This document shows positions 1 through 64,000 of a stretch of 64,000 bases of DNA, one piece after another. Each line of letters starts with the position of its first letter. Positions within the stretch are counted from its first letter, which is position 1. Under the pieces are notes generated by a model. It saw nothing but the letters and a program-made list of their open reading frames with translations, was not told the DNA's origin and did no database searches. Position numbers and translations under genes: made by a program. The stretch covers positions 1 to 64,000 of the forward strand of contig CAJXQU010000005.1 in assembly GCA_913058255.1 (NCBI GenBank), in the 5' to 3' direction. This DNA comes from an uncultured Pseudomonadota bacterium. GTDB lineage: Bacteria; Pseudomonadota; Gammaproteobacteria; CAJXQU01.

Positions 1-1073
1 AATGGAAAATCGGTGGTGGTTCTACATGGGGTTGGTGGCCGTATGATCCAGATCTGAACCTGATGTATTACGGAAATGGTAATCCATCTACTTGGAATCC
101 AACGGTACGTCCTGGCGATAACAAATGGTCAATGACTATGTTCGCTCGTGATGTTGACACTGGTGTTGCAAAATGGGTCTACCAAATGACTCCACATGAT
201 GAGTGGGATTATGATGGTATCAACGAAATGGTTCTTGTTGACGTAACTGTCAAAGGCAAGAAACATAAAGGTCTTGTACATTTCGACCGTAACGGTTTCG
301 GATATACTATGGATCGAGTTACTGGTGAATTGCTTGTCGCTGAAAAATACGACGAAGCCGTTAACTGGGCAACTCACGTTGATATGAAAACAGGTCGTCC
401 ACAGGTTGTTGCACGTTACTCTACCGACCAAAACGGTGAAGATGTGAATTCAACTAACATCTGTCCTGCGGCTTTGGGTTCTAAAGATCAACAGCCTTCA
501 GCCTACTCTCCACGTACGGGTCTTCATTATGTACCAACTAACCATGTTTGTATGGACTATGAACCAGTCAGTGGTGGTGAATACGTAGCGGGTCAACCCT
601 ATGTAAATGCTGTGTTGAGCATGTTCCCAGCGGGTAAAGTATGTCCTGATTGTAAAAACAACAATGCTGAAGATAACAACCTAGGTAACTTTATTGCTTG
701 GGATGCTTCTACAGGTAAAGTTGTATGGTCAATCCCGGAACGCTTCTCAGTATGGTCAGGTGCTCTGGCTACAGCGGGTGACGTAGTATTCTACGGCGAC
801 CTTCAAGGTTACTTGAAAGCGATTGATGCTAAGAGCGGTAAGCTCCTTTGGAAATTCAAAACTCCATCGGGCATCATTGGTAACTCAACCACTTGGTCTC
901 ACAAAGGCAAGCAATACGTAGGTGTATTGTCTGGTGTTGGTGGCTGGGCTGGTATCGGTATGGCTGCTGGCCTTATCAATGATACTGATGGTCTTGGTGC
1001 TGTAGGTGCTTACAAAGGCTTAAATAGCTACACTCGTTTAGGTGGTACTTTAAGTGTATTCAGCTTGCCATAA
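1..1073 (+). CDS. xoxF: Lanthanide-type methanol dehydrogenase XoxF, C-terminal part (5' truncated)
   Basis: Periplasmic PQQ-dependent alcohol dehydrogenase that oxidises methanol to formaldehyde or formate. The reading frame is open from base 3 and runs into the window edge, so about 356 C-terminal residues of a roughly 600-residue protein are present. The frame before the first ATG (position 63) already reads conserved family sequence ([16 protein letters not shown]), so that ATG is internal. The RPGDNKW block and the WWP and GVGGW beta-propeller tryptophan motifs match the quinoprotein family. The segment [11 protein letters not shown] carries Asp-Tyr-Asp at 207-215. MxaF has Asp-Tyr-Ala there, and the second Asp is the known lanthanide-coordinating signature of XoxF. 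No mxa or xoxG/xoxJ gene follows; parC does. Family is certain, and the XoxF rather than MxaF assignment is strong. Confidence 0.93.
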
Positions 1074-1125
1074 GTTGATAGCTATTATCTAGGTTGGTTA
1101 ACGATCTAGATTACTAGAAGAAATG

Positions 1126-1161
1126 AACCCCGGTTTCTCTTGAGGAGCTGGGGTTTTTTTT
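1126..1161 (+). terminator. Rho-independent terminator of xoxF
   Basis: A hairpin with stem AACCCC (1126-1131) and GGGGTT (1150-1155), plus an inner CTC/GAG pairing, is followed by a run of eight T ending at 1161. It lies about 50 bases after the xoxF stop. Confidence 0.85.
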
Positions 1162-1256
1162 CACCTGATGATAAGTGTAAAAGGTAAAAATAACTCTGCC
1201 TTAAGCGGACGATGTGTTAAATTATTCGATTACTGAAATATTATTATTAAAAGCTT

Positions 1257-3494
1257 ATGAACCAAACTCTCGAATTTTCGGAGCAACAATCATTACACCA
1301 CTTTACAGAACAGGCATATTTGGAATATTCCATGTATGTCATCTTGGATCGTGCATTACCTAATATTGGTGATGGCCTAAAGCCAGTACAACGTCGTATT
1401 GTTTATGCGATGTCCGAACTGGGTTTAAAAGCAGGCTCAAAGTTTAAGAAGTCTGCTAGAACGGTCGGTGATGTTATTGGTAAATTCCATCCTCATGGAG
1501 ATTCTGCATGTTATGAGGCGATGGTCTTAATGGCCCAAAATTTTGCATACCGATATACGTTGATTGACGGTCAAGGTAACTGGGGATCGATGGATGATCC
1601 TAAATCATTTGCTGCGATGCGTTATACCGAATCTAAGCTCACGGCATATGCTGATCTATTATTAAAAGAGTTAGGTGAGGGCACGGTTGATTGGGCGCCT
1701 AATTTTGATGCTTCACTCGAAGAACCTAAGCTTTTACCGGCAAGATTACCGAATATTTTACTAAATGGTGGATCTGGAATAGCAGTTGGGATGGCGACAG
1801 ATATTCCACCACACAATCTGCGCGAGGTGGCTAGTGCCTGTGTGAGGTTACTTGAGTCTCCTAAGGCCACATTAGAAGAGTTATTCGAGCATGTGAAAGG
1901 ACCTGATTATCCGACAGACGCTGAAATTATTTCTTCTTCGGAAGAAATACAGAGTATCTATAAAACCGGCACTGGCTCTGTACGTATGCGTGCTGTTTAT
2001 GAGATCGAAAATGGTGATATTGTCATTACAGCTTTACCTTACCAAAGTTCTGGAACAAAAATACAGCAACAAATAGCTGCCCAGATTGAATCTAAAAAAT
2101 TACCAATGTTAGAGAATCTACGTGATGAATCTGATCACGCAACTCCGACTAGACTCGTTCTTTTTCCACGCTCAAATCGTGTCGATACTAAACAGCTAAT
2201 GGATCACCTTTTTGCAACGACTGATCTAGAAAAAAGCTATCGTGTAAACCTCAATATGATAGGCATTGATGGCCGACCAAAGGTTAAAAACTTAAGAGAG
2301 ATCATCGTTGAATGGCTTGAATATCGAACGACCACGGTTAGAAGGCGTCTTGAGTATCGTTTGGAGAAGGTCAATAAGCGTATTCATATTCTAGAAGGTC
2401 AGTTGATCGCATTTCTAAATATTGATGAAGTGATCGCGATTATTAGAGAAGAAGACAAACCTAAAGCTGTTCTAATGCAGCGGTTTGGGATCACAGACAT
2501 ACAAGCAGAAGCAGTCCTTGAATTAAAACTTCGTCATCTAGCACGTTTAGAAGAAATGAAGATCCGTGGTGAATTGGATGAGTTGGCTATTGAGAGAGAT
2601 AAACTTGAGCTGACTTTAAGTTCTGATCGACGTTTAAAAACTTTAATACGTAAAGAAATTCAAGAAGATGCTGAAAATTATGGAGACGATCGACGCTCTC
2701 CAATAGTACATCGAAAACAAGCTCAGGCTCTTGATCAGACAGCTTTAATTCCTTCCGATCCCGTGACGATAATATTGTCAGAAAAAGGCTGGGTTAGGGC
2801 TGCTAAAGGACACGAAATTGTGGCTGAAGACTTAAGCTACCGAGCTGGAGATGGTTACCGTTCTGCAGCAGCAGGGAAGAGCAATCAACTGTCTGTATTT
2901 ATTGATACAACGGGACGAAGTTATTCAATAGCAACACATACATTGCCTTCGGCAAGAGGGCTTGGTGAGCCACTTTCAGGTAAGTTTTCTCCTCCCGATG
3001 GTGCGGAGTTTGTTAGTGTTTTGTGTGGTCAAGCAGATTCAAAGTACCTAATCTCATCTGATGGTGGCTACGGTTATGTGATCAAGCTTGAAGATTTATA
3101 TAGTAAAAACAAGGCTGGTAAAGCGATCTTGAGACTACCGAAAGGTTCTGAAGTTATGACACCTACTCCAGTCACAGATTATGAAACCGATCGTATGGTG
3201 GCTTTATCAAATACAGGCAGGTTACTTGTTTTTGCGCTGAATGAACTGCCTGAGCTACCAAAAGGTAAAGGCTTGAAAATCATGCAAATCTCCACGGCAA
3301 GTGTTGTGTCGAGAGAAGAATTTTTGATAGCAACATTAGCTTTACCTGCGGGCTTGAATCTAGTCATCTATTCTGGGCAGCGACATTTAACATTAAAACC
3401 TCGAGATCTAGATGCTTATATTGGTGAACGGGGTCGACGTGGAAATAAATTGCCGCGAGGTTTTCAAAATGTTTCAGGGATGGCTATAGAGTAA
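1257..3494 (+). CDS. parC: DNA topoisomerase IV subunit A
   Basis: Type IIA topoisomerase subunit that decatenates daughter chromosomes together with ParE. Its 745 residues match the usual ParC length (about 750), shorter than GyrA. The N-terminal breakage-reunion domain has the catalytic Arg122-Tyr123 in AAMRYTE. The quinolone-resistance region reads [10 protein letters not shown], with Ser83 and Glu87 corresponding to the wild-type E. coli Ser80 and Glu84, so no target-site resistance is visible. The C-terminal part (about 490-740) is the beta-pinwheel DNA-wrapping domain and lacks the GyrA box. No good Shine-Dalgarno precedes the ATG. parE is not adjacent. Confidence 0.96.
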
Positions 3495-3500
3495 AAAAGA

Positions 3501-3563
3501 GGTCGGAGCATAAGCTCCGACCCAGGGCAGAACGGATAAGGGAGGGGAGGGGAATCCGCTCTG
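3501..3563 (+). other. Two tandem hairpins downstream of parC, second with a G-rich loop
   Basis: Hairpin one pairs GGTCGGAGC (3501-3509) with GCTCCGACC (3514-3522) around ATAA, a perfect 9-bp stem. Hairpin two pairs CAGAACGGAT (3528-3537) with ATCCGCTCTG (3554-3563) with one A-C mismatch. Its 16-base loop is all purine and holds GGGA, GGGGA and GGGGA. No T-tract follows either hairpin, so they are not standard terminators for parC. The loop carries GGA motifs like those bound by CsrA/RsmA and could also pair with CCUCC sequences; both ideas are inference. Confidence 0.6.
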
Positions 3564-3650
3564 ACAATATAGTTATCGGGTTTTAAGGAAATTACTTTAG
3601 TCTATATTTCAACATTATCTAATCCGAGCTTTTAAAGATGTAAATAGAAA

Positions 3651-3835
3651 TTATTAGATCTATTTAGTTATGCTATAATTATCTATTAGCCGTTGATTGT
3701 TTTTGAAATTTTATAAGAAAAAATGTTAGGAAAAACAAAGGTTTTAATCATACATCTTAAAAAAGTATTAAGAACTTAGCTTTAATTCATTAATTTATTC
3801 GCGGCATGGGCCTCCTTGCTGCGTTTTTGTTTTTA
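3651..3835 (+). ncRNA. Candidate small RNA or argD attenuated leader (promoter plus terminator, no ORF)
   Basis: The 412-base gap between parC and argD holds no recognisable ORF. A perfect -10 TATAAT (3674-3679) lies 17 bases after TTATTA (3651-3656), predicting a start near 3686. A classical terminator follows: CGCGGCA (3800-3806) pairs with TGCTGCG (3817-3823), the loop contains GGGCCTCC, and the T-rich tail runs 3824-3835. That would give a transcript of about 150 nucleotides ending some 70 bases before the argD start. It could be a free small RNA with a CCUCC anti-Shine-Dalgarno-like loop, or an attenuated argD leader. The terminator is directly visible; the transcript and its role are inferred. 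Confidence 0.5.
3800..3835 (+). terminator. Intrinsic terminator upstream of argD
   Basis: A 7-bp stem CGCGGCA/TGCTGCG (one G-U pair) with a 10-base loop is followed by TTTTTGTTTTTA. No protein gene ends just upstream; parC stops 300 bases earlier and has its own hairpins. Confidence 0.75.
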
Positions 3836-3906
3836 TAAGTAAAAAATTTCTTAATAGCTACGTTAATTAACGAAAATGTCAGAAATGAAATAAGAAAAAC
3901 TTATCC

Positions 3907-5085
3907 ATGACAACATCACATTTAATGAATAACTATGCTCCACTTCCAGTGAGTTTCTCTAAAGGCGAAGGCATTTGGCTAGAGGACAATAAAGGTGAGC
4001 GTTACCTCGATGCATTAAGTGGCATTGCTGTTTGTGGATTGGGGCATGCTCATCCTAAGGTTGCTGCTGCAATTTCACATCAAGCTAGCAGGTTAATACA
4101 TACCTCAAACGTCTATCAGATTGAATTACAAGAGCAATTAGCCGAGCAGTTATGTGAACTGTCTTCAATGGACAAGGTTTTTTTCGGTAATTCTGGTGCT
4201 GAGGCAAACGAAGCTGCGATTAAATTGGCGCGCTTGCATGCTCGTAGAAAAGGTATTGAAACTCCAACTATCGTTGTGATGGAAGGAAGTTTTCACGGTC
4301 GAACGATGGCGACGCTCAGCGCAACAGGCAATGATAAGGTAAAAGTCGGTTTTGAACCGCTTGTGCAAGCCTTTGTGCAAATCCCTTTCAACGATATCGA
4401 TGCCTTAAAAGCGGTGGCAGCACAAAATAGCAATATTGTTGCGGTCATGTGTGAGCCTGTTCAAGGTGAAGGTGGAGTTAATATTCCGAGTGCGGGTTTT
4501 TTGACTGCGATCCGAAGGGTCTGTGATCAGCACAATTGGTTGATGATGTTGGACGAAATTCAGACAGGCATGGGTAGAACGGGAGAATGGTTCGCCTGCC
4601 AGCATGAGAATGTTTTGCCCGATGTTATGACACTGGCTAAGGCTCTAGGGAATGGTGTTCCGATCGGGGCTTGCCTAGCGAGAGGTCAAGCCGCTTGTTT
4701 GTTTACACCAGGTAGTCATGGGTCTACCTTTGGTGGCAATCCTCTTGCCTGCAGTGTTGGGCTAGCTGTGATAAAAACTTTGCAGGCGAATAATTTGATT
4801 GATCAGGCTAAAATGCAAGGCAAGTATCTGTTACAAGCATTCCAGAAATCTCTTGAAGGTGTCTCAGGAGTCGTTGAAATCCGTGGCAAAGGGATGATGC
4901 TTGGTATTGAGCTTGATAAACCGTGTGCTGAGTTAGTTCAACTTGCTCTAGACCAGAAGCTATTAATAAATGTTACCGTCATGAATACGATTCGTTTACT
5001 GCCTCCGCTTATCACTAGTCAGGAAGAGTGCGATCAGATCGTGGGAATACTTACACCAATTATTAGATCTTTCTTACAAAAGTAG
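3907..5085 (+). CDS. argD: Acetylornithine aminotransferase
   Basis: PLP enzyme of arginine synthesis that interconverts N-acetylglutamate semialdehyde and N-acetylornithine; ArgD enzymes may also act in lysine synthesis. It has 392 residues, typical for the family. Motifs of class-III aminotransferases are visible: [11 protein letters not shown] near 94-104, [12 protein letters not shown] with cofactor Asp216, and the Schiff-base Lys245 in LAKALGNG. The ATG at 3907 has only a weak purine stretch upstream. A second in-frame ATG at 3925 (MNNYAPLPV) is an alternative start closer to the usual N-terminus. It is followed 13 bases later by argF, so the two are probably cotranscribed. Confidence 0.94.
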
Positions 5086-5098
5086 TAACAACTTAATT

Positions 5099-6001
5099 AT
5101 GACCATTAGACATTTTCTGACCCTGCAAGACCTCACTAGCGAAGAATTTCAGCAGTTGATTGATCGCGCTACCGAATTGAAAACTTGGCAAAAAGAAGGA
5201 CGTATTTTTGAACCTTTGAAGAATAAGGTTTTGGGGATGATTTTTGAGAAATCATCAACTCGTACACGCGTTTCTTTTGAGGCTGGAATGATCCAGTTTG
5301 GTGGCAATGCTATCTTTCTTTCTCCACAACACTCTCAAGTAGGACGTGGTGAGGAAATCGCAGACACAGCACGAGTACTGTCTGGCATGGTTGATGGAAT
5401 TATGATCAGAACTTTCGAACATGAGAATGTTGAAAAATTTGCTGAGTATTCCAGTATTCCTGTCATAAATGGCCTGACAGATACTTATCATCCTTGCCAG
5501 TTATTAGCTGATATGCAGGCTTACCAAGAACATCGCGGTTCGATTAAGGGACGGACGGTGACCTATATTGGTGATGGTAACAACATGTGCCATTCTTATA
5601 TTAACGCCGCAATGTTGCTTGATTTCAATCTAAATATTGCTAGCCCAAGAGGTTATTTGCCCGATGCAGACATTATCGGAAAGGCGGGAGATCGCGTTAA
5701 GGTTTTTGCATCTGCTAAAGAAGCTTCTGAAGGTGTTGATCTGGTTGTTACTGATGTCTGGGCAAGTATGGGGCAGGAAGAAGAAGCTCAAGAACGTGCA
5801 AAAACATTTGCACCGTTCCAAGTTAATTCTGAATTGATGGCGCTTACGAATAAAGAGGCTTTATTTATGCACTGCTTGCCTGCACATCGAGGTGAGGAAG
5901 TTACCGCAGAGGTCATAGATAGTGAACAAAGTGTTGTTTGGGATGAAGCAGGAAACCGGCTTCATGCTCAAAAAGCCTTACTTGAATTTTTAATGGCATA
6001 A
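5099..6001 (+). CDS. argF: Ornithine carbamoyltransferase
   Basis: Cytosolic enzyme forming citrulline from ornithine and carbamoyl phosphate in arginine synthesis. At 300 residues it matches the anabolic ArgF type. The carbamoyl-phosphate motif STRTR is at residues 53-57, the HPCQ motif near 128, and the ornithine-binding [10 protein letters not shown] near the C-terminus. It forms a pair with argD upstream (13-base gap). surE begins 3 bases after the stop, so readthrough into surE-pcm-nlpD is possible. Confidence 0.96.
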
Positions 6002-6004
6002 ATT

Positions 6005-6766
6005 ATGTTTTTTCTGGTTAGTAATGATGATGGATACCGTGCGCCGGGCATAAGAGCACTTGATGAGATGTTATCATCGATGGGTACTGTAGCCGTTGTC
6101 GCGCCAGACAGGAATCGTAGTGGGGCTAGTAATTCATTAACTCTTGAAACACCTTTGCAAGTTCAACAGTATGATGATAATCGCTACTTCGTAAATGGCA
6201 CCCCGACGGATTGCGTTCATATCGCGATTACTGGCTTACTCGATACAATGCCGGATATGGTTGTTTCTGGGATAAACTCAGGTGCAAACTTGGGTGATGA
6301 TGTTTTGTATTCAGGTACTGTTGCGGCAGCGATGGAAGGTCGATTTATGGGCTTGCCCGCACTGGCTGTCTCGTTGGTTGGAAGTGAACTTGAGCATTAT
6401 GCAACTGCAGCGGCAGTGGTTAAAAAGCTGATCAAGAATTTGCAATCTAAACCATTAGCTGAAAATACAATTCTAAATGTAAATGTGCCTGATTTACCAT
6501 TGGATCAGATTAAAGGAATTGAAGTCACTAGACTTGGTCAACGGCATAAATCTGAACCTGTGATAAAAGCTAAAGATCCGCGTGGAAAACCTATTTATTG
6601 GATTGGCCCCGTAGGAACAGAACAAGATGGTGGTGCTGGAACAGATTTCCATGCAATTCGAGAGGGCTATGTATCGATTACTCCATTGCAAGTGGATTTA
6701 ACTCATTATGGTTCGCTAGATATGGTTTCTTCATGGCTTGAAAATATAGAAATAAATAATGAATGA
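6005..6766 (+). CDS. surE: 5'/3'-nucleotidase SurE
   Basis: Metal-dependent survival protein that removes phosphate from nucleoside 5'- and 3'-monophosphates and short polyphosphate. It has 253 residues, the standard size. The N-terminus [11 protein letters not shown] carries the metal ligands Asp8 and Asp9, and [10 protein letters not shown] supplies the conserved Asn. The 3' end overlaps pcm by 8 bases, the usual surE-pcm coupling of gammaproteobacteria. Confidence 0.96.
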
Positions 6767-7415
6767 ACACCGCGGAATAGGTTTGACCTCTGAACGGACA
6801 CGCATCCGCTTGGTGAAACAATTAAAAGAAATGGGCGTGATTAATTTAGATGTTTTAGATGCTATCCAAACAACGCCTAGGCATCTTTTTGTGGATGAAG
6901 GACTTGCTTCACGAGCTTACGAAAATACGGCATTACCGATCGGTCATGGGCAAACTATTTCACAACCTTATATTGTCGCAAAAATGACGGAACTTCTTCT
7001 CGGAGGCCCATTGGATAAAGTCTTAGAGATTGGGGCTGGTTGTGGATATCAGAGCGTCATCCTTGCGCGGTTTGCTAAGCAAGTTTATTCCGTTGAAAGG
7101 ATCTCTCCACTCGCGATAAAATTACGCGAACGAATCCAGCAATTACGTTATCGTAATATTCTGGTTAAGTATGGTGACGGTATGCAAGGTTGGCCGGAGA
7201 ATGGACCATTCGATGCCATCTTAGCTGCAGCTGCGCCGGAAAGTGTTCCTCCAAAATTACTAGAGCAATTAAAAATAGGTGGTCGGTTAGTCATTCCTGT
7301 AGGAGGAGATGGGCACCAAGATCTGTTGCTCATCACCCGGGAGGATGAAGATAACTATAGTGAGAAGAAGCTCGATGCCGTTAGTTTTGTTCCTATGAAA
7401 TCTGGGATGAATTGA
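6759..7415 (+). CDS. pcm: Protein-L-isoaspartate O-methyltransferase
   Basis: Repairs isoaspartyl damage in proteins by SAM-dependent carboxyl methylation. It has 218 residues. The N-terminal segment [16 protein letters not shown] and the loop [16 protein letters not shown] are diagnostic of the family. The SAM-binding glycine motif reads [12 protein letters not shown] near residues 88-99. It overlaps surE and ends one base before nlpD, so the three genes form one transcription unit. Confidence 0.96.
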
Positions 7416-7416
7416 C

Positions 7417-8283
7417 ATGTTCAGTCGCTATCGAACTGTGTTGTTTAGTTTGTTTGTTGTTGCCGTATTAAGCTTGTCTGCATGTATGGGCGGTGGCCGC
7501 GCTCCTGTTTATAGTCGAGATGGACAAACAGCTAGAACGGTGGAGAAAAAACCTATCCCACAAAGAAGTATTCCTGGTACAAAATCAACAGCAGGCAAGC
7601 CACATATTCAGGTTAAAAAAAATCATTATAGAATTGTCCGTGGCGATACACTTTATTCTATTGCTTGGCGCTATCAACTGGATTATAAAAAGCTAGCTAA
7701 ATGGAATGAAATCAGATCTCCATATCTGATCAAGGTGGGTAAAAATTTACGACTCACTCCCCCACTAAACATACCGAAACCAAGAGTAGTGGCAACGACA
7801 AAACCAAAGCCAGATATCAAGCCAAAACCACCAACGGTTAAACCTAAACCTAAGATTAAGACTCCTGACGTTAAAAAAGTAAAAGTGCCTACGGTAAAAG
7901 CAAAACCGGTTAAGCCATTAGCGAAAGTTGCTTGGCAATGGCCGGCCAAAGGGAAGCTGATCTCTTCGAACACGGTCTCCGCGCGGAATGGTATTGATAT
8001 TAAAGGTAAAATGGGACAAACAATAAAAGCGGCGGCAGCTGGTAATGTTGTTTATAGTGGTAGCGGTTTGGTTGGTTATGGTAACTTGATTATTATCAAA
8101 CATAATAAGTCTTTTTTAAGTGCCTATGCGCACAATAGCCAACTGTTGGTTACGGAAGGAGCTTCTGTTGCCGCAGGGCAGCCGATTGCTGAAATGGGTA
8201 ATAGTGGTACAAATATAGTAAAACTACATTTCGAAATTCGCAAGGATGGTAAGTCGGTAAACCCAAAAAGCTATTTACCTTAA
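7417..8283 (+). CDS. nlpD: Murein hydrolase activator NlpD (lipoprotein, LysM + degenerate M23)
   Basis: Outer-membrane lipoprotein that activates a septal amidase during cell separation. The 288 residues comprise a lipoprotein signal ending LSLSAC with acylated Cys23, a LysM peptidoglycan-binding domain at about 70-115, a Pro/Lys-rich linker (about 118-165), and a C-terminal M23/LytM domain (about 180-286). The LytM zinc ligands are missing: the first motif reads RNGIDI and the last KLHFEIR. This is as in E. coli NlpD, an activator without hydrolase activity. A plausible partner, the AMIN-domain amidase, lies at 18.1 kb. In many relatives rpoS follows nlpD; here it does not. Confidence 0.93.
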   Translation: MFSRYRTVLFSLFVVAVLSLSACMGGGRAPVYSRDGQTARTVEKKPIPQRSIPGTKSTAGKPHIQVKKNHYRIVRGDTLYSIAWRYQLDYKKLAKWNEIRSPYLIKVGKNLRLTPPLNIPKPRVVATTKPKPDIKPKPPTVKPKPKIKTPDVKKVKVPTVKAKPVKPLAKVAWQWPAKGKLISSNTVSARNGIDIKGKMGQTIKAAAAGNVVYSGSGLVGYGNLIIIKHNKSFLSAYAHNSQLLVTEGASVAAGQPIAEMGNSGTNIVKLHFEIRKDGKSVNPKSYLP

Positions 8284-8390
8284 TGAGCTGAAATATAACG
8301 GGAACAATAATCTGTTTTTTTCAACGGATATCAAAATATTTTAACTCTTTGATTATCCTAAATCCAGTTTAAGCAAAAATCTATAGATAA

Positions 8391-8474
8391 GCAGCACTTT
8401 TGCTTTTATTAATATATTCTGCGCAAGCTTCGGCTCAAGAAACCCTGACGGCACGTGTATTTGACGACCCATAA
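8391..8474 (+). pseudogene. Possible remnant of a secreted-protein gene (signal-peptide-like, no start)
   Basis: The frame 8391-8474 reads a hydrophobic stretch LLLLLIYSAQASAQ followed by ETLTARVFDDP and a stop. It looks like a signal peptide with an Ala-X-Ala cleavage site and the first residues of a mature protein. An in-frame TAA lies immediately before it. The only possible starts are the non-standard TTG at 8400 and weaker codons, without a Shine-Dalgarno. It may be the eroded 5' end of a lost gene, or chance. I do not recognise the protein. Confidence 0.3.
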
Positions 8475-8501
8475 AACTTGATCATCATAAATTGATTATA
8501 G

Positions 8502-8532
8502 TTCACGATTTAATTAAATGTTGTGTTAGAAT
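8502..8532 (+). promoter_or_regulatory. Probable promoter of the SRP RNA gene
   Basis: A -10 like TAGAAT (8527-8532) lies 15 bases before the RNA 5' end. The best -35 candidate, TTCACG (8502-8507), is 19 bases upstream of it. The fit is only moderate. Confidence 0.35.
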
Positions 8533-8547
8533 TCGCATCGATTCTAT

Positions 8548-8660
8548 GGTGGCTATATCAGTCCCCTCGCGACACGATGTTGTGAACCCCGTCAGGCCTG
8601 GAAGGGAGCAGCGGCAGCAACGGATGTGGGTGACGAGGTGTGGCGGGTGTAGCCGCCACC
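8548..8660 (+). ncRNA. ffs: Signal recognition particle 4.5S RNA
   Basis: RNA component of the bacterial signal recognition particle, which binds Ffh and targets nascent membrane proteins to FtsY. The predicted length is 113 nucleotides, against 114 in E. coli. The ends GGTGGCT (8548-8554) and AGCCGCCACC (8651-8660) pair. The apical domain contains the conserved GTCAGGCCTGGAAGGGAGCAGC block (in two parts: GTCAGGCCTGG, then AAGGGAGCAGC), with the GGAA tetraloop and the AGCAGC internal loop. It sits between nlpD and dnaX; ffs next to dnaX is common in gammaproteobacteria. A 69-codon ORF across this region is a by-product and not a gene. Confidence 0.95.
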
Positions 8661-8745
8661 TATATTTTAAAAAGCCAGTTTGTCGTTCTGCAAATAGATA
8701 AAAATAATCCTCATTTTTAGTTCAAGCTGATTTATAATGGTCCAG

Positions 8746-10446
8746 ATGAGTTATCAGGTTTTAGCCCGAAAGTGGCGTCCCCACAAATTTGAAGACATGG
8801 TCGGCCAGCGTCATGTGCTGCAAGCACTGACCAACGCACTCGATAGCGATCGGCTGCATCATGCCTATTTATTCACCGGCACACGTGGTGTTGGTAAAAC
8901 CACTATCGCTCGTATCTTTGCAAAAAGTCTTAATTGTGAACAAGGAGTTAGTGCAAAACCTTGTGGGCAATGTAGTTCTTGTATGGAGATCGATGAAGGT
9001 CGGTTCGTTGATCTGATCGAGGTCGATGCTGCTTCTCGTACTGGTGTTGATGATACACGGGATTTATTAGATAACGTCCAATATGCACCCACTCGAGGTC
9101 GCTATAAGGTTTATTTGATAGATGAAGTTCACATGTTTTCTAAGAGTAGTTTTAATGCTTTATTGAAAACATTAGAAGAACCACCCCCACATATTAAATT
9201 TTTACTCGCGACGACGGATCCTAAGAAGATCCCCCCAACGATTTTATCCCGATGTTTACAGTTTAATTTGAAGCGTATTAGTCCTGATCAGATTGAACAA
9301 CAGCTAGAACATATTTTAGAACAAGAACAAATTAGATCGGATGCACGATCGCTGGAAATGATAGCCTTTGCCGCCGATGGCAGTTTACGTGACGCTTTGA
9401 GTTTGCTCGATCAAGCTATTTCTTTTTGTGGCGGTGAGTTAAAGGCTGATGAAGTTGCCGGTATGCTCGGTACTATCGATAAAGATCAGGTGCTTGGTTT
9501 ACTGGAACTGCTCGCGAGTAAAGATGCCGCGGCAGTGCTTGATAAGACCGATCAGCTCAATGAGTTGGGGCCAGATTATCAGGTGATCTTGGCTGAGTTA
9601 TTGGTGCAATTACAGGCGGTTGCCGTCAAGCAACTTGTTCCTGAGGCTCGATCAGAACAACGCGATAGTGAGCGGCTCAAATCAATTGCCGCTATGTTGA
9701 CGCCGGAAGAGTGTCAACTTTATTATCAAATCGCATTAATCGGCCAGCGTGACTTGCCTTATCATCCAGAACCAAAGAGTGGTTTCGAGATGATCCTACT
9801 GCGAATGCTGGCTTTCCAAAATGTGCAGATTGAGGTCAAAGTTGGCTCTGAAACAGTAAAAAAAAAGTCAATAGATAGTTCTACAACTGCGCCCCTGCAA
9901 GTGACGGCTCAGTCCCTAGGAAGGGCTATTGAGTCAGTAGCTCCCAATCAAGAAACACCTCTATCAGAAGGTTATATTCAACCTTATCAAGCACCGTCTC
10001 AGTCACCTGTTGAAGGGATCGCTCAACCAGCGATAGATCGGATTACGCTCCAAGAAGTTTCTGCTGAAAACTGGGATAGGGTTGTTGATGAGCTGGATCT
10101 TGATGGTTTACCGCGTCAGTTAGCGCTTAGTTGTGCGCTGGAAAAGCATGACAGCAATATGTTTCATTTATCTATGGCTCCTGGTTCTATGCGTACACAG
10201 CGGATGGAAGAGCAGTTATTGAAAGCGATACAAAATCAATTTGGGAGCACGCAAAAAGTACTCATTACTGAAGAAGACTTAATTGGTAAGGAAACACCAA
10301 TAGCTAAACAGACTCGAAATGAAGGACAACGCATGGAAGATGCTAAACAGGTGATAAAGTCTGATCCTAGTGTACAAGCAATTTGTGATGCATTTGATGC
10401 TACCGTTTTAGAAGATAGCATCCGGCCAATAACAGGAGAAAAGTAA
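8746..10446 (+). CDS. dnaX: DNA polymerase III subunits tau/gamma
   Basis: Clamp-loader ATPase of the replicative polymerase. I chose the ATG at 8746 because the protein then begins [12 protein letters not shown] like its homologues; an ATG at 8737 would add three residues. It has 566 residues. The AAA+ Walker A is GTRGVGKT (about 42-50), the zinc module contains CGQCSSC, the DEVH box follows, and [11 protein letters not shown] is the sensor region. A run of nine A (9858-9866) in GTA AAA AAA AAG offers a -1 slip onto GTC AAT AGA TAG (stop at 9876-9878). That would give a gamma-like product of about 377 residues. ybaB starts 2 bases after the stop. Confidence 0.96.
9858..9878 (+). promoter_or_regulatory. 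Slippery A9 tract with -1 frame stop in dnaX
   Basis: Nine A followed by G (9858-9867) contain the heptamer A AAA AAG in the correct phase. The -1 frame stops at TAG 9876-9878. A possible downstream hairpin (CCCT-AGGA-AGGG with outer GCTCA/TGAGT, roughly 9907-9934) begins about 40 bases later, farther away than in E. coli dnaX. An A9 tract is also long enough for transcriptional slippage, the known mechanism in Thermus dnaX. Confidence 0.65.
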
Positions 10447-10447
10447 C

Positions 10448-10771
10448 ATGAAAGGCGGTTTGGGAAACATAATGAAGCAGGCTCAGCAGATGCAGGAAAA
10501 AATGCAGAAAGCTCAGGAAGAAATTGCTAGCCTCGAAGTAGATGGTGAATCGGGTGCTGGTATGGTGAAAATTGTCATGACAGGCAAGCACGATGTAAAG
10601 CGCGTGACGATTGATCCTGCCCTGATGGCTGAAGATAAAGAAATGTTGGAAGATTTGATCGCGGCAGCTGTGAATGATGCCAATCGTCGTGTTGAAACAG
10701 TCACTCAAGAGAAGATGGGTGGTATGACGACAGGGCTTGATCTACCTGCTGGCTTCAAAATGCCATTTTAG
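10448..10771 (+). CDS. ybaB: Nucleoid-associated protein YbaB/EbfC
   Basis: Small dimeric DNA-binding protein of 107 residues. It has a Gln/Lys-rich N-terminal helix ([17 protein letters not shown]), a central beta-sheet ([19 protein letters not shown]) and a C-terminal [17 protein letters not shown] tail, all typical of the family. It lies between dnaX (2-base gap) and recR (30-base gap), the conserved order in proteobacteria. Confidence 0.95.
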
Positions 10772-10801
10772 GCTTCGTTATAAAGTTCATTTTGGAATTC
10801 G

Positions 10802-11398
10802 ATGAAATACACCCCACTTATTGATCAGTTAATTGAGTCTTTACGTTGCCAGTCTGGTATTGGCCCAAAGTCTGCTCAACGCATTGCTTTCGAGTTATTA
10901 GAACGGAATCGTCATGGTGCGAGGCAATTAGCTGATGCTTTGCATAAAGCGATGGATGGAGTAGGGCATTGTGAACAATGCCGAAATTTTAGCGAGACGC
11001 CAATCTGCAGTATTTGTTCTAGCCCAAAACGCGATACAACGTCGTTATGTATCGTCGAAAATCCCGCTAATGTCATCTCTATCGAACAAACGAGTAGTTT
11101 TTTTGGTCGCTATTTTGTTCTTATGGGAAACCTTTCTCCACTTGATGGAATTGGCCCAGAAGAAATTGGTTTGGATCAGTTAAAAATAATGATCGAACAA
11201 AGTGAGATTAGTGAAATTATTTTAGCGACGGGTACGACAATCGAGGGCGAGGCGACAGCCCACTACATTAGCCAGGTATTTTCCTCTTTGAACTTGAAAA
11301 TTACACGTATTGCTCATGGTGTACCTCTAGGGGGAGAGCTAGATCTGGTTGATGGAGGAACTTTGACTCATGCATTAGCCTCAAGACAGGAGATTTAA
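10802..11398 (+). CDS. recR: Recombination mediator RecR
   Basis: Acts with RecO/RecF in loading RecA at gaps. It has 198 residues, the usual length. It contains an N-terminal helix-hairpin-helix ([12 protein letters not shown]), a four-cysteine zinc finger (Cys57, Cys60, Cys69, Cys72), a TOPRIM domain (about 80-175) and the C-terminal [16 protein letters not shown] segment. It is the last gene of the dnaX-ybaB-recR unit. Confidence 0.96.
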
Positions 11399-11514
11399 AC
11401 TAAGCTATTGCTGAGTAAAAAAGGTATAATCAAACGTGATGGGAGTCATATTTTGTCCGGAATTTGTGAATAAGGATATTATACAAATAAAGGAAAAAGG
11501 GGCTAGTTTACTGT

Positions 11515-12141
11515 ATGAAGTTATTACTTGTTGAAGATCATCTCTATGTTGCTGAAAGCTTGCAATTGCTTTTAGAGCGGACGATGGATTTTTCTGCTGC
11601 AACTGATTGTTCTCAGGCGATGGAATTTCTCAAAGAGAATGAGCAGTTTGATATTATCTTATTAGATATGGGCTTGCCTGATAGTGATGGGCAGTCTTTG
11701 TTAAAATTTTTACAGAATCACGATTATTTTCCTCCTGTTCTGGTAATCACCGGGAAAGAAAACGAATACGAAGTTATAAACAATACTAAAACTCTCGGTG
11801 CTAAAGGCTTTTATCACAAGTCTCAAAGCCCCAAAATTTTATTAGAAGCTATTGATGAGCTTCTCGCAGGAAGGGAGTTTTGGCCGGCTATTGTTGAGGT
11901 TGATACCAATTTATCTGACGAAAAACTGATTAACCTTGCAAAACATTTTGGTATTACACCAAGACAATTAGAGGTGTTGGCCCACCTGGATGAAGGCTTG
12001 CAGAATAAGCAAATTGCCGATCTAATGACGATTTCAGAAGGTACGGTAAAATCGCATATTAAAGCACTTTATAGCTCGCTTGGAGCGCGCACTAGAAGTA
12101 GCTGTGTTAAGACTGCTCGCCAACTCGGGTTAATCAGATAG
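11515..12141 (+). CDS. LuxR/NarL-family response regulator
   Basis: Two-component transcription regulator of 208 residues. The receiver domain (1-120) has acidic pocket residues Glu7-Asp8, phosphoacceptor Asp51 in ILLDMGLPDSDG, the conserved Thr in VITGKE and the Lys in FYHKS. The C-terminal LuxR-type HTH is at about 145-208 (LTPRQLEVLAHL...NKQIADLM...GTVKSHI). The ATG follows a purine-rich AAGGAAAAAGGGG stretch. It converges on the hybrid histidine kinase and their 3' ends overlap by 12 bases, so the kinase is the likely partner. The target genes are not evident. A link to methanol-dehydrogenase control, as for MxaB/MxaY in methanotrophs, is speculative. Confidence 0.88.
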   Translation: MKLLLVEDHLYVAESLQLLLERTMDFSAATDCSQAMEFLKENEQFDIILLDMGLPDSDGQSLLKFLQNHDYFPPVLVITGKENEYEVINNTKTLGAKGFYHKSQSPKILLEAIDELLAGREFWPAIVEVDTNLSDEKLINLAKHFGITPRQLEVLAHLDEGLQNKQIADLMTISEGTVKSHIKALYSSLGARTRSSCVKTARQLGLIR

Positions 12142-13872
12142 TAATTGACTTAATGTCCTAAATAGAACGTCAGGTGAGACAGGTTTGTGTAAGATAGGAA
12201 AACCTGAATGCTCTAAGGCTAATAGATTTTCCGGTGCAGTATCCCCTGTAATCATAAGTGCAGGAATATTAAATCGATGTTGGATCTGCTTGATAACATC
12301 TATACCGGTTTCACTATCGCCTAGCCGATGATCACAAATAATAGCATCTGGTGATAGATGACGAGCTTCTAAAACATCAAAGGCTTCGTTACCATTTCTT
12401 GCAGTAAGTGGCTGCATATTCCAGTTCTTGGTTAATTGGATCATGGCTTGAAGTACTTCAATATCATCATCTACTATTAATAATATTTTTCCAGTGAGAT
12501 CTACCTTTTTATAGGCCGGCTCAGTGATAATAGCCGGTCTAGGCTCTATTAAAGCAATGGGAAGCTGAAACCGAAATACGGAACCTCTTCCTTCTGTTGA
12601 TGTATAGCTCAGTTCAGAATCTAGCAAAGCCGTAATTCTCTGGCAGATAGATAAACCAAGCCCTAAACCTTTAGAGCGATCACGCTCAGCATTTTCAGAT
12701 TGGTAAAACTCATTGAAGATTTTGTCTTTTTCGTCTTTAGCAATACCAATGCCTGTGTCCCAGACTTCAAAAATCAAATAATCTCCACGTTTACGAAATC
12801 CCAACAGGATACCGCCGTTGTGTGTGTATCGAAATGAATTATTTAGTAAATTTCTTAATAAGCGTTCGAGTAATGTTCTATCAGTAAAAACATATTCGTT
12901 ACAATGCCGGATGCTAAAGCGAAGTCCTTTCTCGCGTGCGAGAGGAAGAAACTCTGCGAGCATTTGTGAAGACACAATTGACATGGGGAAGTTCGTCGGA
13001 GTCACTTTTACTGCTGAGGCATCTAATCGTGAAAGATCTAGCAATGACTCCAAAAGATTGCCAAGATTATTCACACTTCGTTCAAGACGTAAGAAAAGAA
13101 GTTTTCCTTGCGCAGAACGCAGTTCTTTCTTCAACCCATGCACGAGTAATGATAAAGCATGAACAGGCTGTCTTAAGTCGTGGTTTGCTGAAGCTAAGAA
13201 ACTGGTTTTTGCTTGACTGGCTGTTTCAGCTTTGTTCTTTTCCACTTCCATTTTTTGGATCAAATCATGATTTTTTGCACTCACGCGAAGAGCATTATAG
13301 ACAATGTTATTACTGCCTTTGGCTACCTTGAACAACATAACTAGAAAGAGTAGTAACAAGTAGGCGAAGGTGTAACCAGGTGGATCCATGTGCAGCAGTT
13401 GATCAAGAATGGCTCCGCCGACAGCGGGTAAGGTATAAGCATAGAGTGCCTGAGGCCAATAGCTAGTGAGCATCATCGAACCTGCTGAAAAGCTAATAAC
13501 AATGAGGTAAATCAGGACATTGTTATAGAGATTGATCGGGTCGTGAAATGAAAATGCGGCGTAACCCCATAAGAGACCTGATATGAATGTGGTGATGGTC
13601 AAGTACCAGCCCCAACGTGTCGTATCTGAAGGTGGAGGTGACATTTTCAGATAACGCCACGTTAGGATTAATCTAGCTAAGAAGGTCCCTAATACGAGCA
13701 CGAGCCATGAAAAAAGGAGTTCCCTATCGACAATATCAAAAAAGATAAAAGTTACAACAATGGGAAATATCATTTGTAACCAGCTAACTTCGACAAGGTT
13801 TAAGTAAAAAAAGTGGAGCGCTTTACTTCTAACTTGTTCTTCATGAACTTTTTTTTGAGTGTTTTTCAGCAT
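12130..13872 (-). CDS. Hybrid sensor histidine kinase with C-terminal receiver
   Basis: Inner-membrane sensor kinase of 580 residues. Six predicted membrane helices (about 28-50, 53-72, 88-106, 117-136, 140-160, 168-184) have almost no periplasmic loops, so the stimulus is probably sensed in or near the membrane. A short coiled linker follows, then HisKA with His231 in ASANHDLRQPVHAL and HATPase_c with N, G1 (DTGIGI) and G2 (GLGLGL) boxes. A receiver domain (about 462-578) has Asp514 in IICDHRLGD. The -DLRQP- H-box is typical of a subclass often paired with LuxR-type regulators. A perfect inverted repeat lies just upstream of its start (13886-13907). Confidence 0.9.
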   Translation of the reverse strand: MLKNTQKKVHEEQVRSKALHFFYLNLVEVSWLQMIFPIVVTFIFFDIVDRELLFSWLVLVLGTFLARLILTWRYLKMSPPPSDTTRWGWYLTITTFISGLLWGYAAFSFHDPINLYNNVLIYLIVISFSAGSMMLTSYWPQALYAYTLPAVGGAILDQLLHMDPPGYTFAYLLLLFLVMLFKVAKGSNNIVYNALRVSAKNHDLIQKMEVEKNKAETASQAKTSFLASANHDLRQPVHALSLLVHGLKKELRSAQGKLLFLRLERSVNNLGNLLESLLDLSRLDASAVKVTPTNFPMSIVSSQMLAEFLPLAREKGLRFSIRHCNEYVFTDRTLLERLLRNLLNNSFRYTHNGGILLGFRKRGDYLIFEVWDTGIGIAKDEKDKIFNEFYQSENAERDRSKGLGLGLSICQRITALLDSELSYTSTEGRGSVFRFQLPIALIEPRPAIITEPAYKKVDLTGKILLIVDDDIEVLQAMIQLTKNWNMQPLTARNGNEAFDVLEARHLSPDAIICDHRLGDSETGIDVIKQIQHRFNIPALMITGDTAPENLLALEHSGFPILHKPVSPDVLFRTLSQLLSD

Positions 13873-13885
13873 TAATTTTTTCTAA

Positions 13886-13907
13886 ATATCCCCCATACGG
13901 GGGATAT
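13886..13907. promoter_or_regulatory. Inverted repeat upstream of the hybrid kinase (candidate operator)
   Basis: ATATCCCCC (13886-13894) and GGGGGATAT (13899-13907) form a perfect 9-bp inverted repeat around ATAC. It lies 14-35 bases upstream of the minus-strand kinase start codon. Its position fits an operator overlapping the promoter, possibly for autoregulation by the neighbouring LuxR-type regulator. Without other instances this is inference. Confidence 0.5.
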
Positions 13908-13977
13908 CTTATAAATCATTCACTTGTTAAATTATCTTTCGTCTGGCGTTGAAGTAATTGAGGTGTTAAATCCTCAC

Positions 13978-14229
13978 TCAATGCTTGTAGCTATAATTAC
14001 TTTTACACGGATTTGTAAAAAGTATAGCACTCAACACTTTTATAATTAAAAAGCTGTTGAGATAACTAATGATGATGTTCTCTCGTTGATGAGTAGGGTG
14101 AGCATTATTATTGGGACCTTTGGCGGATGAGGCACTAAGCTCTAGCTTTGGTGCACCTCCCTTCCTCGTCTGCCATTGTGTCCCATCCTTTAAAAGGATA
14201 TCCATTCTATTGAGCAAAAAATCCAACAT
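13978..14229 (-). CDS. Unassigned small ORF downstream of the M48 peptidase
   Basis: An 83-codon frame starts 10 bases after the M48 peptidase stop, on the same strand, with a weak GGTAG just before the ATG. The product is hydrophilic in its first 50 residues (KGGAPKLELSASSAKGP, then Asn/His/Pro-rich) and hydrophobic near the end. I recognise no family. The rest of the 367-base gap (13873-14239) holds the inverted repeat upstream of the kinase and otherwise AT-rich sequence. It may be a real small gene or an open frame by chance. Confidence 0.3.
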   Translation of the reverse strand: MLDFLLNRMDILLKDGTQWQTRKGGAPKLELSASSAKGPNNNAHPTHQRENIIISYLNSFLIIKVLSAILFTNPCKSNYSYKH

Positions 14230-14239
14230 ATCTACCAGT

Positions 14240-15496
14240 TCAAACAGCGGTTTTTAGTGATTCTAAATGTGCAATTCTAACTGGTGCTGGTGGGTGTGAA
14301 TCATGAAATGCTGAGTACAATGGATCGGGGGTTAGTGTATTAGCATTTTCTTTATAAAGTTTTACTAAAGCACTGATTAGTTTATTCGCATCCGCGTGTT
14401 GAGAGGCATATTCATCCGCTTCAAATTCAAACTTCCTAGAAAGCTTTGCCATCATCGGTCCAAGGAAAAAGCTGAAGATGGGTGAAACCATTAGGAATAA
14501 AATTAAAGCCATATAAATTGATGGTTGAGTCACTCCTAGACCATTAAAAAACCAGTCTTGCTTAATCAACCAGCCCAGCAAGGCGAGCCCTGTAAGACTA
14601 ATTACAGACATAAATACAACTTGCTTGATAATATGTTTACGTTTGAAGTGTCCCAGCTCGTGTGCGAGTACAGCTTCAATTTCGTCAATTTCTAAGTCGT
14701 TGATTAACGTATCATAAAAGACGATGCGTTTATTTGCACCGAAGCCTGTGAAATAAGCATTGCCATGCGAGGAGCGGGTTGAACCATCAACGATGAAGAT
14801 GCCTTGGCTTGAGAAGCCATTACGCTCTAGAAGGGTTTCTATTCGAGTTCGTAGCTCGTTATCCTCAAGGGGTTCAAATTTATTAAACAGTGGTGCGATG
14901 AAGGTAGGGAAGGCCCACATCATTAATAGACTAAAGCCCATCCAAACGATCCAAACGTAGAGCCACCAGAATTCTCCAGCATTATTCATTAACCATAAAA
15001 CTACCCCGATCAATGGTGCTCCTATAGTGAACATTAATAAGGTTTGTTTAAGCGTATCGGAAATAAATACGTTTAGTGTGGTTCGATTAAAACCAAATTT
15101 TTCTTCAATGACGAAGGTCCTGTACAGAGAGGATGGAATGTCCAAAATCCCCATAATTGCGAAAGCTGATAGAAGCACTGCAATACCTGTTGCGATCGAA
15201 GACCATTCAAAGCCTCGCCAGAACCTATCGAGTAGATCAAATCCACCTCCAACGGTCCAAAGTAATAAGAATAGAGTCCCTAAGAACAGCTCATATATTC
15301 CAAAACGTTGTCCTGCAACGGTATAGTCTGCCGCTTTCTGATGCGCTTCTAACGGAATAGAATCTGTGAAAGCATTTGGAACTTTAGCTCGATGTCTTAA
15401 AATATGTTGAATATGACGTCGCGATAACCAAAGATGTATGCCAATATTGACGGTAACTGCTGTGAAGAACAAAGTAGTAAAAGTATTCATTTCCAT
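14240..15496 (-). CDS. M48-family membrane metallopeptidase (Ste24/CAAX-protease-like)
   Basis: Integral membrane zinc endopeptidase of 418 residues, probably for quality control of membrane proteins as with HtpX-type enzymes. Several membrane helices lie at about 7-25, 66-84, 100-120, 150-170 and 178-200, and again after the active site. The zinc site is HELGH at 279-283 in AVLAHELGHFKRKH, and the third ligand lies in EFEADEYA about 75 residues later. The conserved RSSHGNAYFTGFG segment precedes it. The length and layout match bacterial Ste24-like proteins rather than the shorter HtpX (about 290). It diverges from orn with a 20-base gap between start codons. Confidence 0.9.
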   Translation of the reverse strand: MEMNTFTTLFFTAVTVNIGIHLWLSRRHIQHILRHRAKVPNAFTDSIPLEAHQKAADYTVAGQRFGIYELFLGTLFLLLWTVGGGFDLLDRFWRGFEWSSIATGIAVLLSAFAIMGILDIPSSLYRTFVIEEKFGFNRTTLNVFISDTLKQTLLMFTIGAPLIGVVLWLMNNAGEFWWLYVWIVWMGFSLLMMWAFPTFIAPLFNKFEPLEDNELRTRIETLLERNGFSSQGIFIVDGSTRSSHGNAYFTGFGANKRIVFYDTLINDLEIDEIEAVLAHELGHFKRKHIIKQVVFMSVISLTGLALLGWLIKQDWFFNGLGVTQPSIYMALILFLMVSPIFSFFLGPMMAKLSRKFEFEADEYASQHADANKLISALVKLYKENANTLTPDPLYSAFHDSHPPAPVRIAHLESLKTAV

Positions 15497-15516
15497 AACT
15501 ATAAAAGGATGACTCC

Positions 15517-16059
15517 ATGAGTGTTTCCGAAAAAAATCTGATCTGGATCGATCTTGAAATGACCGGGCTTGATACAGACAACGATTATATCATTGAAATT
15601 GCAACGATTGTCACCAATCAAGAGCTTGATATTCTGGCTGAGGGACCGATGGTCGCAATTCACCAACCAGAAGATATCTTAGAAGGGATGGACGAATGGA
15701 ATACCAGTCAGCATGGGCAATCTGGATTAACGGAGCGAGTACGGAAATCATCGTTCACGGCCGAACAAGCTGAAGCCGAAACGCTCGCATTTCTCAAAAA
15801 ATATGTCCCTGCTGGAGCTTCTCCTATGTGTGGTAATACCATCTGTCAGGACCGACGTTTTATGCATCGTTTGATGTCTAAATTAGAAAACTACTTTCAT
15901 TATAGACACATTGATGTGAGCACCATTAAAGAGCTTGCTGAGCGTTGGGAACCAGAGTTACCAAAGTATCAAAAATCAGGAAATCATTTAGCTATGGATG
16001 ATATTAAAGACTCAATAGAAGAGTTAAAGTATTTTCGTGAAAACGTATTTAAGATCTAG
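15517..16059 (+). CDS. orn: Oligoribonuclease
   Basis: 3'-to-5' exoribonuclease that degrades di- and short oligoribonucleotides (including pGpG) to mononucleotides. It has 180 residues. It belongs to the DEDDh exonucleases, with the first motif [10 protein letters not shown] carrying Asp12 and Glu14, and [10 protein letters not shown] and [11 protein letters not shown] later. It starts 20 bases from the divergently transcribed M48 peptidase and ends 3 bases before the NAD(P)HX repair gene. Confidence 0.97.
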
Positions 16060-16062
16060 TTT

Positions 16063-17541
16063 ATGAGCAACTTACCCAGGAATTTATACACCGCAACACA
16101 AGTGCGCGAATTAGATCGACAAGCCATCGAAGAGCAGGGCATTGCCGGTCTAGAATTAATGGAAAAAGCAGGTGAAGCTGCCTGCGAGATTTTTACTAAA
16201 ATTTGGTTCAATGCATGGCGGGTAGTGGTCGTCTGTGGAGTTGGCAATAATGGTGGTGATGGGTATGTCATTGCTCGGCTCGCACAACAACTCGATAAAA
16301 ATGTTGTTTTGCTACAGGTAGGTGATCATCGTAATTTATCAGGAGATGTTAAAGCCTGCGCAGAGAAGTTATTAGAAGTCGGTGTGAAACCTGAAATTTT
16401 TTCTATTGATAAACTAGAGCAAGCTGATGTCATCATTGATGCAATGCTCGGTACGGGATTAGATCGCGATGTAAGTGGTGATTACCTTTCAGCCATTTCA
16501 GCGATCAATAATGCTGCGGCACCAGTCTTTGCGGTGGATGTTCCTTCTGGTTTAGATGCTGATACAGGTCGCGTCATGGGAGGTGCGATTGAAGCGCACT
16601 CAACAGTTAGTTTTATTGGTTTAAAGCAAGGGCTTCTCACGGGAGAAGGCCCTACCCATAGTGGACATGTGTATTTTAATGATTTGGATGTCCCTGATGC
16701 TATTTACAATGCTGTACCCGTTTCTTCTTGCCGTATAGATTCCAATAGTCAAAAGAAGTATCTTCCTCGGCGAAAGTCTGCAGCACACAAGGGCAGGTAT
16801 GGACATGTTTTGATTGTGGGGGGAGATAAAGGTTTTGCCGGTGCTGCTCGGATGGCCTCAGAGGCTGCCGGTCGTACTGGATCGGGTCTTGTGAGCTTAG
16901 CAACGCGGCAGCAACATGCTGTCCAAATTGCGATGACAAGACCCGAAATAATGGTTCATGCTGTTGAGAAGTCGAACCAACTAGATAGCTTGATTGAACG
17001 CGCTTCGGTTATTGCTATTGGGCCAGGTTTAGGCCAGAGAGGTTGGGGGCAAAAAATGCTCTCAGCAATACTCAAAACTTCTTTGCCCTTAGTGATTGAC
17101 GCAGATGCCCTGAACCTAATAGCAGAACAACCATCTAAACGCGATAACTGGATTTTAACGCCACATCCTGTTGAGGCTGCTCGGTTATTAAATTGTTTAG
17201 TTGATGATATCTTGCTTGATCGTTTCGCAGCTGTGACGGAGTTACAAAAGCAATATGGTGGGGTTGTGATCTTAAAAGGTGCTGGAACGCTAATTACTAC
17301 TGAGGCTGAATGTATTTCTTTATGTGATCAGGGCAACCCAGGCATGGCGACAGGCGGAATGGGAGATGTGTTGACAGGAATAGTTGCCAGCTTAATTGCG
17401 CAGGGTTGTGGCCTAAAAGTGGCTGCAGAAACCGCCGTATGTATACATGCAAACGCTGGAGACTTGGCCGCTGTAAATGGACAACGCGGTATGTTAGCGA
17501 TGGATTTGATGCCAGAGATCCGGACATTGGTCAATCCGTGA
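16063..17541 (+). CDS. nnr: Bifunctional NAD(P)H-hydrate epimerase / ADP-dependent dehydratase
   Basis: Repairs damaged NADH and NADPH hydrates. The 492 residues form a fusion of an N-terminal YjeF epimerase domain (about 1-215, with VCGVGNNGGDGYVIAR and DAMLGTGLDRDVSGD) and a C-terminal ribokinase-like dehydratase (about 230-490, with the anion-hole motif NPGMATGGMGDVLTG). It follows orn by 3 bases and overlaps the tsaE GTG start by 4 bases, so it belongs to an orn-nnr-tsaE operon. Confidence 0.96.
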   Translation: MSNLPRNLYTATQVRELDRQAIEEQGIAGLELMEKAGEAACEIFTKIWFNAWRVVVVCGVGNNGGDGYVIARLAQQLDKNVVLLQVGDHRNLSGDVKACAEKLLEVGVKPEIFSIDKLEQADVIIDAMLGTGLDRDVSGDYLSAISAINNAAAPVFAVDVPSGLDADTGRVMGGAIEAHSTVSFIGLKQGLLTGEGPTHSGHVYFNDLDVPDAIYNAVPVSSCRIDSNSQKKYLPRRKSAAHKGRYGHVLIVGGDKGFAGAARMASEAAGRTGSGLVSLATRQQHAVQIAMTRPEIMVHAVEKSNQLDSLIERASVIAIGPGLGQRGWGQKMLSAILKTSLPLVIDADALNLIAEQPSKRDNWILTPHPVEAARLLNCLVDDILLDRFAAVTELQKQYGGVVILKGAGTLITTEAECISLCDQGNPGMATGGMGDVLTGIVASLIAQGCGLKVAAETAVCIHANAGDLAAVNGQRGMLAMDLMPEIRTLVNP

Positions 17542-17999
17542 TTGAGCTATATTCGACGAGTGATATTCAAACAGAATCGTTTGCTGCCAACTTAGCCTCT
17601 GTTACTGAGAAAGGAACTGTTATTCATCTACAAGGAGACTTGGGAGCTGGAAAGACAACTTTTTCCCGTGGTTTCATAAATGGGCTCGGCCATCAAGGTG
17701 CAGTAAAAAGTCCAACCTACAATATTGTCCAGCCGTATCAAATTGATCAATTAAGTGTGTATCACTTTGATCTTTACCGACTATCTGATCCTGAGGAGCT
17801 AGAAGTATTAGGCTTCCGAGATTACTTTGATGGAGAGTCCATCTGTCTTCTAGAGTGGCCAGAAAAGGGTGATGGTTGCCTGCCTGATCCAGATCTGTGT
17901 ATTGCCTTTGAATATGATGGGAACGATAGAAATATCTCATTTCAGGCTGTGAGTGAAGTTGGTCACACAATACTTAACAAAGTTCATATAAAAACCTGA
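17538..17999 (+). CDS. tsaE: tRNA threonylcarbamoyladenosine biosynthesis ATPase TsaE
   Basis: ATPase subunit of the TsaB-TsaD-TsaE complex that makes t6A37 in ANN-decoding tRNAs. I chose the GTG at 17538, which overlaps the nnr stop as GTGA. The 153-residue product then starts MIELYSTSDIQTESFA, as expected for the family; the open frame extends 44 codons farther upstream inside nnr. Walker A is GDLGAGKTTFSRG (about 34-46), followed by KSPTYNIVQPY and the HFDLYRL segment. An N-acetylmuramoyl amidase follows 100 bases later, the usual tsaE-ami neighbourhood. Confidence 0.95.
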   Translation: MIELYSTSDIQTESFAANLASVTEKGTVIHLQGDLGAGKTTFSRGFINGLGHQGAVKSPTYNIVQPYQIDQLSVYHFDLYRLSDPEELEVLGFRDYFDGESICLLEWPEKGDGCLPDPDLCIAFEYDGNDRNISFQAVSEVGHTILNKVHIKT

Positions 18000-18100
18000 T
18001 ATACTTCAAAAAGATAGCGAATTAATGTAAGAAAATGCTTGTGTTTTACTATCTAGTTGCTGCAGAATCAGCACCATTGATATATCAGGGGTAATGGGTA

Positions 18101-19333
18101 GTGTTAAGAGGTTTCATCTTATTCTTGTCATTTTTAATGCTTATGAGTATTGGAAAGGCAAGCTTTTCTGCAGAAATCGAAGGACTGCGAGTGTGGCCTG
18201 CGCCAGAGAAAACACGAGTAGTTTTTGATCTTAGCGATGTGGTGGAATATAAGGTTTTTACAATTAAAAACCCGACACGTGTGGTTATTGATTTTAAAAA
18301 CAGTAAATCACTTAAACAATTAGTTGCCCCCGTTAGCAGAAATAAGCTTTTGACAGGAGTTCGCTCAGCCGAGAAACAAGATAAAATGTTTCGTGTAGTT
18401 TTAGATCTTCGGCGAGCAGTACAAATTAAGAGTTTTCAACTGACACCAGCAAAGGATCGCGGGCACCGCTTAGTTGTGGACCTGATCGATCCGAAAATAG
18501 CGACTAAAACGTTTGCTGTTGGAACTAGAAATAAACCTCTACACGAACAAAATGCAGCACAACGGACGATTGCTAAACCTCAAACTGCGAGTGTTAAGTC
18601 TGTTAGCTTAAAACCTGTGTTAAGAGACTTGGTGGTCGCTGTCGATGCTGGTCATGGTGGCAAAGATCCCGGTGCGACAGGAAAACGTGGTACTAAAGAG
18701 AAAGATGTTGTGTTGTCAATAGCTAAAAAATTAGCGAGCAAGATAGACAGCACACACGGTATGCGAGCCGTTTTGACAAGAAGTTCAGATAAATTTTTAC
18801 CCCTGCGTGAGCGAATGGTGATCGCTCGTAAAAGCAAAGCTGATTTATTTATATCGATTCATGCAGATGCTTTCAAAAATCATTCGGTTCAGGGTTCATC
18901 TGTTTATGTTTTGTCAGAAAATGGTGCAAGTAGTGAAGCTGCACGTTGGTTAGCAGAAAAAGAGAATTCGGCTGATTTTATTGGTGGGGTAACGCTTGAA
19001 ACTGAAGATCAATTGTTGAAAGAAGTTTTAATCGATTTGTCTCAGAATGCAGTTTTGGACGCTAGTACCAACATTGCTGACAAGGTCTTAGGCGGTTTGA
19101 AAAAGGTGGGAAGGGTACATAAACCAAATGTGCAGCATGCTGGGTTTGTTGTGTTGAAATCTCCAGATATTCCTTCGATATTGATCGAAACAGCCTTTAT
19201 AACGAATCCAAAAGAAGAACGTAAGCTATTGAATCCAAAGCAACAAAATAAGTTAGTTACAGCAATACATAAAGGCATTACTCAGTATTTTTCAGAGTAT
19301 GCTCCTCCTGGTACTCGTCTAGTCTCACGCTAG
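18101..19333 (+). CDS. amiC: N-acetylmuramoyl-L-alanine amidase with AMIN domain (AmiC-like)
   Basis: Periplasmic zinc amidase that cleaves the peptide stem from peptidoglycan at the division site. It starts at GTG and has 410 residues. A signal peptide occupies about 1-24 (FILFLSFLMLMSIGKASFSA), the AMIN peptidoglycan-targeting domain about 25-130, and the Amidase_3 domain about 183-400. The zinc-site motifs DAGHGGKDPGA and SIHADAF are visible, as is the C-terminal catalytic-Glu segment IETAFITNPKEE. It lies in the tsaE neighbourhood where amiB often sits. mutL, miaA and hfq, frequent followers, are absent. NlpD at 7.4 kb is a likely activator. Confidence 0.93.
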   Translation: MLRGFILFLSFLMLMSIGKASFSAEIEGLRVWPAPEKTRVVFDLSDVVEYKVFTIKNPTRVVIDFKNSKSLKQLVAPVSRNKLLTGVRSAEKQDKMFRVVLDLRRAVQIKSFQLTPAKDRGHRLVVDLIDPKIATKTFAVGTRNKPLHEQNAAQRTIAKPQTASVKSVSLKPVLRDLVVAVDAGHGGKDPGATGKRGTKEKDVVLSIAKKLASKIDSTHGMRAVLTRSSDKFLPLRERMVIARKSKADLFISIHADAFKNHSVQGSSVYVLSENGASSEAARWLAEKENSADFIGGVTLETEDQLLKEVLIDLSQNAVLDASTNIADKVLGGLKKVGRVHKPNVQHAGFVVLKSPDIPSILIETAFITNPKEERKLLNPKQQNKLVTAIHKGITQYFSEYAPPGTRLVSR

Positions 19334-19443
19334 ATAGGTGATTGTTCGGTTATTTTTATATTAGCTAAAGATCTAAACTCCAAATAATTCTACTTTAGTT
19401 TTGATGTACAATTCCGCCTTGCTTAAAACACATTGTTGTCATT

Positions 19444-20100
19444 ATGGAACAGAACGCTCTACCGATTAGAACGAGAGTTAAGTTTTGCGGTATCACCAGA
19501 ATAGAAGATGCCTTATATGCAGCGAACCTTGGCGTTGATGCCATTGGTTTGGTTTTCTACGAAAAAAGTCCTCGAGCAGTGACGATTGAACAGGCCTGTG
19601 CGATAGCAAAACAGCTACCTGCGTTTGTGACGAGAGTAGGGTTGTTTGTCAATGCTGAGCGGTCTTATATTAAAGAGGCTGCTGAGAAATCCCAGCTCGA
19701 TCTTCTACAGTTCCATGGTGATGAATCTGCTGATGAATGTGAATATTTTGATCGACCTTTTATCAAAGCAGTTCGTATGCGTGAAGGGTTAGATTTAGCG
19801 CAAATTTCAGATGAATATCACCAGGCCAGCGGCTTGTTGCTCGATGCCTATGATAAGACCATGTTCGGTGGCACAGGTAAGACCTTTGACTGGAAGATGA
19901 TCCCCGATCAAAGAACTATGCCGATCATCTTGGCAGGTGGCATAAGTCCTGATAATGTCCAACAAGCGATAAATGATGTTCGACCCTATGCTATCGATGT
20001 GAGTGGTGGGATCGAAGCAAATAAAGGCATTAAAGACCCTAGAAAGATGAATGCTTTCATGCAAGAAGTGACCTTTACGACAGGAGCGAAACAAAAGTGA
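19444..20100 (+). CDS. trpF: Phosphoribosylanthranilate isomerase
   Basis: Third step of tryptophan synthesis, an Amadori rearrangement of phosphoribosylanthranilate. It is a single-domain TIM barrel of 218 residues. The catalytic Cys sits in RVKFCGITR near the N-terminus and the acid Asp in LLLDAYDK. The phosphate-binding loops read LAGGISPDN and DVSGGIE. It overlaps trpB by 4 bases (GTGA). A separate trpF, not fused to trpC, is typical of Pseudomonas-like gene orders. Confidence 0.97.
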
Positions 20101-21308
20101 CGGAAGTTAAAACTCAATCATTACCGGATGAAAATGGTCATTTTGGTGTTTATGGTGGTCGATTTGTTGCCGAGACCTTAATGGAGGCGGTGACTGAACT
20201 TCAAACAGCCTATGAGCAATATATTAACGATCCCGAGTTTATAAAAGAATTTGATGATGATCTTAAACATTATGTCGGCCGTCCTTCACCTCTTTATCTA
20301 GCAAAACGTTGGACCGAGCATGTCGGCGGCGCAAAACTATATTTAAAACGTGAAGATCTAAACCACACAGGCGCGCATAAAATCAATAATACGATAGGTC
20401 AGGCTTTACTGGCTAAACGTATGGGTAAGAAAAGAATTATTGCTGAAACAGGAGCGGGGCAACATGGTGTCGCAACGGCGACCATTGCAGCGCGTTTAGG
20501 TATTGAGTGCGTGATTTATATGGGCGCTGTCGATATCGAGCGGCAAGCAAGTAATGTTTATCGCATGAAACTGCTGGGGGCGGAGGTGATCCCTGTAGAG
20601 TCAGGCTCAAAAACTCTTAAAGATGCATTGAATGAGGCGATGCGTGATTGGGTGGCGAATGTGGATGATACTTTTTATATCATCGGCACCGTTGCGGGGC
20701 CTCATCCTTATCCTGTTATGGTTCGTGATTTTCAAGCGATTATTGGTCGGGAAGCGAAAGAGCAATGCCTTGAAGCTGAAAGACGTCTACCCGATGCTCT
20801 TGTCGCTTGTGTTGGTGGTGGCTCAAATGCTATTGGTTTATTTTATCCTTTTATCGAAGACACATCTGTGGCGATGTATGGTGTTGAAGCTGCTGGTGAT
20901 GGCATAGAAACAGGACGGCATTCAGCATCCATCATTACGGGTAAACCGGGTGTTTTGCATGGTAACAGAACCTACTTGATCGAAGATGATAATGGCCAAA
21001 TTATCGAAACTCATTCAGTGTCTGCAGGCTTGGACTACCCTGGTGTTGGGCCAGAACACGCTTGGTTGAACGATGTAGGTCGTGCTGAGTATGTACCGAT
21101 CACAGATGAAGAAGCTTTAGGTGCATTTCATGATCTAACACGAATAGAAGGGATCATTCCTGCATTAGAATCAAGCCATGCTCTTGCTTACGGTGCAAAG
21201 CTGGCGAAAAGCTTGGATAAAGACAAAATTGTTATTGTTAACTTATCCGGTCGTGGTGATAAAGACATGCACACAGTGGCTGCGCGTCAGGGGATTAGTT
21301 TTTCTTAA
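20097..21308 (+). CDS. trpB: Tryptophan synthase beta chain
   Basis: PLP enzyme joining indole and serine to form tryptophan. It starts at GTG inside the trpF stop and has 403 residues. The Schiff-base Lys95 is in [11 protein letters not shown]. The phosphate-binding glycine loop [10 protein letters not shown] and the C-terminal [13 protein letters not shown] are present. It consumes serine, which in this organism is also the central serine-cycle intermediate. Confidence 0.98.
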
Positions 21309-21394
21309 TATACTATCATTGAATTTAGATTCTTTTCCCAAGACATGGTCTTAGATAATTAAGGTAGATAGAGTCGTTAATTAGAAACAATATT

Positions 21395-22204
21395 ATGAGT
21401 CGAATTAAACAGAGTTTTGAAACTATACTAGCCGAAAATAAAACGGCTCTGATCCCATTTATTACCGCGGGTGATCCACACCCAGATTTCACAGTTTCGT
21501 ATATGCATGCTTTGGTTGAAGGTGGGGCAGATATTCTAGAGCTAGGCGTACCCTTTTCTGATCCCATGGCAGATGGCCCAGTGATTCAACATTCGAGTGA
21601 GCGAGCGTTAAAACATAACGTCTCACTAGCCGATGTTATGGCGATGGTCCGAACATTCAGAAAAGACAATCAAACGACGCCGATTATTTTAATGGGTTAT
21701 TGTAATCCGATTGAGATTATGGGCTATGACAAGGTAGCAAAAGAAGCCGCCGAGTCTGGTGTTGATGGAATTCTAACGGTTGATTTACCACCGGAAGAAG
21801 CGGTTGAGTTCAATACGAAACTCAATGAGGCCGATATTGATCCTGTCTTTTTGGTGGCTCCAACCTCGACTGAGGAGCGTATCAAAACAATTTGTAGTTC
21901 TGCGACAGGGTTTATTTATTACGTTGCACTAAAAGGTGTGACCGGTAGTAGTGAGTTAGACACAACAGGTATCAAAGATAAAATTGATCTGATTCGCAAA
22001 CATACAACTATCCCTGTAGGTGTTGGCTTCGGCATTAAAGATGGTGCTACTGCTGCAAGTGTTTCAAAGGTGAGTGATGCCGTGGTGGTTGGTAGTGCTT
22101 TGGTTTCTAAAATGGAAGCTTTAAAGGATCAACCTGAAAAAATCACTGATGTAGTGCGTAGTTTCATGGCAGAATTAAGAACGGCTATCGATCAGGATAT
22201 CTAA
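21395..22204 (+). CDS. trpA: Tryptophan synthase alpha chain
   Basis: Cleaves indole-3-glycerol phosphate to indole, which is channelled to TrpB. It has 269 residues in a TIM barrel. The catalytic Glu49 and Asp60 lie in LELGVPFSDPMADGP, preceded by PFITAGDP. The phosphate loop reads VGVGFGIKDG. An 86-base gap separates it from trpB, longer than for most trpBA pairs, without a clear terminator. Confidence 0.97.
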   Translation: MSRIKQSFETILAENKTALIPFITAGDPHPDFTVSYMHALVEGGADILELGVPFSDPMADGPVIQHSSERALKHNVSLADVMAMVRTFRKDNQTTPIILMGYCNPIEIMGYDKVAKEAAESGVDGILTVDLPPEEAVEFNTKLNEADIDPVFLVAPTSTEERIKTICSSATGFIYYVALKGVTGSSELDTTGIKDKIDLIRKHTTIPVGVGFGIKDGATAASVSKVSDAVVVGSALVSKMEALKDQPEKITDVVRSFMAELRTAIDQDI

Positions 22205-22300
22205 CAACAGAATACCTGGACATAGAAATGTATTTAGGCTTGATAATAGCCCAAAATTCTATACAGATAGGCTCAGAATTTCCCAAAGAGGAGGACATCA

Positions 22301-23161
22301 ATGAACTGGTTTACGAAATTATTACCAGCGGTTATTCGTACCGATAGTACAACGAAAAAATCGATTCCAGAGGGTCTTTGGACCAGCTGTAAATCTTGTA
22401 AAGAGGTTTTATATCGTTCTGAATTGGAAAGAAATCAAGATGTTTGTCTGAAATGTGGGCACCATATGCGGATCAGAGCTAGAAAACGTCTGGAACATTT
22501 TCTTGATCCTGACGATCGAGTTGAGATCGGAGCCAATATTACTCCTGAAGATTTTCTTAAATTTAAGGATCTTAAACGTTACAAAGATCGTTTGATTGCA
22601 GCACAAAAGGCAACGGATGAAACGGATGCTTTGATCGTAATGCAGGGTCAGCTTAAATCGATTCCTATCGTGGCTTGTGCTTTTGAGTTTGAGTTTATTG
22701 GTGGGACGATGGGGTCCGTTGTTGGTGAGCGATTTTTCCAAGCGGCGTCTGTCTGTTTGGAAAATAGCATCCCTCTGGTATGTTTTTCTGCGAGTGGCGG
22801 CGCACGTATGCAAGAGGCCTTGGTTTCGCTGATGCAAATGGCTAAAACCAGTGCGGTGCTAGCTAAACTTAGTGAAAATGGTATTCCTTACATATCTGTT
22901 ATGACGGATCCTACGATGGGGGGTGTGTCTGCTAGTCTGGCGATGTTAGGTGATATTAATATAGGTGAACCGGAAGCCTTGATCGGTTTTGCTGGGCCTC
23001 GAGTTATTGAACAAACGGTTGGCCAGACATTACCTGAAGGTTTTCAACGTAGTGAGTTCCTATTGGAACATGGCGCGATCGATATGATTGTTGATCGACG
23101 TGAAATGCGTGATCGAATTGCGAATGTTCTGACAATGATGACTCAGAAAACAGCAGCTTAA
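22301..23161 (+). CDS. accD: Acetyl-CoA carboxylase carboxyltransferase subunit beta
   Basis: Transfers carboxyl from biotin to acetyl-CoA, forming malonyl-CoA for fatty acid synthesis; works with AccA. It has 286 residues. An N-terminal four-cysteine zinc ribbon (Cys30, Cys33, Cys49, Cys52) is followed by the crotonase-fold carboxyltransferase domain with [22 protein letters not shown] and [12 protein letters not shown] strong AGAGGAGG Shine-Dalgarno lies 6 bases before the ATG. It opens the accD-folC-dedD-cvpA-purF block. Confidence 0.98.
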
Positions 23162-23168
23162 TTGCACG

Positions 23169-24440
23169 ATGCATTTCGATAATCTGGCCGACTGGTTGGC
23201 ATGGCAGGAAACTTTAAACCCAAATGAAATCGAACTAGGTTTAGAAAGATGTCAGTCTGTTGCCGAACGAATGGGGCTGAAACAGCCGACATATGGTTTT
23301 GTGAGTGTTTCTGGTACGAATGGAAAAGGTTCCAGCGTCGCCATGTTGAGCACGATTATGCAGCAAGCTGGTTATAAAACGGGAGTCTATACTTCACCTC
23401 ATCTGATTCGCTACAACGAACGTATTCGTATTAATGGTGAAATGGCCACTGATGAGCTGTTGTGTGAAGCATTTCAGTGTATTGATGATGCTCGTGGTGA
23501 TACGTCCCTCACATATTTTGAGTTTGGAACCCTCGCCGCTTACTATTTGTTTGAAAAACAGAGTGTTGATTTTGCTGTCTTTGAAGTAGGCTTGGGCGGA
23601 AGGCTTGATGCCGTGAACATGATGGATGCGAACGTTGCTTTAGTCACTTCTATAGCTATCGATCATGTTGATTGGTTAGGGGACAACCGTAACGATATTG
23701 CTATTGAAAAGGCGGGGATTATGCGATCAGGACATGCAGCCGTTTGTTCAGATCCTGATGCGCCAGAGAGTTTAGTGAAGTTTGCGGAAGAAAATAATGT
23801 TGAGCTGTACTGGACAGATCACGGTTATCAGTATGATTTTTCTGATAATGGTTGGAACTGGAGTGATGATCAACATCGTTATAAACACTTACCTAGACCA
23901 AGCTTGCGTGGCGATTTTCAGTTAATGAATGCGGCAGGTGTTTTAAAAACCATACAATGCTTACCTTCAAAATATAAAGTCTCTGAAGAAGACATCAGAG
24001 TCGGATTGCAGAGTACGACTCTAGCAGGTCGTATTCAGGTGATACCCGGCGAAGTCGAGTATATTTTGGATGTCGCACATAATCCACATGCGGCAAAAAT
24101 TTTAGCTAATTTTTTGCAAGAAAATCCTATCGAAGGTAAAAACCATATTCTAATCGGAATGCTCAAAGATAAAGACTCTAGTGGCGTGATTGATGAGATC
24201 ATCCCATATGTGGATGACTGGCATGTTGCAGCGTTGGGAGGTTCACGAGGCTCAGGCAGTGAACGGCTCGTTGGACAATTGCAAGCGACGGGTACTGATA
24301 TTTGCATTTTTCCTTATGCTTCAGTTGATGCGGCCTATACAGCGGTTAAAAAAATCGCAAAATCAGGTGATCGTGTTTTAGTCGCAGGTTCTTTTCTTAC
24401 GGTATCTGCCGTTATGAAAATTATGGAACGTGAATCTTGA
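23169..24440 (+). CDS. folC: Bifunctional folylpolyglutamate / dihydrofolate synthase
   Basis: Adds glutamate to dihydropteroate and to reduced folates. It has 423 residues. The Mur-ligase-like P-loop GTNGKGSS is at 49-56; YTSPHLIRYNERIRIN, FEVGLGGRLDAVN and LDVAHNPHA are the classical FolC motifs. It is 7 bases after accD and overlaps dedD by 4 bases. Folate cofactors are heavily used in serine-cycle methylotrophy, although this gene is a housekeeping one. Confidence 0.97.
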   Translation: MHFDNLADWLAWQETLNPNEIELGLERCQSVAERMGLKQPTYGFVSVSGTNGKGSSVAMLSTIMQQAGYKTGVYTSPHLIRYNERIRINGEMATDELLCEAFQCIDDARGDTSLTYFEFGTLAAYYLFEKQSVDFAVFEVGLGGRLDAVNMMDANVALVTSIAIDHVDWLGDNRNDIAIEKAGIMRSGHAAVCSDPDAPESLVKFAEENNVELYWTDHGYQYDFSDNGWNWSDDQHRYKHLPRPSLRGDFQLMNAAGVLKTIQCLPSKYKVSEEDIRVGLQSTTLAGRIQVIPGEVEYILDVAHNPHAAKILANFLQENPIEGKNHILIGMLKDKDSSGVIDEIIPYVDDWHVAALGGSRGSGSERLVGQLQATGTDICIFPYASVDAAYTAVKKIAKSGDRVLVAGSFLTVSAVMKIMERES

Positions 24441-25018
24441 ACCAAGAATTAAAACAAAGGTTGGTTGGTGCAACGGTTCTGATCCTTCTAGGCATCATTA
24501 TATTGCCGATGTTATTGGGTAAACCCACGTCTAATATGGCGGAACCGGAAATTACAAATATACAATTGACACGACACTCTGAAAAGACGAAGGAGCGAAC
24601 AATTCCTTCAGAAGTGATCTCACGATATGAGGAGTCTGAGCTGGAACTGAAACAGCCTAAGCCTCCTGTAGACAAAGCCAAGAATAAAGCCGTTCTTGAA
24701 ACAAAAGTTAATCCAAAACTAAAAGTTCAGGCCAGGGCGCCTGTCGCGGTTACTAAGCTCGCTCCCGTTACTAGTTCACAAAAGGTGAGTTGGGCAGTGC
24801 AGATGGGCAGTTTTTCTAGTAAAGAAAATGCGAGTCGACTGGTTAAACGTATGAAAGCTGCAAAAATACCTGCGTATTTTGAACATGTTGATAGTAATGG
24901 AAAAAAAGTGTTTCGCGTCAGGGTTGGCCCTTTGAAATCTAAGCAAAGTGCGGAAAGAATGAAACTAAAGCTTGATCGAAAAGAGCGGTTAAAAACTTTG
25001 ATTGTTACTTTGCAATGA
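24437..25018 (+). CDS. dedD: SPOR-domain cell-division protein DedD-like
   Basis: Inner-membrane protein of 193 residues starting at TTG, overlapping the folC stop as TTGA. The first residues MNQELKQRLVGA are conserved in DedD proteins. One membrane helix (about 9-27) is followed by a charged, Pro/Lys-rich periplasmic linker and a C-terminal SPOR domain (about 117-192: WAVQMGSFSSKENA...RVRVGPLKS). SPOR domains bind denuded septal glycan left by amidases such as AmiC. Placement between folC and cvpA is conserved. Confidence 0.92.
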   Translation: MNQELKQRLVGATVLILLGIIILPMLLGKPTSNMAEPEITNIQLTRHSEKTKERTIPSEVISRYEESELELKQPKPPVDKAKNKAVLETKVNPKLKVQARAPVAVTKLAPVTSSQKVSWAVQMGSFSSKENASRLVKRMKAAKIPAYFEHVDSNGKKVFRVRVGPLKSKQSAERMKLKLDRKERLKTLIVTLQ

Positions 25019-25100
25019 TTCGTATGGCTAAGCACCAATCGCTCTGCTAAGATCGCTGTATAAAAATTAAAATTAGCTGTGTGAACTAGGAGTTAAAGGA

Positions 25101-25679
25101 ATGATGAGTTTTATTGATATTGGTATTATTGTTCTTGTGCTGTTGTCCTCGATAATCGGTATTTTTAGGGGGTTTGTACGAGAGGTATTGTCTTTAGTTG
25201 CTTGGATCGCAGCTTTTTATATAGCGTTTAAATTTCATGGAGAGTTATCTCCGCACCTTTCTTTTATTTCCCCAGAATCATTCCGAGACGGGGCAGCTTT
25301 TCTCGGTGTATTTTTTATAGTTCTTATAGCTTTTTCTTTATTTAATTATGTGATTGCAAAACTTGTCGACAGTACTGGTTTATCTGGCACGGATCGTACG
25401 CTGGGTGTCCTTTTTGGGGTTGCTCGAGGCGCAGCGATTATTTTAGTTTTGGTTGTGCTTGCTGGCTTAACACCGCTCCCTGATTCGAAGACATGGACAA
25501 GCTCTATATTGATCCCTCATTTTCAACAGGCAGGACAGGTTCTGAAAGGTTACTTGCCTGAAGATTTTGCAAGGTACCTTGATGTTCCCGTCATTACAGG
25601 AAGTAAAGCCGAGCCGACTGTGCCGGCCGTTAAAGAAGAAACCGTTGAGTCAGAAAACGTTATTGTAGAGGGCGAATAG
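25101..25679 (+). CDS. cvpA: CvpA family membrane protein
   Basis: Small inner-membrane protein of 192 residues, named for colicin V production; its molecular role is not settled. Four membrane helices lie at about 5-22, 28-45, 65-85 and 101-122, with the family motif GIFRGFVREVLSLVAWI between the first two. The C-terminus (about 160-192) is acidic and variable. It is 3 bases before purF. Confidence 0.93.
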   Translation: MMSFIDIGIIVLVLLSSIIGIFRGFVREVLSLVAWIAAFYIAFKFHGELSPHLSFISPESFRDGAAFLGVFFIVLIAFSLFNYVIAKLVDSTGLSGTDRTLGVLFGVARGAAIILVLVVLAGLTPLPDSKTWTSSILIPHFQQAGQVLKGYLPEDFARYLDVPVITGSKAEPTVPAVKEETVESENVIVEGE

Positions 25680-25682
25680 TCT

Positions 25683-27200
25683 GTGTGTGGAATTATAGGA
25701 ATTGTAGCTAAAAGCGCTGTTAACCAAACCATTTATGATGGTTTGACTGTTTTGCAGCATCGTGGTCAGGATGCTGCGGGAATAGCGACATACAAAAATG
25801 GAAAGCTAAAGCTCCGTAAATCCAATGGACTCGTTGATAGAGTCTTTCATACGCGTCATATGTTAAACCTTCAAGGTGAAATGGGTATAGGGCATGTTCG
25901 ATATCCTACGGCGGGTTGTTCATCGTCTGCTGAAGCACAACCATTTTTCGTCAATTCTCCTTATGGAATCTCACTTGCTCATAATGGCAACTTAACCAAT
26001 GTTAAAGAGCTTAAGCGAGCGTTATTTCGAGATGGTTTAAGACATATTAATACTGAGTCTGATTCTGAAGTATTACTTAATGTTTTTGCCGATGAATTGC
26101 AAAAAATGGGTAAGTTTAGAATTAACTCTGAAGATATCTTTTCAGCAATGACGAAGGTATTTGAACGTTGCCGCGGCGGTTATGCAGCCGTTGCTATGAT
26201 CAATGGTGTAGGGGTTGTCGGTTTTAGAGATCCAAATGGGATTCGTCCTATCGTGTTTGGAAAGCGAGAAACAAAAAAAGGTACGGAGTATATGTTTGCC
26301 TCTGAAAGTGTCGCGCTCGATTCGTTAGACTTTGAGCGGATTAGAGATGTTCGACCAGGAGAAGCTGTATTTGTTGACAAAAAAGGCAATATTCATAGCC
26401 ACCAATGCATTCCAGAAGCAAAACAAAATCCTTGTATTTTTGAGTATGTTTATTTTGCACGCCCAGATTCAATTATCGATGATATTTCGGTGGTTAAATC
26501 ACGTATGCGTATGGGGGAATTGTTAGCAAAAAAGGTTGAAAAAGATTGGGTTGATCATGATATAGACGTCATTATTCCTATCCCAGACACGAGTCGCACA
26601 GCAGCACTAGAAATGGCAAAAGAATTGGGTGTTCTCTATCGAGAAGGCTTCATAAAAAACCGTTATATTCCTCGGACATTTATTATGCCGGGACAAAGTC
26701 AGCGAAAGAAATCTGTGCGTCAAAAACTAAATGCAATCGATTTAGAATTCAAAGATAAAAATGTTATGTTGGTTGATGACTCTATAGTTCGCGGCACAAC
26801 AGCAGGTCAAATTATTCAGATGGCCCGAGATGCTGGCGCAAAGAATGTATATTTCGCATCAGCTGCGCCACCCGTTAGGTATCCCAATGTTTATGGTATT
26901 GATATGCCATCTGCGGAAGAATTGATCGCTCATAATCGAACCCAACAGGAAGTGTGTGATTTAATTGGCGCTGATCGAATAATTTTTCAAGAGCTGGATG
27001 ATCTGATCGAATCAGCGCAGGCAGGTAATCCGGAGATTAAAGAGTTTGATGTTTCTTGTTTCACTGGAGAGTACGTCACTTCTGATATCACCCCAGAGTA
27101 TTTGAATAGTTTGAAAAAGTCGCGATCAGACAAAGCAAAATCTAAGCGTAACTTGGATGACGATGAAAGTCAGTCTGATGAGGTATCACTGACTGCTTAG
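25683..27200 (+). CDS. purF: Amidophosphoribosyltransferase
   Basis: First committed enzyme of purine synthesis, making phosphoribosylamine from PRPP and glutamine. It starts at GTG, so the mature protein begins with the nucleophile Cys2 ([10 protein letters not shown]). It has 505 residues: a class-II glutaminase domain (1-240) followed by a PRTase domain whose PRPP loop reads [13 protein letters not shown] (about 361-373). The last 30 residues are a charged, low-complexity tail. It closes the accD-purF block. Confidence 0.97.
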
Positions 27201-27357
27201 AAGTGGTTCTTTCGAGTCTAATAAAACTAGTCTTAACCAGCATTTTACCTTCGTCACGAAGATTTATTTGTGAAGGATAAAGTACGAATCTAGAAATACA
27301 AAGGAAAGGTTTGGTTTATCTGGACAGAGTCTTTGCCGCAGATCGTATCGTTAAGAA

Positions 27358-27389
27358 AAGCCCATAGCTTTTTTCGGCCTATGGGGCTT
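27358..27389 (-). terminator. Terminator after maeB
   Basis: AAGCCCATAG (27358-27367) pairs with CTATGGGGCTT (27379-27389), with one bulged base. On the minus strand the stem is followed by TTCTT directly after GGGCTT. It lies about 14 bases after the maeB stop and could also act weakly for purF from the other side. Confidence 0.65.
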
Positions 27390-27402
27390 AGTCTCATTAT
27401 TT

Positions 27403-29700
27403 TTAAGCACTTTCTTTATCATTAATTTTATTTTTATAATCAATCGCATCTACCGCAGCGATAGCGCACATATTGACGATGCCACGTACAGTAACAGAGT
27501 TGGTTAATACGTGAACAGGTTGACGCATACCGACCAGCATAGGTCCAACTGAGAGGCCTTCTCCGAGAACTTTGACAAGATTGTACGCAATATTTGCCGC
27601 ATCTAAGTTAGGCATTATGAGTAAGTTTGCACTGCCTTTAAAGGTACTACTAGGAAAGACTCGAGCACGTAGATCATCAGACAAAGCTGCATCTGCCTGC
27701 ATTTCACCCTCAACACTCAGTGACGGTTGACGTGATTTTAAAATATCGCATGCTTGACGAACTTTTTTTGATTGAGGATTTTGTCGGCCTCCAAAATTTG
27801 AGTGTGAGAGTAAGGCTACTTTGGGGATCATTCCAAAGCGATTTACAATCTCGGCACCGAGTTCTGCTGTTTCTGCGATGTGTTCTGCGGAAGGGTCTAA
27901 AGATACATGCGTATCTCCAAGGAAGTAGGTCCCATTATTAACCAGTAGTAGCATGATCGCTGAACAATCAGAAACACCTTCTCTTAGGCCAATAATAGAG
28001 TTGAGGTAACGTAAATGACGGGTATAACTGCCTTGTGCTCCACAGAGCATAGCATCCACTTCACCAAGCTTTACTAACATCGCTGCTAAGGCGGTGGCTC
28101 GTGTGCGTATAACAGTACGAGCATAGTCAGGCGAAACACCTTCGCGCTTCATCAGATCGTAATAGGCATCGACATGTCTTTCATAATTTGGATTATCCCC
28201 TGGATCGATAACTTCAAAACCTTCATTAATGGTTAGACGTAATCCTAAGGTTTTGATTGTTTTCTTAATCTCTTCAGGTCGCCCAATAATGATTGGGTAA
28301 CAGATCTTGTCATCGATAATAACTTGTAATGCATTTAATACGCGTCTTGATTCTCCTTCAGCTAACACGACCCGTTGCATAGATTGTTGAGCGCGTTCAA
28401 AGACAGGTTTCATCGCCAGTCCAGAGCGGAAAACAAACTCTTGTAGTTTTCGGCGATAGGCGTGGAAGCTTTCAATCGGCTGTGTGGCGACACCACTATC
28501 CATAGCTGCTTTTGCGACTCGTAGTGGTAGTTGAATCATTAAACGAGGATCAAAAGGTTTCGGGATCAAGTATTCAGGACCAAATTTAAACGGCGTGCCT
28601 CCATAAGCGGCACTAACAATATCTGATGCTTCTTTTGTTGCAAGATCGGCTAAGGCCTCGACACAGGCAATTTTCATTTCTTCGTTGATTTCTGTCGCGC
28701 CAACGTCGAGTGCACCACGGAAGAGAAAAGGGAAGCAGAGGACATTGTTCACTTGGTTAGGATAATCAGAGCGGCCTGTTGCGATGACAGCATCTGGTCG
28801 AACTTCTTTAACTAACTCCGGTAGAATTTCTGGCTCAGGATTGGCCAAGGCTAATATAAAGGGAGACTTAGCCATGTTTTTAAGGTATTCGGGCTTAAGC
28901 ACTCGTGGAGCGGAAAGGCCTAAAAATATATCGGCGCCATCGATCACTTCGCTGAGGGTTCTAGCCTCTGTGTCTTGCGCATATACAGATTTGTATTCAT
29001 CCATCAAGGTTTCTCGACCTTTATAAACGACCCCTTCAATATCTACGACGGTGACATTTTCAACCTTGAGTCCCATGCTGACTAATAGGTTGAGACAAGC
29101 AAGTGCAGCAGCACCAGCTCCAGAACAAACCAGTTTTACATCTTCAAGCTTCTTATCGGCTAACTTAAGACCGTTGCGAATGGCTGCAGCAACACAAATA
29201 GCGGTGCCGTGTTGATCATCATGGAAGACCGGGATATTCATCTTTTCCCGTAGCCGTTTTTCGATCTCGAAGCATTCTGGTGCTTTTATATCTTCGAGGT
29301 TAATCCCACCAAAGGTTGGCTCCATCAAAGAGACGGCGTCAACAAATCGATCGACATCGGTAGTATCAAGTTCTAGATCAAACACATCAACATCAGCAAA
29401 TTTCTTAAACAGAACAGCTTTACCTTCCATGACAGGTTTGGATGCTAACGGGCCTATGGCACCTAGACCAAGGACAGCGGTACCATTGGTAATAACTGCA
29501 ACCAGATTACTACGTGCGGTAAGGTTACGTGCTTCAGCCGGATCTTTATCAATCTCAAGGCATGCTGCTGCGACGCCAGGAGAATAAGCCAACGCAAGAT
29601 CACGTTGGTTGACCATATTTTTGGTGGCTCTTATTTCCAACTTACCAGGTTTTGGGTAACGATGATAATGCAGAGCGGCTTCGTCAAATTCGTCAGTCAT
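27403..29700 (-). CDS. maeB: NADP-dependent malic enzyme with C-terminal phosphotransacetylase-like domain
   Basis: Oxidative decarboxylation of malate to pyruvate with NADPH formation. It has 765 residues, the size of the MaeB fusion. The N-terminal malic enzyme (about 1-430) shows [44 protein letters not shown] and the Rossmann motif GAGAAALAC. The C-terminal half (about 440-760) is a Pta-like domain that is usually regulatory (acetyl-CoA binding). It interrupts the common purF-metZ order. In this genome it would draw malate, an intermediate of the neighbouring serine cycle, toward pyruvate. Confidence 0.96.
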
Positions 29701-29871
29701 TATTAAAAGTTCTATCCTTTATATATGAGTTGAGGTTAGGTATTTTTTGAATACAGTTAAATATAATAGCAGATCTTGTGTTTAGTACTGCTAAAAGATA
29801 ATAAAATCAATAACGATCATAAAAACCCATCGAATAGGTTTAAATTTATCTTGTTCAAAAAGTCACTAATA

Positions 29872-29901
29872 ATTGACAGACAAGCAGCGATATTCTAGTC
29901 T
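29872..29901 (+). promoter_or_regulatory. Promoter of the metZ riboswitch transcript
   Basis: A perfect -35 TTGACA (29872-29877) is followed after 18 bases by TAGTCT (29896-29901). The predicted start, about 29908, lies directly before the SAM-II aptamer. The upstream 29701-29870 is AT-rich and I see nothing else in it except the divergent maeB promoter region. Confidence 0.6.
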
Positions 29902-29910
29902 TTTGTCTAT

Positions 29911-29964
29911 AGCGCCGATTTGATTCAATTCAGCTTGCAGGCGCGTAATAAATTTTGCTAAAGC
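29911..29964 (+). promoter_or_regulatory. SAM-II riboswitch aptamer upstream of metZ
   Basis: P1 is formed by GCGCC (29912-29916) and GGCGC (29940-29944). The loop GATTTGATTCAATT, the conserved CTTGCAGGCGCG block, the AATAAATTTT stretch and the pseudoknot strand GCTAAAGC (29957-29964) reproduce the order and sequence of the SAM-II consensus known from metX and metA leaders. It senses S-adenosylmethionine and controls the methionine-synthesis gene metZ that follows. SAM-II is best known in alphaproteobacteria. Confidence 0.88.
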
Positions 29965-29970
29965 GTGCGG

Positions 29971-30004
29971 CCTGCTTTAGTTTTCGCTAAATGCGGGTTT
30001 TTTT
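29971..30004 (+). terminator. Riboswitch-controlled terminator before metZ
   Basis: CCTGCTTTAG (29971-29980) pairs with CTAAATGCGGG (29987-29997) around TTTTCG, followed by seven T (29998-30004). GCTTTAG (29974-29980) can instead pair with the aptamer strand GCTAAAGC (29957-29964), giving an antiterminator. SAM binding would use GCTAAAGC in the pseudoknot and free the terminator. Confidence 0.8.
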
Positions 30005-30045
30005 CGTTTTAGGCCGATGTATTTTCAGTAATTTTAGGTACTCAA

Positions 30046-31218
30046 GTGGCTCACAAAGAAAACGAATATAGTCTACAAACATTAGCGATCAGAGCAGGGC
30101 ATCATAGAACTGCTGAGAGTGAACATGGCGAACCTATTTTCCCAACTTCTAGTTTTGTATTTGATAACGCGGCACAAGCAGCAGCGCGTTTTTCTGATGA
30201 AGAACCAGGTAATATTTATTCGAGATTTACAAATCCCACGGTTAGAATATTTGAAGAACGTTTAGCTGCATTAGAAGGTGCCGAACGTTGCATCGCAACA
30301 TCTTCTGGAATGAGTGCGATCTTAAGTACTTGTTTAGGCCTTTTAAAGCAAGGCGATCACATCGTTTCTTCGCGAAGTATCTTTGGTACAACGGTAGGTT
30401 TGTTTAATGGCATTATCAGCAAGTTCGGCATTGAAACCAGCTTTGTGCCCTCGACTGATCTTTCGGCATGGGAAGCGGCTATACAACCGGGAACTAAATT
30501 CTTATTTTTAGAGACACCTTCTAACCCGTTAACAGAGATTGCCGATATAAAGGCGTTGGCTGATCTGGCTCATTCACGAGGATGTTTATTAGTTGTTGAT
30601 AATTGTTTTTGTACGCCAGCTTTACAAAGACCATTGACCCTTGGTGCGGATATTGTGATCCATTCAGCGACTAAATATCTGGATGGCCAAGGGCGTTGTA
30701 TAGGGGGCGCCATTGTTGGTAGTGAAGAACTGATCGGAGGATCAGTGTTTGGTATCTTGCGCACAGGAGGTACGACCATGAGCCCGTTTAATGCTTGGGT
30801 TTTTCTAAAGGGATTAGAAACCTTATCCATCCGTATGAAAGCACACTGTGAAAATGCAAGTATCCTTGCGAATTGGCTGCAGGAACAATCATTTGTAAAA
30901 CATGTTCATTATCCGGGATTAAAAACACACCCACAGCATGAGTTAGCAAAACAACAACAGTCAGGTTTTGGTGGCATCGTTTCATTTGAAATTGACGGCG
31001 GAAAGAAAGCGGCTTGGAACTTGATTGATAGTACGAATGTATTTTCAATTACTGCAAATTTAGGTGATACAAAAAGTACCATTACACACCCTGGAACCAC
31101 AACACATTGGAAGCTAACCGACAAAGAAAGGAAAGAAGCTGGTATTACTGAAGGTTTGATCAGGCTTTCTGTAGGGCTAGAAGATGTTGATGACCTCAAA
31201 CGAGACTTAATTATATAG
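30046..31218 (+). CDS. metZ: O-succinylhomoserine sulfhydrylase
   Basis: PLP enzyme of methionine synthesis that makes homocysteine directly from O-succinylhomoserine and sulfide. It starts at GTG after TTAGGTA and has 390 residues. It belongs to the Cys/Met-metabolism family: YSRFTNPTV, the cofactor Asp in VVDNCF, and Schiff-base Lys210 in SATKYLDGQGR. The DGQGRCIGGA stretch is typical of MetZ rather than MetB or MetC. The SAM-II switch upstream fits feedback by the end product. In many gammaproteobacteria metZ follows purF directly; here maeB intervenes. Confidence 0.94.
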   Translation: MAHKENEYSLQTLAIRAGHHRTAESEHGEPIFPTSSFVFDNAAQAAARFSDEEPGNIYSRFTNPTVRIFEERLAALEGAERCIATSSGMSAILSTCLGLLKQGDHIVSSRSIFGTTVGLFNGIISKFGIETSFVPSTDLSAWEAAIQPGTKFLFLETPSNPLTEIADIKALADLAHSRGCLLVVDNCFCTPALQRPLTLGADIVIHSATKYLDGQGRCIGGAIVGSEELIGGSVFGILRTGGTTMSPFNAWVFLKGLETLSIRMKAHCENASILANWLQEQSFVKHVHYPGLKTHPQHELAKQQQSGFGGIVSFEIDGGKKAAWNLIDSTNVFSITANLGDTKSTITHPGTTTHWKLTDKERKEAGITEGLIRLSVGLEDVDDLKRDLII

Positions 31219-31307
31219 ATAGGATGCAGTGCAGCAATGAAATGTATGATTGAGTAATAACTCAAAATAATTGCAATTCATAAAAAAATCTGTTTAAAAT
31301 CACTTTC

Positions 31308-31411
31308 ATCGCGGTAGCGATCCAACACAACATGACTCGGTACTGAGAAGTGCAGGGTCATTGTATCTTTAGCTATAGTGTCATCTTCGACGCATCGCAA
31401 CGATAATATCG
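31308..31411. promoter_or_regulatory. Short inverted repeats upstream of the serine-cycle operon
   Basis: The 285-base gap before sga holds two short palindromes: ATCGC-GGTA-GCGAT (31308-31321) and CGATAATATCG (31401-31411). They may be operator sites or RNA stems in the leader. No -35/-10 pair is convincing; a TTGACA at 31474-31479 lies too close to the start codon to serve unless the transcript is nearly leaderless. Confidence 0.25.
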
Positions 31412-31503
31412 CCGCGAAACTTTACAAAAAACTTTTTAATTGAGGGAACGTGTACTTTTGCGATCTCTTGTTTTTGACAACTATAAAACTGAGGACATAT
31501 AAA

Positions 31504-32679
31504 ATGGCCGGACGTAACTTTCTCTTTATTCCTGGACCAACCACCATACCAAGGCGGGTTCAAAATGCTATCAATGTAGAACAAGAAGATATGCGAGCTC
31601 TCGACCTTCCTGAATTTACTAAACCACTTTATGCGGACATGAAAAAAGTCTTTAAGACTGAAACAGGTCGCGTATTTATTTTCCCTTCATCAGGCACTGG
31701 CGCTTGGGAATCTGCAATTACCAATACATTAAAGCCTGGAGACAAAGTACTTGCTTCACGTTTTGGCCAGTTCAGCCACTTGTTCATCGACTGTGCGAAA
31801 CGGCTTGGAATGGAAGTTGTTGAAGTTGATTGTGAGTGGGCTGTTGGTACACCTGCAGATAAGTTTGCTGAAATTCTTGCTGAAGATAAAAACCATGAAA
31901 TTAAAGCTGTCTTCGCGACTCACAACGAAACAGCAACGGGCGTAATGTCTGATATTAAAGCCGTTCGTGATTCTATTGATGCTTGTGATCACCCAGCTCT
32001 GTATTTCGTCGATACAGTAAGTGGCTTAGCTAGTCTTGACTTCCGCATGGATGAGTGGGGCGTTGATCTTGCAATTGCGGGTTCACAAAAAGGTCTTATG
32101 TTGCCTACTGGTTTAGGTATTCTTTGCGCGAGTGAAAAAGCATTAGAAGCAAATAAAACGGCTGAATGCCCACGTTGTTTCTTTGCTTGGGAAGATCAAA
32201 TTGCAACAAATGATCTAGGTTATTTTCCTTACACACCTCCTATGAATTTATTACGTGGCCTACGTGAATCTATGAACATGTTGTTCGAAGAAGGTTTGGA
32301 TAATGTCTTCGCTCGTCATACTCGCTTTGCGACGGCGACTCGAAAAGCTGTTGAAGCTTGGGGTTTGACTACGATCGCTAAAGAAGGTTGGCAGTCTGAC
32401 ACAGTAACAGCAGTCAAAGTGCCTGAAGGCTTTGATGGAAACGAAGTTGCTCGACATGCATACCGTCGTTACAACTTGGCACTATCGATTACGATCGGCC
32501 AGGTTATGGGGCAAGGTTTCCGTATCGGTCATATGGGTGACATGAATGAAATAATGTTGATGATCCCATTGAGCGGTGCAGAAATGACGATGAAAGATTT
32601 AGGTTATCCAATTGAGTTAGGCAGCGGTGTTGCTGCAGCTCAGGAATACCTATGCTCAACAGCTAAAGATCGTATCTAA
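31504..32679 (+). CDS. sgaA: Serine-glyoxylate aminotransferase
   Basis: Key serine-cycle enzyme that transfers the amino group of serine to glyoxylate, giving hydroxypyruvate and glycine. I chose ATG 31504 because a GAGGA Shine-Dalgarno lies about 10 bases upstream and the product then begins MAGRNFLFIPGPTTIP like its homologues; a GTG at 31450 would add 18 unlike residues. It has 391 residues, a class-V PLP aminotransferase, with HNETATGV, FVDTVSGLASLDF and Schiff-base Lys196 in AGSQKGLMLP. It is the first gene of sga-mcl-mtkA-mtkB. Confidence 0.95.
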   Translation: MAGRNFLFIPGPTTIPRRVQNAINVEQEDMRALDLPEFTKPLYADMKKVFKTETGRVFIFPSSGTGAWESAITNTLKPGDKVLASRFGQFSHLFIDCAKRLGMEVVEVDCEWAVGTPADKFAEILAEDKNHEIKAVFATHNETATGVMSDIKAVRDSIDACDHPALYFVDTVSGLASLDFRMDEWGVDLAIAGSQKGLMLPTGLGILCASEKALEANKTAECPRCFFAWEDQIATNDLGYFPYTPPMNLLRGLRESMNMLFEEGLDNVFARHTRFATATRKAVEAWGLTTIAKEGWQSDTVTAVKVPEGFDGNEVARHAYRRYNLALSITIGQVMGQGFRIGHMGDMNEIMLMIPLSGAEMTMKDLGYPIELGSGVAAAQEYLCSTAKDRI

Positions 32680-32782
32680 CATGGTTTTTTCTACCCCCTT
32701 CTTATTCGGAGGCGGGTGGTAACCGTAACCTAAAATTTAAATTTTTTTCTAATACTAAGCATAAAACTTAAGAGGTCTCACC

Positions 32783-33733
32783 ATGAGTTTTACACAGTTC
32801 GAACAAGCACGCCCACGTTTACAAAGAAGTGAGCTCGCAGTACCCGGCTCTAACCCTGGAATGTTTGAAAAAGCCGCCGCATCGGATGCTGACTATATCT
32901 TTCTTGATTGTGAAGATGCGGTTATTCCTGATGATAAGGAGCAAGCTCGAAAAAATATTATTGAAGCATTAAACGATATCGACTGGGGCAACAAAACCAT
33001 GTCGGTTCGTATCAATGGACTCGATACACATTATATGTATCGAGATGTTGTTGATATTGTAGAGCAGGCGGGTGATCGTCTCGATACAATATTGATCCCT
33101 AAAGTCGGTACAGCACAAGACGTACATGCTGTGGATATGTTGGTCACACAAATTGAAGAGGCCGTTGGTATTAAAGAAAAGATTGGTCTTGAATGTCTCA
33201 TCGAAACAGCATTGGGTGGAGCGAATGTTATGACGATTGCTCAAGCCAGTTCACGTTTAGAAGCCTTCCACTTTGGTGTTGCAGATTATGCAGCTAGTCT
33301 ACGTTCACGTACTACGGTTATTGGTGGTCTGAACCCTGATTATGTCTGTGATGGAAACCCAGCTGATCAGTGGCACGCTGCACAAGTAAATATGCTGACT
33401 GCATGCCGTGCATATGGCTTACGTGCTATCGATGGACCTTTCGGTGATTTCAGCGACCCAGAAGCATTCCGAGAAGCAGCACGTCGTGTTGCTGCTTTAG
33501 GTTATGAAGGTAAGTGGGCAATTCACCCATCTCAAATAGAATTAGCCAACGAAGTGATGTCTCCACCAGAAGCTGAAGTGACACGTGCAAGACGCGTACT
33601 TGAAGCACTGGCAGAAGCGGCTGCAGCCGGTAAAGGTGCAGCTCAACTAGATGGAAAAATGATTGATATCGCTTCTGAAAAAATGGCTCGTAATGTGATC
33701 GCTCAAGCCGATCAAATTGGTGCAAGAACATAA
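32783..33733 (+). CDS. mcl: L-malyl-CoA lyase
   Basis: Cleaves malyl-CoA to acetyl-CoA and glyoxylate, the last step of the serine cycle. It has 316 residues and is a CitE/HpcH-type TIM barrel. Signature segments are RSELAVPGSNPGMFEKA, the metal-binding FLDCEDAV (about 40-47), LETAL-like CLIETALGGANV and the C-terminal KWAIHPSQIELANE. The context between sga and the malate thiokinase genes identifies it as the malyl-CoA rather than citramalyl-CoA enzyme. AGAGG precedes the ATG. It is 103 bases after sga. Confidence 0.94.
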   Translation: MSFTQFEQARPRLQRSELAVPGSNPGMFEKAAASDADYIFLDCEDAVIPDDKEQARKNIIEALNDIDWGNKTMSVRINGLDTHYMYRDVVDIVEQAGDRLDTILIPKVGTAQDVHAVDMLVTQIEEAVGIKEKIGLECLIETALGGANVMTIAQASSRLEAFHFGVADYAASLRSRTTVIGGLNPDYVCDGNPADQWHAAQVNMLTACRAYGLRAIDGPFGDFSDPEAFREAARRVAALGYEGKWAIHPSQIELANEVMSPPEAEVTRARRVLEALAEAAAAGKGAAQLDGKMIDIASEKMARNVIAQADQIGART

Positions 33734-33754
33734 TAATAGAAGAGGAAAACTATT

Positions 33755-34933
33755 ATGGAAATCCATGAATATCAAGCTAAAGAACTCCTAGCGGAATTTG
33801 GCGTTGGTGTCGGACCTGGAGGCTTAGCCTACAGTCCCGAACAAGCCGTCTATCGTGCGAAAGAAATCGGTGGAGAGGTGTGGGCTGTTAAGGCACAAAT
33901 CCATTCCGGAGCACGTGGTAAAGCAGGTGGCATTAAAATTTGTAAAACGGATGATGAGATCTGGGCTGCTGCTGATGAACTACTAGGTAAGCGTCTGATA
34001 ACACATCAAACAGGCCCTCAAGGTAAAGTCGTTCATCGATTATATATTGAACAGGGTTGTGATATTAAGCGTGAGATCTATTTAGCATTCGTTTTAGATC
34101 GAGCGGCGGAACGTGTCACTGTTGTTGCATCATCAGAAGGTGGTATGGACATAGAACAATTGGCTGAAGAAAAGCCAGAGTCTATTATTAAGATCCATGT
34201 AGAACCGGCTGTTGGTCTACAAGACTTTCAAGCGCGAGAGTTAGCTTTCGCGTTAGGGCTTCCTGCGTCAATGATGAGTCAAGCAGTGACTACTTTCCAA
34301 GGCGCCTATCGTGCGATGCGCGATCTGGACGGTACGATGGTTGAGATCAATCCATTAGTTGTAACCGGTGATGGCCGATTATTAGCATTGGATGGCAAGA
34401 TGTCTTTTGATGATAACGCCATGTTCCGTCACCCGAAACTCGCTGAGTTACGTGATAAATCGCAAGAAGATCCACGTGAAATGCAAGCAGCTGATCGTGG
34501 TTTAAGCTACGTTGGTTTAGATGGAAATATCGGTAACATTATCAATGGTGCGGGCCTCGCTATGGCGTCGATGGATATGATCCAACATGCTGGAGGCGAA
34601 CCTGCTAACTTCCTTGATATCGGTGGTGGAGCTTCTGCTGAACGTACAGCAAAAGCCTTCCGTTTAGTTTTAGCGGATGAGAATGTAGAAACGATTCTCG
34701 TCAATATCTTTGCGGGAATAAATCGTTGTGATTGGATCGCTGAAGGTGTTGTTCAAGCGGTGCAAAAAATTGATATTGGTGTTCCTTTGATTGTGAGATT
34801 GTCAGGAACCAATGTTGAAGAAGGTCGCAAGATCATCAAAGACAGTGGTTTGGATATCATCATGGCAAATACTTTAAAGGAAGCTGCGGATAAATCCGTG
34901 GCTGCTTGGAAAGCTCATACTGGAAAGTCATAA
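33755..34933 (+). CDS. mtkA: Malate-CoA ligase (malate thiokinase) beta subunit
   Basis: With MtkB, forms malyl-CoA from malate, CoA and ATP. It has 392 residues and is SucC-like: ATP-grasp N-terminus with [31 protein letters not shown] and EINPLVV, and a C-terminal ligase domain with LDIGGGA and [16 protein letters not shown]. Sequence alone makes it a succinyl-CoA-synthetase relative. The assignment to malate rests on the flanking mcl and the lack of any TCA-cycle neighbours. AGAGGAAAA is the ribosome site, 21 bases after mcl. Confidence 0.93.
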
Positions 34934-34956
34934 ACCACCGATAGGAGGATATAACA

Positions 34957-35844
34957 ATGGCAATTTTATTAGATAAAAGTTCGAAGGTGATCGTACAAGG
35001 GTTCACTGGCCAAATCGGTACTTTCCATGCAGAGGAAATGATCGAGTATGGAACAAATGTAGTGGGTGGTGTAACGCCGGGTAAAGGCGGAACAACACAT
35101 CTAGGACGACCTGTTTTTGATACGGTTAAAGATGCCGTCAGAGAGACTGGAGCAGATGCGAGTATCGTGTTTGTACCACCTCCCTATGCAGCAGATGGCA
35201 TCATGGAAGCTGCTGATGCTGGCATTAAGTTTTGTGTCGCGATCACTGATGGTATTCCTGCACATGACATGATCCGTGTTAAGCGTTATATGCGTCGTTA
35301 TAAAAAAGAAGAACGTATGGTTTTAACCGGCCCTAACTGTGCGGGCTCGATCAGCCCTGGAAAATGCATGATGGGAATTATGCCCGGTCATATTTATATG
35401 CCTGGACCTGTCGGTGTTGTAGGTCGATCAGGTACGCTGGGTTATGAAGCGGCTTCGCAGATGAAAGAAATGGGTATTGGTATTTCTACGAGTATTGGTA
35501 TTGGTGGTGACCCCATTAACGGAAGTTCTTTCCGCGATCACTTCGAGCATTTTGAAGCAGATCCTGACACGAAGGTTATTATCATGATTGGTGAGATAGG
35601 TGGTCCTCAAGAAGTTGAAGCGGGCATTTATGCTAGAGATAACATGAGTAAGCCTGTTGTTGCCTATATTGCTGGTTTGACGGCTCCTAAAGGACGTCGA
35701 ATGGGGCATGCCGGTGCGATCATTTCTGCTGTTGGTGAAAGTGCGGCTGAGAAAGTTGAACTACTACAAGAGATGGGCGTAACTATCGTTCCAACCCCGT
35801 CTGATTTTGGATCAACTGTCGCTAAGATTTTGGAAAAAGTGTAA
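34957..35844 (+). CDS. mtkB: Malate-CoA ligase (malate thiokinase) alpha subunit
   Basis: Partner of MtkA; carries the CoA-binding Rossmann domain and the phospho-histidine. It has 295 residues. VIVQGFTGQIGTFHAEEM and VGGVTPGKGGTTHLG are the CoA-binding motifs. The phosphorylated His251 lies in GRRMGHAGAII. A strong TAGGAGG Shine-Dalgarno is present. It ends the sga-mcl-mtkA-mtkB unit before a clear terminator. Confidence 0.94.
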   Translation: MAILLDKSSKVIVQGFTGQIGTFHAEEMIEYGTNVVGGVTPGKGGTTHLGRPVFDTVKDAVRETGADASIVFVPPPYAADGIMEAADAGIKFCVAITDGIPAHDMIRVKRYMRRYKKEERMVLTGPNCAGSISPGKCMMGIMPGHIYMPGPVGVVGRSGTLGYEAASQMKEMGIGISTSIGIGGDPINGSSFRDHFEHFEADPDTKVIIMIGEIGGPQEVEAGIYARDNMSKPVVAYIAGLTAPKGRRMGHAGAIISAVGESAAEKVELLQEMGVTIVPTPSDFGSTVAKILEKV

Positions 35845-35871
35845 TAATTATTAAATAGTTATTTGCAAATG

Positions 35872-35908
35872 AAACGCTCATTAAGCACTTTTAAAGTGAG
35901 CGTTTTTT
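35872..35908 (+). terminator. Terminator of the sga-mcl-mtkAB operon
   Basis: AAACGCTCA (35872-35880) pairs with TGAGCGTTT (35897-35905), with an inner CACTTT/AAAGTG pairing, and six T run to 35908. It separates mtkB from hprA. Confidence 0.88.
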
Positions 35909-35966
35909 CCTGAAAAATTATTCGATAGTACAAAATAGATTAGAAAAATTTAGGAGTAGATCCCCA

Positions 35967-36938
35967 ATGAGTAAACCTAAAGTTATAGTGACTCGACGAT
36001 GGCCTGAAGCCGTTGAGAAACATATGAAAGAACTATTTGATGTCACATTAAACGTTGATGACATTCCAATGAATGTTGAGCAATTAAAAATAGCATTCCA
36101 AACCGCTGATGCAGTGTGCCCAACAGTGTCTGACAAGATCAGTGCTGATGTTATTAATGTTGAAAATAAAACAGCAAAAGTCATTGGAAACTTCGGGGTA
36201 GGTTTTAACCACATTGATCTCGGTGCGGCAAAATCGAATGATCTTGTTGTTACTAACACACCCGAAGTATTGACTGATTGCACAGCAGATACAGCGATGA
36301 CCCTTATGCTGATGGCTGCTCGCCGAGCGGGTGAAGGCGAAAGACATGTTCGAACTAAGGCATGGAAAGGTTGGCGTCCGACTCACATGATGGGAACAAA
36401 AGTCACGGGTAAAACATTAGGCTTGATCGGCTTTGGTCGAATTGCGCAAGCGATGGCTCATAAAGCTCACTTCGGTTTTGGTATGAAGATTTTTTTCTTC
36501 GATCCATATCCGCCAGAAGCTGAAGTCATTAACAAATTTGGTGCGATCCAATGTGATACTGTTGAAGATGTTTTGAAACAAGTTGACTTCGTTTCCTTAC
36601 ATTGCCCAGGTGGTGGTTCAAATACAAATTTAATGAATGCTGAGCGCTTTTCGGTCATGAGAGATACTGCAATATTGATCAACACTGCACGCGGTGATGT
36701 TGTTGACGAGCCTGCACTTGTGGAAGCCCTAAAGTCAGGTGCAATTAAAGCAGCTGGTTTAGATGTCTTCGCCCAAGAACCGACGGTGACGGAAGAGCTA
36801 CTAACGATGGAAAATGTTGTTACATTGCCACATTTAGGTAGCGCTACGGAAGATACTCGAGTTGCTATGGGAATGCGAGTCGTTGAAAACCTACAAGCAT
36901 TTTTTGCAGGTGAACCGCTTCGAGATAGAGTTGTATAA
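35967..36938 (+). CDS. hprA: Hydroxypyruvate reductase (D-2-hydroxyacid dehydrogenase family)
   Basis: Reduces hydroxypyruvate to D-glycerate in the serine cycle. It has 323 residues. The NAD(P)-binding domain has the GLIGFGRIAQA motif (about 152-162). The catalytic triad of the family is visible as Arg242 (NTARGD), Glu271 (AQEPTV) and His289 (LPHLGSAT). GyaR-type glyoxylate or glycerate dehydrogenases look alike; its position between mtkB and ppc supports the serine-cycle role. AGGAG lies about 11 bases before the ATG. ppc follows after 36 bases, so the pair is probably one operon. Confidence 0.93.
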   Translation: MSKPKVIVTRRWPEAVEKHMKELFDVTLNVDDIPMNVEQLKIAFQTADAVCPTVSDKISADVINVENKTAKVIGNFGVGFNHIDLGAAKSNDLVVTNTPEVLTDCTADTAMTLMLMAARRAGEGERHVRTKAWKGWRPTHMMGTKVTGKTLGLIGFGRIAQAMAHKAHFGFGMKIFFFDPYPPEAEVINKFGAIQCDTVEDVLKQVDFVSLHCPGGGSNTNLMNAERFSVMRDTAILINTARGDVVDEPALVEALKSGAIKAAGLDVFAQEPTVTEELLTMENVVTLPHLGSATEDTRVAMGMRVVENLQAFFAGEPLRDRVV

Positions 36939-36974
36939 ATATCAACTTTACTTGAATAACTGTAGGAGTACAGC

Positions 36975-39716
36975 GTGTTAGAAAAGGAACAAACAATAGC
37001 CGAACGAGTAGCAAGTTATGCGGATGACACTGTTGCTTTATTATTTGAAACATTAATCGAAGTACTTGAAAACCGGCAGCCAGAAGTTGTGCCTGTGCTC
37101 AAAGGTGAGAAAGAAATTTCTACGGATGAAGATTACCTGTTGCCTGTTTTGCAGGCACAGGGGATCTGGTTTCAACTACTGAATATCGCCGAAGAAAATG
37201 CCGGTATGCGTCGTCGTCGCTTGATCGAAACTGAGCGTGGTGGATTTGAAGTGAACGGTTCGTTTGCGCATATTGTTCATCGAGCTAAAGAAGCCGGTCT
37301 ATCGGGTGATGACTTTCAATCGTTATTCGATTCGGCAAGAGTTCGCCCTGTGATCACGGCACATCCTACCGAAGCTAAGCGGGTTTCTGTGCTTGAAATC
37401 CACCGCCGTATTTACTTGTTACTGATTCAGCTTGATAACACGCGCTGGACACCAAGAGAGCGTAAAGCATTAGTTGATGCTCTGAGAAATGATATTGATT
37501 TGCTTTGGTTGACGGGTGAGTTACGTTTAGAAAAGCCGAGTGTTGAGCAAGAGGTTGCTTGGGGATTACATTTCTTTAAAGAATCTCTATTTGCTCGTGT
37601 ACCAGAACTGTTGGAAAAATTAAAAATAGCTTTGCGTGCAGAGTACCCGGAACATACTTTTAGCTTGCCTGCTTTTTTCCAATTTGGTTCTTGGATAGGT
37701 GGTGATCGAGATGGTAATCCATTTGTGACCAATGAAGTCACTAGGAAGACCTTGTTTCGTTATCGTCGTGCAAGTTTACAGCGATATAAAGAGCAGCTTA
37801 ACGATTTTGCAGGTAAGTTAAGTGTTGCAAAACACGCGTTAGATATTCCTGTATCTTTTCAGAATAAATTGAAGAAACAACTAAGAAGTTCAGGTAAAGG
37901 TAAGAAAATTTCAGGTAGAAACCCCGGCGAGGTTTTTCGTCAATTTGCTGTTTGTATGTCGCTGAAACTTGATGAAACGATCAAAATGGCTGAACAGGAT
38001 GATATACCAGGAAGTGAAGATTTTGCCTATCACACAGCAGATGAATTAATTGCAGACCTAAAGGCGATGGAAGCGGCATTGATTTCTTCTGAGAGTGCAG
38101 AGCTAGCAAGAATAATGTTGCTGCCATTACGCCGAGAAGTTGAAACGTTTCGTTTTAAAACAGTCAGTTTAGATCTGCGCCAGAATTCAACGATTACCAA
38201 TAATACTTTGCGAGCTATTTGGGCTGCGGTGACAGGGACGAGTATTTCAAAATGCCCTAATACCGAGTCAGAAGAATGGAAAGAATGGCTCTTGTCGGAG
38301 TTGTCACGCCCATTGACGTATGACATTCGTTTTCGTGATCTTCCTGCCGATGCACAAGAAACCATTGAGTTGATGCAACTGATCGCTGAAACACGAAGTA
38401 AGATGGATAAAGAAGCGATTGGCTGCTTTATCTTGAGTATGACGCGGAGTGCAACAGATATTCTGGGTATTTACCTACTTGCCAAGTATGGTGGTCTTTT
38501 TAAGGATGCTCGTGGCGTTAAGTCCTGCTCAATTGCCATTGTGCCTTTATTCGAAACTATTGAAGATTTGAGAATAGCACCTGATGTTATGCGCGAATTA
38601 TTTGCGCTGCCACTGGTAAAGCGATCGATTGCTGAATGTGGTGGCTTCCAAGAAGTCATGATTGGTTATTCTGACTCGAATAAAGATGGCGGTTATATGA
38701 CGTCTAACTGGGAGTTAACTTCCGGCCAGAAAAAACTGACGGCTGTCGGAGAAGAAACAGGCATTTCTATCTCATTCTTTCACGGACGTGGTGGTTCAGT
38801 CAGCCGTGGGGGTGCTCCGACAGGCCAGGCGATTGCTGCCCAACCTGCAGGCTCTGTTCATGGGCAATTACGGATCACAGAACAGGGTGAAGTGGTGTCA
38901 TCTAAGTTCGCTAACAAGGGAACGGCAGCATATAACATGGAGTTACTCGCTGAGAGCGTCATCGCGCATTCTTTAATGTCACAAAAAGAACATGAGCTTA
39001 CACCTAACCCTGATTTTGATGAGGCCTTGGCATTATTATCATCGGAGTCTTATCAAGCTTATCGAGAATTGGTTGAAGTCCCTAAACTGATTGACTATTA
39101 CGCTGCTGCAAGTCCTGTCGAAGAGTTAGCATTACTGAATATTGGTTCACGACCTGCACGTCGCTTTGGGGCTAACTCACTATCTGATCTACGAGCAATT
39201 CCTTGGGTTTTTGCATGGACTCAAAACCGTCACCTTGTCCCTGGCTGGTATGGGCTCGGTACAGCACTTGAAACTTTTTTAAATCAGAACGATGCTGAAA
39301 ATGCAAAATTATTGCGCACAATGTTTGAAGAGTCACGTTTGTTTAGATTGGTGATCGACGAAGCAGAAAAGACATTAATCCAAGTCGATATGGGCATTGC
39401 TCGTGAGTATGCTGATCTGGTTCAGGATGATGAACTACGAGAGAAAGTTTTCTCTATGATCTCAACTGAATATAAGCGGACAGTTGAGCAGGTTCTTCGT
39501 GTCTCTGGTGGTGCTGAGTTAGCCGATAGGTTTCCGCGTTTTAAACGAAAATTAAACCGACGTCTTTCTACCATAAATCAGATAGGAAGAGAGCAAGTTG
39601 GTTTGATCAAGCAGTTTCGTGGCTCGGATAATACGGGTGAAGAGAAACAAAAAGAACTCGTGCTTCTACTCTTATCGATTAACTGTATCGCATCAGGGCT
39701 AGGTTGGACAGGATAG
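36975..39716 (+). CDS. ppc: Phosphoenolpyruvate carboxylase
   Basis: Carboxylates PEP to oxaloacetate, the CO2-fixing step of the serine cycle. It starts at GTG behind GTAGGAGT and has 913 residues. The catalytic His130 is in VITAHPTEAKR; GSWIGGDRDGNP, GYSDSNKDGGY and FFHGRGGSVSRGGAP are the PEP- and bicarbonate-binding motifs. The C-terminus ends GLGWTG rather than the usual RNTG or QNTG, keeping only the final Thr-Gly. Such divergent PEP carboxylases occur in serine-cycle clusters and may lack acetyl-CoA activation, but that is not testable here. Confidence 0.95.
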   Translation: MLEKEQTIAERVASYADDTVALLFETLIEVLENRQPEVVPVLKGEKEISTDEDYLLPVLQAQGIWFQLLNIAEENAGMRRRRLIETERGGFEVNGSFAHIVHRAKEAGLSGDDFQSLFDSARVRPVITAHPTEAKRVSVLEIHRRIYLLLIQLDNTRWTPRERKALVDALRNDIDLLWLTGELRLEKPSVEQEVAWGLHFFKESLFARVPELLEKLKIALRAEYPEHTFSLPAFFQFGSWIGGDRDGNPFVTNEVTRKTLFRYRRASLQRYKEQLNDFAGKLSVAKHALDIPVSFQNKLKKQLRSSGKGKKISGRNPGEVFRQFAVCMSLKLDETIKMAEQDDIPGSEDFAYHTADELIADLKAMEAALISSESAELARIMLLPLRREVETFRFKTVSLDLRQNSTITNNTLRAIWAAVTGTSISKCPNTESEEWKEWLLSELSRPLTYDIRFRDLPADAQETIELMQLIAETRSKMDKEAIGCFILSMTRSATDILGIYLLAKYGGLFKDARGVKSCSIAIVPLFETIEDLRIAPDVMRELFALPLVKRSIAECGGFQEVMIGYSDSNKDGGYMTSNWELTSGQKKLTAVGEETGISISFFHGRGGSVSRGGAPTGQAIAAQPAGSVHGQLRITEQGEVVSSKFANKGTAAYNMELLAESVIAHSLMSQKEHELTPNPDFDEALALLSSESYQAYRELVEVPKLIDYYAAASPVEELALLNIGSRPARRFGANSLSDLRAIPWVFAWTQNRHLVPGWYGLGTALETFLNQNDAENAKLLRTMFEESRLFRLVIDEAEKTLIQVDMGIAREYADLVQDDELREKVFSMISTEYKRTVEQVLRVSGGAELADRFPRFKRKLNRRLSTINQIGREQVGLIKQFRGSDNTGEEKQKELVLLLLSINCIASGLGWTG

Positions 39717-39728
39717 TTAGGCAATAAA

Positions 39729-39797
39729 AAGCCTGTTGATAATATATCATCAACAGGCTTGGAATAAAAAAGTACGCAACAAGTGATTGTTGCGTAC
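39729..39797 (-). terminator. Tandem hairpins after ppc that read as terminators on the minus strand
   Basis: Hairpin A pairs AAGCCTGTTGAT (39729-39740) with ATCAACAGGCTT (39749-39760). Hairpin B pairs GTACGCAACAA (39772-39782) with TTGTTGCGTAC (39787-39797) around GTGA. Both stems are perfect. On the plus strand no T-tract follows. On the minus strand each is followed by a T-run (TTTTTTATT and TTTTTATT), so they look like terminators for leftward transcripts; they may still protect the ppc 3' end. Confidence 0.6.
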
Positions 39798-39826
39798 AAA
39801 AAACCAGCAATTACATAGAGGAGGTC

Positions 39827-39868
39827 ATGATAAAAAATTGCGGTTTGGTGCTTAAACTGGTCATCTAA
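39827..39868 (+). CDS. Possible 13-residue peptide ORF with consensus ribosome site
   Basis: AGAGGAGG (39817-39824) lies two bases before an ATG that opens MIKNCGLVLKLVI and a TAA. The Shine-Dalgarno is the best in this part of the window although close to the start, and no longer frame uses it. It lies 184 bases before the LysR gene in the 336-base gap 39717-40052 and could be a leader peptide or chance. The remainder of the gap is AT-rich, with a TTGC-ATT-GCAA repeat at 39994-40004 that might be a regulator site. Confidence 0.25.
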   Translation: MIKNCGLVLKLVI

Positions 39869-40052
39869 TCTTGTTTATATCTATCCTAGATAATACTCAT
39901 TAAAAGCAGGATTAAATTAAGTAATGGAGCGGTTAATTCCTTAGTAATTCACTCAACATTACTGCGATGCAACATAGGTTATTGTTTTTCCATTTGCATT
40001 GCAATAAGCATTCTGGTTAATATATTGTTTCATTATAGGAAATAAAGTAGTT

Positions 40053-40964
40053 ATGGATAAACTTGTAAGTATGAAAGTCTTTTCTCGTGTCGCTAAACTA
40101 GGCAGTTTTTCTGCTGCGGCTGAGGATCTTGGTATTTCTAAAGCAATGGCTTCCAAGCATATAACTGCATTGGAGGGCACGCTTGATGTTCGTTTATTAA
40201 ACAGAACAACAAGAAAAATCAGCTTGACTGAGGTCGGTGCAGCCTACCGAGAACGTGTTAAGCATATTCTGGCGGAAATTGAGGAGACAGAACTATCTGT
40301 TTCTCAGCTGAATACGGAGCCGAAAGGAACGTTGAAAATGATGGCTCCAAGCTCATTTGGTGCATTTCACCTTTCAAGAGCAGCCGCAGATTTTATGGAT
40401 GAATATCCAGATATCAATGTAGAACTCATCTTGAGTGATCGAGAGGCCGATCTCGCAGAAGAAGGGCTAGATCTTTCATTTAGTGTTGGTGAGCTAGGTG
40501 ATTCTAGCCTGATCGCTCGAAAAGTTGCTTCAGCAAGAATGGTGGTTTGCGCATCTCCAGAATATTTAGAGAAACATGGGGAGCCAAAAACTCCAGATGA
40601 TCTTACAAAGCATTCTTGTTTGCTATTTACGCCACGTTTTCCTTGGACTGAGTGGGTTTTTAGTCAAAACGGTGAAGAGCATAAGGTTAAAGTTTCTGGC
40701 TGTTTGAAGTCAAATGTTGGTGACACTCTCCGAGTCGGCGCGATTAAAGGGCTAGGTCTGATTCAACAGCCAACCTATATGGTAGGACAGGATATTAAGC
40801 TTGGGCGCCTTAAAGTCGTGCTTGAAGAATATGAACCCGCGGAAAGGCCGATTAATGTCATGTATCTACATCGCCGCCACCTTTCTGCAAAAGTAAGAGT
40901 GTTTGTTGATTTTTTGATCCAACGTTTTCAGCCAATTCCTTATTGGGATGAATGGACAGCTTGA
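40053..40964 (+). CDS. LysR-family transcriptional regulator
   Basis: DNA-binding regulator of 303 residues. The N-terminal winged HTH (1-60: MKVFSRVAKLGSFSAAAEDLGISKAMASKHI) is followed by a linker helix and a type-2 periplasmic-binding-like effector domain (about 90-295). The sequence resembles the large YafC/AaeR/CrgA-like subgroup rather than the CbbR/QscR group that controls serine-cycle genes in Methylobacterium. It lies just after the serine-cycle island but is set off by hairpins, so a role there is possible and unproven. Confidence 0.88.
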   Translation: MDKLVSMKVFSRVAKLGSFSAAAEDLGISKAMASKHITALEGTLDVRLLNRTTRKISLTEVGAAYRERVKHILAEIEETELSVSQLNTEPKGTLKMMAPSSFGAFHLSRAAADFMDEYPDINVELILSDREADLAEEGLDLSFSVGELGDSSLIARKVASARMVVCASPEYLEKHGEPKTPDDLTKHSCLLFTPRFPWTEWVFSQNGEEHKVKVSGCLKSNVGDTLRVGAIKGLGLIQQPTYMVGQDIKLGRLKVVLEEYEPAERPINVMYLHRRHLSAKVRVFVDFLIQRFQPIPYWDEWTA

Positions 40965-40973
40965 TCATCAACA

Positions 40974-41543
40974 TTATGGCTGACGGCCAACTAAGGATGC
41001 CATAATCAAACCTGCTAGAAACCAACCGATAGTGATATCTGCAATCATTATTATTGTGTAGCTGGAATCAAATCCCCACCAGATCCAGTTTGGAACGTGC
41101 CCGAGTAGGGCACCAGTCATTCCTACCATGACGATAAAGAAGACCCGCGCTAGGTAGCTCAATTCAGAGGTGCAGGCAAGCAGCGTCACTATCAGTAAGC
41201 TTACAATGATGTTATTGATATAGGCATACTTCATTGAATCTTGCATGTTTGTCATATTTTCTGCGGATTGGAATGAAATGAAAGCAAGATGACTTTTATT
41301 ATTAGAAAAGTTACTTATTTCTGGGTTAGGTAATATTGATTCTAGGCTGGTGTTATATTTCTGCTTAGGAATTAAATAAATACCATCTTGATTGATATTA
41401 TTCGTGATGGCCTTGACGACAATTTCTTCATTATCAAGCTGCTTTATGGTTTGTTGATGCCAAGGTAAGACCATCCAAGAGAAACTATTCCAAGCAAAGA
41501 AAATTGTTGCGCCGAGAATCGTTGCGAACAGAATTTTGAACAT
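40974..41543 (-). CDS. Uncharacterised membrane protein (four predicted helices)
   Basis: A 189-residue protein with an N-terminal membrane helix (about 2-20), a soluble region of about 90 residues (25-105), and three more helices (about 108-127, 130-150, 160-184). The segment FSWMVLPWHQQTIKQLDNEE after the first helix looks conserved in related unnamed proteins. I do not recognise a function. Its 3' end faces the LysR gene 9 bases away. Two PWH/WIWW-type aromatic clusters lie near the membrane borders. A GGAGGA ribosome site lies upstream of the ATG. Confidence 0.75.
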   Translation of the reverse strand: MFKILFATILGATIFFAWNSFSWMVLPWHQQTIKQLDNEEIVVKAITNNINQDGIYLIPKQKYNTSLESILPNPEISNFSNNKSHLAFISFQSAENMTNMQDSMKYAYINNIIVSLLIVTLLACTSELSYLARVFFIVMVGMTGALLGHVPNWIWWGFDSSYTIIMIADITIGWFLAGLIMASLVGRQP

Positions 41544-41658
41544 TTTATTATCCTCCGTCTGTTGTTTTTAGTGTAACCTTCTACCAAATAACATTTTGTG
41601 TCAATATTCTGATAGCTAAGGCAGTCAATATACCCCCTTGAATATAAAGAGAATTTAA

Positions 41659-42174
41659 GTGCAAAGACTCAAAGATAAGATAAGAAATATTCCTGACTTC
41701 CCGGAAGCAGGCATCCAGTTCAAAGACATCACTCCTCTGTTAAAAGATCCTTCGACATTGCGTCTCGCAGTGCATCAGTTAATCTTTCCTTATCTAGGAG
41801 AAGAGATAACGGCTGTAGCAGGCATGGAAGCGCGAGGATTTATTTTTGGTAGTCTCGTCGCATGGGAATTAGGTGTTAGCTTTGTGCCGTTACGAAAACC
41901 TGGAAAGCTTCCATCAAGCGTCGAAACTGCGTCTTATGATCTTGAATATGGATCAAGCAATCTAGAAATACATACGGATGCTTTGTCGAAAGACGATAGA
42001 GTTTTGTTGATAGATGATCTGATCGCGACGGGTGGAACAGCAGCTGCCAGCTGCCAGCTGATTGAAAAGCTCGGGGCTGAAGTGGCTGCTTGTGCTTTTA
42101 TCGTTGAGTTAGATGAACTGAAGGGGAGGGAGCAGTTATCAGGTTATCGTGTCCACTCTCTGCTCCATTATTGA
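41659..42174 (+). CDS. apt: Adenine phosphoribosyltransferase
   Basis: Purine salvage enzyme converting adenine and PRPP to AMP. It starts at GTG and has 171 residues. Conserved segments are RNIPDFPEAGIQFKDITPLL, AGMEARGFIFG, FVPLRKPGKLP and the PRPP loop VLLIDDLIATGGTAAA. Within the PRPP-loop region the DNA carries three head-to-tail 7-base units (CAGCTGC, CAGCTGC, CAGCTGA; 42041-42061). Confidence 0.96.
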   Translation: MQRLKDKIRNIPDFPEAGIQFKDITPLLKDPSTLRLAVHQLIFPYLGEEITAVAGMEARGFIFGSLVAWELGVSFVPLRKPGKLPSSVETASYDLEYGSSNLEIHTDALSKDDRVLLIDDLIATGGTAAASCQLIEKLGAEVAACAFIVELDELKGREQLSGYRVHSLLHY

Positions 42175-42390
42175 TACCAAATTTAAGTGAAGGTAATCTC
42201 TTATCGGGATAAGAATACGTATCCAGCACGCTTATTTTAGCGGAGTTTTGCTTGCTATTGCGGTGCTTTAATAACCATTAGAATACAATGGAAGCAAAGG
42301 TTAGTCTTTAACTTATCAAAGGGTTTTCCTTTAATCTACTGTAATACAGTAAGTTGCTAACTATATTTATTCTAAGTTGAGGTTAGATAA
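42175..42390. other. Intergenic stretch between apt and fhs
   Basis: I see no ORF, promoter or repeat worth naming here. A minor TTATC-GGG-ATAA hairpin lies near 42202-42214. Terminators occupy the right end (42391-42469). Confidence 0.4.
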
Positions 42391-42423
42391 AAAAGGCCAG
42401 TAAGATAACTCACTGACCTTTTT
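42391..42423. terminator. Bidirectional terminator between apt and fhs
   Basis: AAAAGGCCAGT pairs with ACTGACCTTTT with one mismatch. A-runs and T-runs flank the stem, so it can serve convergent transcripts from both sides. Confidence 0.65.
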
Positions 42424-42439
42424 GTTCTTTATTGATATT

Positions 42440-42469
42440 TTAAAAATCTATTTCGAGTGAAATAGATTT
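42440..42469 (-). terminator. AT-rich terminator after fhs
   Basis: AAATCTATTTC (42444-42454) and GAAATAGATTT (42459-42469) form a perfect 11-bp stem with a 4-base loop. On the minus strand T residues follow the stem. It lies 15 bases after the fhs stop. Confidence 0.6.
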
Positions 42470-42484
42470 CGTTATAACTGAAGT

Positions 42485-44158
42485 CTAGAAAAGACCGGTG
42501 ATGTTGCCATCATCATCAATATCAATACGTTCTGCTGCAGGAACCTTCGGTAAACCGGGCATAGTCATCATGCTACCAGCAATGGCAACGATAAAGCCTG
42601 CACCATTGTTTAAACGTACCTCAGTAATATGTACGTTATGACCTTCTGGTGCGCCTTTAGCCATTGGATCGGTAGAAAAAGACATCTGTGTCTTTGCCAT
42701 ACAAATAGGGTAAGAGCCATATTCTTCATTCCAATCTTCCAGTTGTTTTTTAACTTTAGGATCGGCTGAAATACTTCCTGCTCTATAGACCTTGGTTGAG
42801 ATCGCTTCAATCTTATCCCAAAGAGGCATATCGTCATCATAAACATAGGTATGTTGACCAGGTTTATTCTCAACAACATCAACAACGGCATTGGCTAAAC
42901 CTTCCGCACCCGCACCACCATCAGCCCAATGTTTAGAAACCACGGCTTTAACACCAAGTTCTTCACAACGTTTCTGTAGCACTGCAAGTTCGGCATCCGT
43001 ATCGAGAGTGAAATGATTGATACACACAACGCAAGGTAAGCCATAAACATCTTGGATGTTTTCTATATGACGTTCCATGTTGATCATACCTTTCGCAAGC
43101 GCATCAACATTTTCTTTGTTGAGCTCATCTTTAGCGACACCGCCGTGGAATTTCAGTGCACGAACGGTTGCAACTAATACAACGGCTTTAGGGTTCAAGC
43201 CCGCCATACGTGTCTTTATATCAATGAATTTTTCAGCACCAAGATCGGCACCGAAACCACCTTCAGTGATCACATAATCAGCCAGTTTTAAACCTGTTTT
43301 CGTCGCTGTTACTGTATTACAACCATGAGCAATATTGGCAAAAGGTCCACCGTGGATAATGGCGATATTATTTTCTAAGGTTTGTACGATATTAGGCTTG
43401 ATCGCATCTTTTAATAATGCAGCCATTGAACCTTGGGCATTTAGATCACGTGCGTACACCGCTGTTTTATTGTCACGTTTGTAACCAATAACAATGCGAC
43501 CAAGTCTTTCCTTCAGATCTGCACGACTGGTTGCAAGGCAAAGGATCGCCATGATTTCTGATGCAACAACGATATCGAAACCATCTTCGCGTACATATCC
43601 ATTTGCAGGTCCGCCTTGGCCAATGGTGATCTTGCGTAATGCACGATCATTCATATCAACCACTCGTTTCCACTGGATACGACGCGGGTCAATTCCAAGT
43701 TCGTTACCGTGGTTTATGTGATTGTCGATCATGGCTGAAAGTAAAGCATGAGCAACGCCGATGGCGTGGAAGTCACCTGTGAAATGCAGGTTGATATCTT
43801 CCATCGGTACAACTTGAGCATAACCACCACCAGCGGCACCACCTTTCATACCGAAACATGGACCCAGTGAAGGCTCACGCAGACACATGATTGTTTTTTT
43901 GCCGATACGGTTCAGGGCATCTCCCAGACCAACGGTAGTGGTAGTTTTGCCTTCTCCTGCTGGAGTTGGACTAACCGCAGTAACTAAAACTAAGTTCCCA
44001 TCTTCTTGATCTTTGAGGCTTTCAACATAATCCAAGGATAATTTGGCTTTATAATGGCCGTATGGATCAAGATGTTTAGCATCGATACCGAATTTCTCAC
44101 CGGCGAGACTGATAATGGGTTGCATTTTAGCTTTTTGTGCTATTTCAATATCTGACAT
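42485..44158 (-). CDS. fhs: Formate-tetrahydrofolate ligase
   Basis: ATP-dependent entry of formate into the folate C1 pool (10-formyl-THF), the assimilatory entry point of the serine cycle (also named ftfL). It has 557 residues. The P-loop [11 protein letters not shown] is at about 65-75; [22 protein letters not shown] and the C-terminal [15 protein letters not shown] are family signatures. It is separated from the main island by three unrelated genes. No mtdA or fch is next to it. Confidence 0.97.
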
Positions 44159-44258
44159 GATATTGTTCCTCTCTAATTAGACATTACTCTTTAACATCAA
44201 TTTATCTACCAATTGTTGAGCTCCGACTAACTAATATTAAATAAAAAGAAACCAAAAC

Positions 44259-44288
44259 TACGCATTATTTTTTAAAAAATAATGCGTA
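44259..44288. promoter_or_regulatory. Perfect 30-bp palindrome between fhs and clcA
   Basis: Left arm TACGCATTATTTTTT (44259-44273) and right arm AAAAAATAATGCGTA (44274-44288) are exact reverse complements with no spacer. It lies in the 220-base divergent promoter region. It could be an operator for a dimeric regulator or a cruciform; with no spacer it is a less typical terminator. Confidence 0.6.
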
Positions 44289-44310
44289 TCCTGAAAGTAA
44301 AATATTTTTT

Positions 44311-44339
44311 GTCTGTGGTGTGAAACACCTCAAACAGAC
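44311..44339 (+). other. Hairpin in the clcA upstream region
   Basis: GTCTGT (44311-44316) pairs with ACAGAC (44334-44339), and an inner GGTGT-GAA-ACACC stem continues it. It ends 39 bases before the clcA start. It may be a 5'-leader structure or an operator. Confidence 0.4.
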
Positions 44340-44378
44340 CATGCTATTCTATCCCTATCATTAATAAATCCCTAATCT

Positions 44379-46109
44379 ATGAAAATGGTTGATCTTCTCG
44401 AACGACTCCGCCTCAGACTGGCCGGTTTTAATGCACAACCTTTATTGGCTTTATTGGGGTTGATTAGTGGCTTGATTTCGGGCGTTATTATTATTCTTTT
44501 TCGTAAAGCGATCGAAATATCTCAGACGGGAATATTGCCAGATCAACGCGCCGGAGAGAGCACTGAGGACTTTGAATTGTTGTCGATGGCCTGGCGCTTC
44601 TTCTTGCCAGTCTCGGGTGGTTTGATACTGGCGTTAATGCTGTTCTTTTTCTCACGTCCTGGTTATCGGTTTGGTGTCGTTCATATTATGGAACGTTTAG
44701 CTCATTTTGAGGGCAACCTACCAATACGAAATGCTGTTCTGCAATTCTTTGGTGCCATTGTAGCTTTAGTTTCTGGACAGTCTGTCGGGCGAGAAGGGCC
44801 AAGTGCACATCTGGGAGCTGCAGGTTCTAGCTTACTGGGGAACTACCTCTTACTGCCGAATAATAGCATTCGAACTTTGGTTGCATGTGGAACGGCTGCA
44901 GCAATAGCGGCATCGTTTAATACGCCGCTTGCAGGAGTGATTTTTTCGATGGAGGTGGTGATGATGGAATATTCTATCGCCGGTTTTACACCCGTCATAT
45001 TAGCGGCTGTTAGTGCAACCGCTTTGACCCGTTGGGTCTATGGCTCAGAGCCAGTATTTTCTGTTCCCCCTTTAGAAATGTATTCGATGATGGAGTTTCC
45101 GATCATCCTTATTATGGGCATTGTGCTGGGTGCGTTAGCGGCAGGTTTCATCAGCTTGTTACATTGGGTTACTGAAAATAATAGCGCTCTTCCTGTCTGG
45201 CGGCGCATGATTATTGCGGGTGTTGGTGTCGGGCTTTGTGGAATGTTTGTACCGGAAGTTATGGGAATAGGCTATGACACGGTAAATAACGCTTTACATG
45301 GTAATGCGGCATTAGGAGGCTTGTTGTTGATAGTCTTTTTTAAGGTGCTTGCAACCTCATTAAGTATTGGTCTGGGAGTTCCCGGAGGGTTAATCGGACC
45401 AACCTTGTTTATGGGGGCAACAGCCGGTGGTGTTATTGGCTTATTAACAGGTTATATTCCGATGGAAGTATCTCATCCTGGTTTTTATGCCATGCTTGGA
45501 ATGGGGGCGATGATGGGAGCCTGTTTACAAGCACCACTAGCGGCATTGGTGACCTTACTTGAATTAACCGCAAACCCACATATTATTTTGCCGGGTATGT
45601 TAGCGATTGTTAGTGCAAATTTAACAGCAAAAGAATTGTTTTCAAAAGACTCTATCTTTATTTCACAGATCAGAGCATTTGGTTTGGATTACCGTAATGA
45701 TCCCGTCGCTCAGTCCCTACGTCGATTAGCGGTGGCATCAGTAATGGATCGCGAATATGTAACGACTAAACAAGTTATTGATATAGGGCAGGCTAAGGAA
45801 TTACTTCAGGGAGCTCCTCGCTGGATTATTATTGAAAAGGATGAAAGTAAACTAAGAATGCCTGCGACAGATCTAGCGCGTTTCTTAGAAGAATATAATG
45901 GAGAAGAGGCAATAGACTTGATGGAGATCCCTTCACAAAGACAGCAACTAGGAGCTGTACATATACGTGCAACCTTGCAAGAAGCAAAAGAAATTATGGA
46001 GAAGTCTCAAGCAGAGGCGCTTTATGTAAAACGACCGATAGCGCCATTGGTTGATCGTATTTATGGTATCGTTGATAAAGAAGCGATTGAAAAAGGTTAC
46101 CGCTTGTAA
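44379..46109 (+). CDS. CLC-family chloride channel/transporter with C-terminal CBS-like region
   Basis: Membrane protein of 576 residues. The CLC core (about 20-430) includes GREGP at 137-141 with the gating Glu139, and GGLIGPTLFMGA, corresponding to the GxFxP motif. The first selectivity motif GSGIP is replaced by RFGVV (97-101) and the Phe of GxFxP by Ile, so ion selectivity cannot be assumed to be chloride. The C-terminal part (about 445-576) has the size and pattern of a degenerate pair of CBS domains. It diverges from fhs. Confidence 0.88.
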   Translation: MKMVDLLERLRLRLAGFNAQPLLALLGLISGLISGVIIILFRKAIEISQTGILPDQRAGESTEDFELLSMAWRFFLPVSGGLILALMLFFFSRPGYRFGVVHIMERLAHFEGNLPIRNAVLQFFGAIVALVSGQSVGREGPSAHLGAAGSSLLGNYLLLPNNSIRTLVACGTAAAIAASFNTPLAGVIFSMEVVMMEYSIAGFTPVILAAVSATALTRWVYGSEPVFSVPPLEMYSMMEFPIILIMGIVLGALAAGFISLLHWVTENNSALPVWRRMIIAGVGVGLCGMFVPEVMGIGYDTVNNALHGNAALGGLLLIVFFKVLATSLSIGLGVPGGLIGPTLFMGATAGGVIGLLTGYIPMEVSHPGFYAMLGMGAMMGACLQAPLAALVTLLELTANPHIILPGMLAIVSANLTAKELFSKDSIFISQIRAFGLDYRNDPVAQSLRRLAVASVMDREYVTTKQVIDIGQAKELLQGAPRWIIIEKDESKLRMPATDLARFLEEYNGEEAIDLMEIPSQRQQLGAVHIRATLQEAKEIMEKSQAEALYVKRPIAPLVDRIYGIVDKEAIEKGYRL

Positions 46110-46181
46110 AATTATGAAAGTAGAGCAGAAACCTCTCAAGTTTTTGCATAGAATGACGACCTTATGCGTTAGTGTTGATAT

Positions 46182-46217
46182 TTTTGAGAGAGGACTCTCT
46201 AAGAGAGTTTCTCAAAA
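46182..46217. other. Strong two-part hairpin between the CLC gene and the DUF945 gene
   Basis: Outer arms TTTTGAGA (46182-46189) and TCTCAAAA (46210-46217) and inner arms ACTCTC (46194-46199) and GAGAGT (46203-46208) are all perfect. No T-tract follows on the plus strand, so it is not a standard terminator for the upstream gene. Confidence 0.5.
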
Positions 46218-46275
46218 GTATGACAAGGCTGTGAATAACTAATATTAAGCGAATAAATTTAAAGGATGGAGTTGA

Positions 46276-47760
46276 ATGAAAAAATTATTGATCGGTGCTG
46301 CGGTAGCAGTCCCTGTTATATGGGCTGGTGCTACTTGGGGTATTTCAAATAAAACTGAAAGTGTCTTTGATGACATTATTACGAAGTCAAATGAGGATCT
46401 CTCCAATAAATTTCCTTTTGTCGTGATCGAAAAACAAGCATATACCAAAGGATTTACGAGTAGTACTGCTCAATCTGTGATGAAGGTTAATTCTGAATAT
46501 TTTGGTGACAGCGATAAAGGTAAAGATTTTAGCGTGACATTTAACCATACGGTATTTCATGGTCCGGTAATGAAAACTCCATATGGGCTTACAACGGGTT
46601 CAAGTTATGTTTACACAACCATCGATCAGACAGCATTACCTGTCGAAGTTTCATCGATACTCAAGGTTTTGTTCGATGATAAAGAACCACTTATTTCGGG
46701 TATGAAGACTGGGCTGGGTGGTGGTGTGAGTGTTGATTTTGAAGTGTCTCCAATATCTTTAAATCAAAGTAAGATTTCGAGCCTAAAGGCAAGCGAGTTA
46801 GACATTGATCCAGAGCAACTAGAGCATTTTTCTTTTACAGGAATCACGGGGCATTTAAAGACAGATAAAGTTAGTTCGTATGCTAAGGGCGATGTGAAGT
46901 TCGGTGCGTTAGAGCTAAAAGGCAAGGATGGCGGTGAAATGCTAACTTTGAAGCTGAAGGAGTCAATCATGAAACTCGATGTATCTGAGTTTTATAACGG
47001 CACAGCGCTTGACGGTACCGTAGATATGGAAATTCCTGAGTTCTCTGTTGCTAAAGGTGATAATGAAGGCGTGACAATAACTGGAGTGACAATCCACACC
47101 GATACTACAAATCAAGGCGGTAGTAATTTAAGTGGGAAATTTACTCTCGGCGTAGATAAATTACTCCTCAACATTCCGGATGCTCCATTTAAACTGCCTG
47201 TGTCTGCTATCAATTTAGCTGGCGAAGTTAATAGTCTTGATACAGCTGCGGTGAAAAAAGCAATTGATCTTGGCAGTGAGTTGCAAAAGACGCAGTTTGC
47301 GATGTTTAAGAATGACTTCTCAGAAGAATCTTTCGAAGAGATGGCAAACAAATCTATGGCTTATGTAAATGCTATCGGCGAAATGGTTAAGCAAGGAACG
47401 GAGCTTAAGTATCAGATCGATATTAACAATGAGACTGGTGAGTCACAACTTAAGCTTGATCTAAACTACGCAGAAGCCAAAAAGCTATTTGACTTAAAAA
47501 CGGTTAAAGAATTGGTTACAGCGCTATCCGGGCAGTTGAATATCTCTATTGGAAAAGGCATGATTTCTGGTACGCCTTTAGAAGAAGCGATAGGCATGCC
47601 TGTTGCTATGGGGTTCGCGGTTGATAAAGAAAAGTCCTATGAGCTAGTGGCAGACTTGTCATCTGGTGAACTCAAGGTGAATGGGGAACCTATGCCTGTC
47701 CTTGATATGGTCGGTGATCAACCATTACCATGGGAAGAGCTTAAAGATTCTTTTAAGTAA
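46276..47760 (+). CDS. DUF945 (YdgA-like) family protein
   Basis: A 494-residue protein whose N-terminus (about 1-24) is a signal peptide or membrane anchor (KKLLIGAAVAVPVIWAGATW). The rest is a long beta-rich periplasmic domain, as in E. coli YdgA/YihF/YtfJ-type DUF945 proteins. AKGDVKFGALELKGKDGG and the C-terminal PMPVLDMVGDQPLPWEEL look typical. The function of the family is not settled. GGATGGAG precedes the ATG, and a strong terminator follows. Confidence 0.85.
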   Translation: MKKLLIGAAVAVPVIWAGATWGISNKTESVFDDIITKSNEDLSNKFPFVVIEKQAYTKGFTSSTAQSVMKVNSEYFGDSDKGKDFSVTFNHTVFHGPVMKTPYGLTTGSSYVYTTIDQTALPVEVSSILKVLFDDKEPLISGMKTGLGGGVSVDFEVSPISLNQSKISSLKASELDIDPEQLEHFSFTGITGHLKTDKVSSYAKGDVKFGALELKGKDGGEMLTLKLKESIMKLDVSEFYNGTALDGTVDMEIPEFSVAKGDNEGVTITGVTIHTDTTNQGGSNLSGKFTLGVDKLLLNIPDAPFKLPVSAINLAGEVNSLDTAAVKKAIDLGSELQKTQFAMFKNDFSEESFEEMANKSMAYVNAIGEMVKQGTELKYQIDINNETGESQLKLDLNYAEAKKLFDLKTVKELVTALSGQLNISIGKGMISGTPLEEAIGMPVAMGFAVDKEKSYELVADLSSGELKVNGEPMPVLDMVGDQPLPWEELKDSFK

Positions 47761-47782
47761 GTAGCACTTTAAAAGCTGAAAC

Positions 47783-47815
47783 AAAAAAGGCCTCTATAAT
47801 TAAGAGGCCTTTTTT
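47783..47815. terminator. Bidirectional terminator between the DUF945 gene and the kinase gene
   Basis: AAAAAAGGCCTCT (47783-47795) and AGAGGCCTTTTTT (47803-47815) form a perfect stem around ATAATTA. It serves the two convergent genes. Confidence 0.9.
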
Positions 47816-47850
47816 ATACATAATCATTTCTGCGCTTGGGTATTATAATT

Positions 47851-48702
47851 TTAGGCCAGCATTCTATCTCTATCCGTGACTCTGTCATGGATAGAATCAA
47901 GATCATTGATAGCCTCTAACAGCGCTATGATATTTGGGAAGCGTTGCATAGGATTTTTAGCGAGTAGTTGATCTATGATAGGTTGAAACTCTCTTAGAAG
48001 CGGTGGAAGCTTAGGAATGGGATCGTTTAAATGAGAATAAAAAATTTTCATTAATGAATTTCCACGGAAAGGTTTTTTACCCGTTAACATCTCATAGAAT
48101 ACGGCCCCTAGACTATAAAGATCAGAACGATGATCGATTCCATTGTTGTCGATTTGTTCCGGACTCATATAGTAGGGTGAACCGAGAATCACGCCTTGCA
48201 ATGTTAAGCCGTAAGATTTCTCCATCACTCTTGCAATACCAAAATCAGAAATAGCTAAGGTATTATCTTCACGGACTAAAATGTTCCTTGGCTTGATATC
48301 GCGATGCACAATGTTTCTTTGATGGACAGTCTCTAATCCATATGCAATTTGACGTAGATAGTGGACGGCTTGGAGCGCGGTGACATTATTGGAAATTTTA
48401 TGAGACAGATCACCCACAGGAAAATATTCCATGATAATACAAGAATAATCTTTATCTAGGTGTCGACCTAGAATATTGGCCACATTAGGATGGTTTAGAT
48501 GATGTAAGAGTTTGTATTCTTGAACGAAACGTTTGATCAAGCTGATATCATCAGAATCACTAGAGTCAAACTCTAGAATTTTAATAGCAACTTCTTGCTG
48601 CGTTTTTGTAGATTTAGCCAAATAGATTGAAGACATACCCGTACGTGAAATTCGTTTAATCAAGTCATGTTCGGGTACGGTATAAGGACTGGTGTTGATC
48701 AT
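47851..48702 (-). CDS. Serine/threonine protein kinase (Hanks type)
   Basis: A soluble 283-residue kinase. The ATP Lys41 is in EVAIKILEF, the catalytic loop is HRDIKPRN with Asp135, and DFG is at 153-155, followed by GSPYYMSPEQ (activation and P+1 loops) and DLYSLGAVFYEML. The glycine-rich loop is degenerate (ISRTGMSSIY). The protein is almost only the kinase domain, with no membrane helix or sensor domain. No phosphatase or FHA gene lies nearby, so its partners are unknown. Confidence 0.92.
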   Translation of the reverse strand: MINTSPYTVPEHDLIKRISRTGMSSIYLAKSTKTQQEVAIKILEFDSSDSDDISLIKRFVQEYKLLHHLNHPNVANILGRHLDKDYSCIIMEYFPVGDLSHKISNNVTALQAVHYLRQIAYGLETVHQRNIVHRDIKPRNILVREDNTLAISDFGIARVMEKSYGLTLQGVILGSPYYMSPEQIDNNGIDHRSDLYSLGAVFYEMLTGKKPFRGNSLMKIFYSHLNDPIPKLPPLLREFQPIIDQLLAKNPMQRFPNIIALLEAINDLDSIHDRVTDRDRMLA

Positions 48703-48859
48703 AATTCAAAATTATTTCTATTCTTATTTTTGCCAGTTTATTTATGCTACAAAGAGAGGAACAGCTCTTCATGGAAGGTTTATCGGCGGCTTCAGTCGAA
48801 CCTTGAATTAGTTAACTATATGAATTATCAGTCAAATGAATAAAAAGGCATATATAAGC

Positions 48860-48888
48860 TTGAATAAATAATGGGTTGCGGGTAGTAT
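48860..48888 (+). promoter_or_regulatory. Promoter of the metY-rimP-nusA operon
   Basis: TTGAAT (48860-48865), a 17-base spacer and TAGTAT (48883-48888) form a good sigma-70 promoter. The GCGCC just after it is a GC-rich discriminator of the kind seen in stringently controlled stable-RNA promoters. The predicted start is near 48895. Confidence 0.7.
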
Positions 48889-48902
48889 TTGCGCCTGACA
48901 AG

Positions 48903-48979
48903 TGCGGGGTGGAGCAGTCTGGCAGCTCGTCGGGCTCATAACCCGAAGGTCGCAGGTTCAAATCCTGCCCCCGCTACCA
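48903..48979 (+). tRNA. metY: Initiator tRNA-fMet (CAT anticodon)
   Basis: A 77-base cloverleaf with encoded CCA. The anticodon loop CTCATAA is on a stem with three consecutive G-C pairs (GGG/CCC), the hallmark of initiator tRNAs. The acceptor reads TGCGGGG against CCCCGCT, leaving position 1 unpaired with 72, as required for initiators. The mismatch here is U1-U72 instead of the usual C1-A72. The neighbourhood metY-rimP-nusA matches gammaproteobacteria. Confidence 0.97.
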
Positions 48980-48985
48980 ATCAAA

Positions 48986-49012
48986 AAAAGGCCCCGGGAT
49001 CGGGGCTTTTTA
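48986..49012 (+). terminator. Terminator/attenuator between metY and rimP
   Basis: GCCCCG and CGGGGC pair around GGAT, extended by A-U pairs, followed by TTTTTATT. It lies 7 bases after the tRNA. A partial terminator here would allow readthrough into rimP-nusA, as in the E. coli operon. Confidence 0.85.
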
Positions 49013-49029
49013 TTATGTGGGATTTGTAG

Positions 49030-49509
49030 ATGTATAATGATGGTTCACCACTGTATAAAATGCTTGACTCCAGCATTCGAGGATTGGGTTATGAACTGTT
49101 AGGTTTTGAACAGGTTCAAGATGCAGGCGGTGCAGTTTTAAGGATCTATATCGATCACGAAAATGGTATCGTGGTAGACGACTGCGGTATTGTCAGCCGC
49201 CATATTAGTGGTGTGCTGGATGTTGAAGATCTAGTGAAGGGACAATATTTTCTTGAAGTTTCCTCGCCAGGTATTGACCGGCCGTTGTTCAAGCTGGAAC
49301 ATTATGAAAAATTCTCAGGTTCAGTGGCCAAGATTAAGCTAAGCAGGATGTTGGATGGTAGACGCAAGTTTCAAGGTGAATTGCGTGGGATAAATGATCA
49401 GAATATAGTTATTATCCTTGCTGGTTCTACTGGACATGAAGATGAGACGCAAGAGATTAGCATTCCTTTTAATATGATCGATAGCGGGCGAATTGTACCT
49501 GACATCTAA
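49030..49509 (+). CDS. rimP: Ribosome maturation factor RimP
   Basis: Assists assembly of the 30S subunit. It has 159 residues. The N-terminal alpha/beta domain ([24 protein letters not shown]) and the [11 protein letters not shown] segment are diagnostic; the C-terminal part is a small SH3-like barrel. It is placed between the initiator tRNA and nusA. The ribosome site is weak (GTGGGA about 14 bases upstream). Confidence 0.96.
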
Positions 49510-49539
49510 ACTGAGAAGTATGACGACAAGAGTGATGAT

Positions 49540-51069
49540 ATGAGTAAAGAAATTCTGACAGTTGTTGATGTAGTCTCCAATGAGAAAGGGGTATCCCGAG
49601 AGGTTATCTTTGAAGCTCTGGAAGAAGCTTTAGCTACATCTACTAGAAAAGCAAATGTTGAAGATATCGATGTTAGAGTCAATATCGATCGTGAATCAGG
49701 TGAATATCAAGCATTTCGCCGTTGGGAAGTTATCGATGGGGATGCGCCCGTTATCACAGAAGATGGTGAAGTTGATGAGTTTATTCCTGAACGACAAGTT
49801 TTTCATGAAGATATTGTAAAAGAAAAACCAGAATTAAAAATCGGTGACTTCATTGAGGAGTTTATAGAGGCAGAAGAGTTTGGTCGGATAGCGGCGCAAA
49901 CAGCTAAACAGGTTATTGTCCAAAAGGTTAGAGAAGCTGAACGAGCCCAAGTTGTTGATGCTTATAAAGACCGAGTCGGCGAATTGATTATGGGCACGGT
50001 TAAACGTGTTGATCGTGGAAATGTTATTCTTGATCTTGGCGGTAACGCTGAAGGATTCATTGCGCGAGAAGAAATGATTAACCGAGAAACGGTTCGTTCA
50101 GGCGACCGAATTCGAGGTTATTTGAAAGAAGTTAGGTCTGAAAAGCGTGGGCCACAATTGTTTGTTAGCCGTACGGCTAGTGAATTGCTGGTCGAGTTAT
50201 TTAAACTTGAAGTACCTGAAATTAGTGAAGGTCTGATCGAACTATTGGGTGCGTCACGTGACCCAGGTCTAAGAGCTAAAATTTCTGTTCGTTCTGAAGA
50301 CCCGCGAACGGATCCTGTTGGTGCTTGCGTTGGTATGCGTGGCTCTAGAGTACAAGCTGTTTCCAACGAGCTTGGTGGTGAACGAGTAGATATCATATTG
50401 TGGGATGATAATCCTGCTCAATATGTTATTAACGCGATGGCACCTGCTGAGGCGTTGTCTATAATTGTTGATGAAGATTCTCACAGTATGGACGTAGCAG
50501 TCGCAGATGATCAACTTTCTCAAGCGATTGGACGAGGTGGACAAAATGTCCGGTTAGCAAGTCAGTTAACAGGCTGGCAGATCAATGTTATGACGGAAGC
50601 GGAAGCTGCTGAGAAAAGTGAAGGTGAGGCTCGTAAAACACTGGATACATTTACCACTTTTCTTGATGTTGATGAAGAAATTGCAAATATTTTGGTTCAG
50701 GAAGGCTTCACGACTATTGAAGAAATTGCCTATGTTCCTGAAAGTGAAATGTTGGATATTGAAGAATTCGACGAAGATCTTGTTAAAGAGATCCGTGGTC
50801 GTGCAAAAGATCTCTTGCTAACAAGAGCTATCGCTAATGAAGAAGAAATTGGTGATGCAAAACCGGCAGAAGATCTTCTGGCAATGGATGGTATGAACGA
50901 AGATTTAGCTTATGTTCTTGCCGGTCGTGGTGTTCTCACGATGGAAGATCTCGCAGAGCAGGCAACCGATGATCTGTTAGATATTGAAGGCATTGATGAA
51001 AAACGTGCAGGTGAATTAATCATGACTGCACGTAAACCGTGGTTTGAGAATGAGGGTGAAGACGTCTAG
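49540..51069 (+). CDS. nusA: Transcription termination/antitermination factor NusA
   Basis: RNA-polymerase-binding factor of 509 residues that influences pausing, termination and antitermination. The order is an N-terminal polymerase-binding domain (1-125), S1 (about 135-200, GTVKRVDRGNVILDLGGNAEGFI), and KH1-KH2 (about 205-345, with VGACVGMRGSRVQAV and AIGRGGQNVRLA). Two acidic C-terminal repeats (about 360-505) follow, as in enterobacterial NusA. It is 30 bases after rimP. Confidence 0.98.
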   Translation: MSKEILTVVDVVSNEKGVSREVIFEALEEALATSTRKANVEDIDVRVNIDRESGEYQAFRRWEVIDGDAPVITEDGEVDEFIPERQVFHEDIVKEKPELKIGDFIEEFIEAEEFGRIAAQTAKQVIVQKVREAERAQVVDAYKDRVGELIMGTVKRVDRGNVILDLGGNAEGFIAREEMINRETVRSGDRIRGYLKEVRSEKRGPQLFVSRTASELLVELFKLEVPEISEGLIELLGASRDPGLRAKISVRSEDPRTDPVGACVGMRGSRVQAVSNELGGERVDIILWDDNPAQYVINAMAPAEALSIIVDEDSHSMDVAVADDQLSQAIGRGGQNVRLASQLTGWQINVMTEAEAAEKSEGEARKTLDTFTTFLDVDEEIANILVQEGFTTIEEIAYVPESEMLDIEEFDEDLVKEIRGRAKDLLLTRAIANEEEIGDAKPAEDLLAMDGMNEDLAYVLAGRGVLTMEDLAEQATDDLLDIEGIDEKRAGELIMTARKPWFENEGEDV

Positions 51070-51129
51070 AACTTAATTTTTTTAGTATTTTATTAAAGTT
51101 AAGTTTTCGAAAAATTCCGGAATAAAAAA

Positions 51130-53673
51130 ATGGCAGATGTAAGTATTAAAGATTTTGCTGGCGTAGTTGGTATTTCAGTAGAGCGACTATTAGTTCAGCT
51201 CAAAGAAGCGGGTGTAGCTGCAAAAAAAGCAGATGAATCAATTACCGATGATGAAAAGACTAAGTTGCTCTCACATCTTCGCCATATGCATGGAAAAGAT
51301 GATGAGGCGACTACAACCGTATCTGAACCTAAAAAAGTAACTCTCAATCGAAAAACGGTCAGTGAAATTAGTCAACCGGGCACACGTACAACCTCACGCG
51401 CTCGCACAAGTGGTCGAACGGTTAGTGTCGAAGTTAGAAAAAAACGAACCTATGTCAAACGTAGCGTTATTGAAGAACAAGAGCAAAAACGCATCGATGA
51501 AGAACAGGCAAAGCTTGATAAAGTTCAAGCCGAAAAAGATGCTGAAGAAACTGCTATTCGTTTGAAGCAGGAAGAAAAAAATAAGGCTATAGAAGAAGCT
51601 GAAGCAAAAGAAAAAGCGGAAGCTGAAGCAAAAGAAAAAGCAATCGAAGATGCTAAAACCACAGAGTTAGCTAAGCAAAAAGCTTCAGAAGAGGCGAGTA
51701 AAAAAGCGACTTCACCTGTAGCAGCACCAAAAGCACTGGATGCTAAACCAAAGCGTGGTGCCGCTAAAGATGATAAGAAAAGCAAAACACGTTATGGCGG
51801 ACGTAATGAGCTACACGTTGCTGGAAACAAAGCAGGTAAACGACGGAACAAACAAACTCGACGACGATCGGTATCTCCTTCTGAGACTAAGCATGGTTTT
51901 GAAAAGCCAACGATTGATATGGTTCATGATGTAGAGGTTCCTGAGAATATCTCAGTATCAGAACTTGCTAAGAAAATGTCGATTAAGTCAGCTGAAGTTC
52001 TTAAAGTTTTGATGAATCTTGGGACAATGGCGACAATTAACCAAGCATTAGACCAAGAGACAGCAATATTAGTAGTAGAAGAGCTTGGCCATAATGCTAA
52101 GTCTATTAGTGACAATGCGTTGGAAGAAGAAGTTCAAGTGGAGACTCAACCTGAGGGTGAGTTGGTTTCACGAGCACCTGTTGTCACAATTATGGGACAT
52201 GTTGATCACGGTAAAACTTCCTTGTTGGACTATATTCGATCAGCGAAAGTCGCGACAGGCGAAGCGGGCGGAATAACACAGCATATTGGTGCCTATAATG
52301 TTGAGTCTTCACATGGTTCAATTACATTTTTAGATACGCCAGGACATGCCGCTTTCAGTGCAATGCGTGCACGTGGTGCGAATGCAACAGACATTGTCGT
52401 GTTGGTTGTCGCCGGTGATGATGGTGTAATGCCACAAACGATTGAAGTTGTACAACATACGAAAGCTGCTGGCGTTCCTATGATTGTTGCAGTGAATAAA
52501 ATGGACAAAGAGGGTGCTGATCCTGATCGTGTTAAAAACGAATTATCAGCGCAAGAGGTTATCCCTGAAGATTGGGGTGGTGATACTCAGTTTATTCCTG
52601 TTTCAGCACAAACAGGTGATGGCGTAGATAACTTACTAGACGCTATTTTATTACAAGCTGAATTGCTTGAGCTTAAAGCGCCAATTGAAGGTAGCGCTCG
52701 TGGTGTCGTGATTGAGTCTCGACTTGATAAGGGGCGTGGTTCGGTTGCAACTATCTTAGTTCAGGCTGGAACGATTAAGAAAGGTGATACTTTACTCGCG
52801 GGCGAACAATATGGTCGTGTGCGTGCACTGATTGATGACAAAGGCAATCAGTTACAAACAGCAGGCCCATCAATGCCGGTTGAAGTCCTAGGCTTATCTG
52901 GTGCTCCAGTTGCTGGCGATGAAGCGATGGTCGTTAAGGGTGAACGCCAAGCAAGAGAGCTGGCCGATCACCGTGTACATAGATCACGTGAAATCAAACT
53001 GGCTAGACAACAAGCTGCTAAGCTTGATCAAATGTTCTCGAAAATGGAACAGGGCGAAGTCTTCACGCTTAATGTATTGATTAAGGCCGATGTTCATGGT
53101 TCTTCTGAGGCGATAAGTGAGTCTCTCACTAAGCTCAATACGGATGAAGTTAGAGTTAATATTGTTGCCAGCGGCGTAGGTGGTATAAATGAGTCTGATG
53201 CTACTTTAGCGATGGCCTCTCAAGCTGTGGTTATCGGTTTTAATGTTCGTGCTGATGGCACTGCGCGTAAGCTAATCGAAGAAGAAGAGCTGGATTTACG
53301 TTACTACAGTGTCATTTATGATGTTATCGATGATGTTAAAGCTGCATTAAGTGGCATGCTTTCACCTGAGATCCGTGAAGAAATTATTGGTGTTGCTGAA
53401 GTTAAAGATGTTTTCCGTTCATCGCAATTAGGTGCGATAGCAGGTTGTATCGTAGCGACAGGAACGATTAAACGCAGCAGTCCTATTCGTGTCTTACGTA
53501 ATAATGTTGTTGTTTATGAAGGCGAGCTTGAATCACTTCGTCGATTTAAAGATGATGTGAACGATGTTCGATCAGGAACTGAGTGTGGTATCGGTGTTAA
53601 GAATTACAACGATATTAAACCCGGTGATCAGGTTGAAGTCTTTGAGAGAACGGAAGTCGCTAGAACACTTTAA
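51130..53673 (+). CDS. infB: Translation initiation factor IF-2
   Basis: GTPase that brings fMet-tRNA to the 30S subunit. It has 847 residues. An N-terminal IF2N domain (1-50) is followed by a long charged linker rich in Lys, Glu and Ala (about 85-250) containing a 24-base tandem repeat, then a second IF2N domain (about 270-320). The G domain (about 350-520) has GHVDHGKTS at 356, DTPGH and NKMD, and domains II-IV complete the protein. A shorter IF2 form from an internal start is possible, as in E. coli, but was not identified. Confidence 0.98.
51595..51642 (+). repeat. 24-bp in-frame tandem repeat in infB
   Basis: Two adjacent copies (51595-51618 and 51619-51642), identical except for the last base, encode EAEAKEKA twice in the IF2 linker. 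They probably arose by slippage, and linker length may vary among strains. Confidence 0.85.
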
Positions 53674-53685
53674 ATTCGGATAGTA

Positions 53686-54060
53686 ATGGCAAAAGAATAT
53701 AGTCGTGCCCGTCGGGTCGAAGAACAGATAAAACGTGAGCTAGCCGTGATGCTTAGCGCAGAAGTTGATGCGCCCGGTCTTGGGCTTGTCACATTCACTG
53801 CTGTGACTCTGACGTCTGATCTATCACTCGCAAAAATTTACTTTACACAGTTAGGTTCCCAGCTAACTGAAAAAGAAGGTGAGAAAATATTAAACGAGGT
53901 TAGTCCTCATTTGCGTCATTGCCTTTCAAAAATCATGACGCTTAGATCCGTTCCCCGTCTTATTTTTTACTATGATGTATCCATCGAGCGCGCCAATAAG
54001 ATGGAAGCTCTTTTAGACGAAGTTAGCCAAGAAGACAGCGCTTCAAATAATAGTGGCTAG
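53686..54060 (+). CDS. rbfA: Ribosome-binding factor A
   Basis: 30S maturation factor of 124 residues with a KH-like fold. EYSRARRVEEQIKRELAVML at the N-terminus and the RSVPRLIFYYDVSIERANKMEALLDE segment are characteristic. It is 12 bases after infB and overlaps truB by 8 bases. Confidence 0.96.
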   Translation: MAKEYSRARRVEEQIKRELAVMLSAEVDAPGLGLVTFTAVTLTSDLSLAKIYFTQLGSQLTEKEGEKILNEVSPHLRHCLSKIMTLRSVPRLIFYYDVSIERANKMEALLDEVSQEDSASNNSG

Positions 54061-54967
54061 AAGACGAAAGGGCCGAAAAATTGATGGTATCCTTCTGCTA
54101 GACAAGCCTGCTGGTATAAGTAGTAATCATGCATTGCAAAGAGCTAAAAGACTTTTCCAAGCACAAAAAGCGGGTCATACTGGAAATCTAGATGGTCCTG
54201 CGACAGGGCTTTTGCCGCTTTGTTTTGGTGAAGCGACTAAGATGTCGAGTTTTTTATTGAATTCTGACAAGTCCTATCTATCAGATGTAAAACTCGGTAT
54301 CAACACCACAACATTAGATGCGACAGGCGAAGTTGTTAAGACTCGACCTGTACCTAAATTCTCAGAAGTTGATCTAGAAGCAGTGCTTGAAAAATTCAGA
54401 GGGACAATAACCCAAGTTCCGCCAATGTATTCTGCTTTGAAACATGATGGCGAACGTCTATATAAGCTTGCTCAACAAGGTAAGGTAGTCGAACGCAAAG
54501 AGCGCATACAAGAGATTTATCGTCTATCTGCTAATAATATATCTACAGATGGGTTCACGGTCGACGTGGATTGTTCAAAAGGAACTTATATAAGAACGTT
54601 AGCTGAAGATATTGGCGAAATACTTGGTTGTGGTGCTCATGTTCAAAGCTTGCGTCGTACTGGAGTAGGTTGTTTTGCTCTTAATGAAGCATATACATTC
54701 GAAGTTTTAGATAAGCTATCTGAAGATTACGAACAACTTGATGAGCTACTTTTACCTGTCGATGCTGGTTTAACGGATCTGCCAATCGTCAATTTATCAG
54801 AGGATGTAGCTTTCTATTTTTTAAATGGCCAATCGGTAATGGTACCTTCAGCACCAACAGTTGGTATGGTTCGAGTTTATGAAGAGTCAATTCGGTTTAT
54901 AGGGCTTGCAGAGGCATTAGGTGACGGTCGAATCGCTCCCAAACGACTGATCGCAACGGAAAATTAG
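54053..54967 (+). CDS. truB: tRNA pseudouridine(55) synthase TruB
   Basis: Makes pseudouridine at position 55 in the T-arm of tRNAs. It starts at GTG inside the rbfA 3' end and has 304 residues. The catalytic Asp47 is in GHTGNLDGPATGLLP; the usual residue after it is Pro, here Gly. GTYIRTLAEDIGE and a C-terminal PUA-like region are present. The slight motif change does not touch the catalytic residue. Confidence 0.95.
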   Translation: MARRRKGRKIDGILLLDKPAGISSNHALQRAKRLFQAQKAGHTGNLDGPATGLLPLCFGEATKMSSFLLNSDKSYLSDVKLGINTTTLDATGEVVKTRPVPKFSEVDLEAVLEKFRGTITQVPPMYSALKHDGERLYKLAQQGKVVERKERIQEIYRLSANNISTDGFTVDVDCSKGTYIRTLAEDIGEILGCGAHVQSLRRTGVGCFALNEAYTFEVLDKLSEDYEQLDELLLPVDAGLTDLPIVNLSEDVAFYFLNGQSVMVPSAPTVGMVRVYEESIRFIGLAEALGDGRIAPKRLIATEN

Positions 54968-55007
54968 GCTTGTAATAATAAATTCTGATTTATTGTTAAT
55001 AAATTCC

Positions 55008-55036
55008 TTGTTCAATCAATAAGCCACAGTTACAAT
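55008..55036 (+). promoter_or_regulatory. Promoter of rpsO
   Basis: TTGTTC (55008-55013), a 17-base spacer and TACAAT (55031-55036), followed by the GC-rich discriminator ACGCCCCC. It gives rpsO-pnp its own start within the operon, as in E. coli. Confidence 0.65.
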
Positions 55037-55082
55037 ACGCCCCCTAAAAAGTATGTAAATTAAAGTGTATGGAGTCCATTAA

Positions 55083-55352
55083 ATGGCACTGACAGCTGCA
55101 GATAAAAACGAAGTAGTAAAAGAATACCAACGTTCAGACAATGATACCGGATCAACAGAAGTACAAGTTGCTCTGTTGACGACACGAATTAAAGATCTGT
55201 CAGATCATTTCAAAGAGCATAAAAAAGATAACCATTCACGACAAGGTTTGTTGAAAATGGTTAATCAGCGCCGCAAGCTGCTGGACTATCTCAGAGGTGT
55301 CGATATTGAACGTTATCGCACACTCATCACCAGCCTTGGTCTGAGAAAGTAA
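55083..55352 (+). CDS. rpsO: 30S ribosomal protein S15
   Basis: Primary 16S rRNA-binding protein of the small subunit. It has 89 residues, the exact family size. [28 protein letters not shown] and [16 protein letters not shown] are highly conserved. GGAG lies about 9 bases before the ATG. It precedes pnp, as usual. Confidence 0.98.
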
Positions 55353-55373
55353 TAACTTTTCTAAAAGAATACA

Positions 55374-55409
55374 AACGACACTACCCGGTTTATTCCGGGT
55401 AGTGTCGTT
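55374..55409 (+). other. Long perfect hairpin between rpsO and pnp (candidate RNase III/PNPase site)
   Basis: AACGACACTACCCGG (55374-55388) and CCGGGTAGTGTCGTT (55395-55409) give an uninterrupted 15-bp stem with a 6-base loop and no T-tract. It lies 41 bases before the pnp start. In E. coli the same interval holds an RNase III cleavage hairpin used in pnp autoregulation. The similarity of position and form suggests the same role. Confidence 0.65.
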
Positions 55410-55450
55410 CTGAGTTATCAAAATTAAAACAACATATATAGTGACCGCAT

Positions 55451-57544
55451 ATGGCAGCAATTAAAAAAACATTTCAGTACGGCGATAAAACAATGACTCT
55501 CGAAACGGGAGAGATCGCTAGACAGGCAACAGGTTCTATCATGGCCAGCTTAGGTGACACGGTAGTGTTTGTTTCAGTGGTAGGTAAGAAAAATGCTGAT
55601 CACGGACGTGATTTCTTCCCATTAACCGTTGACTATCAGGAAAAGTCTTACGCAGCAGGTAAGATCCCTGGAGGCTTCTTCAAACGTGAAGGACGCCCGA
55701 CTGAAAAAGAAACATTAACTTGCCGCCTAATCGATCGACCATTACGCCCCTTGTTCCCAAATGGTTTCGTTAATGAAGTTCAAATCGTTGCGACGGTTAT
55801 GTCATTAGACCCAACGGTTGATCCTGATATTGTTGCATTGATTGGTGCTTCTGCTGCACTTTCAATTACAGGTATTCCTTTCAATGGGCCAGTAGGTGCT
55901 GCACGAGTTGGTTATAAGGATGGTGAATATGTCCTTAATCCTTCTTTTGCTGACCTCGAAGAGTCTGAACTTGATCTGGTTGTTGCGGGTACTACATCTT
56001 CAGTATTAATGGTTGAGTCAGAAGCACAGCAACTTTCTGAAGAAGTTATGTTGGGTGCTGTTATGTTCGGCCATGAGCAATTTCAAACGGTTATCGAAAA
56101 TATTGCTTCTTTGTCTGAAGAAGTCGCTGCTGAAGCATGGGATTGGCAAGCTCCTGAAGAAAACAAAGCGTTAGCAACACAACTTTCTACTGGTTTCGAA
56201 ACTAAAGTGAAAGCTGCTTACGCAATCAATGACAAGATGGAACGTTACAATGCGCTTTCTACAATTCGAACAGATGCTAAAGAAGCTCTAGTCGGTGATG
56301 AAGATGAGGGTAAATGGCCAGAAGGTGAAGTTGGTAATGCGATTGGTGATCTAGAGCACGATGTTGTTCGAAGTGCGATTATCAGTGGTGAGAGTCGTAT
56401 CGATGGTCGTCAAAAAGATGATATCCGTGATATCGCTGTTCGAGTAGGTGTATTACCAAGAACTCATGGTTCATCTTTATTCACACGTGGTGAAACTCAA
56501 GCGATCGTTACAGTTGCTTTAGGCACACAACGTGATGCACAAATCATTGATGCTTTAGAAGGTTCTTTTAAAGATAACTTCATGCTGCATTATAATTTCC
56601 CTCCCTATTGTGTAGGTGAAACGGGTCGTGTTGGTTCACCAAAACGTCGTGAAATCGGTCATGGCCGCCTAGCTAAGCGCGGTATTATCGGTGTTATGCC
56701 GACAATTGAAGAATTCCCATATGTTGTCCGAGTTGTTTCTGAAATTACAGAATCAAACGGTTCAAGCTCGATGGCATCAGTCTGTGGTACAAGCCTTTCA
56801 TTGATGGACGCTGGTGTACCAATTAAAGCACCCGTTGCTGGTATTGCGATGGGGCTGGTGAAGGAAGGAGACAACTTCGTTGTTCTTTCTGATATTTTGG
56901 GTGATGAAGATCATCTAGGAGATATGGATTTCAAAGTTGCAGGTACTGAGAATGGTATCAATGCATTGCAAATGGATATCAAGATTGACGGCATCACAAA
57001 AGATATTATGGAAGCCGCACTAGAGCAAGCTAAGGCTGGCCGACTGCATATTCTTGGAGAGATGGCTAAGGTAATTTCTACGACACGCACAGAGATGTCT
57101 GAGCACGCTCCACGCATCATGACTATCAAGATTAACCCTGACAAGATTCGTGATGTTATCGGTAAAGGTGGTGCAACAATACGCCAGATTACTGAAGAGA
57201 CTGGCGCTTCTATAGACTTGGAAGATGATGGTACAGTAAAGATTGCTTCTGTCGATCATGCTGCTGGCCAAGCTGCTCTAAAATGGGTTGAGCGTATTAC
57301 AGCTGAAGTTGAAGTTGGAACTGTTTACGAGGGCAAAGTCGCTAAAATTATGGACTTTGGTGCATTTGTAAATATTCTTCCTGGTAAAGATGGTTTGGTT
57401 CACATATCACAAATTTCAGAAGAACGAGTCGAGAATGTCAGTGATAAACTTACAGAAGGCGAAACTGTACGCGTAAAAGTGCTTGAAGTTGATAAGCAAG
57501 GTCGTATCAGATTGAGTATGAAAGAGGTTCAAGAAGGTGAGTAA
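55451..57544 (+). CDS. pnp: Polyribonucleotide nucleotidyltransferase
   Basis: Phosphorolytic 3'-5' exoribonuclease of the degradosome. It has 697 residues. It comprises two RNase PH-like domains (about 1-230 and 310-545), with [27 protein letters not shown] and the catalytic-region [22 protein letters not shown] domain (about 552-612, [12 protein letters not shown]) and an S1 domain (about 622-692) follow. It ends the metY-pnp block before a strong terminator. Confidence 0.98.
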
Positions 57545-57564
57545 TTTCACCTTCTAAGATACTG

Positions 57565-57593
57565 AAAAAAGGAGCTTTTAGCTCCTTTTTTTT
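57565..57593 (+). terminator. Terminator after pnp
   Basis: AAAAAAGGAGC (57565-57575) and GCTCCTTTTTT (57581-57591) pair around TTTTA; T residues continue to 57593. It ends the translation/RNA-decay operon. Confidence 0.92.
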
Positions 57594-57632
57594 ATCTTTT
57601 ATTTTCTATTACTATTGGTTTATATTTATTTG

Positions 57633-58175
57633 ATGACTAGTGATGAAACATTAATGTTGCTTTATAAAGAGGGTGATGCTCAAGCATTTGAGCAACTCTA
57701 TATTCGCCACAAGGGAGCGTTATATCGTTACTTGTATCGTCAAACTAGTGATCGAACAGTTGCAGATGATCTGTTTCAAGAAATTTGGTTAAACCTGATC
57801 AAGGCTCGTCAACGTTATGAACATAAAGCAAAGTTTTCTACATATCTCTTCCGAATTGCTCATAATCGACTGATTGACTATTACCGAAGCAAAAAAAATG
57901 CAATACCAGTATCTTATGATGAAGATCACGATCCTGATTTGCAGCAAGCGCCGAATGTAAATCAGCCAGAGAAACAGGCTGAAATAGCTTATGGAATTGA
58001 AAATTTAATTAGTTTATTAAAAGGTTTACCTGAGGCACAACGCGAGGTTTTTTTGTTAAAAGAAGAGAGTGGTATGACTCTCGAAGAGATTGCTGAGGTT
58101 ACAGGCTGCAATAAAGAAACGGTTAAAAGTAGATTACGCTATGCGGTAAAAAAGTTACGTGCAGGAATTAAGTGA
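57633..58175 (+). CDS. ECF-type RNA polymerase sigma factor
   Basis: Extracytoplasmic-function sigma factor. I chose ATG 57633 (MTSDETLMLLYKEGDAQAFEQLYIRHK), giving 180 residues; a TTG at 57615 would add six. Region 2 (about 20-85, with DLFQEIWLNLIKAR and YLFRIAHNRLIDYYR) and region 4 (about 125-178, EAQREVFLLKEESGMTLEEIAEVTGCNKETVKSRLRYAVKKLR) are present, with no sigma-3 region. It overlaps the next gene as GTGA, the usual coupling of sigma with anti-sigma. The regulon is unknown. Confidence 0.93.
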   Translation: MTSDETLMLLYKEGDAQAFEQLYIRHKGALYRYLYRQTSDRTVADDLFQEIWLNLIKARQRYEHKAKFSTYLFRIAHNRLIDYYRSKKNAIPVSYDEDHDPDLQQAPNVNQPEKQAEIAYGIENLISLLKGLPEAQREVFLLKEESGMTLEEIAEVTGCNKETVKSRLRYAVKKLRAGIK

Positions 58176-58966
58176 ATAACATGAGTAAACTTGAACATAA
58201 AGAGTTTGAAAACTATCTCCAGGGTGACTCAGAACTGAGTCAGATCTATACAGGTCTTAAAAGTCTAGAACCATCGGCAGATCTTGATTTTGATATTTTA
58301 AAACAATCGAAGTCGGCGGTTAAATCACGTTACGGGTTTTCAAAATTGTTACTGACATCAAACTTGGACTCTCCTCTAGCGATGGCTGCTGTTGTTTTTC
58401 TTTGTGTAAGTCTCGTGCTTGTATATAGTATTAACGAACCAAATTTGCAGGATGAAAACATTCCATCTGAACCTTTATTTGAAACGGTAGCTAAACCGCA
58501 GTTAAATACTGAAAGTTCAGTCTCTGAGTTTGAACAAGATATTTATATTGAGGAAGTTGTTCCTGCCGCCAGCAGAAGTGTAAAGCGATCTGATACGAAT
58601 AAACTTGACTCTTTGTCGATGAAGAAAGAAAAACTTGAAATGAGTCGGCTTGGTGGAGTATCTCAACCCGAATCACCTGTTGAATCCCCAGCTTATATGG
58701 AGCTTGAGGATGAGATCTTAGCTGATGGGGAGGCTGTAGAAATGAAGGATGAACTGCAAAAACAAACATCTAGACGGTTGCCTGAAAATGTATCTCGTCT
58801 AGAGTCAAAGAGTTCAGAAGCTCTAGTAAAAAATATTAAGTTATTGATTAATAATAATAAAATAGATATAGCTAGAAGTGAATATCAAAATTTCCTTAAA
58901 GTTTTTCCAGAACAAGATCTTTCTAAATGGTTAACTGATCAGGAAATAGCTTTGTTAGATCAGTAA
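58172..58966 (+). CDS. Probable anti-sigma factor (single-pass membrane protein)
   Basis: A 264-residue protein starting at GTG (58172), or at ATG 58181 three codons later. The cytoplasmic N-terminus (about 1-68) could hold the sigma. One membrane helix (about 70-88: PLAMAAVVFLCVSLVLVY) leads to an acidic, low-complexity periplasmic part (about 90-215) and a helical C-terminus (about 216-264). I see no zinc-binding HxxxCxxC motif of the ZAS class. The assignment rests on gene coupling with the ECF sigma factor and topology. Confidence 0.7.
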   Translation: MNNMSKLEHKEFENYLQGDSELSQIYTGLKSLEPSADLDFDILKQSKSAVKSRYGFSKLLLTSNLDSPLAMAAVVFLCVSLVLVYSINEPNLQDENIPSEPLFETVAKPQLNTESSVSEFEQDIYIEEVVPAASRSVKRSDTNKLDSLSMKKEKLEMSRLGGVSQPESPVESPAYMELEDEILADGEAVEMKDELQKQTSRRLPENVSRLESKSSEALVKNIKLLINNNKIDIARSEYQNFLKVFPEQDLSKWLTDQEIALLDQ

Positions 58967-58980
58967 ATGGTTTTGTTAGC

Positions 58981-59850
58981 TTAGAACGTTGTGTTCTTTT
59001 GTGGAACTTTTTTTAGCGACCAGTTGTTTATTCCCCATGAAATACACGTTTCAATCCTTTCATGTTTTAAAAGGCTTGGTGGATTTTGGCCTAAGAATAT
59101 CAAGGCATTAAAGACGTACTCTGTTGAAGGCACTTCGGATCTTGCTGAGATTAGATCGCCTAGAGATTTACTGAGTTTCTCTCCTTGTTGATCCGTTACT
59201 AAAGGGAGGTGAGTATACTGAATTTCAGTATAACCGAGTTGTTCTTGGAGATAGATTTGCCGAGGAGTGGAGTCGATTAGATCAACTCCACGGACAACTT
59301 CTGTAATTTTTTGATAGTAATCATCGACGACTGTAGCCAAGTGATAAGCAATGACGTTATCGGCACGGTTGATAATAAAATCGCCCAATTCTAACTCTAG
59401 GTTTTGTTCAATGGTTCCCTGTACATTATCTTCAAATTTTGTGAGCTGATTTTTTGTACGTATTCGTAAAGAACAATTAGATTTATTGCTAGTGATGCCA
59501 TTTCGGCATGTACCTGCATATGAGGTCATACCTATTTCTTTTCTTGAGCAGGAGCAGGGGTAGGTCAAACCTTGCTTTGATAGTTGATCAATCGCTTCGT
59601 GGTAACTCTCGATCCGATTACTTTGATAGAGAACTTTCCCATCCCAGCCAAGCCCAAATGTTTCTAGTGCTTTTAAGATATTTGAAGTTGAGTCTTTAAC
59701 CACACGTGCAGTATCGAGATCATCGATTCTAACGAACCACTGGCCATCACGAGATTTACTTTGCAGATAACTTCCGACGGCCGCTACAAGCGAGCCAAAG
59801 TGTAAAGAACCTGAAGGTGTAGGGGCAAATCTTCCTCGGATTTGAGTCAA
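58981..59850 (-). CDS. gluQ: Glutamyl-Q tRNA(Asp) synthetase
   Basis: Attaches glutamate to queuosine at the wobble position of tRNA-Asp. It starts at TTG and has 289 residues. It is a GluRS catalytic-domain paralogue without the anticodon-binding domain. The HIGH-like motif is RFAPTPSGSLHFGSL, a zinc site uses YPCSCSRKEIG and the following Cys, and the KMSKS-like motif is GEKLSKS. It lies downstream of dksA, the conserved dksA-gluQ pairing. queF, a gene for queuosine synthesis, is 1.5 kb away on the same strand. Confidence 0.95.
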   Translation of the reverse strand: MTQIRGRFAPTPSGSLHFGSLVAAVGSYLQSKSRDGQWFVRIDDLDTARVVKDSTSNILKALETFGLGWDGKVLYQSNRIESYHEAIDQLSKQGLTYPCSCSRKEIGMTSYAGTCRNGITSNKSNCSLRIRTKNQLTKFEDNVQGTIEQNLELELGDFIINRADNVIAYHLATVVDDYYQKITEVVRGVDLIDSTPRQIYLQEQLGYTEIQYTHLPLVTDQQGEKLSKSLGDLISARSEVPSTEYVFNALIFLGQNPPSLLKHERIETCISWGINNWSLKKVPQKNTTF

Positions 59851-59904
59851 GATCGGTGTACCTCAATTTTTGAGATAGATTTAATTAGCTAGAATTGTTA
59901 TTTA

Positions 59905-59946
59905 TTAAGCCTACGAACGGTTCTCTTGAACTATTCGTAGGCTTAA
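59905..59946. other. Long perfect hairpin between dksA and gluQ
   Basis: TTAAGCCTACGAA (59905-59917) and TTCGTAGGCTTAA (59934-59946) form a 13-bp stem, with a small inner GTTC/GAAC stem. No T-tract follows on either strand. In E. coli a terminator between dksA and gluQ limits gluQ expression; this may be a weak version or a processing site. Confidence 0.55.
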
Positions 59947-59999
59947 GGAGATATCTCTATTGTCTACATTAGACTTAATTTACACGGAAAAACAGTAAA

Positions 60000-60554
60000 T
60001 TAACTCATTTGTTTTTCTTTGATCTCATCCAGTGTTTTACAGTCAATACATAGATTCGCTGTTGGACGAGCTTCAAGTCGGCGGATGCCTATTTCTATTC
60101 CACAGACTTCACAAAAACCGTAGTCACCACTCTCTATATCTGTAAGAGATGTACGGATTTTTTTAGTTAACTTGCGTTCTCTATCACGAGTACGGAGTTC
60201 AAGTGCGAACTCTTCTTCTTGTGTAGCTCGATCATTTGGATCAGAGAAGTTTGAGGCATCTGTTTGCATGTGATCGACAGTACGCTCGACTTCTTCTTGT
60301 AAATCTCTTAACCAAGCTAATAACAAAGTTTTGAAATGTTCCGATTGCTCGGAATTCATGTATTCCTCACCCTTTTTTTCGACATAGGGTTGGAAATCTT
60401 CAAAACTGGTTTCTGGAGTGTTAGTATTTTTTTTAGGGGTCGTTTTTTGTTTGCTCACTGTAACCTTCTTTTTACTTACAACTTTCTCTTTAGCAGCTAT
60501 TTTTTTCTTACTTATAGCTTTTTTCTTAGAGACCTTGTTCTTTGTGTCTGCCAT
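60000..60554 (-). CDS. dksA: RNA polymerase-binding transcription factor DksA (with Lys-rich N-terminal extension)
   Basis: ppGpp co-factor that acts through the polymerase secondary channel. It has 184 residues, against about 150 in E. coli. The extra N-terminal part (about 1-45) is made of repeated KKK/SKK units. The core has the coiled-coil tip [12 protein letters not shown] with both Asp residues, and the zinc finger CEVC...CIDC. Lys-rich DksA extensions occur in some other gammaproteobacteria. An internal start is unlikely because no good ATG lies between the extension and the core. It is likely cotranscribed with gluQ. Confidence 0.95.
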
Positions 60555-60646
60555 TGAAAAAATCTCCCAAACGAAATTTAAGCGCGCATTTTTAACAGAA
60601 TCTGGCTGTTAGTGCAACGTGCTTAACGATTATTTTAAAATGAAGG

Positions 60647-61369
60647 CTATGTTTTGAATTGTTCATACCACATATAAGTTGCGCCAGAGACTGTGACAGG
60701 CATAGCAAAAAAGTTCAGAATGGGTATTAGGGTCATAGCCATGACGGTAAGACCAAATCCAATGAGCATGGTTCGTTTGGCTTTCAATATTGGCCGTTGT
60801 TGTTTGAACGAGATCTCATTATTGGCCATCGGAAAATCCATATATTGATGCACCAACATCCAAGCACCGAATAAGAACCATAAAAATGGCGCTAAAAAAT
60901 TGATACCGGGGATAACAAATAGGAGCAATAATGGGATTGCACGCAGGCCGAAAAAGGCAAGTTTTTCTAGTTCAGACTTTATTGAGAGGAAGGTGTCTTT
61001 AGTAAGGCTAGTTGTCTTCGGGTTATCACTTAAGGCTTGTCCGGATAGACGTGTCTCTACTGCCTCAGCGAGCATACTGTTAAATGGTGCGCCTAACAGA
61101 TTCGCTATCATGGTAAAGGTTGAAAAAATAACCGCAAGGGCAGCAACAAATAATAGCGGCCAGATAACAAAGCGCAGCCATTCCAACCACCAGGGCAGGA
61201 GGTTATCAATGTAGCTATCTATCCACTGGGTTCCAAACCATAAACCGATTGAAAACAAGATCAGATTCAATAGAAAAGGGATCACCACAAACCGCCGTAG
61301 TCGTGGTTTACCTATGAATTTAAATCCAGCAAGCGCGTAACTTGCTCCTTCCAAAAATGAATTGCTCAT
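60647..61369 (-). CDS. cysZ: Sulfate transporter CysZ
   Basis: Inner-membrane protein of 240 residues that imports sulfate for cysteine synthesis. Hydrophobic segments lie at about 28-45, 65-92, 140-165 and 200-225. The N-terminus SFLEGASYALAGFKFIGKPRLRRFVVIPF and the LLGAPFNSMLAEAVE segment are typical. It lies 20 bases after queF on the same strand. It would supply sulfide for MetZ indirectly. Confidence 0.92.
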   Translation of the reverse strand: MSNSFLEGASYALAGFKFIGKPRLRRFVVIPFLLNLILFSIGLWFGTQWIDSYIDNLLPWWLEWLRFVIWPLLFVAALAVIFSTFTMIANLLGAPFNSMLAEAVETRLSGQALSDNPKTTSLTKDTFLSIKSELEKLAFFGLRAIPLLLLFVIPGINFLAPFLWFLFGAWMLVHQYMDFPMANNEISFKQQRPILKAKRTMLIGFGLTVMAMTLIPILNFFAMPVTVSGATYMWYEQFKT

Positions 61370-61389
61370 TACTAGTAATACTATCGATA

Positions 61390-61776
61390 TTAAGGAAGTG
61401 TAATTAGCTCAGGGGCTTTCCAGCCAGGTTTACGGTAGTCGACAACAACTTTCGTATAGATACCACCACGGACATTAAAGTCTGAAGTCAGTCTTAAATA
61501 ACGAGGCTGACAGGCGGCAACGAGATCTTCAACGATTTTATTCGTGACAGCTTCATGAAAAGCACCTTGTTCGCGGAATGACCATACGTACATTTTTAAT
61601 GCTTTTAATTCAACACAGTGTTGATCAGGAACATAGGCAATATCTAAAGTCGCAAAATCCGGCTGACCTGTCTTAGGGCACAAACACGTGAATTCAGGGA
61701 TGCTGATATGGATCGTGTAATCTTTTTGCGGATTAGGGTTATCAAAAAGTTCAAGTTCTTCACTAGGTTGAGTCAT
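61390..61776 (-). CDS. queF: NADPH-dependent 7-cyano-7-deazaguanine reductase (short QueF type)
   Basis: Reduces preQ0 to preQ1 in queuosine synthesis. Its 128 residues make it the short YkvM-type enzyme, not the two-domain form common in enterobacteria. The catalytic Cys33 and Asp40 lie in [11 protein letters not shown], and the substrate Glu in [10 protein letters not shown]. Together with gluQ it links this region to Q-modified tRNA. Confidence 0.94.
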
Positions 61777-61997
61777 ATTCTTTACAGATCAGTTTTAAAA
61801 TAAGCTTTTTATACTAGCATAAATCAGCTAGAGAGGCATGATTGCTAACGTTTCAAGGGCGTTTGTAATGGATAACAAGGCTGAAAGAATAACATTGCTT
61901 TAACCTGATTAAAAACATATAGATAGCATTTGTTTATAGTACGGTATCTATTTTTGATGTGTTTTAAAAAACTTCTTTTTCATGTATCTTAATAGCG

Positions 61998-64000
61998 ATG
62001 AGAATAAACAAAATTAAGCTTGCCGGCTTTAAGTCATTTGTAGATCCCACAACCCTCAACCTACCGCATAAACGGACGGGTGTTGTCGGCCCAAATGGGT
62101 GTGGTAAATCGAATGTTATCGACGCTGTACTATGGGTGTTGGGCGAAAGCTCAGCGAAGCATTTGCGTGGTGCGGCCATGTCAGATGTGATTTTTAGTGG
62201 TTCCAATGCTAGAAAACCTGTAGGTCAAGCAATGGTCGAAATTATTTTTGATAATTCAGATGCAAAGATCGGTGGTGAGTATGCTAGTTATAATGAAATT
62301 TCGATCAAGCGTCGGCTAGGCCGAGATGGAGTTTCAGTTTATTTTTTGAACGGTAATCGCTGTCGTCGTAAAGATATCACTAACCTTTTTCTTGGTACAG
62401 GGATCGGGCCACGAAGTTATTCTGTTATCGAGCAGGGAATGATCTCTAGGGTAATTGAATCTAAGCCAGAAGAGTTACGAGTTTTTTTGGAAGAAGCGGC
62501 GGGAATTTCAAAATACAAAGAGCGTCGTCGTGAGACAGAAAACCGGATTAATCATACGAAAGAAAACCTAGAGCGTTTAACCGATATTCGCGATGAACTG
62601 GGTAAGCAACTGAGTCGTTTAGAGCGACAGGCGAAAGCGGCTGAGCGATATAAGGTTTTAAAAGCGGAAGAGCGGCAAACTAAAGCTGAATTGACGGCTT
62701 TGTCATGGAAAGATTTCAACCAGCAGGTGGAAGGGCATACCAAGCTCATTGCTCACGGTGAAACGAATGTTGAAGCTGCGATAGCAGATGTACGTGCAGT
62801 TGAGTCGAGTATTGAAAAAGAGCATCAACAACAGGTTAGTGCGAACGATCAATTTAATGAGATCCAAGGGCAGTTTTATAGTTTAGGTACGGAAATCAGT
62901 GGTTTTGAGCAGGCTATACAGCATGCCAGTGAACGTAAGCAGACGATCGAACGTGATACCTCCCGTGTGAAAAGTGAACTGACAGAAGTTCAAGATCAGC
63001 AAACTAATGATCAGCAGCAACTTGAGAACACCTTAAAAGAGTTAGATGAACAGGCACCTCAACATGCTGAGTTGGTTAAAACAGAACAAGAAGCTAGTCA
63101 AAAACTAGAAGAAGCCGAACAGGCAGCGCAGGCGCGGCAGACGGAATGGGATGCTTTTCAGCAGAAAAACTCAGAACACGCTAGGCAAGAGCAAACCGAA
63201 GTCAGTAAAGTGCAGCATTTAGAGAGAACGCTGGGTAATACGGATAAGCGTATTGAGCGTTTGAATTCAGAAAAAGTTGAAATTGTTCCGGAGCAGTTGG
63301 GATTTAACCTGACCGATATGCAAACGGATCTGACCGCAGCAGACGATCTATGCGCGAAGTTAGAATACAAGCGGACAGGTTTTCAAGAACAGATTCAACT
63401 AGCTCGAGAACAGGTTCAAGCTTCATCATCTAAGTTAGATGAGCTGCGGCACGAGTCTCAAACTTTAAAAGGTCGTTTCGCCTCATTGGAGGCCTTGCAA
63501 CAATCTGCACTTGGCCAAGATCAACGCCAAGTGAATGATCTTCTGAAACAAAATGGTTTAAGCAATAGCTCCAAACTCGCACAAGAAGTCTCTGTCGAGC
63601 CGGGTTGGGAGACAGCGCTGGAAGTTGTTCTGGCTGAACATTTAGATTCACTCTGTGTTGCTGATTTAGGGCAGTTTGGCGATCAGTTAAGCGGCCTTAC
63701 AGAAGGTGCGGTTGGAGGCATTGAGAAGAAGTCTAATAACAATGCTGCGATTGTTGGAGCATCAAATGTAACGGTGCGTTTGCTGGATAAGGTCACTTCT
63801 GATCTACCGTTGTCGACATTGATGCCCGGTGTTTACGTTACAGATACTGTTGAACAGGCTTTGGAGTTTCGCTCTAAACTTGCGGCACACGAGTCGCTCG
63901 TAACTAAAAAAGGTGATCGTGTTGGTCCAGCTTGGATGCGGCTTAAGCGAGTTCAAAAAGAAGAAGCTGGTGTTATCGAACGTGAGCGTGAGATCCGTGA
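61998..64000 (+). CDS. smc: Chromosome segregation protein SMC (3' truncated by the window end)
   Basis: Condensin ATPase. The frame opens at ATG 61998 and stays open to the window end, giving 667 residues of an expected 1150-1170. The Walker A GPNGCGKSN is at 31-39 and the Q-loop-type GESSAKHLRG follows. A long coiled coil runs from about 170 to 500, and the hinge begins near 510 (SVEPGWETALEVVLAEHLDSL). The start codon lacks a strong ribosome site. The 220 bases before it are AT-rich with nothing else visible. Confidence 0.95.
   Translation, partial: MRINKIKLAGFKSFVDPTTLNLPHKRTGVVGPNGCGKSNVIDAVLWVLGESSAKHLRGAAMSDVIFSGSNARKPVGQAMVEIIFDNSDAKIGGEYASYNEISIKRRLGRDGVSVYFLNGNRCRRKDITNLFLGTGIGPRSYSVIEQGMISRVIESKPEELRVFLEEAAGISKYKERRRETENRINHTKENLERLTDIRDELGKQLSRLERQAKAAERYKVLKAEERQTKAELTALSWKDFNQQVEGHTKLIAHGETNVEAAIADVRAVESSIEKEHQQQVSANDQFNEIQGQFYSLGTEISGFEQAIQHASERKQTIERDTSRVKSELTEVQDQQTNDQQQLENTLKELDEQAPQHAELVKTEQEASQKLEEAEQAAQARQTEWDAFQQKNSEHARQEQTEVSKVQHLERTLGNTDKRIERLNSEKVEIVPEQLGFNLTDMQTDLTAADDLCAKLEYKRTGFQEQIQLAREQVQASSSKLDELRHESQTLKGRFASLEALQQSALGQDQRQVNDLLKQNGLSNSSKLAQEVSVEPGWETALEVVLAEHLDSLCVADLGQFGDQLSGLTEGAVGGIEKKSNNNAAIVGASNVTVRLLDKVTSDLPLSTLMPGVYVTDTVEQALEFRSKLAAHESLVTKKGDRVGPAWMRLKRVQKEEAGVIEREREIR

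Follow-up and report, generated by a model that had tools for sequence, protein, structure and literature searches.

The leader of metZ in a gammaproteobacterial genome probably carries a SAM-II OFF switch (a probability of about 0.87), in which SAM would cause premature transcription termination before the gene. This reading is based on sequence, structure, conservation, covariation, gene context and folding energies. The features concerned are collected in Table 1, with coordinates referring to the window, which is the whole stretch of 64,000 nt that was analysed; all the elements named in an earlier note on this DNA lie where it had placed them or within one or two bases. The metZ leader element is a further case of a known riboswitch type and the locus itself is textbook, while the scale of SAM-II under-detection in the class is mildly new.

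Table 1. Features of the metZ leader in the window.
Feature	Position	Strand	Basis or remark
Promoter TTGACA	29873-29878	+	Sequence; same place in relatives
Promoter spacer, 17 nt	between TTGACA and TAGTCT	+	Sequence
Promoter -10 TAGTCT	29896-29901	+	Ends 10 nt before P1
P1 5' strand GCGCC	29912-29916	+	Alignments A1 and A3
Loop L1 GATTTGA	29917-29923	+	T columns invariant in A1
Pseudoknot P2 5' strand TCAGCTTGC	29930-29938	+	TTGC invariant; P2 core pairs invariant
Segment CAGCTTGC within P2 5' strand	29931-29938	+	Sequence
P1 3' strand GGCGC	29940-29944	+	Alignments
Pseudoknot P2 3' strand GCTAAAGC, also predicted antiterminator 5' strand	29957-29964	+	GCTAAA invariant in A1; folding
Intrinsic terminator hairpin	29969-29999 (core stem 29971-29997, loop 29982-29985)	+	Folding
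Terminator 5' arm GCTTTAG, also predicted antiterminator 3' strand	29974-29980	+	Folding
U7 tract, expected termination point	29998-30004	+	Sequence
metZ, O-succinylhomoserine sulfhydrylase, 390 aa, GTG start	30046-31218	+	NF006003, TIGR01325

Genomic context and promoter

The product of the gene starting with the GTG at 30046 exceeds the cut-offs of both NF006003 (680 bits, cut-off 522) and TIGR01325 (579 bits, cut-off 510), in agreement with the choice of metZ as the target gene in the earlier note. The gene purF lies upstream of the metZ leader and a malic enzyme gene is divergent. MetJ, the usual SAM repressor of gammaproteobacteria, was not found in the genome in a search that had E. coli as positive control. 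On the 3' side of metZ (31450-34933) the window contains genes for a BhcA-like aminotransferase and for a protein similar to CitE/malyl-CoA lyase; a third frame resembles, by eye only, the beta subunit of a succinyl- or malyl-CoA ligase; these genes are suggestive of a serine-cycle-type cluster.

A promoter directly before the aptamer had been proposed, and TTGACA-17-TAGTCT (29873-29901) or a close variant does occur at the equivalent place in relatives, with a mean promoter score of 9.4 versus 7.3 in shuffles. In particular, TTGAC is present within 60 nt upstream in 42 of 47 leaders, and the -10 most commonly chosen is TAGTCT. The generic promoter scan of the window did not list this promoter because TAGTCT is a weak -10.

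Identification of the SAM-II aptamer

The search with the Rfam SAM-II model RF00521, which the earlier note had suggested as a check, was performed on 211 bases against all 4227 Rfam families and gave a match of 28.9 bits (E 5.3e-5); the match falls short of the curated cut-off of 36, which is a curator's threshold and not a structural feature. As the score is below this cut-off, the default Rfam scan of the whole window reported nothing at the aptamer site. The low score was not taken as a refutation, and orthologues and a newly built model served as further tests. Across the 2.78-Mb genome the aptamer is the best RF00521 match (28.9 bits versus 15.8 for the next), and the search for other SAM-II copies with RF00521 in the same genome returned only noise. 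Two other genomes of the same genus, whose leaders are identical to those of loci L009 and L010 from metagenome-assembled Gammaproteobacteria, score 29.6 and 37.8 bits, the latter above the cut-off. The SAM-II long loop model RF01726 gave 14.6 bits on the window (cut-off 44, E 2.2), and the element is not assigned to that family.

The new covariance model, R1, was built from 39 orthologous regions upstream of metZ, window included, and scores the window at 68.9 bits (E 2.8e-17), a value that is partly due to construction since the window is among the training sequences. Among 80 MetZ loci of other genomes, fetched by MetZ similarity, the aptamer precedes metZ in at least 45, a lower bound because some loci end too near metZ to be judged.

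P1 is paired in 100% of 103 distinct relatives and shows changes on both sides at four of its five pairs, the first pair passing, for example, from G-C to C-G, U-A and A-U. The core of P2 is also 100% paired and, being invariant, is neither supported nor opposed by covariation, while the P2 extension covaries among the 103 distinct R1 matches, in an alignment fitted to P1 and not to P2 because R1 holds P1 only. The covariation score was not reached by any of 500 shuffles, and the signal is abolished when the partner columns are slid. Pairing and covariation together point to an H-type fold, with the P1 stem and L1 in the P2 pseudoknot; in the window the P2 extension is weak and consists of one C-G pair followed by U-U and U-G.

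The residues forming the SAM pocket in crystal structure 2QWY are U10-U12, U20, U21, G22, C23 and G42-A47 (PMC3764141). They map respectively to 29919-29921 (U10-U12), 29935-29938 (U20-C23, TTGC) and 29957-29962 (G42-A47), are all present in the window and occupy invariant columns in A1; in the wider set of relatives a few members deviate from the pocket consensus, in L1. By structure, pocket residues and gene context the element found at 29912-29964, which had been placed at 29911-29964, is a SAM-II riboswitch, with a predicted capacity to bind SAM.

Terminator, antiterminator and proposed switch

The terminator expected at 29971-30004 was found as a core stem followed by the U7 tract (Table 1), of which a generic terminator scan reported no more than the upper stem, and a terminator lies downstream of 80 of 104 distinct aptamers of relatives. 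The complementarity of GCTTTAG to the pseudoknot strand, also pointed out in the earlier note, extends in folding to a predicted antiterminator of nine pairs, G29957-G29965 with 29973-29981, both end pairs being G-U. With the 3' strand of P2 made unavailable, as it would be with SAM bound, the terminator is the predicted fold of the window (-13.8 kcal/mol), and when this strand is free the fully transcribed leader folds into the antiterminator and a small downstream hairpin (-12.8 kcal/mol). The suggested folding of 29908-30010 with and without the pseudoknot gave in this way two exclusive forms, while plain minimum-energy folding of the same segment, a method that cannot represent a pseudoknot, was unremarkable (z -1.22).

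The terminator is slightly stabler than the antiterminator in the window, and at equilibrium the OFF form would prevail even if SAM were absent; in the two nearest relatives the balance lies on the side of the antiterminator, by about 3 and 8 kcal/mol (-16.2 versus -13.1 and -21.1 versus -13.3, respectively). As the window is near energetic balance, the decision of the switch would be kinetic. When the growing transcript is folded stepwise with the nearest-neighbour model, the mean pair probability of the antiterminator is 0.91-0.94 at ends 29981-29987 and becomes uneven at ends 29990 to 29996 (0.63, 0.24, 0.86); by 29999 the terminator has taken its place. The antiterminator complementarity of the window has a p of 0.02 against mononucleotide shuffles and of 0.21 against dinucleotide shuffles, and that between the P2 3' strand and the terminator-arm region beats dinucleotide shuffles (p<=0.05) in 60 of 80 leaders. 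The case for the predicted antiterminator is carried by conservation across relatives and is modest for the window alone. Folding and comparison agree with an intrinsic terminator and a mutually exclusive antiterminator that overlaps the aptamer, with the polarity that had been proposed, in which the choice between the two forms would depend on SAM.

In the proposed mechanism, RNA polymerase would start a few nucleotides before P1. At low SAM the strand GCUAAAGC (29957-29964) would be free to pair with GCUUUAG (29974-29980) once this arm is transcribed, and the antiterminator so formed would prevent the terminator hairpin and allow metZ to be transcribed. At high SAM the P1/P2 pseudoknot would be stabilised and would occupy strand 29957-29964, so that the antiterminator would be unable to form, the terminator (29971-29997) would fold, and transcription would stop in the U tract near 30004 with the release of a short leader RNA. 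From the evidence above we infer where transcription starts, that SAM binds, in which direction the switch responds and that its decision is kinetic. The points against the OFF switch are the RF00521 score below the cut-off, the terminator stabler than the antiterminator, the p of 0.21 and the weak P2 extension.

Alternative explanations

Some of these points could be accounted for by a SAM-II aptamer placed before a constitutive attenuator, in which SAM would barely alter termination since the terminator is favoured anyway. The folding energies of the window and its own dinucleotide-shuffle result would fit such an arrangement, as would the S. meliloti metA SAM-II terminator, which lowers expression at both high and low SAM (PMC9373788). 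However, a strong antiterminator is kept in same-genus and wider relatives, GCTTTAG is retained as the complement of the invariant ligand-pocket strand, and the antiterminator is the main form of the nascent transcript until the 3' arm is made; constitutive attenuation is regarded as improbable. A look-alike of SAM-II, with another ligand or with lost binding, would agree with the sub-threshold RF00521 score and with the short and weak P2 extension, but every SAM-contacting residue reported in 2QWY is kept and aptamers found by the same model precede the SAM synthetase gene metK and other methionine genes, which makes this explanation very improbable; the SAH riboswitch search gave no match and is uninformative, since the control search likewise matched nowhere.

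The binding of SAM might instead mask the ribosome-binding site of metZ, as is thought to occur in other SAM-II RNAs such as that of S. meliloti metA (PMC9373788); folding predicts that the AGGTAC site ahead of the GTG is engaged in a small hairpin, and some leaders of the set have no recognisable terminator. However, the AGG of this site (30036-30038) is about 70 nt beyond P2, with a strong terminator in between, and its pairing partner is local (30019-30024). The small hairpin is formed equally when 29998-30060 is folded alone and is therefore independent of the aptamer, so that SAM-dependent translational control received no support, was set aside and is considered highly unlikely.

Distribution in the class and detection gap

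The distribution of the aptamer was evaluated in 369 genomes spread evenly over the class, which in GTDB includes the former betaproteobacteria. At E<=0.001, R1 matches 184 of the 369 genomes, about 159 of them with E < 1e-10, a result that does not support the novelty which the earlier note had drawn from SAM-II being mostly described in alphaproteobacteria. RF00521 matches 118 of the 369 at the same E value, with just 30 genomes above its cut-off; a control set of 14 genomes gave no RF00521 match at E<=0.001, a control that covers RF00521 and not R1. A SAM-II switch is present in roughly 40-50% of the sampled class genomes, and the standard cut-off misses most of them.

Downstream genes were analysed in 70 loci, from the sampled class genomes and two plasmid matches. 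The longest open frame just downstream is a MetZ-like gene in 41 of the 70, with a few low scorers that are related PLP enzymes, and the other downstream genes include metK, metX, metF and MetN-type transporter genes, metK and MetN being called by model in some cases and by sequence likeness in the rest. The aptamer is thus located before genes of methionine and SAM metabolism both in the window (metZ) and in its relatives (metZ-type, metK, metX, metF and MetN-type).

Several loci show particular arrangements. Tandem SAM-II aptamers about 100 nt apart, a type of pair already known (PMC9481103), were observed in genomes G247, G119 (L132), G359 (L154) and G123 (L152); G247 has a high copy number, its ten matches forming five pairs (e.g., L134, L151 and L158). 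In locus L021 two SAM-II leaders that are nearly identical (1952-2017 and 2747-2812) are separated by about 800 nt, and each has its own promoter. Plasmid 21 of Legionella adelaidensis (NZ_LR134430.1, 15 kb) carries a SAM-II aptamer (L159:1498-1565, R1 67.5 bits) with a MetN-like reading frame downstream, at a site without an annotated feature. In genome G108 a SAM-II-like element with GAGTT in place of the usual GATTT loop precedes metK and a standard SAM-II precedes metX (L157:1501-1567 and L137:1501-1564). The metZ leader of a Cocleimonas MAG (L071:2666) keeps P1 and CAGCTTGC and has no GCTAAA at the usual place, and its aptamer is possibly decayed or altered.

These results outline an annotation gap, in which about 8% of the sampled class genomes are assigned a SAM-II by standard Rfam thresholds and about 50% by a model trained on the group. 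A simple and testable improvement would be to retrain RF00521 with these sequences. A wider occurrence of SAM-II changes the picture of the regulation of methionine synthesis in those gammaproteobacteria that lack MetJ, and may give an identity to at least one orphan RNA element.

Comparison with known systems

Corbino et al. 2005 (PMC1273637) already noted that many SAM-II elements are followed by putative terminators, put forward the idea of an OFF switch, and reported a start site close to P1 as well as a few SAM-II cases outside alphaproteobacteria. Barrick and Breaker 2007 listed SAM-II in gammaproteobacteria and stated that in alpha- and betaproteobacteria no other aptamer is so often accompanied by a transcription terminator (PMC2258182), which contradicts the statement of the earlier note that SAM-II often acts on translation, taken as a general rule. 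Scheuer et al. 2022 provided evidence for terminator control at S. meliloti metZ, where at high SAM the terminated sRNA goes up and metZ mRNA goes down (PMC9373788). The novelty that had been attributed to a terminator-coupled SAM-II in a gammaproteobacterium does not hold, the coupling being known since 2005, the occurrence in gammaproteobacteria since 2007 and a metZ case since 2022. A search of the open-access literature, with subscription papers mostly outside it, found no paper on a gammaproteobacterial metZ SAM-II as such.

The window shares with Rfam SAM-II (RF00521, SAM_alpha) P1, the P2 pseudoknot, identical pocket residues, a methionine biosynthesis target, a promoter a few nucleotides upstream and a terminator between P2 and the gene. 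It differs from RF00521 in its P2 extension, which is short (in most relatives of the UC/GA type) where the consensus has a longer GGCC/GGCC, in its G+C-rich P1 and in its score below the Rfam cut-off. The S. meliloti metZ SAM-II (sRNA RZ) has the same aptamer class, gene name and predicted SAM-dependent intrinsic terminator, but belongs to an alphaproteobacterium in which an extra mRNA stabilisation was reported (PMC9373788).

In about 200 genomes, Leyn et al. 2014 detected SAM_alpha in no group other than Rhizobiales and Rhodobacterales; the metXZ RNA element, which they reported from betaproteobacteria, was presented as new and separate (PMC4239095). Like the leader in the window, this element lies upstream of metX/metZ and contains pseudoknot regions 1/4 and 2/6 followed by a terminator, and its consensus has M (A or C), which would agree with GCTAAAG[A/C]G in the present case; from this comparison of location, pseudoknot and consensus we infer that the element published as new is SAM-II. 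In the metZ leader of Caballeronia sp. SBC2 plasmid pSBC2-2 (L160:1472-1677), RF02424 (Burkholderia sRNA Bp2_287) matches the complementary strand of a SAM-II-like leader with 96.4 bits, and the SAM-II core in reverse complement (GCAaGCugaaAUCAAAUCGACGC, CGCUUUAGC) occurs in the RF02424 consensus; this family may represent the SAM-II riboswitch modelled from the wrong strand. A broader reading, which appears somewhat favoured, is that SAM-II is a common regulator of metZ, metK, metX, metF and MetN-type genes, some in tandem, in broad Gammaproteobacteria, with a short-P2 branch mostly missed by the Rfam cut-off, and that the betaproteobacterial metXZ element and RF02424, the latter modelled on the wrong strand, are the same riboswitch.
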